The notes below the pieces were generated by a model, which saw only the letters and a list, made by a program, of their open reading frames with translations, was not told the DNA's origin and made no database searches. This document shows positions 1-64,000 of a DNA stretch of 64,000 nt, piece after piece. The stretch's first letter is position 1; each line of letters opens with the position of its first letter. A program made the translations under genes and the position numbers. The DNA is from Bombella pluederhausensis (GTDB lineage Bacteria > Pseudomonadota > Alphaproteobacteria > Acetobacterales > Acetobacteraceae), in assembly GCF_026385525.1 (NCBI RefSeq), contig NZ_JANIDY010000004.1:1-64000 (forward strand). Reading direction: 5' to 3'.

Positions 1-276
1 TAAGTCCGCTCTGGCTGGCCTGCTCAACCAGACTGGTACCGCCAAGCTGACAGACAGCTCTGTCGGTAATGTCATCAACAAGGCAGGCTTCACCCTCACC
101 AACAATGCCCTCAATGGAACGCTGGACAATGAGGGTACGGCTGACATTGAAGGCAGCAAGGTTACTGGTCTCACAACCAACAACAAGACGCTGACCGTCA
201 ATAAGTCCGCTCTGGCTGAGCTCGCCAACCAGGCTGGTACCGCCGAGCTGACAGACAGCTCTGTCGGTAACGTGAC
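1..276 (+). repeat. Direct repeat of about 75 bp, 201 bp apart, within the autotransporter passenger
   Basis: Bases 1-75 and 202-276 are near-identical (shared start TAAGTCCGCTCTGGCT, shared end CAGACAGCTCTGTCGGTAA). They encode the unit KSALAxLxNQxGTAxLTDSSVGNV twice, with a period of 67 codons. The first copy may extend further upstream outside the window. A second, more diverged level of repetition exists: residues coded at about 360-640 resemble those at about 1215-1490. Confidence 0.75.
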
Positions 277-3200
277 CAACACTCATGGCGCTTCTCTGAC
301 AGCCACACGTGACGCACTGGCATCTGCTACCAACAACGGCACCATGACACTGAGCAACAGCACAGTCTCCGGTGATGTTACCCAGAAGGATGGCGGCCTG
401 ACGCTGGATAACAGCACGATCCAGAAAACGCTTACTGCTAATGGTGGCCTGTTCACTATTACTGGCAACAGTTCCAAGGTCGGCTCGCTGGCCGGAACTG
501 CAAATGGTACGCTGAACAGCACGCTGACCTTGACCAATGCCAAGGACAGCTATGCCGGTTCCATGTCTGGTACGGGCGGTCTGACCCTCTCTGATGGACA
601 GGCAACCCTGACAGGCGCCAATAGCTACACAGGCACGACAACACTCGATAACGGCGTTCTGGCTCTGGCCCAGAAGGGCAGCATCGATCAGTCTGCTCTG
701 GTGGATATCAAGGATGGTGCCCGGTTCGACATCAGCGGGACTGATACTGGCGCCTCCGTGAAGGATATCGGTGGCACAGGCGATATCACACTCGGCAACC
801 AGACCCTGACCCTAACAGACGCCAAACCTGACACTGTCTATGCCGGTGTCATCTCTGGTGCGGGTGGCCTGACGGTGGCTGGTGGCCATGAGACCCTAAC
901 AGGCAATAACAGCTTCAACGGCGATACCACCATTACCGCACCGGCTGCCCTGACGCTCAACGGTTCTCTGGCCGGTGCCCTGAACAATGCCGGGACAACC
1001 GATATTGAAGGCGGGCATGTTGCTGGTCTCACCACCAACAGCGGCACACTGACCGCTACAGGTGGCACACTGGCTGCCATCATAAACAAGGCAGGCACAG
1101 CTGAACTCACGAACAGCACGGCAACAGATATCAGCAATGAGGCCGGGGCAACCTTTACCGCCACGGGTGGTACGCTTGCCTCCGCCACCAACAGCGGCAC
1201 CATGACGCTGGGACGTGGCAATATCGTCACTGGTAACGTCACGCAGAATGACGGCAGCCTGACACTTGATGGCAATCAGGTAGACGGCACGCTGGCTGCT
1301 AATGGTGGCACCTTCAACGTGACCGATGCAGGTTCTGTCGTGAAGTCCCTCTCTGGTAACGCTGATGGCAAACTAGGCGGGACGCTGAACCTGACCAATG
1401 CCGCTGATACCTATAATGGGTCCCTCTCCGGCAATGGCAGCCTGACGCTTTCCAACGGTCATGAAGTTCTGACGAACCAGTCCGCTCTGGGGGGAGCCGT
1501 AAATGTCGATAACGGTACGCTGGAGGTCACAGGACCGCTCGCAGAACTGACAACTGGCAAGGGACTGAAAATTGGCGCTACGGGTGCAGGTACTCTGACA
1601 CTCGCCAATGGTGCTGATCTTCAGAGCTCCGGGCCGATTGTCTTTGCCAAGGCCTCCCCTGCTACTGGCAATGGCTTCAATGCCACGCTGAACGTACTGG
1701 ATGGCGGTACGCTGGTGGCTGGCGATGCCAACGGTCAGGCTGGCCTGAATGCAGAAGAAGGCTCAAAGGCACGTCTGGTCCTGAATGGTGGTACGCTCCA
1801 GAACCGTCAGGGCTCTGATCTGACAAGCAACCTGAACACCAGCATCGGCTCTCAAGGTGCCGTGTTTGATGTGCAGGATCAGAACAAAATGACACTGGGC
1901 AGCGGCTCCACACTGGCCGATGCGTCTGACGATGCCGATCAGCTTTCAAACCATCTGGGCGACAGCAACACGCTGACCAAGACCGGCACTGGTACCTTCT
2001 TCTTTGAAGGAAACGGCTCTGACTTCACAGGCCCAACTGACATTGAGGCCGGTGAGATGGTTGTCGAAGGTGACCTGTCCCATTCCGCCATGGCTGTGCG
2101 GCAGAACGCCACGCTGGCCGGGACTGGCACAGTCGGCACGACAGCAGTGGATTCCGGCGCTACACTGGCACCGGGCCATTATGAAGCTAACAACCTTGGT
2201 ACGCTCCATGTCGCTGGCGACCTGACCATGGCCAAGGGCTCCGTGCTCCGCATCCGTGGTACGAGCGCTACGACAGGTCAGCAGCTTCAGGAGACCAGCG
2301 GCTTCAACTATAACGCGCTGACCTCCGACCATGTTGCTGTCAGCGGTAAGGCAACCATTCAGGGCGGTACTCTGGACCTGCATGTGCAGAATGCCGGTGC
2401 TGGCCTGACCTATGGCGAAGCCTACCGTGTCCTGACGGCTACTGACGGTGTCACCGGGCATTATGATGCGCTGAACACCAATCTGGCCGCAGAATATGCC
2501 TATCTCGACCCGGCACTCGCCTATACCGGCAATGATGTCGATATCGTCCTGCGCCGCAGCATCCAGGGCTTTGGCTCTGTGGGTGGCACACGCAACCAGA
2601 TCACCACCGGCAACGGGCTTGATCACATCTCCCAGAATGACGCTCTGGCAGATGCCATGGTGCAGCTGACACGCACACAGGCCAAACAGGCTCTGGATAA
2701 CCTGTCTGGCGAGCTACATGCCTCCATCCGCACGGCCCTGATTCAGGACAGCTTCTACATGCGGAATGCAGTCCTGAACCGTCTGGCCAATGTGGATTGT
2801 GACTATGGCCGCAACGGGCAGAGTGTCTATGACCTGAAGACCCATGAGAAGAACGGTGCCTGCTACTCCGACCACGCTACCATGTGGGGCCAGGCCTATG
2901 GCGGGCTGGGCCATAATAGCGGGGATGGCAATGCTGCCCTGATGCATCACAACACGGCAGGCTTCATCATGGGGGCGGATGCGCCTGTCCGTGGCAGCAA
3001 CTGGCGTGTGGGTGGTATGCTCTCCTACGGGCATTCCCAGTTCAATGTTGCACGGGGCCGGTCTTCCTCCGGTAACAGCAACAATATCACCGTTGGTGGT
3101 TATGCTGGGACGCACTGGGGTCGCCTGAACCTGCGCCTTGGTGCAGCCTATAGCTGGAACGTCATCAACACCCGCCGTCATATTGCCGTTGGCGAATATG

Positions 3201-3709
3201 GCGGGCGTGTCAGCAGCAGCTATCTGGGTGGTACAGCCCAGAGCTTCGCAGAGCTTGGCTATAAGCTGCATGGCGCAAACAGCGTGTTCGAACCGTTCAT
3301 GAACGTGGCTTACGTCAATATGCAGACAAACAGCTATCGTGAGCATGGCAACTCCGCAGCGCTGCACAGCCGTGGGACAGATAGTGGCGTGACCTTCTCC
3401 ACCTTCGGGTTCCGGGCCTCCACAAAGGTCAGTATCGGGAAGATGGTCTTCATGCCGCATATTATGGGCGCTTACCGTCATGGTTTCGGCCAGCTCGGCT
3501 CCCATATGCATGAAGCCTTTGTCTCGACAGGCAACAGCAGCGACATGGATGTGGGCGGTGTTCTGCTCTCCAGCAATGCTGCCATTATTGATACAGGTCT
3601 GACAGCCAAGCTGACCGACCGGATCGATCTGGACCTGTCCTACATCGGCCAGTACGGCAACCAGTCCACCGAAAGCGGCGCAACCGGCTCCTTCAGGATG
3701 CAGTTCTGA
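2..3709 (+). CDS. Autotransporter (type V secretion), 5'-truncated by window edge
   Basis: The frame is open from base 2, so the true start and signal peptide lie upstream of the window. The visible 1235 residues are a long Gly/Asn/Thr/Ser-rich passenger of parallel beta-helix type, with recurring units such as GTLTATGG, GSLTLDG and TLTGANSYTG. An outer-membrane barrel of roughly the last 280 residues follows (WGQAYGG, then alternating beta strands, ending in the C-terminal Phe of SFRMQF). The passenger would be exported through the barrel to the cell surface, probably as an adhesin or biofilm factor; that role is inferred from the family. Only two Cys lie in the junction region near the barrel. 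A strong terminator follows directly. The repeats suggest growth by internal duplication. Confidence 0.9.
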   Translation, partial: KSALAGLLNQTGTAKLTDSSVGNVINKAGFTLTNNALNGTLDNEGTADIEGSKVTGLTTNNKTLTVNKSALAELANQAGTAELTDSSVGNVTNTHGASLTATRDALASATNNGTMTLSNSTVSGDVTQKDGGLTLDNSTIQKTLTANGGLFTITGNSSKVGSLAGTANGTLNSTLTLTNAKDSYAGSMSGTGGLTLSDGQATLTGANSYTGTTTLDNGVLALAQKGSIDQSALVDIKDGARFDISGTDTGASVKDIGGTGDITLGNQTLTLTDAKPDTVYAGVISGAGGLTVAGGHETLTGNNSFNGDTTITAPAALTLNGSLAGALNNAGTTDIEGGHVAGLTTNSGTLTATGGTLAAIINKAGTAELTNSTATDISNEAGATFTATGGTLASATNSGTMTLGRGNIVTGNVTQNDGSLTLDGNQVDGTLAANGGTFNVTDAGSVVKSLSGNADGKLGGTLNLTNAADTYNGSLSGNGSLTLSNGHEVLTNQSALGGAVNVDNGTLEVTGPLAELTTGKGLKIGATGAGTLTLANGADLQSSGPIVFAKASPATGNGFNATLNVLDGGTLVAGDANGQAGLNAEEGSKARLVLNGGTLQNRQGSDLTSNLNTSIGSQGAVFDVQDQNKMTLGSGSTLADASDDADQLSNHLGDSNTLTKTGTGTFFFEGNGSDFTGPTDIEAGEMVVEGDLSHSAMAVRQNATLAGTGTVGTTAVDSGATLAPGHYEANNLGTLHVAGDLTMAKGSVLRIRGTSATTGQQLQETSGFNYNALTSDHVAVSGKATIQGGTLDLHVQNAGAGLTYGEAYRVLTATDGVTGHYDALNTNLAAEYAYLDPALAYTGNDVDIVLRRSIQGFGSVGGTRNQITTGNGLDHISQNDALADAMVQLTRTQAKQALDNLSGELHASIRTALIQDSFYMRNAVLNRLANVDCDYGRNGQSVYDLKTHEKNGACYSDHATMWGQAYGGLGHNSGDGNAALMHHNTAGFIMGADAPVRGSNWRVGGMLSYGHSQFNVARGRSSSGNSNNITVGGYAGTHWGRLNLRLGAAYSWNVINTRRHIAVGEYGGRVSSSYLGGTAQSFAELGYKLHGANSVFEPFMNVAYVNMQTNSYREHGNSAALHSRGTDSGVTFSTFGFRASTKVSIGKMVFMPHIMGAYRHGFGQLGSHMHEAFVSTGNSSDMDVGGVLLSSNAAIIDTGLTAKLTDRIDLDLSYIGQYGNQSTESGATGSFRMQF

Positions 3710-3739
3710 TCGAACTCCATTCAGATGGATGCCTCATTA

Positions 3740-3776
3740 GGGCGGGCCAGAGTTTCCTCTGGCCCGCCCTTTTTTA
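3740..3776 (+). terminator. Rho-independent terminator of the autotransporter gene
   Basis: A perfect 13-bp GC-rich stem (GGGCGGGCCAGAG with CTCTGGCCCGCCC), a TTTC loop and six T follow, 31 bp after the stop codon. Confidence 0.93.
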
Positions 3777-3899
3777 TCGGCATCATTCAGCCACCTCACA
3801 AACAGAAGGGCGAGCCATGAGACCCGCCCTCCAGTAACTGACAGCCTGACATTTTCTACATCTTAAACCCAGGATACTTCCCCGGTTCTACCAGTACTC

Positions 3900-4217
3900 T
3901 TAGAACAGACGCCCCAGCAGATCAGCGACATCACGAATACCTGCACTGATATGCCCGGCAACATCATGCGTCAGGGCCTCAAGGAACCCAGCTCCCTTCT
4001 GGAGAGCACTATCAAGCCCCTTCTTAACGGGTCTTGGCAGGGGCGTGCCATGCTCCGCCATATCAGCCTGGGCCCCAGCCAAGTTCTGCGCCATTGTGTG
4101 GCCTCCCCCTGAGTTCAACAGGCCACCCAACAAAGTAGCGCCAAGGGCAGATACAGCTTCCAGCAGCAGACAGCCACCAGATACTTGATTCAATTCATGC
4201 TCATTAAGAGTTCTCAT
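3900..4217 (-). CDS. Microcin/bacteriocin-like peptide with double-glycine leader (copy 1)
   Basis: A protein of 105 residues. The first 15, MRTLNEHELNQVSGG, match the pattern of colicin V-type (class II microcin) leaders MRxLxxxELxxVSGG, which C39-peptidase ABC exporters cleave after Gly-Gly. The predicted mature part is 90 residues. It begins with Cys, has a hydrophobic/Gly stretch (ALGATLLGGLLNSGGG), a central PLPRPVKKG turn and amphipathic C-terminal segments ending DVADLLGRLF. I chose this ATG over an in-frame start 14 codons upstream because GGAG sits 7 nt before it and the leader begins there. Its leader and upstream region match those of the gene at 6257-6592. No exporter or immunity gene is adjacent. 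The mature part is not recognised, so toxicity is not shown. Confidence 0.72.
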   Translation of the reverse strand: MRTLNEHELNQVSGGCLLLEAVSALGATLLGGLLNSGGGHTMAQNLAGAQADMAEHGTPLPRPVKKGLDSALQKGAGFLEALTHDVAGHISAGIRDVADLLGRLF

Positions 4218-4336
4218 AACGAGTCTCCAAGAGATTTTCTGATGAATAAGAGAATCCACAACGAACCCTCAAGAGAATAAGGCATAATAATCGTGGTAAC
4301 CGTCAATATATTTTAGGTGAAAATACTATTAATTTT
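4218..4336 (-). promoter_or_regulatory. Conserved 5' leader/promoter region of microcin-like gene copy 1
   Basis: Read on the minus strand, this has AAAATTAAT at 4336-4328, an AT-rich stretch with TAAAAT, TTGAC at 4306-4302, a TTCTTG/TTCTCTTA-like block, then TGGAGACT and the ATG. The same elements occur at nearly the same distances upstream of copy 2: TTGAC begins 89 nt before the ATG here and 90 nt there. This indicates shared regulation by duplication. I cannot assign the exact -10 and -35 boxes. Confidence 0.6.
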
Positions 4337-4573
4337 GTTAGCTGTCTGATTCTATTTTTAGATAAACATGAAAATATATTTTTACAACTCTTTTATTTTA
4401 TTGATTTTTTATACATCCATTTATAACCATCTCCTCATTTTCCACCAATGAAACATTCTTCGATTAAAAGAGCGTTTCATCCTCCCTCTGCTTAATTTTC
4501 ACTAAATAAATGGGACCTAGCCTTAGTTCTTCTTCCTCCGTAGCCTTCAGGGTAACTTCCAAAACGGAACCGT
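4260..4573. other. AT-rich divergent intergenic region
   Basis: This lies between the minus-strand microcin-like gene and the plus-strand Hint gene and is far more AT-rich than the rest of the window. It should hold both promoters. The only internal reading frame noted is a 27-codon hydrophobic one at 4368-4451 without a ribosome-binding site. I see no RNA gene. Confidence 0.6.
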
Positions 4574-6145
4574 ATGATTATCCCATTCGGGCAGACTGTT
4601 AACTGGTTTCCCCAATCCAGACAGGCCATCATTCAGGCCACACTTTTCATGCCGGATAATCTGCCATCTTTTTCTGGAGACAATTCTTTCAATCTTCAGG
4701 GCGGCACGCTGGTCATTTCTCCAGCCTCATGGCAGGGGCTGGTCAGCCCGGCTGCACTGGCTACCCCCCATACCCTAACCATAAACCCCGGTAAGGGCGG
4801 GACGCTTCTTGTTGATTATGAAGGGCTGAGCAGTACCGTCCTGCCAACAAATCTATCCCTTACCCTTCATCTAACCGTAACGCCGCCCCCCAGTTTCAAA
4901 ATCAAACTTGCCTTTTCTACACAAAGCAACAGTTCAACAGCCGCACGGCAACGCTACGATGCACAGTATAACCAGACAACGATCCAGCTGAATGAAGATT
5001 ATAGCGTCTCCAGCACGGCCCATACGACCATCCTCATTCCCGGCAATCCCTATCATCTCCCTTTGGACGGAAACTGGTGCGCCATCAGCCTTTCTGATGC
5101 TGGCTCGGCAAAATCATCAGCACCGGAACTTGTCTGCTATCTGCCAGGCACACTGATAGATACCCCCAATGGCCCGATGAAGGTGGAGGAGTTACGGCCC
5201 GGTGATGCTATCCATAGTTTTCAGAATCATCAGAAACGAGTCGAACATCTCCGCTGGGTTGGCTACAAATCCGTCACAGCAGCGTCACCTGATGACTGGC
5301 CCATCCGCATCAAGCCCCACACATTCGGAAAAAACTGCCCATTCCAAGACCTGTACATCACAGAAGAACACTGCCTGTATCTAAAAGGCGCTTTTATCCC
5401 TGCCCGAATGCTAGTCAATCACAGTACAATCACCCGGGAAGAACGGACATGTTTCGACATCCATCATGTCGAAACCTATGAACACCGTATTATCAGTGCC
5501 AATGGTGTCCTCTCCGAGACCTACCTGAATACAGGTAACCGGGGCAGCTTCATCACACCAGATACAGGCACGATTATTCACTCTGGCCCAGCCTTCCCCG
5601 ACAGAATCAAAGACTGGCACCATGATGCTGCGGCCCCCCTACGGGTGGACCGCACATTCGTAGAACCGATACATACCGCCCTGACACGGCGAGCAGAAAA
5701 GCTCGGTGTGCCCGCAGACACCCCCAATCACCATCTGACAGATGATCCGGCCCTCAGGCTACTTGATCCTCAAGGCTCAGAGCTCCCTCTCCTTCGGAAA
5801 GACGGGTCTCATTACCTTTTTCAAATGCAAGGCGCCGTTCCTTTTCTGTCCATTACATCACGCACGGCCCGCCCCAGTGAGAGCATCGGCCCCTTCGTGG
5901 ATGACAGGCGCCTGCTGGGTGTGCTGGTAGGCAGCATCATCCTCATCCATCCTGAAGGACAGCAACAGCCATTAACCTCCCATCTCACAGCGCCATCCAA
6001 CACAGGCTGGGATGTCATGGAGGCCAGCCCCTGCCGCTGGACCAACGGACAGGCTCACTTGCCTCTACCGAACATCACCATGCCAGAGGGTTCCCTGTTG
6101 GAAATCGAAGTCCTTAGTGCTGGCCCTTACATCCTACCCCAATAA
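4574..6145 (+). CDS. Hint (Hint_2) domain-containing protein
   Basis: A protein of 523 residues with no obvious signal peptide. Residues 1-180 are a beta-rich segment rich in Thr, Ser and Pro. The Hint domain begins at Cys188 (CYLPGTLIDTPNGPMKVEEL, then RPGD) and includes the late motif YEHRIISANGVLSETYL. The C-terminal part carries the DGSHYLF, TSRTARPSESIGPFVDDRR and LGVLVG motifs that usually follow Hint_2 in acetic acid bacteria. Hint folds self-cleave or splice through the first Cys; here no obvious intein C-extein junction is seen, so autocleavage or a structural role is more likely than splicing. It lies between the two microcin-like genes on the opposite strand. The role is unknown. 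Confidence 0.82.
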   Translation: MIIPFGQTVNWFPQSRQAIIQATLFMPDNLPSFSGDNSFNLQGGTLVISPASWQGLVSPAALATPHTLTINPGKGGTLLVDYEGLSSTVLPTNLSLTLHLTVTPPPSFKIKLAFSTQSNSSTAARQRYDAQYNQTTIQLNEDYSVSSTAHTTILIPGNPYHLPLDGNWCAISLSDAGSAKSSAPELVCYLPGTLIDTPNGPMKVEELRPGDAIHSFQNHQKRVEHLRWVGYKSVTAASPDDWPIRIKPHTFGKNCPFQDLYITEEHCLYLKGAFIPARMLVNHSTITREERTCFDIHHVETYEHRIISANGVLSETYLNTGNRGSFITPDTGTIIHSGPAFPDRIKDWHHDAAAPLRVDRTFVEPIHTALTRRAEKLGVPADTPNHHLTDDPALRLLDPQGSELPLLRKDGSHYLFQMQGAVPFLSITSRTARPSESIGPFVDDRRLLGVLVGSIILIHPEGQQQPLTSHLTAPSNTGWDVMEASPCRWTNGQAHLPLPNITMPEGSLLEIEVLSAGPYILPQ

Positions 6146-6156
6146 TAAGAGCCAAC

Positions 6157-6190
6157 AGAAAAGGGGATGGCCCATACGGACCATCCCCCC
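6157..6190 (-). terminator. Terminator, mainly for the minus-strand microcin-like gene 2
   Basis: An 8-bp stem GGGGATGG/CCATCCCC (6163-6170 and 6181-6188) is followed on the minus strand by four T. It lies between the convergent ends of the Hint gene and the microcin-like gene and may stop transcription from both sides. Confidence 0.65.
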
Positions 6191-6256
6191 AAAGAGAGCC
6201 TGCCCTAGCTGGACAGAAACCCTACCATGCACCCCTTATCGGGCCAGCAAGGTTTA

Positions 6257-6592
6257 TCAGATCAGACGTGTGACGAAATTCACAGCCTGCTGGATGCCTG
6301 CACCAACGAGGGAGACAAGGCTACCAAGCGGGTTCTGCAGGAAGCCAGAAATTGCCTGCAGAGGAGCAGACAGAAGGCCCATCACGCCACCACCGAGGGC
6401 AGGTGCGGCTACAGCTGCAGCGTAACCGTTCGGAACATAGTTGGCTGCCGGAATCGTGTTGGTGTTAGCAGCAGGAGCCAGAACGTTCTGACCACCACCA
6501 AGAGCACCGCCCAACAGACCGCCGAGCAGGTTGCCCAGCAGACCAAAACCACCAGAAACGCTATCCAGCTCACGGGTGCTAAGAGCTCTCAT
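6257..6592 (-). CDS. Microcin/bacteriocin-like peptide with double-glycine leader (copy 2)
   Basis: A protein of 111 residues. Residues 1-15, MRALSTRELDSVSGG, are a colicin V-type double-glycine leader; the last six residues before the cut, DSVSGG, are the same as in the colicin V leader as I recall it. The predicted mature part is 96 residues. It starts with a Gly/Leu repeat (FGLLGNLLGGLLGGALGGG), then an Ala/Asn/Pro-rich linker and a hydrophobic GVMGLLSAPLQAISGF region, ending AVNFVTRLI. An in-frame start 31 codons upstream exists, but GGAG 7 nt before this ATG and the leader decide the start. Low charge and high Gly resemble pore-forming class II microcins; that activity is inference. The mature part is not alignable by eye with copy 1. 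Confidence 0.74.
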   Translation of the reverse strand: MRALSTRELDSVSGGFGLLGNLLGGLLGGALGGGQNVLAPAANTNTIPAANYVPNGYAAAVAAPALGGGVMGLLSAPLQAISGFLQNPLGSLVSLVGAGIQQAVNFVTRLI

Positions 6593-6714
6593 CTTAAGTC
6601 TCCACACAATTTTTATTAAGAGAACGGAAGTTTTACATGGAACTTCCAAGAACAAAAAGTCACAATAAAAAACTGGAGTCAACAAAAAATATTATAGATA
6701 CTGAAATTAATTTT
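6593..6714 (-). promoter_or_regulatory. Conserved 5' leader/promoter region of microcin-like gene copy 2
   Basis: Minus-strand order: AAAATTAAT (6714-6706), TATAAT, TTGAC (6682-6678), TTCTTGGAAGTTCC, TTCTCTTA, TGGAGACT, ATG. It matches the copy 1 leader in order and spacing, including the ribosome-binding site and the first two codons (ATGAGA). Confidence 0.6.
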
Positions 6715-7073
6715 ATAATAATATTATATATACTATTATTTAATACATCATAGTTATTTTATATACTAATTTAATTATGGTTATTACTTTTAAAATTCGC
6801 AGAATTTCTCTTTAACTCCAACAAGATATGACACAAACCACCCGGCTCCCTTCCCAACCAGTCGTCAGACTATCCCCGTATAAAAACGGCGTGCCTGACA
6901 GAATATTCGCCATAAAAGAACGATAACGATTGGCTTGCAGGATGATTCTGGGACGGCATTCCATCATCACCAACACATGGCAGAGGACCCTAATCTTCAG
7001 AATCAGACAGTTATACCCCGCTGCTGGCTTGACCAACCACCTTATGATTCAGTAAAGGACACCCACGCCTTTA
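6715..7073. other. Intergenic stretch before tRNA-Glu, no confident gene
   Basis: Bases 6715-6800 are almost pure A/T. From about 6810 the composition returns to normal and one minus-strand frame (6812-6967 from an ATG) stays open for 51 codons, but it has no good ribosome-binding site and no recognisable motif. Confidence 0.5.
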
Positions 7074-7149
7074 GTCCCGTTCGTCTAGAGGCCTAGGACA
7101 CCGCCCTTTCACGGCGGCAACACGGGTTCGAATCCCGTACGGGACGCCA
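7074..7149 (+). tRNA. tRNA-Glu (anticodon TTC)
   Basis: Full cloverleaf: acceptor GTCCCGT/ACGGGAC, anticodon stem CCGCC/GGCGG with loop CTTTCAC (anticodon TTC at 7108-7110), T-arm ACGGG-TTCGAAT-CCCGT, discriminator G and encoded CCA. It borders the AT-richer accessory segment, a typical integration position. I found no second copy of its 3' end downstream to mark an attachment site. Confidence 0.97.
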
Positions 7150-7623
7150 CAGCATCTACCGTATCTTTTGCGGGATGCAGCGAATTGGAAGCGATACCTA
7201 ATTTACCAAATTGTTGGTTTGAGTCATTCCTGAGCCAATCAGGAGAGCATAGCTCTTTGATATCAGAAGGCTTTGCATGAGCAAACCGGAAAGATCAGAC
7301 ATCAATGCTGCCACAACTAAACCGCTCCCTAAAAGGATTTAATACCGCGGCCCCGGCCCGTATCAAACCAGCAGAACGATCAACGACGACCGCCTGAATG
7401 AAGACATTTGCATCGTCAGCTCTGACTCGCCGCTGGTCCACTGAAAAACGTGCGAGACAGACAGCATTTCGAACATAATGGTTTGTCAAAACACTGAAGC
7501 TCATATGTCAGCCATGGGTCAATCGACCCTGAAGCAATTTACCTACGGTAAACTCACGTTTCCCCACTACCGCCGAAACTGGGCTACCGAGGCAGAGTGC
7601 CCTGGTAGCCCTGGCCTCTACCA
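7150..7623. other. Intergenic stretch between tRNA-Glu and the restriction-type gene
   Basis: No gene is supported. A minus-strand frame at 7295-7504 is open for 69 codons but has no recognisable motif. Bases 7582-7610 form a hairpin (GGCTACC/GGTAGCC with an inner GGCA/TGCC) just after the stop of the minus-strand gene, with no clear T run; it may act as its terminator. The composition suggests eroded foreign sequence. Confidence 0.45.
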
Positions 7624-9366
7624 TCAGGCGAGCATATTTTTAAATGCGTTGGTAAGTAGCTTCTCTCGTTGCTCGATAAATTCACGAAAGTTAGCAAAGG
7701 AGAGATCTATATCAGGAATATAGTGCTTTGCCCTGTAGTCCCTACGGTCTGCCTCCAAAGGATACTTGTTAGCTAGCCACGTATCGAAATCTTTATCCGA
7801 CTTTTCCTGGTTTGGTATACCTTCGAGTAATTGCAAATTCGCTAGACTGTTGAACTTCGCCATGAAGAAATCAATCTCGTCATCCTTGATACCCGCTTCT
7901 AACAGCCGTTTCTTGGTAAACATCTTTTTCGGGAAAATGTGATCCTGATGAAACTTGTTACGAAAATCGAGTGTCGGGTAGAGGAAAGCCAATACGGAAT
8001 AGGTGGGCGTCTCATTGTAGCCGTAGCGCAGAAGTCTCGCAATCTCGTCTTCGTCAAAGGCCAAAGATTTCGAGGTGCCTTTCAACTTGCTTACAATCTC
8101 CTCAAACGGGAAACCTTGGTCAGTGCCACGAATGACCTCACGGATAGGGCGAAGCACATTATCAGGCTGGCCGCCGAATGTTCCCTTTAACAGGACGATC
8201 ACCAGCCACTTGAATATCGCCTTGCGGTCAGCCTCATATTTCGAAGCAATATCGAAATCTTTAGGAGAGCCAATCTTCTGCAGGTAATAAGCGATAGGGA
8301 TCAACGCATTGTTTGATTTCAATGTCGCACCGCTATAACCGAAATTAGCTAATAGAATAACCGTACTGCGGATGGCTTTAGTGATATCTTCCCATTGCCG
8401 CTCAATATGGAGCATATTGGCCTTATTGAAATTTTTCACCTTAAAAGCAATGTCACGAAAATCGGCTAGGACAAGGCAACACTTCAATACGAAGTCCTTA
8501 TTGATGTTAAAACCATCGCAGATACCGTTGACCTCGTCGACGAATTGCGTGATCTCCTCGCGCGCATCCTTGTCCTTCCACTGTGCCGTGGCAATGGACA
8601 ATAGCAGGTCAGAAGAATTGAGCTTTGTACCTCCGCTATTCACGCGGATGAAGATATTGAGAACTTTGTCCAAATCTTCACCACGCTCTAGAAAGAAATT
8701 AATTGATTTACTTTTGTGAATAACGTCATGCAGTTTGAACAGGGCCTTATTAGCCAGCCGGAAGTTATCTTTTCCGAATTGTGCTGCATCATTGTTCAAA
8801 AGGTAATCATTAACATCGACAGGCTCGACGATATCGAGAATATCACCAACCTTGAACCAAAAGTTTTTGTCATCTCGAACGCCAGCCTCCTTCTGTGTCA
8901 GGAAACTGAACTCATATTCGACATCACTATCTTCTACAGACCCATAAAAAAGGTTCAGATAAAGATATCGTTTGGAGAAAACGGCATCGTTGTTCCGGCG
9001 CTTTTTCAGTACGTTCTGAGCATACGAGCCCTTAAGTCCGATATACAGGGAAGTAAGCCGCTGTTGGCCATCAAGAATGGCAATGATGCCAGCACTCCCA
9101 CTCAGATTAGCCTTAGGGTTATGATAATTATCGCGTTCGTGATAATCACGGATAAACTCGTAAAACTGATATTTGTCGACGTTCTCGCTTTCGACTTCCC
9201 AGAACAGAAACGAGCTGATCGGATAATCCCGCATAAGGGAATCAAAGAGTTTTCCAATCTGACCGGGGGCCCAGACAAATTCACGCTGTATGGCAGGGAG
9301 CAAGTAGTTCTTGCGATCTATCCTTTCAATAGCGTCCTTGATCGTAATTGGTTCAATAAATGCCAT
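7624..9366 (-). CDS. DUF262-DUF1524 protein, GmrSD-like putative restriction nuclease
   Basis: A protein of 580 residues. The N-terminal DUF262 (GmrS-like, ParB/Srx fold) shows QREFVW at 27-32 and ILDGQQRLTS at 97-106. FIRVNSGGTKLNSSDLLLS at 239-257 is the usual downstream block. The C-terminal DUF1524-like HNH region has DHIFP at 475-479 and NSLANLQLL with later Asn519. Such fusions (GmrSD, BrxU, SspE) act as NTP-stimulated nucleases against modified phage DNA, or in phosphorothioation-linked defence. The start follows AGGAGG at ideal spacing; a frame 12 codons longer lacks one. Codon use is more AT-rich than its neighbours, and the gene stands alone beside tRNA-Glu, suggesting transfer. Which modification it senses cannot be told. 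Confidence 0.8.
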   Translation of the reverse strand: MAFIEPITIKDAIERIDRKNYLLPAIQREFVWAPGQIGKLFDSLMRDYPISSFLFWEVESENVDKYQFYEFIRDYHERDNYHNPKANLSGSAGIIAILDGQQRLTSLYIGLKGSYAQNVLKKRRNNDAVFSKRYLYLNLFYGSVEDSDVEYEFSFLTQKEAGVRDDKNFWFKVGDILDIVEPVDVNDYLLNNDAAQFGKDNFRLANKALFKLHDVIHKSKSINFFLERGEDLDKVLNIFIRVNSGGTKLNSSDLLLSIATAQWKDKDAREEITQFVDEVNGICDGFNINKDFVLKCCLVLADFRDIAFKVKNFNKANMLHIERQWEDITKAIRSTVILLANFGYSGATLKSNNALIPIAYYLQKIGSPKDFDIASKYEADRKAIFKWLVIVLLKGTFGGQPDNVLRPIREVIRGTDQGFPFEEIVSKLKGTSKSLAFDEDEIARLLRYGYNETPTYSVLAFLYPTLDFRNKFHQDHIFPKKMFTKKRLLEAGIKDDEIDFFMAKFNSLANLQLLEGIPNQEKSDKDFDTWLANKYPLEADRRDYRAKHYIPDIDLSFANFREFIEQREKLLTNAFKNMLA

Positions 9367-9730
9367 TAATTCCTCCTGTGATGTCCTCATATTGGACAGC
9401 ATTCAATATTGCCTTATTTATGGAAAAATACAATTTACGAATCACCGAATTTCAGCTCAGTCTAGAAAAGACAACTAAATGGAGTACTCTCACTGTATTT
9501 CTGAATTTCCAGTTTCGGTCTTCCCGTTCTCAAAATGGACATTCGGCTTACCCCCGTAACGGACTAAGATCTCCGCAGCGAGTTTCTGGTATGCCACACT
9601 ACTTCAGATAACTGATATTGTCAGAAGTAGATTCAAAGGGTGAGAAACAGCAGGATGAGAGCCATACACAAAACGCTATAAGCCTGCAGGACAGTATTCA
9701 TTCCGGCCGATGCACAACTCGGCCCAAGCA
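9367..9730. other. Upstream flank of the restriction-type gene, no gene
   Basis: AT-rich at first, then of normal composition. It must contain the minus-strand promoter of the DUF262 gene. I see no conserved reading frame, RNA gene or clear repeat. Confidence 0.4.
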
Positions 9731-9960
9731 TAAGGTTTAAAGGCTATCGAAAGGCCAGAAGAAGACCTGACCTTCTTCCACTACGCCAAACGCCTGCTTG
9801 AAGCATAACAAAACCTGTACAGGACCATGACGGATGAAACAGGCCCCCTGAAAGGCACCATCCGTTTAGATGTCTGCACAACAACCCTCTAAGCAAGGCT
9901 AAAAACACATGTTTGCAAACAAGCCTCGATGTCATTCCCTACCAGCCATGATCACTCCCT
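9731..9960 (+). pseudogene. Possible remnant of a LysR-family regulator
   Basis: One plus-strand frame gives FFHYAKRLLEA, a stop, QNLYRTMTDETGPLKGTIRLDV, CTTTL, a stop, then a diverged tail. This order resembles the LysR linker and start of the effector domain (ARRLLEAE...L.G.LRIGV..TTL). Two in-frame stops and no helix-turn-helix upstream make it a decayed fragment. Recognition is by eye and weak. Confidence 0.3.
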
Positions 9961-9977
9961 GACCCGGCCTGATCCTC

Positions 9978-10910
9978 TCACACAAAGCCCCACCGCTTCA
10001 TCCACTGTTCCGCCAGAACGGGCCATTGCTCCGTTGGCCCGTCCCTGCGCCCCATGCCGAAACCATGCCCTCCAACAAGGAAACAATGGTCTTCACAGGG
10101 GTGATGATGCGCCTGATAGGCTTGCCCCAGCAGAGCCTCCTGCTCTGGCGACACAATGGGGTCATCAGCGGCGTAGGCCATGAATAAAGGCGGGGCATCA
10201 GCCCGAACATGCGGCGGCAGAGACCAGCGGGCTGCCCGTTCTTCCGTAGGGTCATCTCCAAAACAGGCCCGGCTGGTGCGGCTCCCCGTAAAAGGTGGTG
10301 CCACGCTGACAACCGGATAAAGAAGCATCAGCAAAGCTGGCGGCACATCGTGCATCTGCAATGCGGAAAGCCCCATCAGATGACCACCGGCAGAAAACCC
10401 CATGAAGGCCACACGCTGCTTATCAATTATTCCACCAACAGCACCAGACCGCACCAGATGCAGGGCCTGTCTGGCATCCGCCATAGGGGCCTCCATACCT
10501 TCAGCCCACCCTTCGCCCGGCAAACGGTAGACCAGTATGGCCGCCGTAATCCCCAATGAAGCCAGCCAGCGGGCGGCGGGCAGAGCCTCATGCCCTACAG
10601 CAATGTGCCGATACCCACCCCCTGCCGCAATGACGACAGCCGCTCCATTCGGCCGGACAGGCCGAACAACATACAGGCCGGGCACACGAACATCAGACAC
10701 CCGCCCGCCATGCCCCACGCGGAACCGCCTGCCAGCATCTTCAGTGCGTTCCGGCCAGAGAGGGTAAAAATCAGCATCATCATGCAGCATGTCCCGCACG
10801 GTCGATACATCACCCGCCATTCCCCGCTCCCACCCAACTGCCGCCGTCAGACCAAAACAGACGCTCTGCCGCAGAAAAGAACGGCGATTCCTCAGCACCT
10901 CCCAACACAC
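9978..10910 (-). CDS. Alpha/beta hydrolase, acetyl-esterase/BD-FAE type, probably exported
   Basis: A protein of 310 residues. The N-terminus has a Tat-like NRRSFLRQ signal with a hydrophobic stretch (SVCFGLTAAVG). The oxyanion motif GGGY is near residue 98, the nucleophile elbow GFSAGG has Ser173, the acid lies in AYAADDPIV near 250 and the catalytic His in VGGHGFGMG near 285. It probably hydrolyses acyl esters, for example of sugars, in the periplasm; the substrate is not known. The reported start is GTG. A second GTG four codons later is about as likely, and neither has a strong ribosome-binding site. It is transcribed away from phoU. Confidence 0.8.
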   Translation of the reverse strand: MCWEVLRNRRSFLRQSVCFGLTAAVGWERGMAGDVSTVRDMLHDDADFYPLWPERTEDAGRRFRVGHGGRVSDVRVPGLYVVRPVRPNGAAVVIAAGGGYRHIAVGHEALPAARWLASLGITAAILVYRLPGEGWAEGMEAPMADARQALHLVRSGAVGGIIDKQRVAFMGFSAGGHLMGLSALQMHDVPPALLMLLYPVVSVAPPFTGSRTSRACFGDDPTEERAARWSLPPHVRADAPPLFMAYAADDPIVSPEQEALLGQAYQAHHHPCEDHCFLVGGHGFGMGRRDGPTEQWPVLAEQWMKRWGFV

Positions 10911-11087
10911 TCCCGACGGGCGTTCATAAACATGAAATATTTATGACATATCCGTAAAATAACAGAGCCTCCTATAAGAAAATGGCTCAAATCCGCCCCT
11001 TTCAGAGCATTCCGGCCAGGATGACGCTTCTGTTCCCGCTCACCAGAAATTGGGCTAGACTGGTCCAGCTTACGAAGGGAACAGACC

Positions 11088-11795
11088 ATGATGCAGCAGC
11101 GGCAGCATATTGTGCAGCGTTACGAAGATGAGCTGCTCCGTCTGCGATCTCTCATGGAACAGATGGGCGGACTGGTAGAACATCAGCTTTCTCTCATACT
11201 GGCAAGCCTCGCCGGAAACGACACCAGAACCGCACTGGAAGCTGCACAACAGGACAGTGCCGTTGACGCTCTGGAACATGAGATAGAAGCGCTCGCCATC
11301 CGGCTTCTGGCCCTGCGTGGCCCCATGGCGGTGGACTTACGAGAAATCATCGCCTGTATTCCCATGGCTTCCGCACTGGAGCGCATGGGCGACTATGCCA
11401 GCTCCATCGCCCGGCGGCTGAACCAGATGGATCAGCCCATCCCTCACACCGCCCGCACCGCCCTGCACGAAATGGGACGGCTCGTGCTGGACCATCTCCG
11501 CCGTGTCATGAATGCACTGGAGCGCAAAGATGCCCGTGAAGCCCATGCCATATGGCAGGCAGACCAGCTTGTGGACCAGTACGGCAACGCCATGACAGGC
11601 GACTGCCTGAAGCAGATGACACATCACCCCCAGACCATCCGCCTCCATATCTCCCTCCTGTTCATCATCAGGAACTTGGAACGGATCGGGGATCACACCA
11701 CCAACATGGCAGAACGCATCGTCTTCATGGTCACGGGCACCACACTACCCTCAGCACGCCCCCACGCCCATGATGATGGTCTTTCACCACCATAA
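11088..11795 (+). CDS. phoU: Phosphate signalling protein PhoU
   Basis: A protein of 235 residues, normal for PhoU: two three-helix bundles with metal-binding acidic patches such as ERMGDYASSIARR and, in the second repeat, ERIGDHTTNMAERIVFMVTG. PhoU links the Pst phosphate transporter to the PhoR kinase and represses the Pho regulon when phosphate is plentiful. An AAGGGAACAG element precedes the ATG. It heads a phoU-phoB-phoR cluster; no pstSCAB genes are present in the window, so the transporter must lie elsewhere. Confidence 0.94.
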   Translation: MMQQRQHIVQRYEDELLRLRSLMEQMGGLVEHQLSLILASLAGNDTRTALEAAQQDSAVDALEHEIEALAIRLLALRGPMAVDLREIIACIPMASALERMGDYASSIARRLNQMDQPIPHTARTALHEMGRLVLDHLRRVMNALERKDAREAHAIWQADQLVDQYGNAMTGDCLKQMTHHPQTIRLHISLLFIIRNLERIGDHTTNMAERIVFMVTGTTLPSARPHAHDDGLSPP

Positions 11796-11828
11796 CCCCT
11801 CATCAGCCCAACGGAAGGACATCACGCC

Positions 11829-12566
11829 ATGACAGCATCCACACAGGCAACCAGCAAAGGCTTTGTCCTTGTCGTGGAAGATGAGCCTGCCCTGCGCCTC
11901 CTGCTGGAGCATAGCCTGCGCCAGCGTGGCTATCGTGTCAGTACTGTTATGAATGCCGAACAGGCTCTCACCTTCCTTGATCGTGAAAAACCCGATGTCG
12001 CCCTGCTGGACTGGATGATGCCCGGTCTCTCCGGGCTGGAACTCTGCCGCACTATCCGTCAGAAACCGGGCCTGAAAAACCTTCCCATCCTCTTTCTCAC
12101 AGCCCGAACGGACGAACAGGACGTCATATGCGGGCTGGATACTGGTGCAGATGACTATCTGACCAAACCATGCAGTGCCGACAAGCTGGATGCCCGCCTG
12201 CGGGCCCTGCTCCGCCGCACACGGCCCAGTCAGGACCTCATCACGTTCGGTCCCCTTACTCTGGAGCCAGAAAACCATCAGGTCACACGGGCCGGACGCC
12301 CTGTTGCCCTTGGGCCAACCGAATACCGCCTGCTGGACCTGTTCATACGCAACCCCCGCAAGGTCTTCTCCCGGGAAGACCTGCTGGAACGCATCTGGGG
12401 ACCAAACGTGCATGTGGAGCTGCGCACCGTGGACGTGCATATCCGCCGCCTCCGCAAAGCCCTGAACAGCGAGGGAGAACCTGACCTGATACGGACGGTC
12501 CGAGCAGCAGGTTATGCTCTGGACGACACGAAAGAAAATACGCCACAAGCCCAGTCATCTGACTGA
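11829..12566 (+). CDS. phoB: PhoB-type response regulator
   Basis: A protein of 245 residues. The receiver domain has acidic residues VVEDE (17-19), phospho-acceptor Asp61 in LLDWMMPG, Thr in FLTARTDEQD and Lys in YLTKPCSADKL. A winged-helix OmpR/PhoB output domain follows (PTEYRLLDLF, VHIRRLRKAL, IRTVRAAGYAL). It would activate phosphate-starvation genes when phosphorylated by the kinase encoded next. The 3' end closely approaches or overlaps the kinase reading frame, depending on which kinase start is used. Confidence 0.93.
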   Translation: MTASTQATSKGFVLVVEDEPALRLLLEHSLRQRGYRVSTVMNAEQALTFLDREKPDVALLDWMMPGLSGLELCRTIRQKPGLKNLPILFLTARTDEQDVICGLDTGADDYLTKPCSADKLDARLRALLRRTRPSQDLITFGPLTLEPENHQVTRAGRPVALGPTEYRLLDLFIRNPRKVFSREDLLERIWGPNVHVELRTVDVHIRRLRKALNSEGEPDLIRTVRAAGYALDDTKENTPQAQSSD

Positions 12567-12603
12567 ATCCATGGTGCCATCCCCCCTTCTGCCAGAGGTC
12601 ATC

Positions 12604-13815
12604 ATGTTCTCATGCCTCCTCCTCGCTCTCACGGGCTGGGGAATGGCATGGCGTCTCTCACGCCGCATCAGCAAACCGGAAAGCCCCCCACCAGCCGCCC
12701 GGACCAGACCTGTCCCCCACCACCCCCCACAGACTCACGATCCCCACCAGCTGGCTGAAACCATTCCCGGCATGGCGTTAGTCCTTGGCGCCATGGGGCA
12801 GGTTCTGGCCTGCAACAGGGCAGCACAGACACGCCATGGTGACAGCCTGCACGCCCTGCTCCGCCATCCCAATGCACGGAACAGCCTGCACACCGCCCTG
12901 AATGCCCCTCTCATGCCAGAGAGCGACATACCCACTGCCTGCTCCACCACCATCAGTCTGGACGTGCCAATACAGCGAACCATCCGCCTTTCCATGCGCC
13001 GTCTGCCCGGAACAGTCGGGCGGGACAGCCTCGTCCTCACCCTTCTGGATGACCGCAGCGCCATTCAGGCAGCCGACCGGATACGCGCCGATTTCGTGGC
13101 CCATGCCAGCCACGAGCTCCGCACACCTCTCGCCTCTCTCAGCGGCTTCATCGACCTGCTCCGGGACGGTGGCGATCAGACAGACCCGGCCTCCCGCAGC
13201 CTGTATCTGGACATCATGCACCAGCAGGCCACACGGATGCAGAGACTGATCGACCGGCTGCTCTATCTCTCCCAACTGGAACTGAAGGGGCATCAGCGCC
13301 CCCGTGAACAGCTGGATATCGGGGAGCTGTTTGCCACCGTTCTGGGAGAGGTCATGCCCCGCTTCCGGGATTCCAGCCGCCAGCTGGACATGACACATGA
13401 AGACGACCTGACCGTTCTGGCCGATGAAGACGAACTGGTACAGGTACTCCTCAACCTCATGGAGAATGCCATCCGTTATGGCACCCAACCCGATCGCCCC
13501 CTCCATGTCCGCCTGAATGCCCGGCGCAGCGGCCTGGATGATGACCTTGCCGCAGGGGATACAGGCGTCCTGCTCAGCGTGGCCGATAACGGGCCGGGTA
13601 TTGCTGCCCATCACCTGCCCCGTCTGACGGAACGCTTCTACCGCATCACAGATGCCCCCATTTCTGACAACACCGACACAGGGCAAGGCACCGGGCTGGG
13701 GCTGGCCATTGTCCGCCAGATTCTGGACCGTCACGGCGGGCGCCTGCGTTTTGTCAGCACACCGGGCGAAGGCACCACCTGTCTCATCTGGCTGCCCGCT
13801 GCTCCCCCAGCCTAA
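12604..13815 (+). CDS. phoR: PhoR-type sensor histidine kinase
   Basis: A protein of 403 residues from the chosen ATG: one short N-terminal membrane segment (FSCLLLALTGWGMAW), a Pro/His-rich linker, a PAS-like region, then HASHELRTP with His170 as phospho-acceptor. The ATPase domain has N box NLMENAIRYG, G1 VADNGPGIA and G2 GQGTGLGLAIV. It phosphorylates PhoB under phosphate limitation. AGAGGT lies just before this ATG. An in-frame ATG at 12571 and a longer frame overlapping phoB also exist but lack a ribosome-binding site. PhoR normally has one or two N-terminal helices and no large periplasmic loop, as here. Confidence 0.9.
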   Translation: MFSCLLLALTGWGMAWRLSRRISKPESPPPAARTRPVPHHPPQTHDPHQLAETIPGMALVLGAMGQVLACNRAAQTRHGDSLHALLRHPNARNSLHTALNAPLMPESDIPTACSTTISLDVPIQRTIRLSMRRLPGTVGRDSLVLTLLDDRSAIQAADRIRADFVAHASHELRTPLASLSGFIDLLRDGGDQTDPASRSLYLDIMHQQATRMQRLIDRLLYLSQLELKGHQRPREQLDIGELFATVLGEVMPRFRDSSRQLDMTHEDDLTVLADEDELVQVLLNLMENAIRYGTQPDRPLHVRLNARRSGLDDDLAAGDTGVLLSVADNGPGIAAHHLPRLTERFYRITDAPISDNTDTGQGTGLGLAIVRQILDRHGGRLRFVSTPGEGTTCLIWLPAAPPA

Positions 13816-13948
13816 GCGCTTTCCCCTAAAGAATATTTTCATCCCTCTTGCAGAAGGAAGAACAAGAGGCCCAACTAGAACAGAGGCCATGATGGCAGGG
13901 ACAGCCCCTGCGGCCTTTACATACCCTATGAAACAGGGAAGGACAGAC

Positions 13949-14770
13949 ATGCCCCACATTACCACCAGCGATCAGGTAAAGCTCCATTATGAGGAGTATG
14001 GGCAGGGCCGACCTTTGGTCATGATCCATGGCTGGACCTTTTCCAGCCGATTCTTCCATCGCAACATCAAAGCCCTCGCTCAGAAGCACCGTGTCATCAC
14101 GCTGGACCTGCGAGGGCATGGCGAGTCAGATAAACCGGAGCACGGCTACCGCATCGCCCGTCTCGCTGCCGATCTGCGGGACCTTCTGGACGCTCTGGAC
14201 CTGAAAGACGCCACCGTGCTGGGCTGGTCCATCGGCTCCCCGATCATATGGTCCTATCTGGAACTGTTCGGCCAGAAGCAGCTCCGCAGCGCCATCTTCG
14301 TGCAGCAGACTCCCAAGCAATTCTTCTCCCCGGACTGGAAACTCGGGCATGCCACCTGCTACGATGAAGCCGGGCTGACCTTCCTCCAGCAACAGCTGGC
14401 CTTTAACCGCACAGCATTCGATCAGCAGAATCTGTCGGATTGTCTCAGCACCAGCCTTCCGGACGATGAGAAGACCATGCTGCTGAGCGAAATGGCAAAA
14501 TGCCCCAGCCCTGCGGCCTCCCTCATGATGGCAGACCACACCACACAGGACTGGCGGGACGTGCTCCCACACCTCACCCTGCCCTCGCTCATGATGGTTG
14601 CCGGGAAAGACAAGGTTCTGCCCGCCGCAGGCCCCCGATGGGTTGCCGACCACATGCCCCACTGCCGTGCCGTGGAGTTTGAAAACAGCTCCCACATGGT
14701 CTTCCTTGATGAAACCGAGAAGTTCAATCAGACGGTCCTTGCCTTCATGGAAGAAGGAGCAGCAGCATGA
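13949..14770 (+). CDS. Alpha/beta hydrolase (haloperoxidase/esterase-like)
   Basis: A protein of 273 residues with the classic fold: oxyanion HGW near 27-29, LDLRGHGESDKP, nucleophile elbow GWSIGS (Ser94), acid in VAGKDKVLP and His in NSSHMVFLDE. The substrate is unknown. The longer frame starting at 13652 overlaps phoR and is rejected because GGAAGGA precedes the ATG chosen here. Its stop overlaps the next start by 4 bp (ATGA), so the hydrolase and the sugar isomerase are translationally coupled and probably act in one small pathway. Confidence 0.85.
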   Translation: MPHITTSDQVKLHYEEYGQGRPLVMIHGWTFSSRFFHRNIKALAQKHRVITLDLRGHGESDKPEHGYRIARLAADLRDLLDALDLKDATVLGWSIGSPIIWSYLELFGQKQLRSAIFVQQTPKQFFSPDWKLGHATCYDEAGLTFLQQQLAFNRTAFDQQNLSDCLSTSLPDDEKTMLLSEMAKCPSPAASLMMADHTTQDWRDVLPHLTLPSLMMVAGKDKVLPAAGPRWVADHMPHCRAVEFENSSHMVFLDETEKFNQTVLAFMEEGAAA

Positions 14771-15621
14771 GCGGTTTCCCTTTTGCATTCGGAATGAATG
14801 AATTCACCACACAACCTTGGTCCTTTGAAGAAGACATCCAGAATTATGCCGCTCTGGGAGTCGAGACGATTGAGCTGTGTGAAGCCAAACTCGACCCGCA
14901 CCGGCTGGATGAACAGATGGCCCTGCTGCAAGAGAGCGGCCTGACAGTCAGCTCTTTCCAGCCTGCTGTACGAACCTTCGGGGCCAGCAAGATGATGCCC
15001 TACCCGCAAGAGCCGGAACGCCGCCTTGCCCGGCTGGAAGACAGCATGCGCCGCTTTGCTCCTTACGCACAGGGTGTTCCATTTGTCGTCAATACAGGGG
15101 CACCGGAGAACGGCGACATCCATGGCTGTATCACCCGGACGATCGATTCCCTGCGCCACCTTGCTCCCCTTGCCGCAGACCTTGGCATCCGCCTCTCGCT
15201 GGAGCCGCTCAATCCGACCTCCATCAATTACGAAACAGCCATCTGGACCATCGATCAGGCACTGGACATCATCCGGGCCGTGGATCATCCCGCTCTGGGG
15301 CTCTGTCTGGATTACTGGAACATATGGCAGCAGCCGGATGCCTGCGAGGCCATCCTGCGGGCAGGCTCTCTCATCAATGTCGTGCAGATCAGCGACTGGC
15401 GCACGCCACGTTCCGCAGGGGACAGGCGCATCCCCGGCAAGGGCTCCATTCCACTCCATGACATGCTCCATGCCACATGGGATGCGGGATTCCGTGGGGC
15501 CTGCGCCGTGGAAATCTTTTCATCAGACGTGCCGGACAGCCTGTATGATGGCGACCTGAAAGCGCTCATCACGCAATGCCGCACGGCGTTAAACCAGATA
15601 TGGGACACACCGGCAGGCTGA
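14767..15621 (+). CDS. Sugar phosphate isomerase/epimerase family (xylose isomerase-like TIM barrel)
   Basis: A protein of 284 residues with TIM-barrel features of the AP_endonuc_2 family: ETIELCEAKLD, LSLEPLNP with the metal-binding Glu, GLCLDYWNIW, VVQISDW and a late ACAVEIFS with Glu. Family members isomerise or epimerise sugars and inositol derivatives, or act as hydroxypyruvate isomerase; the sequence does not say which. Coupled to the preceding hydrolase by an ATGA overlap and followed by a terminator. Confidence 0.83.
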   Translation: MSGFPFAFGMNEFTTQPWSFEEDIQNYAALGVETIELCEAKLDPHRLDEQMALLQESGLTVSSFQPAVRTFGASKMMPYPQEPERRLARLEDSMRRFAPYAQGVPFVVNTGAPENGDIHGCITRTIDSLRHLAPLAADLGIRLSLEPLNPTSINYETAIWTIDQALDIIRAVDHPALGLCLDYWNIWQQPDACEAILRAGSLINVVQISDWRTPRSAGDRRIPGKGSIPLHDMLHATWDAGFRGACAVEIFSSDVPDSLYDGDLKALITQCRTALNQIWDTPAG

Positions 15622-15632
15622 AACCCACCTGC

Positions 15633-15667
15633 AAGGCCATGAGAGGTACGCCCTCCGTGGCCTTTTC
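15633..15667 (+). terminator. Terminator after the hydrolase/isomerase operon
   Basis: Stem AAGGCCA/TGGCCTT with an inner GAGG/CCTC pairing and a short T run. A longer flanking pair (CACCTGC/GCAGGTG) could extend the structure. Confidence 0.65.
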
Positions 15668-15709
15668 CGTGCAGGTGACAGGCCGGGAAGTGTCCTGCAT
15701 AACAGGCTT

Positions 15710-15732
15710 TTCTGATTGTTCCATAATCAGAA
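15710..15732. other. Hairpin upstream of the serine dehydratase gene
   Basis: A perfect 8-bp inverted repeat TTCTGATT/AATCAGAA with a 7-nt loop, followed by an A/T-rich stretch, about 85 bp before the start of sdaA. It could be an operator or a second terminator; the sequence alone does not decide. Confidence 0.4.
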
Positions 15733-15815
15733 TAATTTATTTTTTAAGGCTTATAACAAGGCCCATTTTATCCCATAAAAGACATACGAGATTCACACGA
15801 TAAGGGCCCGTTTTC

Positions 15816-17192
15816 ATGCTCAGCCTGTTTGATCTGTTCAAGATAGGGATTGGCCCTTCCTCCTCCCATACGGTCGGCCCCATGCGGGCGGCACAGCGCT
15901 TTGCTGATGTTCTGTCGGAACTGCCCGATGGCCCGCTGGAAAAAAGCCCCGCCCGCATTGTCGTTACCCTGTACGGCTCGCTGGCCCTGACGGCGGAAGG
16001 CCATGGAACCATCAAGGCCGTTCTGCTGGGCCTCGCCGGGGAAACACCAGAACATGTAAACCCGGACACCGCCAAGAAACTGGTCCAGCATATTGAAAGC
16101 ACCCACCTCCTGAATCTCAACGGCACGAGTTTTTCTTTCGATTATCAAAACGACATCTGCCTCGATACAGCGACCATTCCCCCCATCCATCCTAATACCA
16201 TGCAGTTTGAAGCCTTCAGCCGGGATGGCACGCTCATTACCCGCCAGCGCTTCTGCTCTGTCGGAGGTGGATTCATTACGCCAGAGGAACAGGCGAGGAC
16301 GATGTCCTACTCCCTGCCTGATGTTCCTTTCCCTTTCCGCAGTGGTGAAGAACTGCTCGCCCATACCAAGCGACAGAACACCGACATCGCCACCATCATG
16401 ATGACTAACGAGACCGCCACACGCCCCTTATGGGATGTAGAGCGAGGCATGGACCGGATTGCTGAAACGATGTTTGCCTGTGTCGAGGCCGGGCTGCGCA
16501 ATACGGATACCCTCCCCGGCCCGCTGAAAGTACAGCGCCGGGCTGCAAAGCTCTATGCCCGCCTTCAGGCAAAAACCAACGCCGCTCCCTCACCCCATGG
16601 CGTCATGAACTGGATCAGCCTTTTTGCCATCGCCGTGAATGAAGAAAACGCCGCCGGGGGCCGTGTTGTCACAGCACCTACCAACGGGGCCGCAGGCGTC
16701 ATTCCCGCCGTCATGCGCTATTATCGGGACTTCTGCCCTGAATATAGCAAGGAAGGTCTACGTACCTTCCTGCTGACAGCCGCCGCCATAGGGGGGCTAT
16801 TCAAGCTCAACGCCTCCATCTCCGGGGCGGAAGTTGGGTGTCAGGGAGAGGTGGGGGTCGCCTCCTCCATGGCCGCAGCCGGGCTGACGGCAGCGCTGGG
16901 CGGCACGCCAGAACAGTGCGAACATGCCGCTGAAATCGCCATGGAGCACCATCTGGGCATGACCTGCGACCCCGTTGCCGGTCTTGTCCAGATTCCCTGC
17001 ATTGAACGTAACGCCTTCGGCGCCGTCAAAGCCATCAACGCCTCATCGCTGGCTATGAGCGATGATAGCGGAGCGCATTATGTCTCTCTGGACCACGTCA
17101 TCAAGACAATGGCCGAGACAGGACGGGATATGAATCACCGTTACAAGGAAACCGCCCTTGGCGGGCTGGCTGTCAACGTCCCTGCCTGCTGA
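15816..17192 (+). CDS. sdaA: L-serine ammonia-lyase (iron-sulfur, single chain)
   Basis: A protein of 458 residues, the usual length for single-chain L-serine dehydratase. The N-terminal beta domain opens with [19 protein letters not shown]. The catalytic alpha domain has the substrate/cluster motifs [48 protein letters not shown], whose Cys residues ligate the 4Fe-4S cluster. It deaminates L-serine to pyruvate and ammonia in the cytoplasm. It stands alone. Confidence 0.95.
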
Positions 17193-17285
17193 TGGGGAAC
17201 AGCTGATTCAGGAGAGCTTGCCCGATATGGCGCATACGCTATTGTGAGTCCTCTCTTTCCTCATGCTGCGATACGCTCCCACGCC

Positions 17286-17969
17286 ATGAAACGCCACAGC
17301 CTTTCCTTCGCCCTGTTCATTGTCCCTGTTCTGGCCTCGCTGCCCGCTGCCCATGCGGAGCCCGGCGATCCACTCCCGGCCTCTAAACGACCAGCAGCAC
17401 CGGCTCTGCTTGTCCCTACTCTGCCCTGCCAGAAACTGGCCAGCACACCCCTGTCTTACGCCTCGACCGGCAGTGACGATTCCCTCCATGTCCGTGTCCA
17501 CTGCACCATGGCGAAAGGAACGGACGGTCTCTGGCGGGCAAAATCCTGCACATATGACCCTAAATGGAACGGCCTCTATATGCCGCGCCACCACAAAGCA
17601 CGCCCTTACAGGGAAGCAGTGGAAAACTACGTGAACAATGCCTGCTTCACCGATGGGCAGCTGACCCCCTATTTCTCCGATGAACAGACAGACCAGCCTG
17701 ATGCCGTCTCTGCGGAAGATGCGTGGTCATCCCGCCTCATTACGCCATGGCGGGAGACCCAGCTTGCCCGTGGCATCAGCCCAGCGCAGGATGAAACAGT
17801 CGGGACCATCTTCCTGCACAATAGCCATGTGAAGGTGACGCTCAGCTTCACCCATGTTCCGCCCGTCACGGCAGAGGAAAACAACATGGACAAAGCAGCC
17901 CATTCCCCCCGCCGTTTTCAGCCTGCCGTGAGCCTCATCAATCTGGATGGCGTCACCGCTGGTCAATGA
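17286..17969 (+). CDS. Hypothetical secreted protein
   Basis: A protein of 227 residues: a signal peptide (MKRHSLSFALFIVPVLASL then PAAHA, cut before EPGD) and a periplasmic domain containing four Cys (LPCQKL, VHCTM, KSCTYD, NNACF), which may form two disulfides. The ATG is preferred over a GTG 14 codons upstream because the signal peptide starts here. I do not recognise the family. It converges on the monooxygenase gene, whose 3' end it overlaps by 7 bp. Confidence 0.7.
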   Translation: MKRHSLSFALFIVPVLASLPAAHAEPGDPLPASKRPAAPALLVPTLPCQKLASTPLSYASTGSDDSLHVRVHCTMAKGTDGLWRAKSCTYDPKWNGLYMPRHHKARPYREAVENYVNNACFTDGQLTPYFSDEQTDQPDAVSAEDAWSSRLITPWRETQLARGISPAQDETVGTIFLHNSHVKVTLSFTHVPPVTAEENNMDKAAHSPRRFQPAVSLINLDGVTAGQ

Positions 17970-18274
17970 GCGGAAGGAAACAGCTTATGCAGGAAGCGGA
18001 TCTGCTTCGTCACGATTCCCAGCTCCCTCAGGGCACCTGAAAACACAGCAAAATGCGGTGCTGCCTCATGCGCCTGAAAGGCCGCACGGTCTGCATAAAC
18101 CTCATACAACACCACAAGATTGGGATTATCTGCACTGCGCTGAACGGTGAACTCCAGACAGCCCGGCTCATCCCTTCTGGAGCAGATAGCGTCATCCCGG
18201 CAGGCTTCCAGAAACGCTTCCACCGTTTCCTCTCTGGCTTCGAATTCGGCCAGAACGACAAAAGGCTGCGTCAT
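17963..18274 (-). CDS. Antibiotic biosynthesis monooxygenase (ABM/YgiN-like) domain protein
   Basis: A protein of 103 residues, the usual single ferredoxin-like ABM domain: FVVLAEFEAREETVEAFLEA, SRRDEPGCLEFTVQRS, NLVVLYEVYADRAAFQAHEAAPHFAVF. Members are cofactor-free oxygenases or quinone-related enzymes such as YgiN; many have no proven substrate. GAGGAG sits 6 nt before this ATG and directly abuts an ATG two codons earlier, which decides the start. A longer frame upstream is not needed. Confidence 0.85.
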   Translation of the reverse strand: MTQPFVVLAEFEAREETVEAFLEACRDDAICSRRDEPGCLEFTVQRSADNPNLVVLYEVYADRAAFQAHEAAPHFAVFSGALRELGIVTKQIRFLHKLFPSAH

Positions 18275-18478
18275 AATCATCTCCTCACGGCCAGAGAGGC
18301 AGAAAACACCCCGCCCCTGATTGTGCCAGAATGAACCCCAGCCCCACCTGACGCAATGTGTGTCCCCTCCCATTCCAGCAAACCAGACCTGAACCAGACC
18401 CACCTTGTCAGACAGAGGAAAGAACGATCTGATAGGGTCGGTAGTGTCAGTCTTTCATTGAGGGTAAGGAGTCTCCCT

Positions 18479-18964
18479 ATGGTCAGCCAGCAGGATACCG
18501 CTGCAACCCGTTTTCTCGACAGCACGGGCGTCCCCTATGAGACCTGCCAGTATGACTATGCCCCACAGAAAGGCCGTATTGGCGAACAAGCCGCCAGTGC
18601 AATCGGGGCGGCACCATCCGCCGTCTTCAAAACGCTAGCCATCAAGGTCGACCGGAAACAGCCTGCCTTTGCCGTCATCCCCGTAGATAAACGAGTCAAC
18701 TTCAAGGCTCTGGCCGCCGCACTGGGAGGCCGGAACGCCAAAATGATGCAGCCCGATGAAGCTCATGAACGCACAGGGTTCGTCTCCGGTGGGACAACAC
18801 CTTTTGGCTCAAAGGAAACCCTGCCGACCGTCATTGACCGCAGCGCACAAAAGCATGACACCATATGGATCAACGCTGGAGCACGAGGGTTTCTCGCCTG
18901 TCTGACTCCTCAGAATATCCAGAAGGTAACGCAAGCTGTTTTTGCCAGCATCACCGAATCATGA
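18479..18964 (+). CDS. ybaK: Cys-tRNA(Pro)/aminoacyl-tRNA deacylase, YbaK family
   Basis: A protein of 161 residues with the YbaK/EbsC fold: GAAPSAVFKTLAIK (catalytic Lys), FAVIPVDKRVNFKALA, KMMQPDEAHERTGFVSGGTTPFG and the C-terminal INAGARGFLACLTP. It hydrolyses mischarged Cys-tRNA(Pro) to protect translation accuracy. AAGGAG 8 nt before this ATG sets the start; the frame is open 41 codons further upstream but without family similarity. Confidence 0.9.
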   Translation: MVSQQDTAATRFLDSTGVPYETCQYDYAPQKGRIGEQAASAIGAAPSAVFKTLAIKVDRKQPAFAVIPVDKRVNFKALAAALGGRNAKMMQPDEAHERTGFVSGGTTPFGSKETLPTVIDRSAQKHDTIWINAGARGFLACLTPQNIQKVTQAVFASITES

Positions 18965-19112
18965 TCCTTTAGAACATGACCATTTCGTGACGGTAATTTC
19001 ACTAACGTTTCATGCGCCTGCGCTCTATATCCTGATGCCGGACACACCATGACAGGCAGCCCCTGCGCTGGTCCGTTATCTGGCTGATAATGCTGAAACA
19101 AAGGAGAGCCCA

Positions 19113-19553
19113 ATGATCCCTGTCTCAGAAACACTCAAAAAAGTGGCAGCCGGACTTGCCGTAGCCACCCTGTCCTGCGGGCTGGCAGCCACACCGGCAG
19201 AGGCCCATCACCATCACAGTTTCGGGCACAGCTTCGCCCGTGGGCTGGGATATGGCGTAGGGTCCGGCATTGGCTATAATGTGGTGGACCGGGCTTTCAA
19301 CGGGTTTGACAGAGGCTATTACGGCGATAGCTATGCCATGCCTTATGCTGTGCCCAGCTACAGCCCGCCGCCCGCTCCGGCCACCAATGTCGTGATCGTC
19401 CAGCCACCGGCACCGCCTCCGGCCCCTCCCGGTTATCCATATCCCGTACCCGGCTATACCCGCTACCAGCCGGGGCAGGGTTATGTGTCCCAGACAACGA
19501 CTTATGTACAGGGCTACGGCTATGTACCATCGCCCCAGCCCATCACCCCCTGA
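19113..19553 (+). CDS. Hypothetical secreted Gly/Tyr/Pro-rich protein
   Basis: A protein of 146 residues with a signal peptide (KKVAAGLAVATLSCGLAA, cut after EAH or PAEA), a His cluster AHHHHSFGHSF just after it, a Gly-rich glycine-zipper-like segment (GLGYGVGSGIGYNVV) and a Pro/Tyr-rich C-terminal half (PPAPPPAPPGYPYP). AAAGGAG precedes the ATG. Likely periplasmic or outer-membrane associated; the His cluster could bind metal. No family recognised. Confidence 0.72.
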   Translation: MIPVSETLKKVAAGLAVATLSCGLAATPAEAHHHHSFGHSFARGLGYGVGSGIGYNVVDRAFNGFDRGYYGDSYAMPYAVPSYSPPPAPATNVVIVQPPAPPPAPPGYPYPVPGYTRYQPGQGYVSQTTTYVQGYGYVPSPQPITP

Positions 19554-19714
19554 CAGAAAACAGCACCACCGGGGCGGCAGAACCAGAATTATTCTGCCGT
19601 CCTGCTTCCCCATCACATGAATGACCAGTAAAAACAGGTTGATTCATACAGGGCTCTATCTCTATGGAAGCAAAGGCTTCCATAATCATATAAAGAAAGA
19701 GTTAATTGTCAGGG

Positions 19715-22700
19715 ATGGTCTTCTGTCGGCTTTTCATCGACCGCCCCGTGGCGACGACACTGTTCGCTCTGGCCATTTTTCTGTCCGGGCTGATCGCCCT
19801 GCCATTTCTGCCCATTTCCACCATGCCGGATATGACGGCCACCTCCATCATGGTGATCGCCAACCAACAGGGGGCAGACCCGCAACAGATGGCCACATCT
19901 GTTTCCACCCCGCTGGAAAGACGGCTGGCCTCCATCTCTGACGTCCAGACGCTGGAATCCATTACCAGCAGCGGGCAGACATCCATTTTCATGGACTTCT
20001 CCTCGTCCCGCAATATTGATGGCGCCTTGCGGGATGTGCAGGCCGCCCTGCGGGCAGCCCGCAGCGACCTGCCCAACGGCACGCTGGATTCCGACCCGCA
20101 GGCCTTCAAACTGGATGGTGACAGGCCCATCTATCTCCTGCATCTGACGTCAGATCAGCTCCCTCGTGACCAGCTATACGACCTCGCTACGATCCGGGTC
20201 CGCCCCATACTTGCGCAGATTCCCGGTGTGGGCCGGGTGGAAACATTCGGCGCTTCCAATCCAGCCGTACGTGTGGAGCTGAACCCCTACCCGCTCTACC
20301 GCTGGGGGCTGAACCCCGAAGATATCCGCTCCGCCCTCGCCTCTGCCAACGCCTTCACACCCAAAGGCTTCATCACGGCAGGGGAACAGCGCATCCAACT
20401 CCAGACGAACGATCAGGCCATCAATGCGGCGCAGTACCGGGACCTTGTGGTCGCCTACCGCAACGGGAAAAACCCCATCTATCTGCGAGACATTGCAACC
20501 ATCCGTGATGATGTGCAGGACGTCTATCAGGGTAGCACACTGAACGGAAAAACGGCCATTACCATTGCTGTCATTCCGCAGCCTCATGCCAATACCGTAC
20601 AGATCGTCAACAGCATCACGGAGCGGCTGCCTCTATTACGACAGGCCCTGCCCGCCAGTGCCAACCTCCAGACAGGGCTTGATCTTTCCCTGACCATCCG
20701 TGCCTCGCTGACAGATGCCAAGCAAACGCTGGTCATTTCCATCTTTCTGGTCGTGCTGGTGGTGGCCCTGTTCTTCCGACATTTTGCCAGCACGCTCATA
20801 CCCGCCATCACCATTCCCGTAGCCCTTTCCGGCACACTGACGGCGATGGCGTGGTTCAATTTCTCCCTTGATATCCTGTCTCTCATGGCCCTGACCATTG
20901 CGGCAGGATTCGTCATTGATGACGCCATCGTGGTTCTGGAAAACATCGCCCGCCATATGGAAGCGGGAATGGACCGTCATCAAGCCAGCCTTATCGGAAC
21001 GTCCGAGATCGCCTTCACGGTCGTCTCCATCAGCCTCTCCCTAATCGCCGTCTTCATACCGCTTCTCTACATCCCCGGCACGCTGGGCTCAGCCCTCTCC
21101 GAGTTCGCCATGACCATGGCGGCTACCATTACCATCTCCATGATCCTCTCCCTGACCCTGACCCCCATGCTCTGCGCCCGTTTTCTGGTGGTCGCACCGG
21201 CAGGGTCGGAACCGGACATTCCAGCGAAACCGCAGCAGTCCCTTCTCCAGACTCCCATGAGCTGGGCCAGCTATGCACTCAGACGCTTTGTCGAACTCAT
21301 AGAGCTCGGCCTGATCCGCCTGACGGCAGCTTATGAACACTCCATCGGCTGGAGCCTGCGCTACCCCCTACTGGTAGGCCTGACGCTGCCGGGAAGTTTC
21401 CTGCTACTGGCAGGCGGGGTCATCCTCATGCCCAAAACGGCCATACCGGACATGGACCTTGCCATCCTGCAAGGCAGCGTCAACGGGGAACCAAGCCTTT
21501 CCTTCAAGGCGCTGACACGCCGGATCCATCAGGTTGAAGCCATCATACAGAAGGACCCGGCTGTGCAGACAGTCGTCACCTTCAACCGGACGAGCCATAC
21601 AAGCCGCTTTTTTGTCACGCTGAAAGACAAGGACAAGCGGGACAGCATACCGACCATACTGGCCCGCATCCGCAAGGCCATCCCTCAACAAGCTGGGGCG
21701 GAATCTTTCTTCTGGGCACTCAATAGCGGCAGGCAAGGCGGCGGAGATTCGGACAGTACCGGCAATTACCGCTATGTCCTCCAGAGCGACAGCAGTACGC
21801 CCCTTTACAACACCATGCCCGCTCTGCTGGCAAAGCTGCGGGCCAGTAGAAAATTCCGCAACCTCTCCACCAATGCGGAAGATGTCAGCTTCTCAGCCAA
21901 TATCGTCATTCACCGAGACCTGGAGGCTCGGTACGGCATCACGCCACAACTTGTCCAGAATGCGCTATTTGATGCCTACGGGCAGAGTGTTGTCTCCACC
22001 ATTCATCTGCCACTGACAAACCACAAGGTTGTCATGGTCGTGGGAGAGCCGTTCCGTGAATATCCCAACATGCTGCATCAATTATGGCTTTCCACCTCTG
22101 CGGGAACAGCCGCCGGTGGCATTGCCTCCAACCTTATCCGTGTCCGCACAGGCAAGGCACTGAACACACAGGCGTCTCTCTCCAGAGATTCCGTCACCAA
22201 CTCACTCGCCAACAAGCTTTCGGGCAACAGCTCTAACGGAGCGGCTGTTTCCTCCTCGCAGGAAACCATGATCCCGCTGGATAATGTCGCCAGTATCGTC
22301 AAAACCCCCATGCCGCTGAGTATTGCGCACCATAACGGCTATTACGCCACGACCCTCTCCTTCGACCTCACAGAGGGTACCAGCTACGATGATGCCATTA
22401 CCCTTATCAATAAGGCACTCGTCAGCCTTCACGCTTCGGACACGATTCACGGAGAGTTCACGGGGACGACAGGCGAAACCAACACGCTCATGCTCAATGC
22501 GCTACTGGCTTTTCTTGCAGCCGTTGCCATCATGTATATCGTTCTTGGCATCCTTTATGAGAGCCTCGTCCACCCCATCACCATCCTCTCCACATTACCT
22601 TCCGCCGGTGTGGGGGGCATACTGGGCCTGTGGATTGCCGGGGAGAAATTCAGCCTGATCGCCATTATTGGCATCATCCTACTGACCGGCCTTGTGAAGA

Positions 22701-23029
22701 AAAATGCCATTCTGGTGATCGACTTCGCCATCTATATCCATAATCACAATCCGGCACTGACAGCCAAACAGGCCATCCAGCACGCCTCTGTCATACGGTT
22801 CCGCCCTATCCTCATGACGACACTGGCAGCAGCATTAGGGGCCATTCCCCTCATGTTTGGTGAGGGTTACGGGTGTGAGCTGCGTCACCCGCTGGGTGTT
22901 GCCATACTGGGCGGTATGGCCTTCAGTCAGCTTCTGACCTTCTACACCACACCGGCAGTCTATCTTTTGATGGAAGGGCTAAAACACCGCTGCATAAATC
23001 TCGGTGGCCGGATACGGGCAACCCTGTAA
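19715..23029 (+). CDS. RND (HAE1-type) efflux permease
   Basis: About 1104 residues with 12 expected membrane helices and two large periplasmic loops. It begins CRLFIDRPVATTLFALAIFL and has GFVIDDAIVVLENIARHME (helix 4 proton-relay Asp pair) and in the second half GIILLTGLVKKNAILVIDFA. It pumps hydrophobic compounds from the inner leaflet or periplasm using the proton gradient. The start is either this ATG or a TTG three codons earlier; neither has an ideal ribosome-binding site. Adaptor (membrane fusion) and outer-membrane channel genes, normally adjacent, are absent here. Confidence 0.92.
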   Translation: MVFCRLFIDRPVATTLFALAIFLSGLIALPFLPISTMPDMTATSIMVIANQQGADPQQMATSVSTPLERRLASISDVQTLESITSSGQTSIFMDFSSSRNIDGALRDVQAALRAARSDLPNGTLDSDPQAFKLDGDRPIYLLHLTSDQLPRDQLYDLATIRVRPILAQIPGVGRVETFGASNPAVRVELNPYPLYRWGLNPEDIRSALASANAFTPKGFITAGEQRIQLQTNDQAINAAQYRDLVVAYRNGKNPIYLRDIATIRDDVQDVYQGSTLNGKTAITIAVIPQPHANTVQIVNSITERLPLLRQALPASANLQTGLDLSLTIRASLTDAKQTLVISIFLVVLVVALFFRHFASTLIPAITIPVALSGTLTAMAWFNFSLDILSLMALTIAAGFVIDDAIVVLENIARHMEAGMDRHQASLIGTSEIAFTVVSISLSLIAVFIPLLYIPGTLGSALSEFAMTMAATITISMILSLTLTPMLCARFLVVAPAGSEPDIPAKPQQSLLQTPMSWASYALRRFVELIELGLIRLTAAYEHSIGWSLRYPLLVGLTLPGSFLLLAGGVILMPKTAIPDMDLAILQGSVNGEPSLSFKALTRRIHQVEAIIQKDPAVQTVVTFNRTSHTSRFFVTLKDKDKRDSIPTILARIRKAIPQQAGAESFFWALNSGRQGGGDSDSTGNYRYVLQSDSSTPLYNTMPALLAKLRASRKFRNLSTNAEDVSFSANIVIHRDLEARYGITPQLVQNALFDAYGQSVVSTIHLPLTNHKVVMVVGEPFREYPNMLHQLWLSTSAGTAAGGIASNLIRVRTGKALNTQASLSRDSVTNSLANKLSGNSSNGAAVSSSQETMIPLDNVASIVKTPMPLSIAHHNGYYATTLSFDLTEGTSYDDAITLINKALVSLHASDTIHGEFTGTTGETNTLMLNALLAFLAAVAIMYIVLGILYESLVHPITILSTLPSAGVGGILGLWIAGEKFSLIAIIGIILLTGLVKKNAILVIDFAIYIHNHNPALTAKQAIQHASVIRFRPILMTTLAAALGAIPLMFGEGYGCELRHPLGVAILGGMAFSQLLTFYTTPAVYLLMEGLKHRCINLGGRIRATL

Positions 23030-23126
23030 TCCCGACAAGGAAAAACGGTCACCCACCACAGGCCCTTCTGATTGCACCACTCCGCCGCTGTTTCTATAAC
23101 TGGGCCTCTGACGAGGAAACCCGCCC

Positions 23127-23801
23127 ATGACCCAGAAACACGATGCCAGCTTCCCCCACCCTTCCCTTGATGAGGAAGGGTCACTTCTGCCTCATCCCAC
23201 ACGCCGTACGGTCCTGACAGCCGGGTCCGTTGCTTTGGGTGGTGCAGGAGCCTGCACACTTGCCGTGCCGTTTCTGGACAGCCTCCGCCGCACACAGGCA
23301 AGCTCCGCTGCCAGTACACGGGAACAGGCCGTCATGGATGTTTCCGTGCAGGACCTTGCTCCCGGTGCACATAAGATTGTCGTCTGGCAGGGGATGCCCG
23401 TAGCCATACAGCACCGCACACCGGACATGATCCATGCGCTGGAGGACACCGCCCTGCTCGCCCAACTGGCAGACCCGCAATCCCGTATCAGGCAGCAGCC
23501 TCATGAGGCTGAAAATGCCCACCGTTCCCTCCGGCCGGAATATGGCGTTTACATCACCATCTGCACCCATCTGGGCTGCGTGCCAGACTATAAGGACATC
23601 GCCAGCCTGCCAGCCTCCGGGGGATTCTTCTGCCCCTGCCACGGGTCACAGTTTGATGGTGCCGGACGGGTCCTCCGCAACATGCCAGCCCCCTACAACC
23701 TCCCGGTCCCACCGCTCCATTTCGTGGATGACCACACGATCCGGCTGGGTGAAAGCCTGCTCTCCCCCCATTACAGCCTGAACAGCATCCAGCAGCTCTG
23801 A
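23127..23801 (+). CDS. petA: Cytochrome bc1 complex Rieske iron-sulfur subunit
   Basis: A protein of 224 residues. A twin-arginine segment TRRTVLTAGSVALGG forms the N-terminal anchor. The cluster-binding loops are CTHLGC (Cys146, His148) and CPCHGS (Cys169, His172), with Cys151 and Cys171 as the expected disulfide. It transfers electrons from ubiquinol to cytochrome c1 on the periplasmic face. First gene of petABC, with 15 bp to petB. Confidence 0.96.
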   Translation: MTQKHDASFPHPSLDEEGSLLPHPTRRTVLTAGSVALGGAGACTLAVPFLDSLRRTQASSAASTREQAVMDVSVQDLAPGAHKIVVWQGMPVAIQHRTPDMIHALEDTALLAQLADPQSRIRQQPHEAENAHRSLRPEYGVYITICTHLGCVPDYKDIASLPASGGFFCPCHGSQFDGAGRVLRNMPAPYNLPVPPLHFVDDHTIRLGESLLSPHYSLNSIQQL

Positions 23802-23816
23802 GGGACAGCCCGCACG

Positions 23817-25010
23817 ATGAACGACAACACCACACCCTCCACAGGCTGGCTTTCCACCCGTCTGCCCTTCCTGCGGCCTCTCTGTCAGCATATGGCCCGC
23901 TTTCCCATGCCGCCGGTCAATCTGTTCTGGACACTGGGCGCCTGCCTGCTGGTCGCTTTCGGGCTGATGTTCGTCAGCGGGCTGTTCCTCTCCCTGCATT
24001 ACCAGCCTGACCTGTCTCAGGCCTTCGACAGTGTGGAAGCCATAGAACGGCGGGTGCCATCCGGCTGGATCATCCGCAGCATCCATACGGGGGGCGTGAG
24101 CATGCTGTTTGCTGCGCTCTATCTCCATGTGGGGCGGGGACTCTGGTATGGGTCTTACAAGGCCCCACGGGAACTGGTCTGGCTCTCCGGCCTGTTCATG
24201 ATGCTTCTTTTCATGACGACCGCCTTTGCAGGCTATGTCCTGCCATGGGGGCAGATGTCCTACTGGGGCGCCACCGTCATCACCCATGCCGTGGAAGCCA
24301 TACCGGGAATCGGGCACGGGCTGCTTGTCTATCTGCTGGGTGAGGATACGCTGGGAGGCATCGCCCTGCACCGCTTCTTCATCCTGCATTTCACGCTTGG
24401 CTTCATCATCGCCACCGTGATCGGGCTGCATGTGCTCTGCCTGCATGGGACTGGCTCCAGCAACCCTACGCTGGACAGTCCCCGCCCGGACCACACGACA
24501 CGCCCCTTTGCCCCGTTTTATGTCGTGAAGGACTGTCTGGCCGTCTGCGTCTTTCTGGCCCTCTTTGCCGTGCTGATCTTTTTCCTTCCCGACCTGCTCG
24601 GCAAGCTGGATAATGTCATTCTCGCCAATCCACTCAAAACACCGGCAGACATCACGCCAGAATGGTATCTTGCCCCGTGGTTTGCCATGCTGCGGGCCAT
24701 TCCGTCCCGCCTTGGCGGGCTGATCGCTGCGGCTGCCAGCCTTCTGGTTCTCTTTGTCCTGCCGTGGCTGGACCGCTCCCCCCGCCATAACGCCACCTAC
24801 CGCCCGCTGGTCAGGGCCGGGATGGGGCTGTTCTTCATCGCCTTCATCACCCTCATTCTGGCAGGGATGCACGGAGCCACGCCTCTGTGGGTCTGGCTCA
24901 GCCGGGGGGCCATGCTGGTCTGGTTCCTCGTCTTTCTGGTCCTGCTGCCCGTGACCTCATACAGGGAACGGCAGATGACGGGTTCCTCCACACAGGGAGA
25001 AACATCATGA
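23817..25010 (+). CDS. petB: Cytochrome b subunit of cytochrome bc1
   Basis: A protein of 397 residues with eight expected membrane helices. It contains haem b ligand His residues in RSIHTGGVSMLFAALYLHVGR and ILHFTLGFIIATVIGLHVLCLH, the Qo-site motif PEWYLAPWF (PEWY), and FAGYVLPWGQMSYWGATVIT. It forms the quinol oxidation and reduction sites. The stop overlaps the petC start (ATGA). Confidence 0.96.
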   Translation: MNDNTTPSTGWLSTRLPFLRPLCQHMARFPMPPVNLFWTLGACLLVAFGLMFVSGLFLSLHYQPDLSQAFDSVEAIERRVPSGWIIRSIHTGGVSMLFAALYLHVGRGLWYGSYKAPRELVWLSGLFMMLLFMTTAFAGYVLPWGQMSYWGATVITHAVEAIPGIGHGLLVYLLGEDTLGGIALHRFFILHFTLGFIIATVIGLHVLCLHGTGSSNPTLDSPRPDHTTRPFAPFYVVKDCLAVCVFLALFAVLIFFLPDLLGKLDNVILANPLKTPADITPEWYLAPWFAMLRAIPSRLGGLIAAAASLLVLFVLPWLDRSPRHNATYRPLVRAGMGLFFIAFITLILAGMHGATPLWVWLSRGAMLVWFLVFLVLLPVTSYRERQMTGSSTQGETS

Positions 25011-25738
25011 AGCTTCTGCGTTCCTTCCTGACAGGCACGGCCCTGCTGGTTTCTTTCTCCCTGACCAGCCTGCCTGCTCACGCTTCCAGCACGGATGAAC
25101 CCATCGTCCCCATACAGAAGTCCCCTCCGCCGGCTGAGCCTCTGCCCCCCATGCGCCCGGAAGAACGGGGGCTTATGATCTTCCAGCAGGTATGCAGCTC
25201 CTGCCACAGCATGGAACGGGCCCATTATGGAGACATGATTGGCCTTCAACCCTCCGTCACAGCTCTACAGCACTGGGCACAACAGCGTCATGCAGGGCTG
25301 GAGAGTCCCATCGCCTCCCCCTATCCCAGCGTGGCCGTAGGCAAGGCCAATAATGGCGGGGACTATCCGCCAGACCTCTCCCACATTGCCCGTACCATCC
25401 GGGGCGGGCCGGACTATATCCGCCAGATGCTGGCAGGCTACCGCCCTGTCCCGCCCGGCGTCACACTGGCCCCGAACACCTATTACAACCCCATTGCCCT
25501 GACGCATCACCACAAGTTCAAGATGCGCCCGCCACTGCATGAAGGGATGATTACCTTCCCTGATGGCACGAAGGCAACCATCCCCCAGATGGCCAGCGAT
25601 GTAACGGCGTTCCTCCAGTGGGCTGATGATTCCCATCGCAGCACACGCCACTTCATCGGCACGGCGGTACTGCTCTACTTCGCCCTGCTTGGCGGGGTGC
25701 TGCTCGCCCTCTGGCGGCTGCTGAAACGAACCGCCTGA
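25007..25738 (+). CDS. petC: Cytochrome c1 subunit of cytochrome bc1
   Basis: A protein of 243 residues: signal peptide (RSFLTGTALLVSFSLTSL, cut after AHA), haem c attachment CSSCHS (Cys63, Cys66, His67), a distal axial Met probably in the GMITFPDGTKA or TIPQM region, and a C-terminal membrane anchor (FIGTAVLLYFALLGGVLLAL) followed by basic residues. The start is set by the 4-bp overlap with petB and by the signal peptide; a longer frame within petB is a shadow. Confidence 0.95.
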   Translation: MKLLRSFLTGTALLVSFSLTSLPAHASSTDEPIVPIQKSPPPAEPLPPMRPEERGLMIFQQVCSSCHSMERAHYGDMIGLQPSVTALQHWAQQRHAGLESPIASPYPSVAVGKANNGGDYPPDLSHIARTIRGGPDYIRQMLAGYRPVPPGVTLAPNTYYNPIALTHHHKFKMRPPLHEGMITFPDGTKATIPQMASDVTAFLQWADDSHRSTRHFIGTAVLLYFALLGGVLLALWRLLKRTA

Positions 25739-25746
25739 ACACAACA

Positions 25747-25780
25747 AACCCCGCCGGGAACTTCCTCAGGCGGGGTTTTC
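25747..25780 (+). terminator. Terminator of the petABC operon
   Basis: A 9-bp stem AACCCCGCC/GGCGGGGTT followed by TTTC, 8 bp after the petC stop. Confidence 0.88.
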
Positions 25781-25813
25781 AGTTTCAAGGGACTAAACTT
25801 GTTCAGGCCATTC

Positions 25814-26035
25814 CTATAGGCGCCTCCCCAGACCGAATGGGAGGAAACGCCTGACCCAGCCTGAAACGGACGACCGGGGACGAGTGAAGAAAACATGTTC
25901 AAAACCAGTATGACCACATTTCTTGCACCGGATCACTCTGGGCCAGATCGCATCTGATGGCTGATGAGACACATAAACAGCACTACAGGATTTGCAGATC
26001 TGCTTCATGTATCTGTCAGGCGTACCAATCACCAT
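25814..26035 (-). CDS. Small zinc-ribbon protein
   Basis: A protein of 73 residues. CKSC and CKKC, about 21 residues apart (ICKSCSAVYVSHQP ... VIRCKKCGHTGFEHVFF), make a four-Cys zinc ribbon similar to those at the start of regulatory or redox-sensing proteins. A basic tail follows (WVRRFLPFGLGRRL). GGGAG 8 nt before this ATG supports it over a GTG six codons upstream. Function unknown. Confidence 0.6.
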   Translation of the reverse strand: MVIGTPDRYMKQICKSCSAVYVSHQPSDAIWPRVIRCKKCGHTGFEHVFFTRPRSSVSGWVRRFLPFGLGRRL

Positions 26036-26158
26036 ACGGGCTTCTCCCTTCACGGCAGCCCATGCCTTTACGGAACAGACAAGGGCTGCCCTGCTTCACA
26101 TAACAGCCTGTTACCAGCCCGATACGTCAGTTCCGGTCATAGGCTGCCAGAAGCCGCT

Positions 26159-27208
26159 TCAGGGGGCCGGATTGGCATTCAGCTGATGGATGGCGTTGAT
26201 CTTCTCCTCCAGCTCCGGCGTGATGTCCACCTGAATGGAGGTCAGGGCCGTCTCAAGCTGCTTCATGGTCGTGGCACCGATGATATTGGACGTCACGAAC
26301 GGACGGGATGTGACGAAAGCGATGGCCATCTGAGCAAAATCAAGCCCTGAGTCCTTCGCCAGCGCCTGATAGGCCCGGATGGCCTCATCCACGCCGGGTT
26401 TCTCATAACGCTGGCCACGGTTGAACAAGGTCGTACGGGCTCCCGGCGGGCGGGCACCGTCCAGATATTTGCCTGTCAGATAACCCTGCGCCAGAGGCGA
26501 ATAGGCCAGCAGGCCAACATCCTCCCGCAGGCCCATTTCCGCCAGACCGATCTCATAGGTCCGGTTCAGCAGGTTATAGGCATTCTGGATGGAAGCGATG
26601 CGGGGCTGTTTTTCTTCCCGTGAGACACGCAGGAATTCCGATACACCCCAGGCCGTCTCGTTAGACAGCCCCACATGACGGACCTTGCCCTCCTTCACCA
26701 GCTCACCTAGGGCACCCAGCGTCTCGGCAATTGGCACTTCATCGGCATCGGACAATGTGCGGAAGGTCGTGCCGCCTTCGCCAAAGATATTGATCTCACG
26801 GTCCGGCCAATGAAGCTGATAAAGGTCCAGATAATCAGTATTCAGCCGCTTGAGCGAGCCTTCAATGGCGTAACGTATCTGCTTCGGAGTCAGGCGAGGC
26901 TTTTCGCCACCGGGACGGAACCAGTCATTCTGGCTGCGCCCGACCACCTTGCTGGCCAGAATGACCTTGTCCCGATTGCCACGGGCTTTCAGCCAGCTCC
27001 CCACGATCCGCTCAGTCGAACCCTGCGTTTCTGCCCGTGGGGGAATGGAATAAAGTTCTGCCGTGTCGATGAAATTTACGCCATGTTCAAGGGCCATATC
27101 GAGCTGGGCATGGCCTTCAGCCTCAGTATTCTGCTGGCCGAATGTCATGGTCCCAAGGCATATTTCACTCACCTTCAGGCCAGTCCGCCCCAGTTTTCTG
27201 TACTGCAT
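26159..27208 (-). CDS. Aldo/keto reductase, Tas-like
   Basis: A protein of 349 residues, the Tas/YajO length. Catalytic tetrad: Asp and Tyr in GVNFIDTAELYS, Lys in VILASKVVG and His in YQLHWPDR. The NADPH-binding C-terminus has NIIGATTMKQLE. It would reduce aldehydes and ketones in the cytoplasm; the substrate is unknown. AGGGAGAGATAGCC precedes the ATG that starts MQYRKLGRTG, so the 22 codons upstream are excluded. Confidence 0.9.
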   Translation of the reverse strand: MQYRKLGRTGLKVSEICLGTMTFGQQNTEAEGHAQLDMALEHGVNFIDTAELYSIPPRAETQGSTERIVGSWLKARGNRDKVILASKVVGRSQNDWFRPGGEKPRLTPKQIRYAIEGSLKRLNTDYLDLYQLHWPDREINIFGEGGTTFRTLSDADEVPIAETLGALGELVKEGKVRHVGLSNETAWGVSEFLRVSREEKQPRIASIQNAYNLLNRTYEIGLAEMGLREDVGLLAYSPLAQGYLTGKYLDGARPPGARTTLFNRGQRYEKPGVDEAIRAYQALAKDSGLDFAQMAIAFVTSRPFVTSNIIGATTMKQLETALTSIQVDITPELEEKINAIHQLNANPAP

Positions 27209-27374
27209 GGCTATCTCTCCCTGCCAATGATCGTCATCTGCCGGATATTCTGACATATCCGTAATGCAAGGCACGCAGGCACGGTAAAGGGTGTGCTTTC
27301 CTTTTACCCCGGCTTGCCGCTATTCTGCCTCACAGAATGCATGATGCAGCATATCAGGAAAACAGGCAGGACCA

Positions 27375-28061
27375 ATGCGTATTCTACTGGTTGAGGATGA
27401 CCCGACTGTCCGCTCCTTTGTCCTCAAGGGGCTGAAGGAAGCCGGACATAACGTGGATCAGGCCGATAACGGCAAAGATGGTCTCTATCTGGCCATCGGG
27501 GAGAAATATGACATCATTATCCTCGACCGGATGCTCCCCGGCGGTATTGATGGCCTGAACATTCTTGAGACCCTGCGTGGCCAGAAGAACAACACGCCGG
27601 TTCTGCTCCTCTCTGCCCTCTCGGACGTGGATGACCGGGTGGACGGGCTGCGCGCCGGTGGTGATGATTACGTCACCAAGCCTTTTGCCTTCTCCGAACT
27701 TCTGGCCCGTGTCGAGGCTCTGGGGCGCCGGGGCCATAATGATTCAGCACCGGAAACATCCCTGACCGTAGGGGACCTATCGCTTGACCTCCTCTCCCGT
27801 GAGGTCCGCCGGAATGGCCAGAAGATCGACCTCCAGCCCCGTGAGTTCCGCCTGCTGGAATTCCTCGTCCGCCATGCCGGGCAGGTCGTCACCCGGACGA
27901 TGCTGCTGGAAAAGGTCTGGGACTATCATTTCGACCCACAGACCAACGTGATTGACGTGCATGTCTCCCGCCTGCGCCAGAAAGTGGACAAGCCTTTCGA
28001 GACAGCCATCATCCATACCGTACGCAATGCGGGTTATATTCTCCGCCCCACACAGGACTGA
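27375..28061 (+). CDS. OmpR-family response regulator
   Basis: A protein of 228 residues. The receiver domain has VEDDP, phospho-acceptor Asp51 in ILDRMLPG and Lys in YVTKPFAFSEL. The DNA-binding winged helix has LQPREFRLLEFLVRH and VIDVHVSRLRQKVD, ending HTVRNAGYILRP. It is transcribed 30 bp upstream of its kinase. The QseB/TctD-like sequence gives no stimulus. Confidence 0.92.
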   Translation: MRILLVEDDPTVRSFVLKGLKEAGHNVDQADNGKDGLYLAIGEKYDIIILDRMLPGGIDGLNILETLRGQKNNTPVLLLSALSDVDDRVDGLRAGGDDYVTKPFAFSELLARVEALGRRGHNDSAPETSLTVGDLSLDLLSREVRRNGQKIDLQPREFRLLEFLVRHAGQVVTRTMLLEKVWDYHFDPQTNVIDVHVSRLRQKVDKPFETAIIHTVRNAGYILRPTQD

Positions 28062-28091
28062 GAACAGAGAGAACGCAAGGTCATCAGCATT

Positions 28092-29609
28092 ATGGCAGAG
28101 GACAGGAGCCCCCCACGCCGGCGTTGGTTCCGCCGCCGGCAGGAGAAACAACCTGATGCCAGACGCCGGCGCTGGCCTATCCGGTCGGCAGGCATCAATT
28201 TTGCTCTGGGTTATGGTGTCCTGTTTCTCATCTCTGCCACGCTGTTCCTCTCCTTCATCTGGTGGAGCAGCACGAACCTGCTCAACCAGCATGTTCGTGC
28301 CTTCATCGAAACCGATGCGCAGGAGCTTCAGAAACGCTGGGTCTATGGCGGTGCGCCTGCCCTTGGTGATGCCATTACCGACCGGCTGGAACAGAATATC
28401 GATGATGACGCCCTCTATCTGCTGATAGACCGCCATGGCCGCAGGCTGGCCGGAAACCTGCCGGGCTGGCCAGTAGCCATCAAGAAGATGAATCACTTCT
28501 ATGAGCTGAGCATCCGCCGCTACACCTTCACGACACCAGCGGAGTTCAAAGCCTATCATCTTCCTCATGGTTTCAAGATGATTGTCGGGCACGACATACG
28601 AGGCCGCACTCTGCTCAGCACCGTCATCACCCGGACGCTCATCTGGTGTGCGGTCATGATCGCCCTGCTGGCCGTGGGTGGGGCGCTTGTCGTGCGGGAC
28701 CTGTTCCGCCGCATGGTCGGCTCCATCGCCCGCACGGCTTCTGCCGTTGCCAATGGCGACCTTAATCACCGCATCGCCCTCACAGGGAGTGAGACGGACC
28801 TCGTGGCCGAAACGGTCAACACCATGCTGGACCGGATCAACCGGCTCATGGAAGGCGTCCGTCAGGTCTCCAATGCCATAGCACACGACCTGCGAACACC
28901 GATCACCCGTGCCCGCAACCAGCTTGAAGAAGCGCTCTTTTCCGCCACATCCCCGGATGAACTGCGCACAGCCGTAGATAAGGCTATTGGTGATCTGGAT
29001 CATATCACCGGCATTTTCGAGGCCCTGCTCCGTATCGCCCAGATTGAAGCAGGGTCCCGCCGTTCTGCCTTCACGATGATGGACCTCAACCAGCTTCTGG
29101 CCAACATGGCCGAGCTCTATGAAGCTTCGGCCGAAGATGCCGGGCTAAGCCTGCATCTGGATATTGTTCCCCTTCCTCCCCTGTTTGGTGATGAACGGAT
29201 GCTCCAGCAGGCTCTGGCCAATCTGCTGGACAATGCCATCAAGTTCTCACCACCCAACAGCACGCTGACCCTCAGCGCCCACCCCGTCCCTGCCATGCCC
29301 ACCCCCGAAACTGCTGCTGCCGAAGGCACACCAGCCGGAATAGACATCAGCGTGCAGGATCAGGGGCCGGGCATGAATGATGCAGATATTCTCCGTGCCC
29401 ATGAGCGTTTCTTCCGGGCTGAAAGTGCCCGCAACACACCCGGCTCCGGCCTTGGCCTCTCTCTGGTGCAGGCCGTCACCAGCCTGCATCATGGCCGCCT
29501 CACGCTCACACAGGCCCATCCGGGTTTAAAGGTCACTCTGTTTCTTCCTCTCACACAGGAAGCTGAACAGAACGCCAGACACACCATCTCCACGGAAAAC
29601 CCGTCATGA
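28092..29609 (+). CDS. Sensor histidine kinase partnered with the OmpR-type regulator
   Basis: A protein of 505 residues. Its basic N-terminus (RRRWFRRRQ...RRRRW) precedes membrane helix 1 (GYGVLFLISATLFLSFIWW). A periplasmic sensor region of about 110 residues, helix 2 (LIWCAVMIALLAVGGALVV) and HAMP follow. H-box AIAHDLRTPITRARNQ has His265; the ATPase domain has LLDNAIKFS, VQDQGPGMN and GSGLGLSLV. The two genes downstream, a small secreted protein and a SIMPL protein, may be part of its regulon. Confidence 0.92.
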   Translation: MAEDRSPPRRRWFRRRQEKQPDARRRRWPIRSAGINFALGYGVLFLISATLFLSFIWWSSTNLLNQHVRAFIETDAQELQKRWVYGGAPALGDAITDRLEQNIDDDALYLLIDRHGRRLAGNLPGWPVAIKKMNHFYELSIRRYTFTTPAEFKAYHLPHGFKMIVGHDIRGRTLLSTVITRTLIWCAVMIALLAVGGALVVRDLFRRMVGSIARTASAVANGDLNHRIALTGSETDLVAETVNTMLDRINRLMEGVRQVSNAIAHDLRTPITRARNQLEEALFSATSPDELRTAVDKAIGDLDHITGIFEALLRIAQIEAGSRRSAFTMMDLNQLLANMAELYEASAEDAGLSLHLDIVPLPPLFGDERMLQQALANLLDNAIKFSPPNSTLTLSAHPVPAMPTPETAAAEGTPAGIDISVQDQGPGMNDADILRAHERFFRAESARNTPGSGLGLSLVQAVTSLHHGRLTLTQAHPGLKVTLFLPLTQEAEQNARHTISTENPS

Positions 29610-29687
29610 CAGTCCACTGCCCTTTATCCCTGTTACCAAATCTTCATACCACGCCCATCTTCAGGGCATATTGGCTGTGATATTCTC

Positions 29688-30035
29688 ATGACCATGCGCA
29701 CCGTATTCTTCCTTACTGTCATCCTTCTGCTCGTCCAGATGCCATCACGGCCCGGACTGGCATGGGGATCACTGCTGCATGAACAGGAAGCCCCCGTGCC
29801 TTCACAGGACCTTGTCATTACCAGCGACAGTCAGGCCTATTGTGCGCAGTTGAACGCACATCTGGCCGAGAAGATGCGCATGCCCCATGATGTCCCCGTT
29901 GGGGCTATGGAAGATGCCCAGCATCTGCAACAGCAGGGGCAGGAGCTCTGCCAGCAGAATCACATAAGGGCAGGCATTGGTCGCCTCCGCCGTGCCCTCG
30001 TTTTATTGAAACATCAGGAGGAGCCTCATCAATGA
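29688..30035 (+). CDS. Small secreted hypothetical protein
   Basis: A protein of 115 residues: a hydrophobic signal (VFFLTVILLLVQMPS, probable cut after GLAWG or nearby) and a helical periplasmic part with two Cys (AYCAQL, ELCQQN) spaced to form one disulfide. It follows the kinase gene by 78 bp and overlaps the SIMPL gene by 4 bp (ATGA), so the two are co-translated. No family recognised. Confidence 0.68.
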   Translation: MTMRTVFFLTVILLLVQMPSRPGLAWGSLLHEQEAPVPSQDLVITSDSQAYCAQLNAHLAEKMRMPHDVPVGAMEDAQHLQQQGQELCQQNHIRAGIGRLRRALVLLKHQEEPHQ

Positions 30036-30826
30036 GCCCACGTCATCCCCTGAACCGTCTTTCCCTGACAGCCCTTGCTACGGGTTGCCTGCTGGGCGGT
30101 GCCATTCTCGCAGCATCTCCAGCACGGGCCGTTCCAGATGGTGGGGCGGTCGTCACAGCGCCACCACCGCCACACCCGCATGGTACCCTGCTGTCCTTCT
30201 CTGTATCTGACGAAGCACAGGCAAAAGCAGACACACTCTCCATCCACTTTTCTGCCAAGACGGAAGGCACTTCACCCACCACAACCCAGCAGCAGCTCAA
30301 CCAACTCATCAGCAGTGCTATGGCTGTACTGAAAGACCAGCCTGATGTGAAAAGCACGGCAGATAGCTACAGTGTGGGCGAAGAATACGGCCCTCATAAC
30401 AAGAAAAGCTGGGTCGCCCGCCAGAGTCTGACTCTAAGCGGCCAGAATCGTGACGCCCTGCTTGCACTGGCTGAAAAACTTCAGAAGCTAGGGTTAGGCA
30501 TTGATGACATGCAGTGGACTCTCAACCCCGAAACCCGTGAGAAGCTGGAACAGCAGGCCCGACTCGGTGCCCTGAAGAAGCTCCGTCAGCAGGCAGAGGA
30601 AGATGCCACGGCTCTGGGCCAGACACTCCTTGGTCTGGAACGTGTCCATATCGGTGGCCGTGGTCCTGATGGCGACTTTGGGCCTCCTCCATTAGGGGCT
30701 TCACCCATGATGATGATGGCCCGCAGTGCCTCCGCACCACCGGAAAGCACGGCGGACATGCAGACCGTCCGTGTCACTGTCAGCGCACAAGCCCGTCTGG
30801 CAGACCGTGAGCCGCCTTCACCCTGA
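30032..30826 (+). CDS. SIMPL (DUF541) domain periplasmic protein
   Basis: A protein of 264 residues: signal peptide (LTALATGCLLGGAILAA, cut after ARA), then a SIMPL/DUF541 domain with the typical LSFSVSDEAQAKADTLSIHFSA, WVARQSLTLSGQNRDALLALAEKL and ARLGALKKLRQQAEEDATALG. The interior has a Gly/Pro/Met-rich insert (FGPPPLGASPMMMMA) before the last strand VRVTVSAQARL. SIMPL proteins are periplasmic and linked to stress or oxidative response; the mechanism is unknown. Confidence 0.86.
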   Translation: MSPRHPLNRLSLTALATGCLLGGAILAASPARAVPDGGAVVTAPPPPHPHGTLLSFSVSDEAQAKADTLSIHFSAKTEGTSPTTTQQQLNQLISSAMAVLKDQPDVKSTADSYSVGEEYGPHNKKSWVARQSLTLSGQNRDALLALAEKLQKLGLGIDDMQWTLNPETREKLEQQARLGALKKLRQQAEEDATALGQTLLGLERVHIGGRGPDGDFGPPPLGASPMMMMARSASAPPESTADMQTVRVTVSAQARLADREPPSP

Positions 30827-30830
30827 TGGG

Positions 30831-32117
30831 CTAGAAATCCGCCATGGGGCGCTTACCCAGCGCCACCGGGAGGGTCAGAACCTTACCTTCCCGGCGTATG
30901 GTGAAATTGAATATGGTCCCCGGATGCGCCGCTGCCACGCTACGCAGCACGGTCCGGGCATCATGCACGGGCACGTCCCCGATCGCCAGAATGGCATCCT
31001 TTTTCCGCAGTCCTCCCCGCCATGCAGCCCCATGAGGGTCCACGTCCTCAACCCACATGGGGGAGCTGGCATCATTGAGCGTCACCCCTAACCAGCCATG
31101 TTCCACATGGCCCGTCTTACGAATGGACTCCACAACAGGCGCTACGATTTCAGACGGAATCCCGAACCCAATCCCCACAGAACCGTCACTGGGAGACGCA
31201 ATAGCTGCGTTCATCGCCACGACCTGTCCCTGAAGATTAAATGCTGGCCCGCCAGAATTACCCGGATTAATGGGCGCATCCAGCTGCATGAAATCATCCA
31301 GAGCGCCGCTGCCCAGATCACGCCCCACGGCGGAGACAATCCCAGCCGTAACGGATGACCCGAAGCCGAAAGGATTCCCCGCCACGAGTATCCAGTCCCC
31401 GATCTCCACCTGACGGCTGTCCCCCCATGTCACGCAGGGCAATGGTGTCGGACTATCCACTTTGATGACAGCAATATCGGTCATCGGATCATCCCCCAAA
31501 CTATGGGCTGGCAGGGAACGCCCATCAGAGAGTGAAATCATGATCCGTGTGGCATGACCAACAACATGCCGATTCGTCACGATAATGCCCGATGCGTCGA
31601 CCACAAAACCGGACCCTGCCCCTGTCAGCTCATCATCAGCAGGGTGCAGTACATGGTGCCCTTTGCCAGTATTGCGGCGTTTTACATGCCGCTTCCGTTT
31701 AGGAGACGGTGATGAGCGCTGTTCACGGCCCGGCGAAGATGCCGCATCCCCATCATCGTCATCATCATTATCCGAGGATGACCCATGAGAGATGGAAATA
31801 TTAACCACAGCAGGAATTACCTGATGCACCAACGGGGCAAAGCTGGGCAGATTCAAGGCTTCCCTGATGACAGGCGCATCATGAGACACAACCGCCGTAA
31901 CAGGGGCAACAGGCACAGATGCTGAGGGCAATACCAGCGGCGATGAAACCGGCACGGGCGGATGATGCACAGCCTTGTACAGACTGGTATTGCGTATTGG
32001 TGCCGGGACTTTTTCTCCACCGGGCACCCACCACAGGCACACGCCCGCAGCGGCCATGCTCCCTACAGCTGCCGGCAAAAAGACAGACCAGATCAAATGC
32101 CTCATAACCGGCTGCAT
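30831..32117 (-). CDS. HtrA/DegP-family serine protease
   Basis: A protein of 428 residues, shorter than DegP (two PDZ domains) and nearer DegS in layout: N-terminal membrane anchor (LIWSVFLPAAVGSMAAAGVCLWW), protease domain with His184 (TNRHVVGHA), Asp214 (TDIAVIKVD) and Ser288 (PGNSGGPAF), then a single PDZ domain (EHGWLGVTLND). Residues 111-158 hold an unusual insert of Asp-rich then Arg/Lys-rich sequence before the domain core. It acts in the periplasm in protein quality control. The start is ambiguous between this ATG, one four codons later and one ten codons earlier. Confidence 0.88.
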   Translation of the reverse strand: MQPVMRHLIWSVFLPAAVGSMAAAGVCLWWVPGGEKVPAPIRNTSLYKAVHHPPVPVSSPLVLPSASVPVAPVTAVVSHDAPVIREALNLPSFAPLVHQVIPAVVNISISHGSSSDNDDDDDGDAASSPGREQRSSPSPKRKRHVKRRNTGKGHHVLHPADDELTGAGSGFVVDASGIIVTNRHVVGHATRIMISLSDGRSLPAHSLGDDPMTDIAVIKVDSPTPLPCVTWGDSRQVEIGDWILVAGNPFGFGSSVTAGIVSAVGRDLGSGALDDFMQLDAPINPGNSGGPAFNLQGQVVAMNAAIASPSDGSVGIGFGIPSEIVAPVVESIRKTGHVEHGWLGVTLNDASSPMWVEDVDPHGAAWRGGLRKKDAILAIGDVPVHDARTVLRSVAAAHPGTIFNFTIRREGKVLTLPVALGKRPMADF

Positions 32118-32462
32118 GAATACCCCATCTGCTGCCATTACGGCCATACTACCGCAATGTTACGATCCTACCTCTAGCATACTCTATGCTGAATGAAAGC
32201 GTTCCCATAATGTGCCATAATAATGTCCATTTTTAATACAGGATCGCTCTATGACCTACCATTCCGGGCAATAATACACAAAAAAGTTACCTAACATCAG
32301 AGAAATACATAAAGTATCTTCATATTTACAGAAGATATGCCCAATTTTTCTATACAGGATCAGTCATACATGTCCGAAATAACCAACCATCTCCATCGTC
32401 AGAACATGCCGAAATAACGTACAGCATCTGTAATAGATGACCTGATGGACAGCATCCTTTTT
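32118..32462. other. AT-rich intergenic region between htrA-like and hrpB
   Basis: No gene, RNA gene or convincing repeat is visible. It should contain the promoter of the minus-strand protease. It is the least GC-rich stretch in the middle of the window. Confidence 0.5.
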
Positions 32463-34952
32463 TCACTCAGGCAGAGCGGGATTTTCAGGCCATTTATGTT
32501 TCGGATAACGGCCCCTCATATCCCGCCGCATATCCAACCAGCCAGACTTCCAGAACTGTTCCAGATCCGCCGTCACAGCTTGTGGACGCCCGGCAGGTGA
32601 CAATAATGTCGCATGGAGAGGTACCTTGCCACCCACCAATGCAGGCAAGGCAGTCGTACCATAAAAATCCTGCGCCCGTGCCGAAAGGGACGGTACAACA
32701 GTCGTATAATCAATGCGCCTGCGTCCGACCTTCAGAATAGCATAGGGCGGTAACTGCCGATCCAGCTCCTGCCGATCCTCATAAGGCAGCAGACTGGCCA
32801 GAATGGCCGCAAGGTCCAGCTCCTTAAGCTGCACGAGCCTGTCCAGCCCAGCCAGCCATGGCTCCAGCCAGTCCATGGACTGGACCAGCGCTTCATCAGA
32901 GATATCCGGCAGATGAGGCGCATAATGGGTCCGTGCCAGAGCCACACGGGCCTGCAACTGCCGTGCCTGCTCCGACCAGTCCAGATGCCGGGGCAGATCA
33001 CCCTGCACCTTCGCCAGCAAGGCCGCTGTAATATCTTCCGGCTGGGCCGGAACATTCCGGTCCTTCAGCACCAGATTACCCAGCCGCAGCCTCTGCCGGA
33101 CAATCACCTTGCCCGATGTACCATCAAAAGCCGGTTCCCTCTGTTCCTTCAGGCTGACCTGTACGGATTCAGGCAAGGTCTCCAGAGAGACAGGCGCCGC
33201 AAGGGTCATGTCCGTTCCCTTGCGGATATGGAAGGCCGCCCCTGCCAGAAGTTCTTCCTGCACCAGCAGGTCAGTCGCCCCTATGCGGGCACTCCCGCCC
33301 CCGGCCAGACGATAACGCCCATCCGCACTGGTCCGCTGTGCCAGACGATCAGGAAACCCCGCCGCAACCATCCGCCCTGCGGCATACCCTGTCAGTCCCT
33401 CACTCACGAGATCAGCCAGATCATTCTGATTCACAGCCTGCCCGGCCCGGCGCAGAAACCGCACCGCCGCCTGACGGAGCTGCCGCAGCACATGCCGAGG
33501 CACACGCGCATCATCCTGCATGAACAGTTTCAGCCGCAACCGGAGATCAGCCGAGGCCTCACCGCCCCTGCCACCACGCCCGCCCAGCGGGTCACGCTCT
33601 TCCAGAAGGGCTGCCAGACAGGCCGCCACGGCCAGCTCTTCCTCCGTCCGGGCAGCACAAAGCATCGCTGCCAGCCGGGGATGCGTCCCGAACCCGACCA
33701 TCTGCTGCCCCAGAACTGTCAGGTCCTGCTGGCCATCCAGCGCCCCCAGAAACTGAAGGAGAGACTGCGCCGCCGCCAGCCCCCCTTCCGGGGCTGGTTC
33801 AATCAGAGGCAGAGCCGCAGGAGCCGTCCCCATCGCCTGATTCCATGCCGCTGTGACAAGGGCAAAATCACAGAGATCAGCCTCCCGGATAGCCGGAACT
33901 TCCTGCACGATCAGGCTGCGCTGGGTCATCTCCGACCAGAGACGGATGGCAATACCGGGAGCCTGCCGCCCTGCACGGCCCGCTCTCTGCTCTGCCGTAG
34001 CCCGAGAAATGCGCCGTGTATGCAGGCGGGGAAGACCTGTACTGGCATCACGTTGAGGCAAACGCCGCCAGCCACCATCCACCACGACCCGCACACCGGG
34101 AACCGTCACGGATGTTTCAGCGATGGACGTTGCCAGCACGATGCGCCGCCCGGAATCCGGGTCCAGCGCACGGGCCTGATCCTCAACCGACTGTTCGCCA
34201 TAAAGCGGATAGATGGGAGCCTGCTCACCCAGCAGAGCCTGAAGACTGGCCTGTGCCCTACGGATTTCCCCCACACCGGGAAGGAACGCCAGAACAGACC
34301 CTTCCTCCTCCCGCCATGCCTGCGCTACGGCCTGAGCACAATGTTCCGGCAGATCACGCAGATGGGCTATGTCCCGCCTGTAGCGGATTTCTACCGGATA
34401 CTGGCGACCATCACTCTCAATCAGAGGAGCCTGCAAGGCGGTCGTGAAAATCCCGGCATCCAGCGTGGCGGACATGACCACAAGCCGCAGCTCCGGCCGC
34501 AGGCTCTGCTGCACGTCACGGCAGAAACCAAGAGCCGTATCCCCATCAAGGGACCGCTCATGCACTTCATCGAACAAAACGGCAGACACGCCATCCAGTA
34601 ACGGATCAGCGAGCAGACGGCGGACAAGCAGTCCTTCCGTCACGACCTCAATGCGTGTCTGAGCCGAGACGGCACTGTCGATACGGGTCCGGTAGCCAAT
34701 CACTCCGCCGGGCTTTTCACCCCGCAGCGCCGCCATACGCTGGGCCGCTGCCCGCACAGCCACACGCCTCGGCTCCACGAGCAGGATGCGGCCATCCCCC
34801 AGCCAGTCCGGGGCGGCTTCCAGCAGAAAAGGCGGAACAGCCGTTGTCTTCCCCGCCCCCGGCGGCGCCACCAGCACGGCATTCGGCCCCGTAACAAGAG
34901 CCTCATGCAGGGCAGGCAGAACTGCCGTTACAGGAAGGGATTCTACCGTCAT
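32463..34952 (-). CDS. hrpB: ATP-dependent helicase HrpB
   Basis: A protein of 829 residues, the usual length. DEAH-type motifs: APPGAGKTT (Walker A), LFDEVHERS (DEVH box), VMSATLD, LATSIAETSVTVPGV and QRAGRAGRQAPG. The C-terminal HrpB domain contains VRQRLRLG and the conserved end region HKWPENP. HrpB is an RNA-helicase-like protein of unclear role in bacteria. It follows apt by 25 bp. Confidence 0.95.
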   Translation of the reverse strand: MTVESLPVTAVLPALHEALVTGPNAVLVAPPGAGKTTAVPPFLLEAAPDWLGDGRILLVEPRRVAVRAAAQRMAALRGEKPGGVIGYRTRIDSAVSAQTRIEVVTEGLLVRRLLADPLLDGVSAVLFDEVHERSLDGDTALGFCRDVQQSLRPELRLVVMSATLDAGIFTTALQAPLIESDGRQYPVEIRYRRDIAHLRDLPEHCAQAVAQAWREEEGSVLAFLPGVGEIRRAQASLQALLGEQAPIYPLYGEQSVEDQARALDPDSGRRIVLATSIAETSVTVPGVRVVVDGGWRRLPQRDASTGLPRLHTRRISRATAEQRAGRAGRQAPGIAIRLWSEMTQRSLIVQEVPAIREADLCDFALVTAAWNQAMGTAPAALPLIEPAPEGGLAAAQSLLQFLGALDGQQDLTVLGQQMVGFGTHPRLAAMLCAARTEEELAVAACLAALLEERDPLGGRGGRGGEASADLRLRLKLFMQDDARVPRHVLRQLRQAAVRFLRRAGQAVNQNDLADLVSEGLTGYAAGRMVAAGFPDRLAQRTSADGRYRLAGGGSARIGATDLLVQEELLAGAAFHIRKGTDMTLAAPVSLETLPESVQVSLKEQREPAFDGTSGKVIVRQRLRLGNLVLKDRNVPAQPEDITAALLAKVQGDLPRHLDWSEQARQLQARVALARTHYAPHLPDISDEALVQSMDWLEPWLAGLDRLVQLKELDLAAILASLLPYEDRQELDRQLPPYAILKVGRRRIDYTTVVPSLSARAQDFYGTTALPALVGGKVPLHATLLSPAGRPQAVTADLEQFWKSGWLDMRRDMRGRYPKHKWPENPALPE

Positions 34953-34977
34953 GCTGCCTCTGCGCCCTGTAGTAAGC

Positions 34978-35517
34978 TCAGTCCTCGTATGTCAGCAGGG
35001 ATGTGACGGGTACATCAACCTTCTTGCGCCCGCCCAGAGCCAGAAGCTCGATCATCACAGATGCCCCCACGACTTCGGCCCCTGCCTTACGCAGAAGATC
35101 AATGGAAGCCGCAAGCGTACCGCCCGTTGCCAGAAGATCATCCAGCACCACCACACGCTGACCGGGACGAACAGCATCAGCCTGAATATGCAGTTCATCC
35201 TCACCATATTCGAGGCTGTATTTATGGGCGATTGTCTTGCCCGGCAGCTTGCCCGGCTTGCGCAGCATGGTAAAGCCACAGCCCAGACGGGTTGCCAGCG
35301 GTGCCGCTGTCAGAAAGCCACGGCTTTCGATCCCTGCCAGAAGGTCCGGCTGAAAACGGGCCACCGCCTGCGCCAGACGCCCCGTTGCTACCTGCCATGC
35401 TTCCGGATTCCGGATCAGAGTGGAAATGTCGTAAAACAGGATACCCGGCTTCGGGAAATCGGGAACTTCACGAATATACTGTTTCAAGTCCAGCGGGGCA
35501 GGGTCTTTAAAGGACAT
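34978..35517 (-). CDS. apt: Adenine phosphoribosyltransferase
   Basis: A protein of 179 residues: [18 protein letters not shown] at the N-terminus, [15 protein letters not shown], and the PRPP-binding loop [18 protein letters not shown]. It salvages adenine to AMP with PRPP. It is the first gene of the apt-hrpB unit. Confidence 0.96.
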
Positions 35518-35596
35518 GAGCGGCCTTCATCATAAGGATCAGAATACACACAAAGCCCCCTTATAGGCTCTTATGCGCCTGTTTTAAAAGGGAGCC

Positions 35597-36859
35597 TCAC
35601 GGGGCCATGCGGGAGAAGGCAATCATGACCAGAAACGCCACCAGCAGCATCCCGCCCATCGGAATGGCCGTACCCACCGGCAGCCACGACACCAGAATGC
35701 TAGCCAGAATACCGAACACATATTGCCCTGTCCCTGCCAGAGCCGTCGCCACCCCAGCATTACGCCCCTGCGATAGAAGGGCGCCAGCCATGGCATTTGG
35801 GCCAATGAGGCATGTCGGGCCCAGCGCACACAGCATCGCTCCGAACAGCGGCCAGAGATAGAGATGCTTGAGATGCCCTGCGGCATCAACATCCAGTGCG
35901 GACCAGACAGCCAAACCCAGCAAAAGAGCTGCCCCAAAACAGCTGATTCCCAGTCCAGCCCGCAGCAGGGTCCGACTATGATAATAATTCAGCAGCCACG
36001 CATTGACCTGAGATGAACCGATCATGCACACCGCCATGACACCAAAAAGGATACCATACTGGAACGGCGTAAAGGCATAGACGCTCTCAAAGAGAAACGG
36101 TGCTGCCGTAAGATAGGTAAAGACGGAAAAACCCTGCACCATCCAGATAAGTGCATTGAAGCGGTAGTTTCTGTCCTTCAATGTCTGGCCATAGCGGGTC
36201 ATGATGTGCCAGAGCCGCATTGGGTGACGATCTTCCTCATCCAGCGTCTCCGGCAGGAACAGAAAGACAAGCAGCAGACCAACCACGCCATAGAGAGATG
36301 TGGCCCAGAAAATATCCCGCCAGTTGATGAACTGAAGGGCAAACCCACCCAAAGCAGGTGCCAGAATGGGCACCACCCCCTGAATCAGGATCAGCCGGGA
36401 CATCATCTTGGCCGTGGCATCTCCAGCCGTCACATCACGAACATAAGCATTCGGCACCACGAGGCTGGCCGCCCCCATGAAAGCCGCAAATGCTCGGAAG
36501 AAGCAAAGCATCGGCATGGAGGTAGACAGCGCACAGCCCGCTGCCGCCACCGCATAGAACAATGTCCCTACCAAGAGAGGGCGGCGGCGTCCGAAACGGT
36601 CCGTCAAAGGCCCGACAATAATCTGTCCAATAGCCAGACCGGCCACCCAGGCCGCCATGGTCAGGCTGCCCGTGCCCGGTGCGGAGCCCAGCTGATGTTC
36701 CATCTCCGGCAAGGCAGGCAGATAAATATCTGTCGAGACCGGGCCAACCGCCGTCAGCGTACCCAGGAGGATGGGCAGCCAGAAGGGCATTTTTCCACCC
36801 TTTATCAACGGCTTACCGATCAGGGCATGTTCAAAAAAACCACGCTGTGACGTTTTCAT
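35597..36859 (-). CDS. MFS drug-resistance transporter, Bcr/CflA type
   Basis: A protein of 420 residues (DHA1 family, 12 helices): VSTDIYLPALPEME in helix 1, LAIGQIIVGPLTDRFGRRRPLLVG (motif A), and RAFAAFMGAASLVVPNAYVRD. It probably exports drugs or small molecules by proton antiport. Its first codon is 6 nt after the stop of the preceding gene. An ATG 23 codons in (MPFWLPILLG), preceded by GGGTGG, is an alternative start. Confidence 0.9.
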   Translation of the reverse strand: MKTSQRGFFEHALIGKPLIKGGKMPFWLPILLGTLTAVGPVSTDIYLPALPEMEHQLGSAPGTGSLTMAAWVAGLAIGQIIVGPLTDRFGRRRPLLVGTLFYAVAAAGCALSTSMPMLCFFRAFAAFMGAASLVVPNAYVRDVTAGDATAKMMSRLILIQGVVPILAPALGGFALQFINWRDIFWATSLYGVVGLLLVFLFLPETLDEEDRHPMRLWHIMTRYGQTLKDRNYRFNALIWMVQGFSVFTYLTAAPFLFESVYAFTPFQYGILFGVMAVCMIGSSQVNAWLLNYYHSRTLLRAGLGISCFGAALLLGLAVWSALDVDAAGHLKHLYLWPLFGAMLCALGPTCLIGPNAMAGALLSQGRNAGVATALAGTGQYVFGILASILVSWLPVGTAIPMGGMLLVAFLVMIAFSRMAP

Positions 36860-36865
36860 GCTCCG

Positions 36866-37612
36866 CTACCCTGCCTTCCTCATCTCTCTGTGAAAACCAC
36901 GCAATACCCAGCCCCCCAGTCCTGCCGAGACAAGCAACAGCACGGCGGCAGCAAACAGGGCTCCTCCATGGCGAAGTTCTACACCCCTACCTGCCAGAAG
37001 AAAAACCAGATTCTGGGGCAGTCCGCCCAGCATGGTCGCCAGTACGAACCGGCCAACCGCCAGACCCGCCATCCCTGATGACACCGACACCAGCAAAGCA
37101 GACCCGACCGGCAGCAACCGGACACAGAGAACCATACGGAATGGCGCCCTCTGCCCTGCCTGCACAAACCATGACAGAAACTCGCCCGAGACAGTCCGGC
37201 CACGTTGCCAGAACCAGCCCCAGCCATAGCCCAGCAAAGCCCCGATACCATAAGCTAAACTGGATTCCACAAGCCCGATGCCAACACCAAACCCCGCCCC
37301 TAAGGCAAGGCAAAGGGCCTGCCGGGGCAGCCCGATAGCGCAATAGGCTACCGCTACTGGAAGAACCTTCAGGGCAGCATAAGGCTGCCCTGCCCAACCC
37401 CGCATGATGTCCAGCCCATGCTGTACGGCAGGTATCTGCCACAGCAGCAGAGGGCCACCCGCCAGCAACAGGACCAGAAGGGCCGGACGTAGCAATGCCC
37501 GCCAGCTGAAAGAAGACGCCCCGCCTCCTTCAGATTCACATGCCTTCAAAGGAGATGTCAGAGCAGACCCCGACCACGAATCTGAGCATAGGCTGCCAGA
37601 GTGACCATGCAT
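36866..37612 (-). CDS. TVP38/TMEM64 (DedA-like) membrane protein
   Basis: A protein of 248 residues with five to six hydrophobic segments. SNARE-associated (VTT domain) features are GLPRQALCLALGAGFGVGIGL, a conserved Gly-rich helix, and RLLPVGSALLVSVSSGMAG. The family is involved in membrane lipid scrambling or flipping in bacteria and eukaryotes. Its first 55 bp overlap the end of the Nudix gene in another frame, suggesting tight operon packing. Confidence 0.85.
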   Translation of the reverse strand: MHGHSGSLCSDSWSGSALTSPLKACESEGGGASSFSWRALLRPALLVLLLAGGPLLLWQIPAVQHGLDIMRGWAGQPYAALKVLPVAVAYCAIGLPRQALCLALGAGFGVGIGLVESSLAYGIGALLGYGWGWFWQRGRTVSGEFLSWFVQAGQRAPFRMVLCVRLLPVGSALLVSVSSGMAGLAVGRFVLATMLGGLPQNLVFLLAGRGVELRHGGALFAAAVLLLVSAGLGGWVLRGFHREMRKAG

Positions 37613-38136
37613 GTCATCTCACCATCAGCAATCATGCGGTCGAACTCGGCAAGCGGAATGTCCCGTGTTCTCATGTCAGCTTCCGTTTCTTCCCGCTCTG
37701 CATCACCACGGACCAGATTCCGGGCTAGAAAGACATGCCCCATCTGATTGGAATATCCAGCCCCCTGATAAAGCGTACCCGCATGGATCAGCTCTCCAGC
37801 ACGTAGGCCGGTTTCTTCCCTGAGCTCACCCAGTGCCAGCTCCGTGGCATCAGCATCGGGCCGTGTCTCCCATGTACCCATCGGGAACTCCCACAGCCGC
37901 TTCCCCACAGGGTAACGGAACTGCTGAACCAACGTGACACGACCATCTGCATGCAGAGGCATGATGACGGCAAAAGTTCCCCGTTCAACAACCCCATACA
38001 GCCCCTTCTTGCCGCCAGGGTGAATAATCTTGTCCTCTCGCACGGCTGTCCACGGGTTTTCGTATACTCTTTCGGAAGAAAGAATCTGGTATCCTGCCTT
38101 CTCACAGGCTTTTCTGATCTCATCGTCAGTCATCAT
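37558..38136 (-). CDS. Nudix hydrolase, ADP-ribose pyrophosphatase-like
   Basis: A protein of 192 residues. The Nudix box is readable as GTWETRPDADATELALGE then LREETG, giving G-x5-E-x7-REUxEExGU with a slightly altered spacer. The N-terminal VYENPWTAVREDKIIHPGG is typical of ADP-ribose/NDP-sugar pyrophosphatases. First gene of the Nudix-TVP38-MFS unit. Confidence 0.9.
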   Translation of the reverse strand: MMTDDEIRKACEKAGYQILSSERVYENPWTAVREDKIIHPGGKKGLYGVVERGTFAVIMPLHADGRVTLVQQFRYPVGKRLWEFPMGTWETRPDADATELALGELREETGLRAGELIHAGTLYQGAGYSNQMGHVFLARNLVRGDAEREETEADMRTRDIPLAEFDRMIADGEMTCMVTLAAYAQIRGRGLL

Positions 38137-38404
38137 CGGGGCCCTTTGCTATCAGCCAGATGTGCCACCCAGCACGTCCCTCTCTTTACCACAGCGGACA
38201 GGACAGGAGAAAACGCTTTACTCCCGTCTATTATAGAGCGCCCAATAAATAGCTGCATGGCAGCCATTCACAGCAACAGAAGCTGAGAAAACATTGCCTC
38301 GTGACGGAAATGATTTTCTCACCTATGGTCAGTTTCCAGGACAGGCTGTGCCAGTTACAGACATAGATGGGCACGGCTGCGGAAAATTACAAAGGGGACG
38401 CTCA

Positions 38405-39646
38405 ATGTCTGATGAAGACGCAACCTATACGTGCTCGCCAACCATGCGGGTGATGCCCGTAGTTCTATTCAACCTTCTTGTCTATTTCGTCATCGGTCTG
38501 CCCAACGCCGTCATCGGTGCCCAGTTCGTACACAACACGCTGGGTTTCAGCACGGCTATCGCTGCCAGCACCATCTCCCTCCAGTACATTGGTACAGCCA
38601 TGGGGCGTATGGTCGTTGGTCACCGCATTGATACATATGGCCCCAAGGCCGTTCTGAGATACGGCCTGATTTTCTGCGCCATTTCCGGCCTGCTCGTCTG
38701 CCTTGCAGCCCTGGTTCCCACCTTCATGGGGCTGAATGACACGTCCCGCTATATCGCTCTCGGTATTGCTCTCATCAGCCGTCTGTTCATTGGCTGGTCC
38801 GAAAGCTGCACATCCACGTCCGTTACGGCATGGAACCTGCGCCGTGTTGGTCAGGCTCACTCCTCCGTGGCCATTTCCTGGAACGGTGTCACCTCCTACG
38901 GTGGTATTGCTGTCGGTGTGACCGTTGGTCAGCTGCTGAGCGGCCTTCTGCCGACCATCAAGCTGCTGCCGGTTGGTGCTCTGGAAGTGGCTCTGGGTGT
39001 TGGCGGTTTCATCCTGCTGACCTTCTATAAAGCCATCAAGCCGCTGGCCGGTAACGGCAAGCCGATGTCCTTCGGTCTCGCTGTCAAAAAGGTTCTGCCT
39101 TACGGTGCCGCTCTGGCTGCTGGTTCTGTCGGCTTCGGTACGGTGAACAGCTTCCTCGCCCTGTATTACACGGAAAACCACTGGACGGGTCTGGGGATTG
39201 CCTTCGGCGTCTTCGCTGCCTGCTTCATCTTCATGCGTATCTTCGTGTCTGGTCAGATCGACAAGCACGGTGGTGTGCCGATTGCCTACATGTCCCTGGT
39301 GGTGGAAGCCATTGCTATGGCCGTCTTCTGCCTGGTCCATAACAACACGGGCGGTCTGGTCGGTGCAGCCCTGACGGGTGCCGGCTTCTCCCTGCTGTTC
39401 CCTGCCATGGGTACGATGGCCGTCAAGACCGATGGGCCGGAATATAACGGTATCCTGATTGCCGCTTACTCCATCTTCACGGACCTCACCATTGTGGTTT
39501 CCAGCTGGTTCATGGGTGGCCTGCGTGACCATATGGGCTGGGGCACAATGTTTGCCGTAGCTGGTGTGCTCTGCGTCAGCGGTATTGCTTTCAGCTCCAT
39601 CTTCTCCCGTATCCCGGGTTGCGGTGTGCCCAAAAGCGCCAAGTAA
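38405..39646 (+). CDS. MFS transporter (YhhS-like)
   Basis: A protein of 413 residues, 12 membrane helices: VLFNLLVYFVIGLPNAVIGAQF, SLQYIGTAMGRMVVGHRID (motif A-like), FIGWSESCTSTSVTAWNL. It resembles YhhS/YfcJ-type sugar or drug exporters. AAAGGGG precedes the ATG; the 37 upstream codons in frame lack similarity. Codon use is strongly biased to GGT, GCT, GTT and CTG, as in dnaK and metK here and unlike its neighbours, which predicts high expression. The substrate is unknown. Confidence 0.87.
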   Translation: MSDEDATYTCSPTMRVMPVVLFNLLVYFVIGLPNAVIGAQFVHNTLGFSTAIAASTISLQYIGTAMGRMVVGHRIDTYGPKAVLRYGLIFCAISGLLVCLAALVPTFMGLNDTSRYIALGIALISRLFIGWSESCTSTSVTAWNLRRVGQAHSSVAISWNGVTSYGGIAVGVTVGQLLSGLLPTIKLLPVGALEVALGVGGFILLTFYKAIKPLAGNGKPMSFGLAVKKVLPYGAALAAGSVGFGTVNSFLALYYTENHWTGLGIAFGVFAACFIFMRIFVSGQIDKHGGVPIAYMSLVVEAIAMAVFCLVHNNTGGLVGAALTGAGFSLLFPAMGTMAVKTDGPEYNGILIAAYSIFTDLTIVVSSWFMGGLRDHMGWGTMFAVAGVLCVSGIAFSSIFSRIPGCGVPKSAK

Positions 39647-39660
39647 ACTCCCTTATGGGA

Positions 39661-39727
39661 TGGGAGCATGTATCATGCTCCCACTATTAGAAATGCCGGG
39701 CACCTATTCTGCCCGGCATTTTTTTAT
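39661..39727 (+). terminator. Double hairpin terminator after the MFS gene
   Basis: A first stem TGGGAGCATG/CATGCTCCCA (39661-39683) is followed by a second, AATGCCGGGCA/TGCCCGGCATT (39692-39702 with 39710-39720) and a run of seven T. The second is a classic intrinsic terminator, consistent with heavy transcription of the gene before it. Confidence 0.9.
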
Positions 39728-39759
39728 GACTACATGACCAAGAGGAGCATGATCTCACC

Positions 39760-40314
39760 ATGACCATCCGTTACTGTTCCGTCTTCTGTGGCTCTCGTCC
39801 GGGGCATGACCCTGCCCATATGCAGACGGCACGGAGCCTTGGCACAGCTCTGGGACACGCTGGTATCACGCTCGTTTATGGCGGTGGGAAAGCCGGACTC
39901 ATGGGTGCCGTGGCCGATGCCACACTCAACGCTGGTGGACTGGTGAAAGGCATCATTCCCCGCTTTCTGGAAGCACGAGAAGTTCTGCATGAAGGCGTAA
40001 CAGACCTTGAGGTCACCGAAGACATGCCCACACGCAAGGCTAAGCTCTTTGAGATCGCCGATGCTTACATCATCCTACCGGGTGGATTCGGCACATTCGA
40101 TGAGTTTTCGGAAGTTCTCGTGAACCGCCAGCTCGGGCTGAGCCAGCGACCCATCATCATTCTCAACATCAATGGCTGGGCCGATCCCCTCATCACCATG
40201 CTGAACGCCACCCTTGAGCAAGGCTTTGCTGATGAAGGGGCGCAGACCCTCTATGAGGTTGTGGAAGACGTGCCTAGCGTCATCAAGCGTTTGAAGGCAC
40301 CTTCACACGCCTGA
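39760..40314 (+). CDS. LOG family protein (cytokinin riboside 5'-monophosphate phosphoribohydrolase-like)
   Basis: A protein of 184 residues with the LOG motif PGGFGTFDE and upstream [15 protein letters not shown]. The enzyme releases adenine or cytokinin bases from nucleotides; in bacteria it works in nucleotide salvage. Its 3' end overlaps that of murA by 32 bp on the opposite strand. Confidence 0.9.
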
Positions 40315-41554
40315 TCTTGGCACCACAGGCAGAAAGTTTTTTCTCCACATGTTCATAGCCACGGTCGAGGTGATAGACACGGCTCAGCTCTGTCTCTCCC
40401 TCGGCCACCAGACCAGCCAGAATGAGAGAGAATGACGCTCTCAGGTCTGTAGCCATGACCTTGGCACCAGAAAGACGTTCCACACCACGAATCACGGCGG
40501 AACGCCCCTGAATGGTGATATTCGCCCCCATACGGTTCAGTTCTGGCACATGCATGAAACGATTTTCGAAAATCGTTTCCGTAATCATGGAAGCCCCATC
40601 AGCCACGGAGAGCATGGCCATGAACTGCGCCTGCATGTCAGTCGGAAAGCCAGGATAAGGCTCGGTTGTCAGATCCAACCCGTGCAATTTGCCGCTGCTC
40701 CTGATCCGCAGGCCATCAGCCTCCTCCGTGACCTCAACACCCGCTTGCTGGAGGGCATATACGACCGCTTCCTGATCAGCCATGCGGCCACCTTCCAGCA
40801 GCACGTCCCCGCCAGTCATACCCACAGCACACGCATAAGTGCCACATTCAATGCGGTCCGGCATAACAGCGTAATGAGCACCGTGAAGCTGCTCCACACC
40901 TTCCACCATGATGGTCCCGGAATGCGCCCCGGTGATCCGGGCTCCCATCGCATTGAGGCAATTGGCAAGATCAAGAATTTCCGGCTCTCGTGCCGCATTG
41001 ACGATCTCGGTCGTCCCACGGGCCAATGTGGCCGCCATGAGCACATTTTCCGTTGCGCCCACACTGGGGAAAGGCAGCACCACACGCCCGCCCTTCAAAC
41101 CACCGGGGGCATGGGCGTTAATGTATCCCCCCTCCAGCCTGATCTCTGCCCCCAGAGCTTCCAGCCCCTTGAGATGCAGATCAACCGGACGGGTCCCAAT
41201 GGCACAGCCCCCCGGCAGGGAGACACGGGCCTCTCCCATACGGGCCAGCAACGGCCCCAACACCAGAATAGACGCCCTCATCCGTGACACAATGTCATAC
41301 GGCGCCTCTACGGACCTGATGGTTCCGCCAAGGCTGAGCTTCCGGGGGCCATCAATCTCGGCTACGTCATAGCCAAGCTGGCCAAGCAAAGTTCGCATGG
41401 TACGGATATCGGCAATATCCGGCACATTGGAGAGAATGAGAGGGCCTTCAGACAACAGGGAGGCAACCATCAGCTTCAGGCCGGAATTTTTGGCCCCACC
41501 AATGGGAATACGTCCCTCAAGACGCCGGCCACCTTCTATCAGGAAATAATCCAT
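40283..41554 (-). CDS. murA: UDP-N-acetylglucosamine 1-carboxyvinyltransferase
   Basis: A protein of 423 residues: [19 protein letters not shown] at the N-terminus (catalytic Lys), [22 protein letters not shown] with active-site Cys117 (the fosfomycin target), and [14 protein letters not shown] at the C-terminal part. It makes the first committed peptidoglycan precursor. Fosfomycin-sensitive form by its Cys. Confidence 0.97.
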
Positions 41555-41625
41555 CAGCCTCTCTCCATCCTCATCCTGTCATCCCACTATAACGCAGCTG
41601 GATGACATTATTATCTTTCTGAAAG

Positions 41626-42177
41626 TTACAGACGCGGGGGCGTCACACCAGACTGATGCATGTATTTCCCGGCACGATCGGCATAGCTGACCTCGCAGGG
41701 GCTAGCACCCTGAAAGAAAAGGAACTGGCAGATGCCCTCATTAGCGTAAATGCGGGCTGGCAGCGGCGTGGTATTGCTGATCTCGATCGTCACCTGCCCT
41801 TCCCATTCCGGCTCCAGCGGTGTGACATTGACGATGATGCCACAGCGGGCATAGGTGGACTTGCCAAGGCAGACCACCAGCGTATCACGAGGGATACGGA
41901 AATATTCCACCGTATGGGCCAGTGCGAAACTGTTGGGCGGGATGATGATGTCGCCACGACGTGTCACGAAACTGTCGGCGGAGAAGTTTTTAGGGTCCAC
42001 CACGGCGCTATCCACATCCGTGAAGATATGAAACTCATCAGCCACACGGGCGTCATACCCGTAAGAGGATAACCCGTAAGAAATGACCTTTTCACGCTTC
42101 TGCGCTTCAACAAACGGCTCTATCATGCCGTGTTCCTGCGCCATGCGGCGTATCCAGTGATCGGGCATGATTGACAT
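41626..42177 (-). CDS. dcd: dCTP deaminase
   Basis: A protein of 183 residues: catalytic block [23 protein letters not shown] and terminal APCEVSY-type region ([18 protein letters not shown]). It deaminates dCTP to dUTP in thymidylate synthesis. GGGAGAGCGG precedes the ATG. It lies 71 bp upstream of murA on the same strand. Confidence 0.96.
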
Positions 42178-42346
42178 AACCGCTCTCCCTTATGGCTGAT
42201 GGTCGCTCTGACCAGACAAAACACCCCATAGCGGCCTGTTCCCGCCGAGGAGACCCGACTGCCGGGCCTTCCATGTCATATCATCTGTCCACGTCCACGC
42301 AAAGGAGACGGGACAGGATGGTCATGGCCCGGCGGCAGAAAAGTCC

Positions 42347-43339
42347 TCAGTCATCCTGCGAGGAATGAATCACCAGATCGGACATGCTGGGACGGCGCCG
42401 ACGGCGGCGCTGCTCCGGCAGGGGTTCACGCACTGCACCACCACGCAGAGTCCGGCGGAAGCGCGGCCAGCGGGGCTTCACCTCACTGGCCAGCACACCA
42501 GCCACAATAAAGCCGGCACCCGCAAGGGTCATCATTGTCAGAACGTCCCCCGTACACCAGCCGACAAGCCCGCCCCAGATCGGTTCACTGGAATAAATGA
42601 TCGTTGCCTTGGTCGGCGAAACCGTCTTCTGCGCCCAGTTGAGCACAAGCTGCGTGGCGGCACTCACAACGCCCATCACCAGCGCACAGCCCAGCCAGCC
42701 CCAGCTGAAGGGTGGAATATGTTCACCCATTACCGGCATGGCACAGAAGGCGAATAATCCACCTGCCACAAGCTGGACAAACGCCATGCGGCGGCTATCC
42801 GTCTGAAGGGCAAACAGCCCCACACAAATGATCTCAAAAGCGTAAGAGAATGTTCCCAGCAGAGTCAGGCCATCGCCTGTACTCATGGTCAGGCCGGTTT
42901 TCCATGGCTCCGCCAGAAGAACCAGCCCTATGAAAGCAAGAAAAATACCGGCAATACCGCTCTTGCTTGGTGGCTTACGCAGAATAATCCACTGTAATAG
43001 CGGGACCAAGGGCACATAGAGCGCTGTCAAAAAGGCAGAGCGGCTGCTGGTAATGGTCATCAGCCCCACTGTCTGGCAGATATAGCCAAAAGCCAGAACG
43101 ACACCGATCAACCCGCCACGCCATATTTCCGAGCGGGGAATCCCCTGCATGATATGTTTGCGTCCGACAAAGCAGATCACGAACAAGGCAGCGATCAGAA
43201 AACGTACCCCGATGAAGAATAGCGGCCCGCTCGTCTTCAGTGCCATCTGAATGATGTAGTACGTTCCACCCCACAGCACCGTGATGATGCCCAGAGCAAT
43301 CTCCTGCCGGGATGGCAGACGCAGACGTGTCTCGCTCAC
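42347..43339 (-). CDS. EamA-family (DMT) transporter
   Basis: A protein of 330 residues with two EamA domains and about ten membrane helices (GIITVLWGGTYYIIQ; later VSPTKATIIYSSEPIWGGLVGW). The C-terminal tail is Arg-rich (RRTLRGG ... EQRRRRRRPS). The start is GTG, immediately after the stop of the 58-residue ORF (TGAGTG). Drug/metabolite exporter of unknown substrate, last gene of a four-gene operon. Confidence 0.86.
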   Translation of the reverse strand: MSETRLRLPSRQEIALGIITVLWGGTYYIIQMALKTSGPLFFIGVRFLIAALFVICFVGRKHIMQGIPRSEIWRGGLIGVVLAFGYICQTVGLMTITSSRSAFLTALYVPLVPLLQWIILRKPPSKSGIAGIFLAFIGLVLLAEPWKTGLTMSTGDGLTLLGTFSYAFEIICVGLFALQTDSRRMAFVQLVAGGLFAFCAMPVMGEHIPPFSWGWLGCALVMGVVSAATQLVLNWAQKTVSPTKATIIYSSEPIWGGLVGWCTGDVLTMMTLAGAGFIVAGVLASEVKPRWPRFRRTLRGGAVREPLPEQRRRRRRPSMSDLVIHSSQDD

Positions 43340-43516
43340 TCAACGGTCCTCGTGGCGGGTGGAAGGCGTAGAACGGCCAGCCTGTGCAGGACGGCTCCGC
43401 TGCTGCTGTTTACGGCGCAGAAGATTGGCCCGCAATGCCTGTGCTTCCCTCAGCTGGCGTTCCTGCCGGGCTGTCATAGGCGTATCGCCGGTCTTCCTGT
43501 TCTGTTCAGGCGTCAT
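43340..43516 (-). CDS. Hypothetical 58-residue basic protein
   Basis: An open frame of 58 codons, too short for usual ORF lists. It encodes an Arg/Gln-rich helical peptide (MTPEQNRKTGDTPMTARQERQ first, then LREAQALRANLLRRKQQQ). Its ATG overlaps the glycosyltransferase stop by 4 bp (ATGA) and its stop abuts the GTG of the EamA gene, so it is fitted exactly into the operon. Such packing makes translation likely. Function unknown; a nucleic-acid- or membrane-associated peptide is possible. Confidence 0.6.
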   Translation of the reverse strand: MTPEQNRKTGDTPMTARQERQLREAQALRANLLRRKQQQRSRPAQAGRSTPSTRHEDR

Positions 43517-44712
43517 GCACCTGTATCCCTTTCCTCATGGAACCGTATGAACCTGTCCTGCAATCCAGCATGGATCAACTCGTCATACACGCCCAGCGTT
43601 GCCCGCTGCATATGCTGCTTAGTGTAATGAGCCAAAGCATGGGCGCGAATCTCGTCCTGCCGCTCTGCCATAAGTTCCGGTGGCACGTCCAGCACTTCCC
43701 TGAGGGCACCTGCCAGAGCCCGATGGTCTCCCGCGGGCACAAGGGTCCCTGTCTCACCATGCTGAATGGTTTCCTTCAACCCGCCACGGGCCGAACCAAT
43801 CACCCAGCACCCCATCATCTGCGCCTCCACAGGGACACGACCAAAAGGCTCCGGCCTCAAAGACGGTACCGTCACGACATGGGCCAGCCTATAGGCCGCT
43901 GCCATATCCCTGCATGTTCCTGCAAAGCGCAGACGGGCCGCAATCCCCCGTTCTTCCGCCATCCGGTGCAGCATCCGGGTATAGCTGCTCTCCATACCCG
44001 GCCCAACCATGACGCAAACCCAGTCCTGTTCCGGGTGATGCGTTGCCAGATAACCCAGAGCCTCAATGAGGCATTCCTGCCCCTTCCAGCGGGTCATACG
44101 TCCGGGCATGAGGATAATGCGGCTTTCCTCACCGACACGCCAGCGCTCTAACAGCTCCTGCATCTGGAGGCCCCGCACAGCATCCGGTGAAAAAACATCC
44201 GGGTCACTCCCACGGGGGATGATCCGCAACCGATCCTCTCCGACACGATATTCCTGCCGCAGCCGTTCCCCAATATGTTCGGACACGGCAATAACCCTCT
44301 GCCCCCGCACCAGACCGGAATTATAGAACTTCTTCAGTCTGAAACGTGTCTGATGATCACCGTGCCATGTTGTCACCAACGGAACTTTTTCCTTCCGGCA
44401 GGCCATGACAGCCACGAGTGCCGGATAACGTGACCGAGCATGAACAAGGCTAACCCCTTCCTGCCGGATAAGCTTTCTTAAGGCAGCCACACGCCCCCAG
44501 AAACGCCATGGCGATGCGCTTTTACGAAACGCCATCTCCACATGTTCGCCGCCGACATAGCGCAGGCGGGCCACAAGAGCCCCACTCTCTGCCGCCACGA
44601 GGGCACGCCCTCCGCCCTGACTGATAGCCTCGGCCATATCGACCGCCCCGCGTTCCAGCCCGCCCACACCAAGAGCTGGCAGGACCTGAAGAATCACAGG
44701 TTTCTGCTGCAT
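43513..44712 (-). CDS. Glycosyltransferase family 4
   Basis: A protein of 399 residues with two Rossmann domains: LPALGVGGLERGAVDMAEAI at the donor/acceptor N-domain, VHARSRYPALVAVMACRK, and a C-terminal block RIILMPGRMTRWKGQECLIEAL and SLRPEPFGRVPVEAQMMGCWVIGS with the conserved Glu pair of GT4. It transfers a sugar to a surface polysaccharide, LPS core or lipid carrier. I use the ATG at 44712; a TTG ten codons upstream is an alternative. It sits 3' of the lipoprotein gene in the same operon. Confidence 0.9.
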   Translation of the reverse strand: MQQKPVILQVLPALGVGGLERGAVDMAEAISQGGGRALVAAESGALVARLRYVGGEHVEMAFRKSASPWRFWGRVAALRKLIRQEGVSLVHARSRYPALVAVMACRKEKVPLVTTWHGDHQTRFRLKKFYNSGLVRGQRVIAVSEHIGERLRQEYRVGEDRLRIIPRGSDPDVFSPDAVRGLQMQELLERWRVGEESRIILMPGRMTRWKGQECLIEALGYLATHHPEQDWVCVMVGPGMESSYTRMLHRMAEERGIAARLRFAGTCRDMAAAYRLAHVVTVPSLRPEPFGRVPVEAQMMGCWVIGSARGGLKETIQHGETGTLVPAGDHRALAGALREVLDVPPELMAERQDEIRAHALAHYTKQHMQRATLGVYDELIHAGLQDRFIRFHEERDTGA

Positions 44713-44751
44713 TACCACTCTGTATCCGCCATCCTCATCCAACCAGCCCGG

Positions 44752-45954
44752 TCATCCGGCTGGAATTGTCACGACAGCCCCACCGCTATGGCTTGTTGCC
44801 GCAAGGGTGCTGAGCACCTGTACCATGGTGAAAGCCTCCTTGCTCCGGAAATCCGTATCGGAAATCCAGTACCAGCATTTCTTGTAATAAACAGAGACAT
44901 AGCTGCCATCGGGCGCATTCTTGCCGGAATGAATGGCAACTTCGGGGCGGCTCTCAATCCCAACCTGCCCAATGGTTGGCAGGGTCCGGCCAGAACGCAC
45001 ATCCTTTTCTGGCACTTCCATCTCGTAAGAAAGCTGTGTCAGCATGGCAAGCATGGACCGGGTCAGGATGGCAATCTGCCCTTCTTTCTTGGGGTAAGGC
45101 CCGTAAACAATTTCAGCTTCCGCCGCATTGGCATCCAGATGCAGCAGGCGGCGCACCTCACCCTGAATGGCCTGAAGATTACTATCCGCCGTAGCTGTCA
45201 GCACGAGGTAAATATGCTCGCCAGAACTGGCAGATGAACCGGAAGACCCGCCATTCCCTCCATTATTTCCCTGACTGCCACCGCCCCCCTGTTTTCCAGC
45301 CTTCCCCGATGATGAAGACGCATCATCTGTAGCGATCCGCACCGTCATAGCCCCTGCAAGCTGAAGCTGACGAAGATCATGCAGCAACAGATAAAACCGC
45401 ACGGACCCACCACCAAAAGGCCCGACACCTCGCACGTTGGACAGACCATCAATGGACTGGGCCGTCAGCCGCAACAGCGTATCAATCGCCATGCCACCAA
45501 GGCTGAGCGGCATGATCGCTGTAGGGGAAATGGGACGGACCACATTCTCGGCATACTGCTCACCCGTCAGAGGCTGATAAGTGATAGTGGGGTTTTCTGC
45601 CTGAGATAACGTCCCACTACCAAACAGATAGTTGCTCACGGCAGAGGCCGGATATCCATAATAACCGCCAGAGAAACTGCGGGAGAAATTATAACCCGCA
45701 ATCACCTGTGTCGTATCCAGAAAAGCCGGTGGCTCCCCATAGCGCAGCCGCACAATGTTCAGCAGCATTTCCCGCTTCTGCACCTCACCCAGCGCACGGG
45801 AATAGGCAAGCTGGTCATGCTGAAGATGCGCTGGACCAATGGGCTGGCACCCACCCAGAAACAGGAAACCGGCAGAAAGCAGGGCGGTGACCAGATACCG
45901 GCCCCCGTTACCGTACCGCCCTGTCCCACCTAGAGACGGCAGGGAGCGGCCCAA
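44752..45954 (-). CDS. Hypothetical lipoprotein
   Basis: A protein of 400 residues. Signal and lipobox: YLVTALLSAGFLFLGGC with Cys36 as the lipidated residue, followed by QPIG. The middle has a Ser/Gly/Asn-rich linker (SSSSGKAGKQGGGGSQGNNGG and onward). Start TTG, without a clear ribosome-binding site, so the exact start is open. No family recognised. First gene of the lipoprotein-GT-58 aa-EamA operon, so it may work with the glycosyltransferase in the envelope. Confidence 0.75.
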   Translation of the reverse strand: MGRSLPSLGGTGRYGNGGRYLVTALLSAGFLFLGGCQPIGPAHLQHDQLAYSRALGEVQKREMLLNIVRLRYGEPPAFLDTTQVIAGYNFSRSFSGGYYGYPASAVSNYLFGSGTLSQAENPTITYQPLTGEQYAENVVRPISPTAIMPLSLGGMAIDTLLRLTAQSIDGLSNVRGVGPFGGGSVRFYLLLHDLRQLQLAGAMTVRIATDDASSSSGKAGKQGGGGSQGNNGGNGGSSGSSASSGEHIYLVLTATADSNLQAIQGEVRRLLHLDANAAEAEIVYGPYPKKEGQIAILTRSMLAMLTQLSYEMEVPEKDVRSGRTLPTIGQVGIESRPEVAIHSGKNAPDGSYVSVYYKKCWYWISDTDFRSKEAFTMVQVLSTLAATSHSGGAVVTIPAG

Positions 45955-46256
45955 CTTACAGAGCAGGGAGAACAGGCAGGACAGAAGACAGCCCCCAAAA
46001 AAACATCCAGTTGCAGAAGGTCTGAAAAGCTTACCTTAAATGGAAGGCTTCGCCAAAGAGAAACTCCACCTGGCCTTCTTGAAGTATCCGTGAATCTTTT
46101 CCCTTCATCCCCCTTGAAACCATAATTCTCCCTCCCCAGATCGGAAAACGAGGGTACCGCAGGCCCTGCCTGCCCCAGACCTGATAACGTCACAATAGGG
46201 TTTCCTCCCGATGCCTTGAGGGGGTCGTGGGAAGCCGCTGAAAAGGACAGATATCC
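45955..46256. other. Divergent region between the lipoprotein operon and dnaK
   Basis: No gene. It holds the dnaK heat-shock promoter described separately and must hold the promoter of the lipoprotein operon. A GC-rich stretch occurs shortly upstream of dnaK. Confidence 0.55.
46113..46141 (+). promoter_or_regulatory. Sigma-32 (RpoH) type promoter of dnaK
   Basis: CTTGAAA (46113-46119), a 14-nt spacer, then CCCCAGAT (46134-46141). This matches the sigma-32 consensus CTTGAAA / CCCCATNT with one mismatch in the -10 element. It lies 116 bp upstream of the dnaK start, as expected for a heat-shock gene. Confidence 0.8.
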
Positions 46257-48158
46257 ATGGGTAAGATTATTGGTATTGACCTCGGGACGACCAACTCCTG
46301 CGTTTCCGTCCGCGAAGGTAATGAAAACAAGGTCATCGAGAACAGCGAAGGCGCCCGCACCACGCCGTCCGTTGTTGCCTTTACAGATGGCGGTGAGCGT
46401 CTGGTCGGTCAGGCTGCAAAGCGTCAGGCCGTCACCAACCCCACCAACACGCTCTATGCCGTCAAGCGTCTGATCGGTCGCCGTTATGACGATCCGACCG
46501 TTGCCAAGGATCAGAAGACCGTCCCTTACGAAATCGTGAAGGGTGACAATGGTGACGCATGGGTGCGTGCCCGTGACGAGAATTACGCTCCGTCCCAGAT
46601 TTCCGCCTTCGTGCTCGGCAAGATGAAGGAAACGGCTGAGGCCTATCTAGGCGAGAAGGTGACGGAAGCCGTCATCACCGTTCCGGCCTACTTCAATGAC
46701 GCACAGCGTCAGGCCACCCGTGATGCTGGCCGCATTGCTGGTCTGGACGTCAAGCGCATCATCAACGAGCCGACCGCTGCTGCCCTCGCCTACGGGCTTG
46801 AGAAGGGTGATTCCGGCAACGTGGCCGTGTATGACCTTGGTGGTGGTACGTTCGACATTTCCATTCTGGAAATCTCCGATGGCGTGATCGAAGTGAAGTC
46901 CACCAACGGCGACACCTTCCTCGGTGGTGAAGACTTCGACAACAAGCTGATCGACTATCTGGCTGACGAGTTCAAGCGGGAGCAGGGTCTGGACCTGCGC
47001 ACCGACAAGATGGCTCTCCAGCGCCTGAAAGAAGCTGCCGAGAAGGCCAAGATTGAGCTGTCCTCCGCCAAGGAAACAGAAGTCAACCTGCCCTTCATCA
47101 CGGCTGACGCCTCCGGTCCGAAGCATCTGGTCGTCAAGGTGACCCGTGCGAAGCTGGAAAGCCTCGTTGATGACCTCATCAAGCGGTCTCTGGAACCCTG
47201 CCGCAAGGCCCTCAAGGATGCAGACCTGACACCGGCTGACATCAAGGAAGTCATCCTTGTCGGTGGTCAGACCCGTATGCCGAAGGTCGTGGAAAGCGTG
47301 AAGGAGTTCTTCGGTAAGGAACCCGCCCGCAACGTGAACCCGGACGAAGTGGTCGCCATCGGTGCCGCCGTACAGGGTGGTGTGCTTCAGGGTGACGTGA
47401 AGGACGTCCTGCTGCTGGATGTGACCCCGCTGTCCCTCGGTATCGAGACACTGGGTGGCGTCTTCACACGTCTGATTGATCGCAACACGACAATCCCGAC
47501 CAAAAAGAGCCAGACCTTCTCCACAGCCGAAGACAACCAGCCTGCCGTGACCATCAAGGTCTTCCAGGGTGAGCGCGAAATGGCTGCGGACAACAAGCTG
47601 CTCGGTAACTTCGACCTGACAGGCATTGCTCCGGCTCCCCGTGGCGTGCCGCAGATTGAGGTGACCTTCGACATTGACGCCAACGGTATCGTGAACGTCT
47701 CCGCCAAGGACAAGGCCACCGGCAAAGAGCAGAACATCTCCATCAAGAGCGATGGCGGCCTCTCCGATGCTGACATTGATCGCATGGTCAAGGAAGCTGA
47801 AGAAAACGCTACAGCCGACAAGGCCCGCCGTGAGCTGGTTGACCTCCGCAACAGCACGGAAGCCATGATCCATCAGACAGAGAAGACCCTCTCTGAAAAT
47901 GGTGACAAGGTCCCGGCTGCAGACAAGACCGAAGCTGAAGAAGCCATCAAGAAGGCTCGTGAAGCTCTGGAAGGCGACAATGCCGAGACCATCAAGAGCG
48001 CCAGCGAGCATCTGACACAGGTCGCCATGAAGGTTGGTCAGGCCGTCCATCAGGCTGGGGCCTCTGCCGGTGGTGAAGACCATCAGGCCAGCGGCAAGGC
48101 TGACGAAGATGTTGTTGACGCCGAGTTCGAAGACGTTGACGACAAGAAAAAGAAATAA
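46257..48158 (+). CDS. dnaK: Chaperone Hsp70 DnaK
   Basis: A protein of 633 residues: [14 protein letters not shown], the hinge and [26 protein letters not shown], and a C-terminal lid ending in [16 protein letters not shown]. It folds and refolds client proteins with DnaJ and GrpE using ATP. High codon bias indicates strong expression. A hairpin separates it from dnaJ. Confidence 0.98.
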
Positions 48159-48172
48159 TCGCTGAAAATGAG

Positions 48173-48204
48173 AGGGAGTCCGGCACCCGCATGTCGGGCT
48201 CCCT
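48173..48204 (+). terminator. Hairpin between dnaK and dnaJ
   Basis: A 10-bp stem (48173-48182 with 48195-48204, one G-T pair) with a 12-nt loop and no clear T run. It probably attenuates or stabilises the dnaK mRNA end, consistent with more DnaK than DnaJ. Confidence 0.55.
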
Positions 48205-48336
48205 TCCTGCGGTTGGCGTCTTGCTTCCCCCATCATTGCGGGAAACAGACGCCCTTTTTACATTGAGGGCCCCACCTGCCATTAAAGGCAGGATATACGC
48301 CGCCCGCCTTGTCCGGGTGTCCGCTCTCTTGCGTGA

Positions 48337-49491
<1,155 letters not shown>

Positions 49492-49503
49492 AGGATACCG
49501 GAT

Positions 49504-50256
49504 ATGAGCAGCACCTCTCCCCGCATCGGCATTGCTGGCATCACAGGCCGCCTCGGTCATCTCTGTGCCGAGGAGGCCGGTCCACTTCTGGCTGGTGGCC
49601 TGTCCCGCACAGCAGACCCGGCCCACAATATCGTGACAGACGCTACTGAGCTGGCCAAAAACTGCGATGTCATCATTGATGTCAGCCATGCCAGCCTTGT
49701 CCCTGTTCATGCCAAAGCCTTTGCAGAGGCAGGCTGTGCATGGGTTCTGGGCACCACAGGGCTGGACAGGGCTGCCCAGCAAGCCGTGGAGAATGCTGCC
49801 AGCCGGATCGCTGTTTTACAGGCCGCTAATTTCTCCCCAGCCCTGACGATGCTCCTCTCTCTGGCCCGTCAGCTTGGGGCTGCCCTGCCGGATTATGATG
49901 CTGAGGTCCTAGAGGTCCATCACCGCCAGAAGCTGGATGCACCTTCTGGTACGGCTCTGGCCATTGGCCGGGCCGTTGCGGCGGGCCGGGACGATGAGTT
50001 CGATGCCGTAAAGCGGCTGGACCAGAACGGGAAACGGCCCGATGGTGCCATCGGCTTTGCCTCCCTGCGGGGCGGTCAGGTCGTGGGTGAGCATGACCTG
50101 CGCTTCTTCGCCGCTGATGAGGAAATCTCTCTTTCCCACCGGGCACTGGACCGCCGGGTCTTCGCCCGTGGTGCTCTGAAAGCCGCCCTCTGGCTGGCTG
50201 ACAGCCACCGCAAACCCGGCCTTTACGGGATGCAGGATGTGCTGAACACACCGTAA
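49504..50256 (+). CDS. dapB: 4-hydroxy-tetrahydrodipicolinate reductase
   Basis: A protein of 250 residues. NAD(P)-binding GIAGITGRLGHL; catalytic EVLEVHHRQKLDAPSGTALAIG; FASLRGGQVVGEHDLRFF. Second-last steps of diaminopimelate/lysine synthesis. Located 12 bp after dnaJ, an order known from acetic acid bacteria; it lacks other dap genes here. Confidence 0.96.
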   Translation: MSSTSPRIGIAGITGRLGHLCAEEAGPLLAGGLSRTADPAHNIVTDATELAKNCDVIIDVSHASLVPVHAKAFAEAGCAWVLGTTGLDRAAQQAVENAASRIAVLQAANFSPALTMLLSLARQLGAALPDYDAEVLEVHHRQKLDAPSGTALAIGRAVAAGRDDEFDAVKRLDQNGKRPDGAIGFASLRGGQVVGEHDLRFFAADEEISLSHRALDRRVFARGALKAALWLADSHRKPGLYGMQDVLNTP

Positions 50257-50274
50257 CAGCACCATGACACATCA

Positions 50275-50305
50275 CAGGGAGGCAGGCCTGTTCCATGCCT
50301 CCCTG
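50275..50305 (+). terminator. Hairpin downstream of dapB
   Basis: A perfect 10-bp stem CAGGGAGGCA/TGCCTCCCTG with an 11-nt loop, 18 bp after the dapB stop. No clear T run follows, so it may be a weak terminator or a processing site. Confidence 0.55.
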
Positions 50306-50418
50306 TACCCTGCCTGATGTCAGCTTGCTCTTGACCTCAAGGGTATTTTCAGTCAAGCGATAGAACTCTTATTCCTGTCACTTGTGCCTTTCGGGGGGCA
50401 GGGGCAGCCTCTTTTCAC

Positions 50419-50446
50419 CACTCATTCCCTGCGAGGTCCCTGAGTG
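50419..50446 (+). promoter_or_regulatory. Possible start-codon-sequestering hairpin of metK
   Basis: CACTCA at 50419-50424 is complementary to TGAGTG at 50441-50446, which contains the GTG start codon of metK. The 16-nt loop contains the likely ribosome-binding site GAGGT. This could block translation initiation. I do not recognise a known SAM riboswitch in the leader. Confidence 0.4.
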
Positions 50447-51628
50447 CGCAATCACGGCGATTTTCTTTTTACTTCTGAATCCGTTTCCGAAGGTCATCCC
50501 GACAAGGTGGCAGACCGTATCTCCGATACCGTCCTTGATGCCTATCTTGAAGCCGACCCAGAAGCCCGTGTAGCCTGTGAAACGCTGGTTACCACCAACC
50601 GGGTCATCCTTGCCGGTGAAGTCCGTGGCCCCAAGGCCGTGGAAGACACCCTGATTGACCGTGCCCGTCAGGCCATCAAAGACATTGGCTACGATCAGGA
50701 AGGTTTCTCCTGGAAGCACGCTGACATCACTTCCTTCCTCCATGCTCAGTCCGCCGACATCGCTGTCGGTGTGGACAGCGCAGGCGACAAGGACGAAGGT
50801 GCGGGCGATCAGGGCATCATGTTCGGTTTCGCTACACGTGAAACGGAGGAGCTGATGCCCGCTCCGCTCTTTTATGCCCAGAGCATCCTTGAGCGCATCC
50901 GGGACTACCGCAAGCAGGGTGATGCCCGTGGCGTTGGCCTGCTGCCTGATGCCAAGAGTCAGGTGACGCTGCGCTATGTGGATGGCAAACCTGTCGGTGC
51001 CACGTCCGTGGTTGTTTCTACGCAGCATGTCGAAGGGATGCGTCAGAACACCATCCGTGAGATGGTGCGTGAAACCGTTCGTGAGGTCCTGCCGGAAGGC
51101 TGGATGTGCCCGGAACATGAATTCTACGTCAACCCGACCGGCAACTTCGTCATTGGCGGGCCGGATGGTGATGCCGGTCTGACAGGCCGCAAGATCATTG
51201 TGGACACCTATGGCGGTGCTGCCCCTCACGGTGGTGGTGCTTTCTCCGGTAAGGACCCGACCAAGGTGGACCGTTCCGCTGCCTATGCCGCCCGCTACCT
51301 CGCCAAGAATGTGGTCGCCGCCGGTCTGGCGGACCGCTGCACCATCCAGCTCAGCTACGCCATCGGTGTTTCCCGTCCGCTCTCCGTCTATGTTGATCTG
51401 GACGGCTCTGGCAAGGATGTGGATGAAGTCCGCCTCGGCTCTCTGCTGAACGAGATCGTGGACCTCTCCCCCCGTGGCATCCGTGAACGCCTGCGTCTGA
51501 ACCGCCCCATCTACGCCAAGACGGCGGCTTATGGTCACTTTGGCCGTATCCCAGACCCGGCTCTGGACAACTTCACATGGGAGAACACAGACTTGGCCGA
51601 GCAGCTCAAGAGCGCTCTCAACCGCTGA
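50444..51628 (+). CDS. metK: S-adenosylmethionine synthase
   Basis: A protein of 394 residues: [19 protein letters not shown] at the start, [20 protein letters not shown]-type central region, and [22 protein letters not shown]. It makes S-adenosylmethionine from methionine and ATP. GTG start, with GAGG 6 nt upstream. Strong codon bias. A terminator follows. Confidence 0.97.
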
Positions 51629-51674
51629 TCTCTCCTTTTGGGGGGCGTGAAAACACCCTCCAGCTTTCAGGCCC

Positions 51675-51715
51675 CTTCCCTGCCCGCATGATATGCGCCA
51701 AGGGCGGGGCTTTTT
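51675..51715 (+). terminator. Terminator of metK
   Basis: An 8-bp stem CCCTGCCC/GGGCGGGG with an inner GCAT/ATGC, followed by CTTTTT. It lies before the trmB start and decides that trmB begins after it. Confidence 0.85.
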
Positions 51716-51729
51716 GCCATTTTCAGACT

Positions 51730-52437
51730 GTGTACCGACCGTTGCTTGACGACCTCAAACCCCAGCCCGAACGTCTCTATGGCCGCCAGCGTGGCCATCC
51801 TCTCCGCCCCCGCCAGCAGCGCCTGCTGGATGAAGCTTTGCCCCGTGTGCATTTCCGCAACATGGCAGAACCGCTGAAAGGCTTTGGCAAGCCCGTCTCC
51901 CAGCTCTTTCTGGAAATCGGCTTTGGCGGTGGGGAACATGCATTCGATCAGGCCGCCCAGAACCCGGATACTGGCTATATCGCCTCAGAAGTGTTCGATA
52001 ACGGCGTCTGCTCCCTGCTCTCCCGCATCATCCCGGAAGGTGAGGAAGCCATCGCTCCCGGCCCGGACAATCTGCGCCTCTGGGCAGAAGATGGCCGCCA
52101 GCTTCTGAAGGGCCTGCCCGATGGCTGTCTGGACCGTGCCTATCTGATGTTCCCGGACCCGTGGCCCAAAGCCCGCCATACCAAACGGCGCTTCATCCAT
52201 CCGGAAAACATCAGGCAGATGGCCCGCCTCCTGAAGCCCGGGGCGCACTGGCGTGTCGCCAGTGACCATCCCGTCTATCAGGAATGGGTCACAGAAGTGA
52301 TGGGCCAGCAGGACCTTTTCGAAGCCCCCGCCCCCGCATTGGAACGGCCTGAAGGCTGGTCCCCCACCCGCTACGAGGCTAAGGCCTTCCGTGAAGGACG
52401 GCAGCCTTTTTACTGGACCTTCACACGGAAAGGGTGA
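51730..52437 (+). CDS. trmB: tRNA (guanine-N7-)-methyltransferase
   Basis: About 235 residues from the GTG at 51730: LYGRQRGHPLRPRQQRLLDE at the N-terminus, SAM motif LFLEIGFGGGEHAFDQA, and the catalytic MFPDPWPKARHTKRRF. Modifies G46 of tRNAs. The frame is open from 51577, but the metK terminator lies between, so a non-ATG start (GTG 51730, or TTG 51742) is most likely; neither has a clear ribosome-binding site. Confidence 0.88.
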   Translation: MYRPLLDDLKPQPERLYGRQRGHPLRPRQQRLLDEALPRVHFRNMAEPLKGFGKPVSQLFLEIGFGGGEHAFDQAAQNPDTGYIASEVFDNGVCSLLSRIIPEGEEAIAPGPDNLRLWAEDGRQLLKGLPDGCLDRAYLMFPDPWPKARHTKRRFIHPENIRQMARLLKPGAHWRVASDHPVYQEWVTEVMGQQDLFEAPAPALERPEGWSPTRYEAKAFREGRQPFYWTFTRKG

Positions 52438-52489
52438 GATACCTCCCCCCGTACAGCTTCATGTTTCAGGTAGCCCGCAGGAGTACGCC

Positions 52490-54139
52490 ATGACACAGCC
52501 ACAGAGCGATAACACCGCCATTGAACGGGAAGAAATGGCCTTTGATGTTGTCATCGTGGGTGGGGGGCCTGCGGGTCTGACCGCTGCCATCCGGCTGCGC
52601 CAGAAAAATCCGGACCTCTCCGTCTGCCTGTTGGAAAAAGGCAGTGAAGTCGGTGCCCATATCGTTTCCGGGGCCGTGCTGGAACCCACAACACTGGCCG
52701 AACTCTTTCCAGACTGGAAAGAGCGAGGTGCCCCGCTGGACACACCCGTCAGCAGTGAAAAACTGCTCTTTCTGACCGAAAAAGCAGCGCTCCCCGTCCC
52801 GGCCCTGCATCTTCTCATGCCGCAGATGGATAACCGGGGGAATTACGTCATTTCTCTCGGAGCCCTCTGCCGCTGGCTGGGCGAACAGGCCGAAGCTCTG
52901 GGCGTGGAAATCTATCCCGGTTTCGCCGGGGCAGACCTGTTCATGGAAGATGGCAAAGTCTGCGGTGTCATCACGGGTGACATGGGCGTGAACCGCAAAG
53001 GCGAGGAAAAGCCGGATTACATGCCGGGCATGATCCTGCGGGCAAAACAAACCATTCTGGCCGAAGGTGCACGAGGCTCCCTGAGCAAAAAGGCCATGGC
53101 AGCTTTTGACCTCCGCAAGGATGCCGACCCACAGACATTCGGCCTTGGCATCAAGGAAGTCTGGGAAATCCCGGCAGAGAAGCACCGCCCCGGTTTCGTG
53201 CAGCACAGCTTCGGCTGGCCGCTGGATACACAGACCTATGGCGGGGCCTTCCTCTATCATTTCGGGAAGAATCTCGTTTCCTATGGGTTCATTACCGCTC
53301 TGGATTACCGCAATCCATGGCTGTCCCCTTTTGAGGAAATGCAGCGCACCAAGCAGCACCCGGCCTTCCGGGAGCATTTTGAAGGCGGACGCCGCATCAT
53401 TTACGGGGCACGGGCCATCTCCGAAGGCGGCGTGCAGTCCCTGCCTCACCCGGTTTTCCCCGGTGGTGTGCTGACAGGCGATTGCGCCGGCTTCCTCAAC
53501 ATGCCCAAGATTAAGGGCATCCATACCTCCATGAAGTCCGGCATCATCGCTGCCGAGGCCGTGATGGAAGCCATCCAGAATGAGCAGCATGAAGCCCGTT
53601 CCTACATGGAACGACTCAAAAGCTCATGGCTGTGGAAAGAGCTGCACGCTGCCCGCAATATCCGTCCGGCCTTCTCGCATTGGGGGATGCTGGGCGGTGC
53701 CCTCTATAGCGGGATCGACAGCATGATCTTCCGTGGTCAGGCACCGTGGACACTGCGTCACCGCCATGCTGACAACCAGACCCTGCTCCCTGCCGATAAA
53801 GCCCCGAAGATCAACTACCCCAAGGCCGATGGCAAACTGACCTTCAACCGGGCCGAGTCCGTCTTCCTCAGCAATCTCAGCCATGATGAAGATCAGCCTG
53901 TGCATCTGAAAGTGCAGGACATGGCCACATGGAAGGCCACAAACCTTGACCGCTTTGCCGCACCGGAGAGCCGCTACTGCCCGGCCGGTGTCTATGAAAC
54001 CAGCGAGACGGATGAGCTGGTCATCAATGCGCAGAACTGCGTGCATTGCAAAAGCTGCGACATCAAGGACCCGGAACAGAACATCAACTGGTGTACACCA
54101 GAAGGCAGTAGCGGGCCGAACTATCCTTCCGGGATGTGA
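52490..54139 (+). CDS. Electron-transfer flavoprotein-ubiquinone oxidoreductase
   Basis: A protein of 549 residues: FAD dinucleotide-fold DVVIVGGGPAGLTAAIRLRQ, then GVQSLPHPVFPGGVLTGDCAGFLN, and the C-terminal 4Fe-4S block (CPAGVYE...NCVHCKSCDIKDP...INWCTPEG). Passes electrons from ETF to ubiquinone at the membrane. AGGAG precedes the ATG; the longer frame from 52391 overlaps trmB and is not needed. The ETF subunits follow directly. Confidence 0.95.
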   Translation: MTQPQSDNTAIEREEMAFDVVIVGGGPAGLTAAIRLRQKNPDLSVCLLEKGSEVGAHIVSGAVLEPTTLAELFPDWKERGAPLDTPVSSEKLLFLTEKAALPVPALHLLMPQMDNRGNYVISLGALCRWLGEQAEALGVEIYPGFAGADLFMEDGKVCGVITGDMGVNRKGEEKPDYMPGMILRAKQTILAEGARGSLSKKAMAAFDLRKDADPQTFGLGIKEVWEIPAEKHRPGFVQHSFGWPLDTQTYGGAFLYHFGKNLVSYGFITALDYRNPWLSPFEEMQRTKQHPAFREHFEGGRRIIYGARAISEGGVQSLPHPVFPGGVLTGDCAGFLNMPKIKGIHTSMKSGIIAAEAVMEAIQNEQHEARSYMERLKSSWLWKELHAARNIRPAFSHWGMLGGALYSGIDSMIFRGQAPWTLRHRHADNQTLLPADKAPKINYPKADGKLTFNRAESVFLSNLSHDEDQPVHLKVQDMATWKATNLDRFAAPESRYCPAGVYETSETDELVINAQNCVHCKSCDIKDPEQNINWCTPEGSSGPNYPSGM

Positions 54140-54208
54140 CTTTTAGGATAAAAGCGGATAGTCTGACTCCAGTTTTACTTTGAGCCGCGACAGCAACAAA
54201 GGATGACC

Positions 54209-54958
54209 ATGAAGGTTCTTGTCCCCGTCAAAAGGGTTGTTGATTACAACATCAAGCCGCGTGTCGCGGCTGATGGTAGTGGTGTCGAAACGCAGGGCGT
54301 GAAAATGTCCATGAATCCGTTCGACGAAATTGCACTGGAAGAAGCTCTGCGCCTGCGTGAAAAAGGTCAGGCTGACGAGGTGGTTGCTGTCTCCATCGGT
54401 CCGCAGGTGGCTCAGGACGTGCTGCGTACGGCCATGGCCATGGGCGCAGACCGTGCCATCCTCATCCAGACGGATGCCGAGATTGAGCCCCGTGTCGTCT
54501 CCAGCCTTCTCAAGGCGGTTGTGGAGAAAGAACAGCCGGGTCTTGTCTCCATGGGCAAACAGGCCATTGATGATGACATGAACGCCACCGGCCAGATGCT
54601 GGCGGCCCGTCTGGGCTGGCCGCAGGGAACCTTCGCCAGCAAGGTGGAGATTGCCGATGGCAAGGTCGAGGTCGCCCGTGAGGTCGATGGCGGGACAGAA
54701 ACCGTCTCCCTCACCCTACCTGCCGTCATCACGGCGGACCTGCGCCTGAATGAGCCACGCTACGCCTCCCTGCCCAACATCATGAAGGCCCGCAAGAAGC
54801 CGCTGGAGACGATTGAAGCCGCCTCCCTCGGCGTGGACCTGACACCCCGCCTGAAGATCGTCAGCGTTGCTGAACCGCCGGAACGCAAGGCCGGTGTCAT
54901 TGTGGAAACAGTGGATGAGCTGGTCGAGAAGCTCAAGACAGAAGCGAAGGTGATCTGA
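54209..54958 (+). CDS. etfB: Electron-transfer flavoprotein beta subunit
   Basis: A protein of 249 residues: [37 protein letters not shown]-like [22 protein letters not shown] and the signature [19 protein letters not shown]. It binds AMP and, with EtfA, FAD; accepts electrons from acyl-CoA and similar dehydrogenases. AAAGGA is at 7 nt from this ATG and adjacent to one two codons earlier. Confidence 0.96.
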
Positions 54959-55872
54959 TGACCGCACTTGTTCTGATCGAAATCGAGAACGGCAAAGTCC
55001 GTCAGGCTTCCCGTTCTGCCATTGCTGCGGCCTCCCGCTTTGGTGAGGTTGATGCCCTGCTTCTGGGTGAAGCCGGTGCCGAAGCCGCCAGTAAATTGGC
55101 TGGCATCCGCAAAGTGCTGCATGTCCCGGCCCTGAAGCACGCTCTGGCCGAACCTGCTGCTGCCCTGCTGGCTGGTCTGGCTGGCTCCTACAGCCATGTC
55201 CTGTCTGCTGCCTCCTCCAGCGGCAAGAATATCCTGCCCCGTCTGGCTGGCCTGCTGGATGCACAGCCGATCTCTGACGTGATCGCCATTCAGGATGAGT
55301 CCACCTTCGTGCGGCCCATCTATGCGGGCAACGCTCTGGCGACCGTGCAGTCCAGCGACAGCGTCAAGATCATGACCATCCGCTCCTCCAGCTTCGACCC
55401 CGTGGCTGAAGACGGCGGCAGTGCCCCGGTCGAGGTTCTGGATGCTCCCGCAGAGGATGGGAAAAGCAGCTTCATAAGGCTGGATCAGAGCCAGTCTGAC
55501 CGGCCTGAGCTGGAAGTGGCCCGTGTGGTCATCTCCGGTGGTAAGGGCCTTAAAGATGCCAGCAACTTCCATACCCTTCTGGAACCAGTGGCTGACAAGC
55601 TGGGCGCAGCCATCGGGGCTTCCCGTGCGGCTGTAGATTCCGGCTTTGCCCCGAACGAGATGCAGGTGGGTCAGACCGGCAAAGTCGTGGCGCCTGAACT
55701 CTACATTGCCACGGGTCTCTCCGGGGCCATCCAGCATCTCGCCGGGATGAAGGACAGCCGTGTGATCGTGGCCATCAACATCGACCCTGAAGCCCCCATC
55801 TTTAAGGTGGCGGATTACGGCATGGTGGGGGATCTCTTTGAGATTCTCCCGGCTCTGGCAAAAGCCCTCTGA
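54958..55872 (+). CDS. etfA: Electron-transfer flavoprotein alpha subunit
   Basis: A protein of 304 residues with N-terminal EtfA domain and the FAD-binding C-terminal domain: [46 protein letters not shown]. Start overlaps the etfB stop by one base (TGATG). Partner of EtfB and electron donor to ETF-QO encoded upstream. Confidence 0.97.
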
Positions 55873-55890
55873 CAGCCTGCCGCTTTACGC

Positions 55891-55926
55891 AAAAGCCCGC
55901 TTCCCAGAACAGGGAGCGGGTTTTTG
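55891..55926 (+). terminator. Terminator of the etfBA genes
   Basis: Stem CCCGCTTCCC/GGGAGCGGG with one unpaired T and a run of five T, 20 bp after the etfA stop. Confidence 0.85.
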
Positions 55927-56033
55927 CATATCTGGACCCTCTACCCGTAAGCAAAGCTTCATTTTTCTGTAAAAACAGGCCGATTGCCCCTTGCGCCTTT
56001 CCCTGAGGAAGGGTAGGAATGGCCCCAGAAAGT

Positions 56034-56110
56034 CGGAGTGTAGCTCAGCCTGGTAGAGCACTGTGTTCGGGACGCAGGGGCCGGAGGTTCGAATCCTCTC
56101 ACTCCGACCA
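56034..56110 (+). tRNA. tRNA-Pro (anticodon CGG)
   Basis: Acceptor CGGAGTG/CACTCCG, anticodon stem CTGTG/CGCAG with loop TTCGGGA (anticodon CGG, 56068-56070, reading CCG), T-arm GGAGG/CCTCT-type with TTCGAAT, discriminator A, encoded CCA. Confidence 0.96.
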
Positions 56111-56379
56111 TTTCCCCCTAAAATTGTTCAAAGAGTTGTCTTCTCAGGCCGGACCGTTATGTGTCTGGATATTCATGAAGATTTCGGTCTTTTTACAAAA
56201 AAATGTGATCGCCCATAAGGCGATTACTCACCATCCCATACCCTATAGCCGAAAGACGATTGATGTTCTTTCCATTATAGGGGAAGGCAGGCCTTGTCTT
56301 TCATCATGATGGACCCATCATGTATGCTTTGCAAAGCAAGACCCTGTGTTTTCACCCGCCTCTGTGCAAGGATCATCTC

Positions 56380-56742
56380 ATGACCCGCAAACTCTATTCT
56401 CTCATCGCCGCTGCCGTACTGGCTGGCTCTGCTGCTCCAGCCATGGCTGAGCCCGGTGGCTGCCTGAAATACGGTGCAGCTGGGGCTGTCGCCGGTCATG
56501 TTGCCAATAAACACACCGTGATGGGCGCTGTAGGTGGCTGCGCTGTTGGCATGTATCAGCGCCACAAATACCGCAAGAGCATCGCCGAGAAAGCAGCCCT
56601 GTGGGACAAAGAGCACCCTGCAGACAGCAAGCAGAACGGCTCTGGCTGGTGGCAGAAGAATCACTCCAACGCTGCCAATGTGCAGAAAGCCCAGTGGTAT
56701 GATGCCGAGCACCCGAATGGCGATGCTCAGGCCTCTCACTAA
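56380..56742 (+). CDS. Small secreted hypothetical protein
   Basis: A protein of 120 residues: signal peptide (LYSLIAAAVLAGSAAPAMA), then a short Gly/Ala-rich segment (YGAAGAVAGHVANKHTVMGAVGGCAVG) with a glycine-zipper-like pattern and two Cys (GGCLK, GGCAV). The C-terminal half is Lys/His/Asn-rich. AAGGATC precedes the ATG. Similar Gly-zipper small periplasmic proteins are of unknown function. Confidence 0.7.
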   Translation: MTRKLYSLIAAAVLAGSAAPAMAEPGGCLKYGAAGAVAGHVANKHTVMGAVGGCAVGMYQRHKYRKSIAEKAALWDKEHPADSKQNGSGWWQKNHSNAANVQKAQWYDAEHPNGDAQASH

Positions 56743-56768
56743 GGGCTAATTGTTCCTTCGTGAACAAA

Positions 56769-56799
56769 GAAAACCCGGCCAAGTATGGCCGGGTTTTTT
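56769..56799. terminator. Bidirectional terminator between the small secreted gene and hemH
   Basis: Stem AAACCCGGCC/GGCCGGGTTT with a six-base loop and T runs on both strands, placed between the convergent ends. Confidence 0.88.
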
Positions 56800-56824
56800 C
56801 ATGTTCAGACTCCCGGTTTCCTTC

Positions 56825-57856
56825 TTAAAACTGGAACCCCTTAATGGCCTGACGAGACAGGGTCTCCAAAAGCGTAACAGCCTCTGGGGCATCATTCAGG
56901 CAAGGAATGAAGGCAAATTCCTCACCGCCTGCTTCCATGAACTCCTCACGGACTTCACGACCAATTTCATCCAGCGTTTCGATACAGTCCGCCATGAAGC
57001 CGGGCATAATGACGGCAATTTTCGTGATTCCCTGCTTCGGCAGAGCGGAAATATAAGGCGCCGTGTAGGGTTGCAACCATTCCATCGGTCCAAAGCGAGA
57101 CTGGAAGGTCAGAGGAACCTCCTCCTCACTCAGTCCCAATGCCGCCGCCAGAGCCTTGGTTGTACGGACACATTCATCCCGATAGGAATCACCTTTCTCC
57201 ACGAACTCCTTCGGCAAACCATGATAGGACGCTACAAGACGCTGCGGCTTAAAGGACAGCCCTTCATAAACCCGGCGTACTGATGCCGCCAGAGCCTCAA
57301 TAAACTGCGGATGATCGGGGAAAGATGGCACTGTCAGCACCGAAGGCTGACGCCGCAGACGCATCAACGCACGGAAAAGCTGGTCATTCGCCGTTGCGGT
57401 AGTCGTTGCTGAATATTGCGGATAAAGCGGAATATGAACGATACGATCACAACCCTGATCCATCAGTTCCGCCAGAGCCTGCTTTACGGAAGGCGTGCCA
57501 TAGCGCATCCCCCAGGCCACCGGGATTCCGTCTGGTGCCAGACGCTCCGCCAGCCCTTCCGCCTGCTTGCGGGTAAAGACACGTAAAGGAGATGCATTCT
57601 CCTCCTTGTCCCAGATGCGGGCATAGTTAGCGCCACTGGCAGAAGGCCTGCGGGCCAGCACCAGCGTATTGAGAATCGGCTGCCAGATGAGCGGATGGGC
57701 CTCAATCACCCGGCGATCTGAAAGAAACTCCTTCAGATAGCGGCGGACAGAGAAATAACCCGTATCATCTGGCGTACCGAGATTGACGAGAAGAACACCA
57801 ACCCGCCCCCCGGAGGGAACAGGCGTGCGAGGAGGCGTGTAAGTGAAATAAGACAT
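56825..57856 (-). CDS. hemH: Ferrochelatase
   Basis: A protein of 343 residues: GVLLVNLGTPD at the N-terminus, PLYPQYSATTTATANDQ, ASYHGLPKEFVEKGDSYRDEC with the active-site His, and the FQSRFGPMEWLQPYT block. Inserts Fe(II) into protoporphyrin IX to give haem, used by cytochromes such as those of petABC. Convergent with the gene before it. Confidence 0.96.
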   Translation of the reverse strand: MSYFTYTPPRTPVPSGGRVGVLLVNLGTPDDTGYFSVRRYLKEFLSDRRVIEAHPLIWQPILNTLVLARRPSASGANYARIWDKEENASPLRVFTRKQAEGLAERLAPDGIPVAWGMRYGTPSVKQALAELMDQGCDRIVHIPLYPQYSATTTATANDQLFRALMRLRRQPSVLTVPSFPDHPQFIEALAASVRRVYEGLSFKPQRLVASYHGLPKEFVEKGDSYRDECVRTTKALAAALGLSEEEVPLTFQSRFGPMEWLQPYTAPYISALPKQGITKIAVIMPGFMADCIETLDEIGREVREEFMEAGGEEFAFIPCLNDAPEAVTLLETLSRQAIKGFQF

Positions 57857-57980
57857 AGCTCATCCACTATGGAGACAGCACCGCCTTTTGGAAAGAGGAT
57901 TTCACTTACACTCTTTTACAGGCATAATTTATGAAAAGGCTCTCCCCATAAGGAAGAACCTTTCCAAAAAGTAACACTGT

Positions 57981-59045
57981 TTACGCAGGCTCCTCAGACC
58001 GGGGAACCGGCTGCCAGAGCGGAGAGTCCTTGCCGATCAGATGCTGCTCATCAAGGCTCTCAGCAATCTGCACGGCATTGAGGGCTGCCCCCTTACGAAG
58101 ATTGTCCGACACACACCAGAAGGCCAGACCATTCTCCACGGTCGGGTCGATACGCAGGCGAGACACATAGGTGTCATCCTCACCTACGCATTCAATCGGG
58201 GTGACATAACCGCCATCTTCCCGCTCGTCCCGCAGGATAACACCCGGAGCCTTACGCAGGGCTGCACGGGCCTTTTCCAGATCAACCGGCTTCTCGCACT
58301 CAATGCTGATAGCCTCGGAATGGCCGATAAAAACCGGCACACGCACGCAGGTGGCAAACACCTTGATATCCGGGTCCAGAATCTTGCGGGTCTCGACCGC
58401 CATCTTCCATTCTTCCTTGGTAGAACCATCTTCCATGAAGCGGTCGATATGCGGAATCAGGTTGAAGGCGATCTGCTTGGTGAACTGGGCAACAGTCGGC
58501 GGGTCATTTACGAAGCTGCCCTTCGTCTGGCTGAACAGCTCATCCATGCCGGACTTTCCAGCCCCGGACACGGCCTGATAGGTGGACACCACAACACGCT
58601 TGATACGGAACAGATCGTGCAGCGGCTTCAGCGCCACCATCATCTGGGCCGTGGAACAGTTAGGGTTGGCAATGATGCCCTTACGGGCCTTCTTCAGGGC
58701 AGCGGCATTCACTTCCGGCACCACGAGCGGCACACCCGGCTCCATACGGAAATGAGATGTATTGTCCACAACCAGACATTTCGCTGCAGCAGCCTTAGGC
58801 GCATATTTGGCAGACACCGCCCCACCGGGGGAGAACAGGGCAATATCCCAGCCCGTAAAATCGAATGTCTCCAGATTCTGAATTTTCAGAACCTTCTTCT
58901 CACCAAAGGACACTTCACGCCCAGCGGACCGGGCAGAGGCCAATGCCACGATGTCATCCACCGGGAACTGACGTTCTGCCAGCGTCTTCAGAATCTCACG
59001 CCCGACAGCCCCCGTAGCCCCAACGACTGCAACCCTGTAACCCAT
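57981..59045 (-). CDS. asd: Aspartate-semialdehyde dehydrogenase
   Basis: A protein of 354 residues: AVVGATGAVGREILKTLAER, catalytic ANPNCSTAQMMVAL with Cys130, and AVSGAGKSGMDEL. NADPH-dependent reduction of aspartyl phosphate to the semialdehyde, shared by the lysine/diaminopimelate, methionine and threonine branches. The start at 59045 follows GGGAG/GAGAG; the upstream 22 codons are not part of the family. Confidence 0.96.
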   Translation of the reverse strand: MGYRVAVVGATGAVGREILKTLAERQFPVDDIVALASARSAGREVSFGEKKVLKIQNLETFDFTGWDIALFSPGGAVSAKYAPKAAAAKCLVVDNTSHFRMEPGVPLVVPEVNAAALKKARKGIIANPNCSTAQMMVALKPLHDLFRIKRVVVSTYQAVSGAGKSGMDELFSQTKGSFVNDPPTVAQFTKQIAFNLIPHIDRFMEDGSTKEEWKMAVETRKILDPDIKVFATCVRVPVFIGHSEAISIECEKPVDLEKARAALRKAPGVILRDEREDGGYVTPIECVGEDDTYVSRLRIDPTVENGLAFWCVSDNLRKGAALNAVQIAESLDEQHLIGKDSPLWQPVPRSEEPA

Positions 59046-59127
59046 TCTCTCATTCTCCCTCAGGCGGGACACATCCCGCCCTGTCTTATTCAGAACCCAT
59101 CCGGGCCCCATTATATAAGGATTGTCA

Positions 59128-59766
59128 TTACCCGATGAAGGGCCACCGCTTGCAAAAGGCAGAAAAACGATGACGCATCAGCTCATACCGGGCCCGACCA
59201 TCCTGCGCCATGTAATTAAGCTGCACCGTATAGCGTGGCCCTACATAAGGGCGATGACCATGCCATGTATCCGGTCCGTTCGGGAAAATGACCAGCGTTC
59301 CCCCTACCGGAGGGACTTCACTGGCATAGTCCTCCACATCATCCGGCCCGTTAAGAAAGCGCAGGCAGCCCCCCTTATGATCCCAGTCCTTTGCGGGGTC
59401 ATTCAGGTAAAGCAGGATAGTCACACGCTTGGAGGCACTATCCCTATGGATGCGCCCGTCCTTGGCTCGTGTCTGGCCACGCATCGTCACCATGCTGGGC
59501 GCAGACCGTACATCCAGCCCAAATTTCTCCGAAACAATCTCTTTCAACTGCGGCCCGGCAAACTCCTCCATCATGGCTTTCAGCTCCGGATGCAGCTTCA
59601 GCGCCCCGATGGGGAAAGACCCGCCCGCCTGTATCTCCGGCAACAACGAGACCACACGAGCAAGAGACGGCCCTGTGAGAAAATCCGGCACCACGATGTG
59701 AGGACATGGCCCCTGCCGGACCATGACCTGCCTTACGGCCTCATAATTCAGAGAAATTGCGCTCAT
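59128..59766 (-). CDS. 2OG-Fe(II) oxygenase family protein
   Basis: About 212 residues with the double-stranded beta-helix iron-binding facial triad His107, Asp109 (RIHRDSASKRVTILLYLN) and His169 (DTWHGHRPYVGPRYTVQLN), with Arg178 for 2-oxoglutarate. Likely hydroxylates a protein or small molecule using 2-oxoglutarate and O2; the target is not visible. An ATG 13 codons upstream is an alternative start; neither has a clear ribosome-binding site. It is followed by asd on the same strand. Confidence 0.83.
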   Translation of the reverse strand: MSAISLNYEAVRQVMVRQGPCPHIVVPDFLTGPSLARVVSLLPEIQAGGSFPIGALKLHPELKAMMEEFAGPQLKEIVSEKFGLDVRSAPSMVTMRGQTRAKDGRIHRDSASKRVTILLYLNDPAKDWDHKGGCLRFLNGPDDVEDYASEVPPVGGTLVIFPNGPDTWHGHRPYVGPRYTVQLNYMAQDGRARYELMRHRFSAFCKRWPFIG

Positions 59767-59908
59767 AATGGCCGCCACGCTACCGCTCCCCGTCAGGGCA
59801 GGCAAGCCGTCCTGATATGTCTGACGACAAGGTGAGGGAAGATTTTGCCTTCACGGCATGATCGGTTAAAAATACGCTCCCAGCGAGGCAAGAAGGAAAG
59901 ATGCCATC

Positions 59909-62611
59909 ATGACGGGCTCACCGAACCATCAGAATGCGATCAATGGCGAGAATATCGCCTATCTCGGTGAGCTATACGCCCAATGGCTGAAAGACCCTGC
60001 CGCCGTTCAACCCGAATATGACACGCTGTTCACCACCATGGGCGACCCCACGGGAGATGAAACAGCCACACATGGCCCTGCCTCAGAGGCTGACCTGCGT
60101 GATGAACGGCTGAAGGAAGCCTTCCGCCTCTGTGGTCATCTTCAGGCAGAGCTGGACCCACTAGGCCTGCGCCCTGCCCGCCAGATTGATGCCCTCACCC
60201 CCGACAGCCGGACAGACCCCGCCCTGCTCGCCCGCCTGAAACGGGCCTATTGCGGACCGATCGGGGCTGAGTTCATGCATCTTCAGGACAGCCAGCAGCG
60301 GCAATGGTGGATCGACCGTCTGGAAGAAAAACCGGCAACGGCCCTCCCCCTCTCGCAGGAACGCATCCTGAGCCTGCTGACCCATGCGGAAGGTTTCGAG
60401 ACCTTCTGCCAGCAGCGTTTCACCGGGATGCGCCGTTTTGGTCTTGAAGGTGGGGAAAGCCTGATCGTTGCCCTTCAGGCCCTGCTGAATGAAGCGGCAC
60501 GGGATGGCGTACGCTCCATCTCCCTCGGTATGCCCCACCGGGGGCGGCTGAATGTCATGGCCAACATTCTGCGCAAACCCTATGCAGCCATCTTCAGCGA
60601 ATTTGCAGGCAAGGCTTTCTATCCGGAAGGCATCCGGGTGTCCGGTGACGTAAAATATCATCTGGGCACCACGACCACCATCCGTCAGGGCCGCAACGAG
60701 ATCCGCATCTCCCTCCTGCCCAACCCTTCCCATCTGGAAGCCGTGGACCCGGTCGTGCTGGGCCGTGTCCGGGCCGATCAGGATAAGGACAAGGATGAAG
60801 ACCGCCAGAAACATCTGGGCATTCTCGTGCATGGGGATGCCGCCTTTGCCGGTCAGGGCGTGGTGTATGAGACGCTCCAGCTCTCCCAGCTGGAAGGCTA
60901 CCGCACAGGTGGGACGGTGCATCTTATCATCAACAATCAGGTCGGTTTCACCACCAGCCCGAACTCTGCCCATTCCGGCATCTGGAACACCGATGTCGCC
61001 AAGACGGTGCAGGCCCCTATCCTGCATGTGAATGGCGACAACCCGGAAGCCGTGGCCCGCTGTGCCGCTCTGGCCCATGAATGGCGGAAAACCTTCGCCA
61101 GCGACATCGTGGTGGACATCATCAGCTATCGCCGTCATGGCCATAACGAGACGGATGATCCCGCCTTCACGCAGCCTGCGATGGTGCAGACCATCAGCCA
61201 GCACCCGACATTGCGTACCCTCTACGCCAAGAAAATTCTGGCCGAGACGGACATTCACCCTGCCGAGGTGGATGCCCTCTGGGATGATGTGCAGTCCCAG
61301 CTTCACCGGGCCTTTGAAGAGGCCGACACCTACCAGCCGGACCCGACCGACTGGCTGGATTACAGCCCGCAGGACCCCACCCGCCTGTTGGATACGCCAG
61401 AACGCATCCAGCCCATGACAGGCGTACCCCTGCCCCGACTCCAGCAGGTTGGTGAGGCCATGACGGCCATTCCAGCGGATTTCACTGTCCATCCCCGTCT
61501 GGCCCGTCAGCTTAAAGCGAAACAGACCATACTCGCCGAGGGTGGCCCTGTGGACTGGGCTACGGCAGAAGCCCTCGCCTTCGGCACACTGGCCCTTGAT
61601 GGCCACGCCATCCGCCTCTCCGGGCAGGATTGTGGACGAGGCACCTTCAGCCAGCGCCATGCTGTACTGACGGACCAGCATACAGGCCATCATTATACAC
61701 CACTGGCCCATATCGCCCCCCGACAGGCCCCCGTGAATGTATGGAACTCTCCCCTCTCCGAATATGGCGTGATGGGGTTTGAATATGGCTACTCACTGGG
61801 CAACCCGGATGCGCTGGTCCTGTGGGAAGGGCAGTTTGGTGACTTTGCCAATGGGGCGCAGATCATCATCGACCAGTTCCTCGCTGCCGGGGAAACAAAA
61901 TGGCTACGAACATCTGGCCTGACCCTTCTCCTGCCCCATGGCTATGAAGGCGCAGGGCCGGAACATTCCTCCGCCCGACCGGAGCGTTTCCTTCAGCTCT
62001 GTGCCGAGAACAACATGCGGGTCTGTATGCCCTCCAGCCCGGCGAGCTTCTTCCATCTGCTCCGGCGACAGATCGCCCGCCGTTGCCGCAAGCCGCTGAT
62101 CGTCTTCAGCCCCAAATCGCTCCTGCGGCACAAGCAGGCCGTCTCCCTGCTCAGCGATATGGGGCCACAGACACGCTTCATGCCCGTCATTGCTGATGCA
62201 GCCTGCACGGCTGGAGCAAAACGGGTCATATTGTGCAGCGGCAAAGTCTATTACGACCTGCTCCAGAAACGGGATGAAGCTGGACTGAAACACTGCGCCA
62301 TCATCCGGCTGGAGCAGCTCTATCCCTTCCCCCATCACGCCCTTGCCGAGGAGCTGGGCCACCACCCGCAGGCAAAGGACATCATCTGGTGTCAGGAAGA
62401 GCCGGAAAATGGCGGGGCATGGCAGTTCGTGGACAGACGCATCGAAGCCTGCCTGCGTGAAGCGGGCCATACCTGTACTCGTCCTCATTATGCCGGACGC
62501 AAAGCCTCCGCCTCCCCAGCGACCGGATTACCAAGCATCCATCAGGCCGAGCAGGAAACACTCGTCCGGCAGGCTCTGGGGCTGGAAGCGGCTCCCACAA
62601 CCATCGACTGA
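59909..62611 (+). CDS. sucA: 2-oxoglutarate dehydrogenase E1 component
   Basis: A protein of 900 residues, somewhat short of the E. coli length: N-terminal helix with ENIAYLGELYAQWLKDP, catalytic thiamine-diphosphate region SLGMPHRGRLNVMANIL and HGDAAFAGQGVVYET, and C-terminal ERFLQLCAENNMRVCMPSSPA. Decarboxylates 2-oxoglutarate in the 2-oxoglutarate dehydrogenase complex. Instead of sucB, trpB follows 30 bp later. Confidence 0.95.
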   Translation: MTGSPNHQNAINGENIAYLGELYAQWLKDPAAVQPEYDTLFTTMGDPTGDETATHGPASEADLRDERLKEAFRLCGHLQAELDPLGLRPARQIDALTPDSRTDPALLARLKRAYCGPIGAEFMHLQDSQQRQWWIDRLEEKPATALPLSQERILSLLTHAEGFETFCQQRFTGMRRFGLEGGESLIVALQALLNEAARDGVRSISLGMPHRGRLNVMANILRKPYAAIFSEFAGKAFYPEGIRVSGDVKYHLGTTTTIRQGRNEIRISLLPNPSHLEAVDPVVLGRVRADQDKDKDEDRQKHLGILVHGDAAFAGQGVVYETLQLSQLEGYRTGGTVHLIINNQVGFTTSPNSAHSGIWNTDVAKTVQAPILHVNGDNPEAVARCAALAHEWRKTFASDIVVDIISYRRHGHNETDDPAFTQPAMVQTISQHPTLRTLYAKKILAETDIHPAEVDALWDDVQSQLHRAFEEADTYQPDPTDWLDYSPQDPTRLLDTPERIQPMTGVPLPRLQQVGEAMTAIPADFTVHPRLARQLKAKQTILAEGGPVDWATAEALAFGTLALDGHAIRLSGQDCGRGTFSQRHAVLTDQHTGHHYTPLAHIAPRQAPVNVWNSPLSEYGVMGFEYGYSLGNPDALVLWEGQFGDFANGAQIIIDQFLAAGETKWLRTSGLTLLLPHGYEGAGPEHSSARPERFLQLCAENNMRVCMPSSPASFFHLLRRQIARRCRKPLIVFSPKSLLRHKQAVSLLSDMGPQTRFMPVIADAACTAGAKRVILCSGKVYYDLLQKRDEAGLKHCAIIRLEQLYPFPHHALAEELGHHPQAKDIIWCQEEPENGGAWQFVDRRIEACLREAGHTCTRPHYAGRKASASPATGLPSIHQAEQETLVRQALGLEAAPTTID

Positions 62612-62641
62612 TCCTTCATTCAGAACGTAAAGACACACATC

Positions 62642-63874
62642 ATGCCAGCAGATACATCCATCACCAGCCAGCTCAATTCCCTCCGCACCGGGCCGGATGA
62701 ACGGGGTCATTTCGGAATTCACGGGGGCCGTTTCGTGGCCGAAACCCTCATGCCCCTGATGCTGGAACTGGAAAAAGCCTACAACCACGCCAAAACTGAC
62801 CCGCAGTTTCAGGAGGAGCTGGATTATTACCTCCGCCATTATGTGGGGCGCCCCAGCCCCCTCTGGCACGCAAAAAGACTGAGCGAAACACTCGGTGGGG
62901 CGCAGATTTACCTCAAACGGGAGGAGCTGAATCATACAGGCTCCCACAAGCTGAACAACGTGATGGGACAGATTCTTCTGGCCCGCCGCATGGGCAAGAC
63001 CCGCATTGTGGCCGAGACCGGGGCCGGACAGCATGGCGTAGCCACCGCCACCGTCTGCGCCCTTTTCGGGCTGGAATGTGAAATCTACATGGGGGCCACC
63101 GATGTGGAGCGACAGAAGCCCAATGTCTTCCGCATGCATCTGCTGGGGGCCAAGGTACATCCCGTCACGGCGGGGGCTGGCACACTGAAAGATGCCATGA
63201 ATGAGGCCATGCGGGACTGGGTAGCCAATGTGGAGAACACCTACTTCCTTGTCGGCACGGTTGCCGGGCCGCACCCTTACCCGGCCATGGTGAGAGACTT
63301 CCAGTCCATCATCGGGACGGAAGCCCGTGAGCAAATACAGGAACAGACAGGCCGCCTGCCGGATGCCGTCATTGCCGCCATTGGGGGCGGGTCCAACGCC
63401 ATGGGTATCTTCCATCCCTTCCTTGATGATGCCGATGTCCCGCTTTACGGCGTGGAAGCCGCTGGTCTGGGACTGGATAGTGGCAAGACAGCCGCCTCCA
63501 TCGCTCGTGGCAAGCCCGGCGTCCTACATGGCAACCGCACCTATCTGCTTCAGGATGACCACGGGCAGATCACGGAAGCCCATTCCATCAGTGCCGGGCT
63601 GGATTATCCCGGTATCGGGCCGGAACATTCATGGCTCAACGACATTGGCCGGGTAAACTATGTCAGCGCCACGGACCAGCAGGCCCTTGAGGCATTCCAG
63701 ACCCTCACAAGGCTGGAGGGCATCATCCCGGCACTGGAAAGTGCCCATGCCGTGGCCCATGCCATCGTGATGGCCCCGACCATGAAAAAAGACCAGACCA
63801 TCATCGTCAATCTGTCTGGCCGGGGGGACAAAGATGTCCCCACCGTTGCGGCCCATCTGGGCGTGAAACTGTAA
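62642..63874 (+). CDS. trpB: Tryptophan synthase beta subunit
   Basis: A protein of 410 residues: [13 protein letters not shown] with the PLP Lys103, [20 protein letters not shown], and the phosphate-binding GGGSNAMG. Condenses indole and serine to tryptophan. 11 bp before trpA. Confidence 0.97.
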
Positions 63875-63885
63875 GGAGAGCCACC

Positions 63886-64000
63886 ATGAGCCGCATCAAA
63901 GCCTGTTTCGACCGCCTGAAAAAAGAGGGGCGTGGTGCCCTGCTTCCCTATCTGGAGGCTTTCGACCCGGACCGGGAAACCTCTCTGGCCCTGCTGCGCC
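63886..64000 (+). CDS. trpA: Tryptophan synthase alpha subunit, 3'-truncated by window edge
   Basis: Frame of 38 codons running to the window end: MSRIKACFDRLKKEGRGALL then PYLEAFDPDRETSLALLR, the usual TrpA N-terminus. AAGGAG precedes the ATG. With trpB it forms the tryptophan synthase complex; alpha releases indole from indole-3-glycerol phosphate. Confidence 0.9.
   Translation, partial: MSRIKACFDRLKKEGRGALLPYLEAFDPDRETSLALLR

Follow-up and report, generated by a model that had tools for sequence, protein, structure and literature searches.

A probable secretion module for class II microcin-like peptides, with an unusual Hint-domain partner, in the acetic acid bacterium Bombella pluederhausensis

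Two minus-strand genes of Bombella pluederhausensis, lying on either side of an oppositely oriented Hint-domain gene, encode precursors with 15-residue double-glycine leaders, and the genome carries, on another contig, a C39-peptidase exporter with which such genes co-occur in the genus. Taken together, these genes are best explained as a module for secreting class II microcin-like (colicin V type) peptides, unusual in having a Hint partner, and we consider this reading likely. In the proposed mechanism, the leaders would be recognized by the C39 domain of the type I ABC exporter, encoded adjacent to its HlyD and TolC partners, which would cut after Gly-Gly and pass the 90- and 96-residue peptides across both membranes. 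The mature peptides would then most likely act on the membranes of competing bacteria, with the Hint protein (HintA) as a putative accessory, self-processing protein in the same module. Of these steps, the most strongly supported is that the C39 system cleaves and exports the peptides in trans, which is highly probable. Positions given without a contig or locus label refer to the window, that is, the whole 64,000-nucleotide stretch that was analysed (C9:1-64000 of the 2.0 Mb genome).

Peptide genes and their relationship

Peptide 1 is encoded as a 105-aa precursor at 3900..4217 (minus strand, ATG at 4217), with its leader MRTLNEHELNQVSGG at 4173..4217 and a mature part of 90 aa at 3903-4172. 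Peptide 2 is encoded as a 111-aa precursor at 6257..6592 (minus strand, ATG at 6592), with its leader MRALSTRELDSVSGG at 6548..6592 and a mature part of 96 aa at 6260-6547. A GGAGA ribosome-binding site precedes each start by about 8 nt, and coordinates, starts and leader pattern agree with the earlier note, which had claimed two minus-strand genes whose 15-residue double-glycine leaders precede mature parts of these lengths. The leader of peptide 1 was assigned from its sequence and the recognition rule for LahT, which requires leader positions −4, −7 and −12 to be hydrophobic (PMC6363468), and that of peptide 2 from its sequence and the leader pattern; V(−4), L(−7) and L(−12) are present in both. 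Searched as a DNA pattern, the leader gave three matches in the 2.0 Mb genome, these being peptide 1, peptide 2 and an exporter-linked peptide, and the reversed control pattern gave none in the same genome. When 0.8 Mb sampled from related genomes was scanned with a looser regular expression, no credible leader emerged.

Pfam MccV (PF17508) matches peptide 1 with E 0.0015 and 19.5 bits, below the gathering cut-off of 27 bits, and gives no match to peptide 2. TIGR01847 finds peptide 1 above the model's cut-off, and TIGR03949 scores the two peptides at 18.2 and 18.4 bits, just under its curated cut-off of 21.5 bits, the alignment being confined to the leader and the first mature residues. Support from curated profiles for the two predicted peptides is weak, and profile searches with the mature parts matched no known bacteriocin family. 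Both mature parts are Gly/Ala/Leu-rich, carry a small net charge (−2 and +1) and share one layout, in which a variable linker joins a hydrophobic Gly-rich N-terminal segment to a conserved amphipathic helix at the C-terminus (hydrophobic moments of 0.59 and 0.51). The AlphaFold model of peptide 2 (pLDDT 50), consisting of a helix, a disordered linker and two helices, is interpretable only as helical segments.

The mature parts had been described as unalike by eye, which holds only in part and gives way at the C-terminus, where the last 34 residues align gap-free (LQxxxGFL...AGI...RL), and upstream, where the 5′ regions are homologous. In ungapped shuffling tests, the C-terminal similarity was reached in 11 of 1000 shuffles when unanchored and in 0 of 20000 when anchored at the C-terminus, an anchor chosen post hoc; since hhalign of the peptide 1 profile against the peptide 2 profile aligns the leader alone, the C-terminal likeness rests on these tests. 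The 5′ regions are alignable throughout and share a TTGAC box (4301..4306 for peptide 1 and, as TTGACT, 6677..6682 for peptide 2, both on the minus strand), an inverted repeat and a GGAGACT ribosome-binding region. The inverted repeat, which for peptide 2 lies at 6626..6647 (minus strand) in what is presumably the 5′ UTR, keeps its position 30-59 nt ahead of the start codon in nine of the ten peptide 1 and peptide 2 genes, its pairing being preserved by compensatory changes (three pairs changed on both sides), and is degenerate at peptide 1 of B. pluederhausensis. Several further peptide genes in the genus are preceded by similarly placed hairpins, some of which are no better than chance. Given the common 5′ region with its covarying hairpin and the similar C-terminal helix, peptides 1 and 2 look like diverged duplicates.

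The C39 exporter and its co-occurrence with the peptides

No C39-peptidase exporter is encoded within the 64-kb window, as the earlier note had observed, and its proposal to search the whole genome for such a transporter and a membrane fusion partner yielded both, together with a TolC-type channel. Pfam Peptidase_C39 identifies a single domain in the genome, in a 727-aa ABC transporter (C8:97700-99880) at an exporter locus (L002) on a contig other than that of the peptide island. The gene for the HlyD-type adaptor (L002 8295-9704; HlyD_3 above cut-off, TIGR01843 with E 1e-40 and under that model's cut-off) lies directly upstream of the transporter gene and overlaps it, the gene for the TolC-type channel (L002 6752-8173; TIGR01844 above cut-off) is divergent, and the third double-glycine peptide gene follows the transporter gene. 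Aligned with LahT150 (6mpz, E 1.3e-31), the C39 domain keeps the motifs ECG, NHFVV and INDP, with the Cys/His/Asp catalytic triad and the Gln intact. In every exporter-bearing Bombella genome examined, multicopper oxidase-like and CopB-like genes (L002 13542-16225) lie between the exporter and a further Hint gene, HintB.

The island was followed through Bombella intestini (G170), B. favorum (G211), B. mellum (G296), B. apis (G299), Acetobacteraceae bacterium B3987 (G118) and a metagenome bin (G301), all of the same genus. Peptide 1 is kept in three further species (77% identity) and peptide 2 in five (62-74% identity). The dN/dS ratio is about 0.05-0.2 for mature peptide 1, calculated only where dS is estimable and unsaturated, and 0.15-0.51 for mature peptide 2, values that place the mature parts under purifying selection as judged from these alignments. 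Conservation of the neighbourhood, which the earlier note had put forward as a check, was borne out: the genes for the autotransporter, peptide 1, HintA and peptide 2 form a syntenic block in B. favorum, B. intestini and strain B3987, and B. mellum and B. apis have the same block minus peptide 1, with peptide 2 and HintA kept. The autotransporter gene (272..3709, plus strand; Pfam Autotransporter and PATR) is syntenic in all HintA-bearing genomes and is here probably cut off by the contig start. On the other side of the island, tRNA-Glu-like (by eye) and DUF262-like genes lie at 7079-9402, before an alpha/beta-hydrolase gene; the DUF262-like gene was not seen at that place in relatives, and the stretch is a possible separate insertion. 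At the island's site, G032 and G300 carry LysR-like and pyruvate decarboxylase-like genes (L157, L159 vs L061, L271), which suggests that the site is variable.

Among 11 Bombella genomes, exporter and double-glycine peptides occur together in seven and are both missing in four, G243 and G300 among them (Fisher p 0.003, a statistic that ignores kinship), a co-occurrence that rests on few independent events. Every peptide-bearing Bombella genome has a C39 exporter, the absence of which the earlier note had named as grounds for abandoning its reading. The metagenome bin has the exporter with different double-glycine peptides and no island. Exporter and peptide pair are both present in strain B3987; a peptide gene next to its exporter was looked for and none was found, so that the island pair there relies on an exporter encoded elsewhere. 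G032 has lost the exporter locus by deletion (L163, G032:C21:88000-107500): the HlyD, C39 and peptide genes are gone, the last 27 codons of TolC remain as a remnant, and HintB is in pieces with an in-frame stop, further Hint genes of this genome being likewise broken (L164). As G032 is weakly placed in the species tree (support 60), the number of independent losses is uncertain.

In a family sample of 299 genomes, a C39 domain above cut-off is present in 98, comprising 12 of the 12 genomes with a credible leader and 86 of the remaining 287 (Fisher p 1e-6, or 5e-5 with two doubtful leaders retained, kinship being ignored in both). Leader matches in G263 (in-frame stop) and in G102 (Arg before GG, no C39 gene) were set aside as not credible, and leader-like DNA matches such as those at G000:C1:562423 and G211:C1:383820, considered as candidate further peptides, were unsupported by the peptide scan (L161, L162). 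In G126, the C39 exporter gene carries an in-frame TAG (L277, G126:C1:1448131) and is probably decaying.

The Hint protein between the peptides

HintA (523 aa; 4574..6145, plus strand) lies between the two peptides in the opposite orientation, as the earlier note had it, and consists of a variable N-terminal part, a Hint_2 domain (5132..5533, plus strand) and a conserved C-terminal domain. The match to Pfam PF13403 (Hint_2) has E 1e-31 and 110.7 bits against a cut-off of 28.4. HintA keeps the motifs for predicted autoprocessing, namely Cys188 and TxxH (T263-H266), and C188, T263 and H266 are invariant across the eight Hint proteins compared. With its N-terminal Cys and TxxH, the Hint_2 domain resembles bacterial intein-like domains (6tmm, 2lwy), which are also the best PDB matches of the HintA model; the model is of low confidence (pLDDT 53), and the fold search appears informative for the Hint part only. 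A scan of genome contigs with HintA gave no match. The Hint domain of polymorphic toxins is followed by a toxin at the C-terminus; HintA differs from these in its variable N-terminal part, in the conserved domain that follows Hint and in being paired with double-glycine peptides.

The B. pluederhausensis genome holds seven Hint_2 genes (3.5 per Mb), so the proximity of HintA to the peptides might by itself be chance. HintA accompanies peptide 2 in six of six genomes, and a Hint gene lies near both Bombella peptide loci, HintA adjacent to the pair and HintB about 4 kb off. Outside Bombella, six loci have a Hint gene less than 1 kb from a double-glycine peptide, where the expected number is about 0.3 for a density of 3.5 Hint genes per Mb and 1.2 for one of 15 per Mb, as computed over about 20 peptide loci; the density found in sampled windows of other-genus genomes was two Hint genes in 0.8 Mb. 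Six adjacencies in about 20 loci are very unlikely to have arisen by chance. The arrangements comprise a Hint gene immediately upstream of three tandem peptides (G013), the order adaptor, C39 exporter, peptide, Hint (G250), a Hint gene divergent from the exporter-adjoining peptide (G169, G040, G295) and one peptide bracketed by two Hint genes (G153), and at 72 exporter loci outside Acetobacteraceae no Hint gene was found. The co-occurrence that the earlier note had asked for is thus seen both in Bombella and in other genera. In the peptide-linked Hint proteins the N-terminal parts are unalike, the Hint Cys is invariant, the C-terminal domain is conserved and most of the proteins have TxxH. As they are scattered in a FastTree phylogeny with no single clade, and as many peptide loci have no Hint gene, the link is recurrent and not obligatory.

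A functional part of HintA in the module is, on these grounds, an evenly balanced proposition. The alternative, that the Hint gene is an unrelated neighbour and the system consists of peptides and exporter only, is possible and somewhat improbable: the seven Hint_2 genes of the genome, the persistence of other Hint paralogues in exporter-less Bombella genomes and the lack of a clade speak for it, and it has to account for the adjacencies outside the genus, the Hint genes near both Bombella loci, the constant company of HintA and peptide 2, and the broken HintB of exporter-less G032, a point qualified by the other broken Hint genes of that genome. We tentatively put forward, at a little below even chance, a three-part module in acetic acid bacteria, undescribed so far, in which double-glycine peptides and a C39 type I exporter would be joined by a Hint protein, variable in its N-terminal part, whose self-processing would belong to peptide maturation, display or delivery; if this is true, a microcin-like system would have a Hint protein as a functional partner. 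A full-text literature search for 'Hint domain' together with Acetobacteraceae returned no paper.

Class assignment and alternatives

The Bombella system resembles that of colicin V in its C39 ABC exporter, HlyD-type adaptor and TolC channel. The leader of CvaC, the precursor exported as MccV through CvaB-CvaA-TolC, is MRTLTLNELDSVSGG, of the same type and 15-residue length as those of peptides 1 and 2, and the mature size is likewise near 90 aa. Unlike colicin V, however, the Bombella peptides occur in Acetobacteraceae rather than Enterobacterales, are unlinked to their exporter, have mature parts non-homologous to MccV and sit in an island with a Hint gene between them and no adjacent immunity gene. 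A class II microcin system is taken here as the five components listed in PMC9746304, four of which are present, namely a double-glycine precursor, a C39 ABC transporter, a membrane fusion protein and a TolC channel. For the fifth, no conserved immunity candidate (a small membrane protein, or a small ORF lying outside the frames of the peptides and Hint) was found beside either peptide in six species, in line with the remark in the earlier note that the window shows no immunity gene; an immunity gene at a distance is possible. The peptides are therefore not filed as microcins. The broader reading of the earlier note, a microcin or secreted-peptide system, stands as regards leaders, exporter and co-occurrence; a bacteriocin function is not supported by any conserved immunity gene. 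Antibacterial action, by analogy the default expectation for such an architecture, is uncertain and could fall either way, the missing adjacent immunity gene, the mature parts without a bacteriocin family and the low net charge all telling against it.

A self-directed role, in which the C39-exported peptides would serve the producer through self-lysis, surface coating or aggregation, or signalling instead of killing competitors, appears unlikely. It would fit the lack of an immunity gene, the wide variation of mature parts between loci and genera, and the gonococcal Nap peptides, which are bacteriocin-like, carry double-glycine leaders and promote autolysis with no detectable antimicrobial activity (PMC11798529); the class II microcin-like size and leader speak against it, and a non-systematic look at the immediate neighbours of the genes showed no pheromone-type regulator or fibre-assembly gene. 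Like the Bombella island, the Neisseria nap island is accessory and holds several double-glycine peptides predicted to be processed by a C39 peptidase, but the Nap peptides are cationic and 16-36 aa long, their island has napP and FapF-like secretion genes at its flanks, napI is similar to an immunity gene and no Hint gene is listed (PMC11798529). Matches to the lactobin/cerein model raise the further reading of peptides 1 and 2 as the obligate partners of a two-peptide bacteriocin of class IIb type, with both peptides near the TIGR03949 cut-off, in one island, under a common 5′ control region and with a similar C-terminal helix. Lactobin A and cerein 7B do share the double-glycine leader and the Gly-rich hydrophobic mature start, but the Bombella mature peptides are longer, the TIGR03949 match is limited to the leader and first mature residues, and the shared C-terminus suggests duplication and not complementary partners. 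Moreover, peptide 1 is missing in B. mellum and B. apis, which keep peptide 2 and HintA, so that an obligate two-peptide bacteriocin is highly improbable; of the 'pair' in the earlier note, two genes in one island remain. That the ORFs are chance matches to the leader motif, as the weak curated-model matches might suggest, can be given a negligible probability in view of the empty control pattern, purifying selection and synteny in up to six species, and co-occurrence with the exporter.

The verified class II microcins belong to Enterobacterales (PMC9746304, PMC10233263). BAGEL4 found no bacteriocins in 22 Bombella genomes (Harer et al. 2022, PMC9147383), and a bacteriocin exporter gene (COG2274) is present in all Commensalibacter genomes studied (PMC10149009). 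Most species of the bee-associated Bombella carry a complete export system and several peptide precursors, and the peptides, if active, could influence competition in bee guts and hives. The recurrent Hint pairing raises the question of what task a self-cleaving protein has in peptide secretion.

Double-glycine peptides elsewhere in the sample include tandem series with Gly-rich mature parts, four in G246 (L283 12310-13963) and three in G013 (L067 9235-10388), which suggest diversification. A very His-rich mature part, HHHHHGGEQSGGEHHHHHH, was seen in strain B3987 (G118, L064 9548-9709) and a His/Asn-rich one in G122 (L073 9776-10045), both possible metal-binding secreted peptides.
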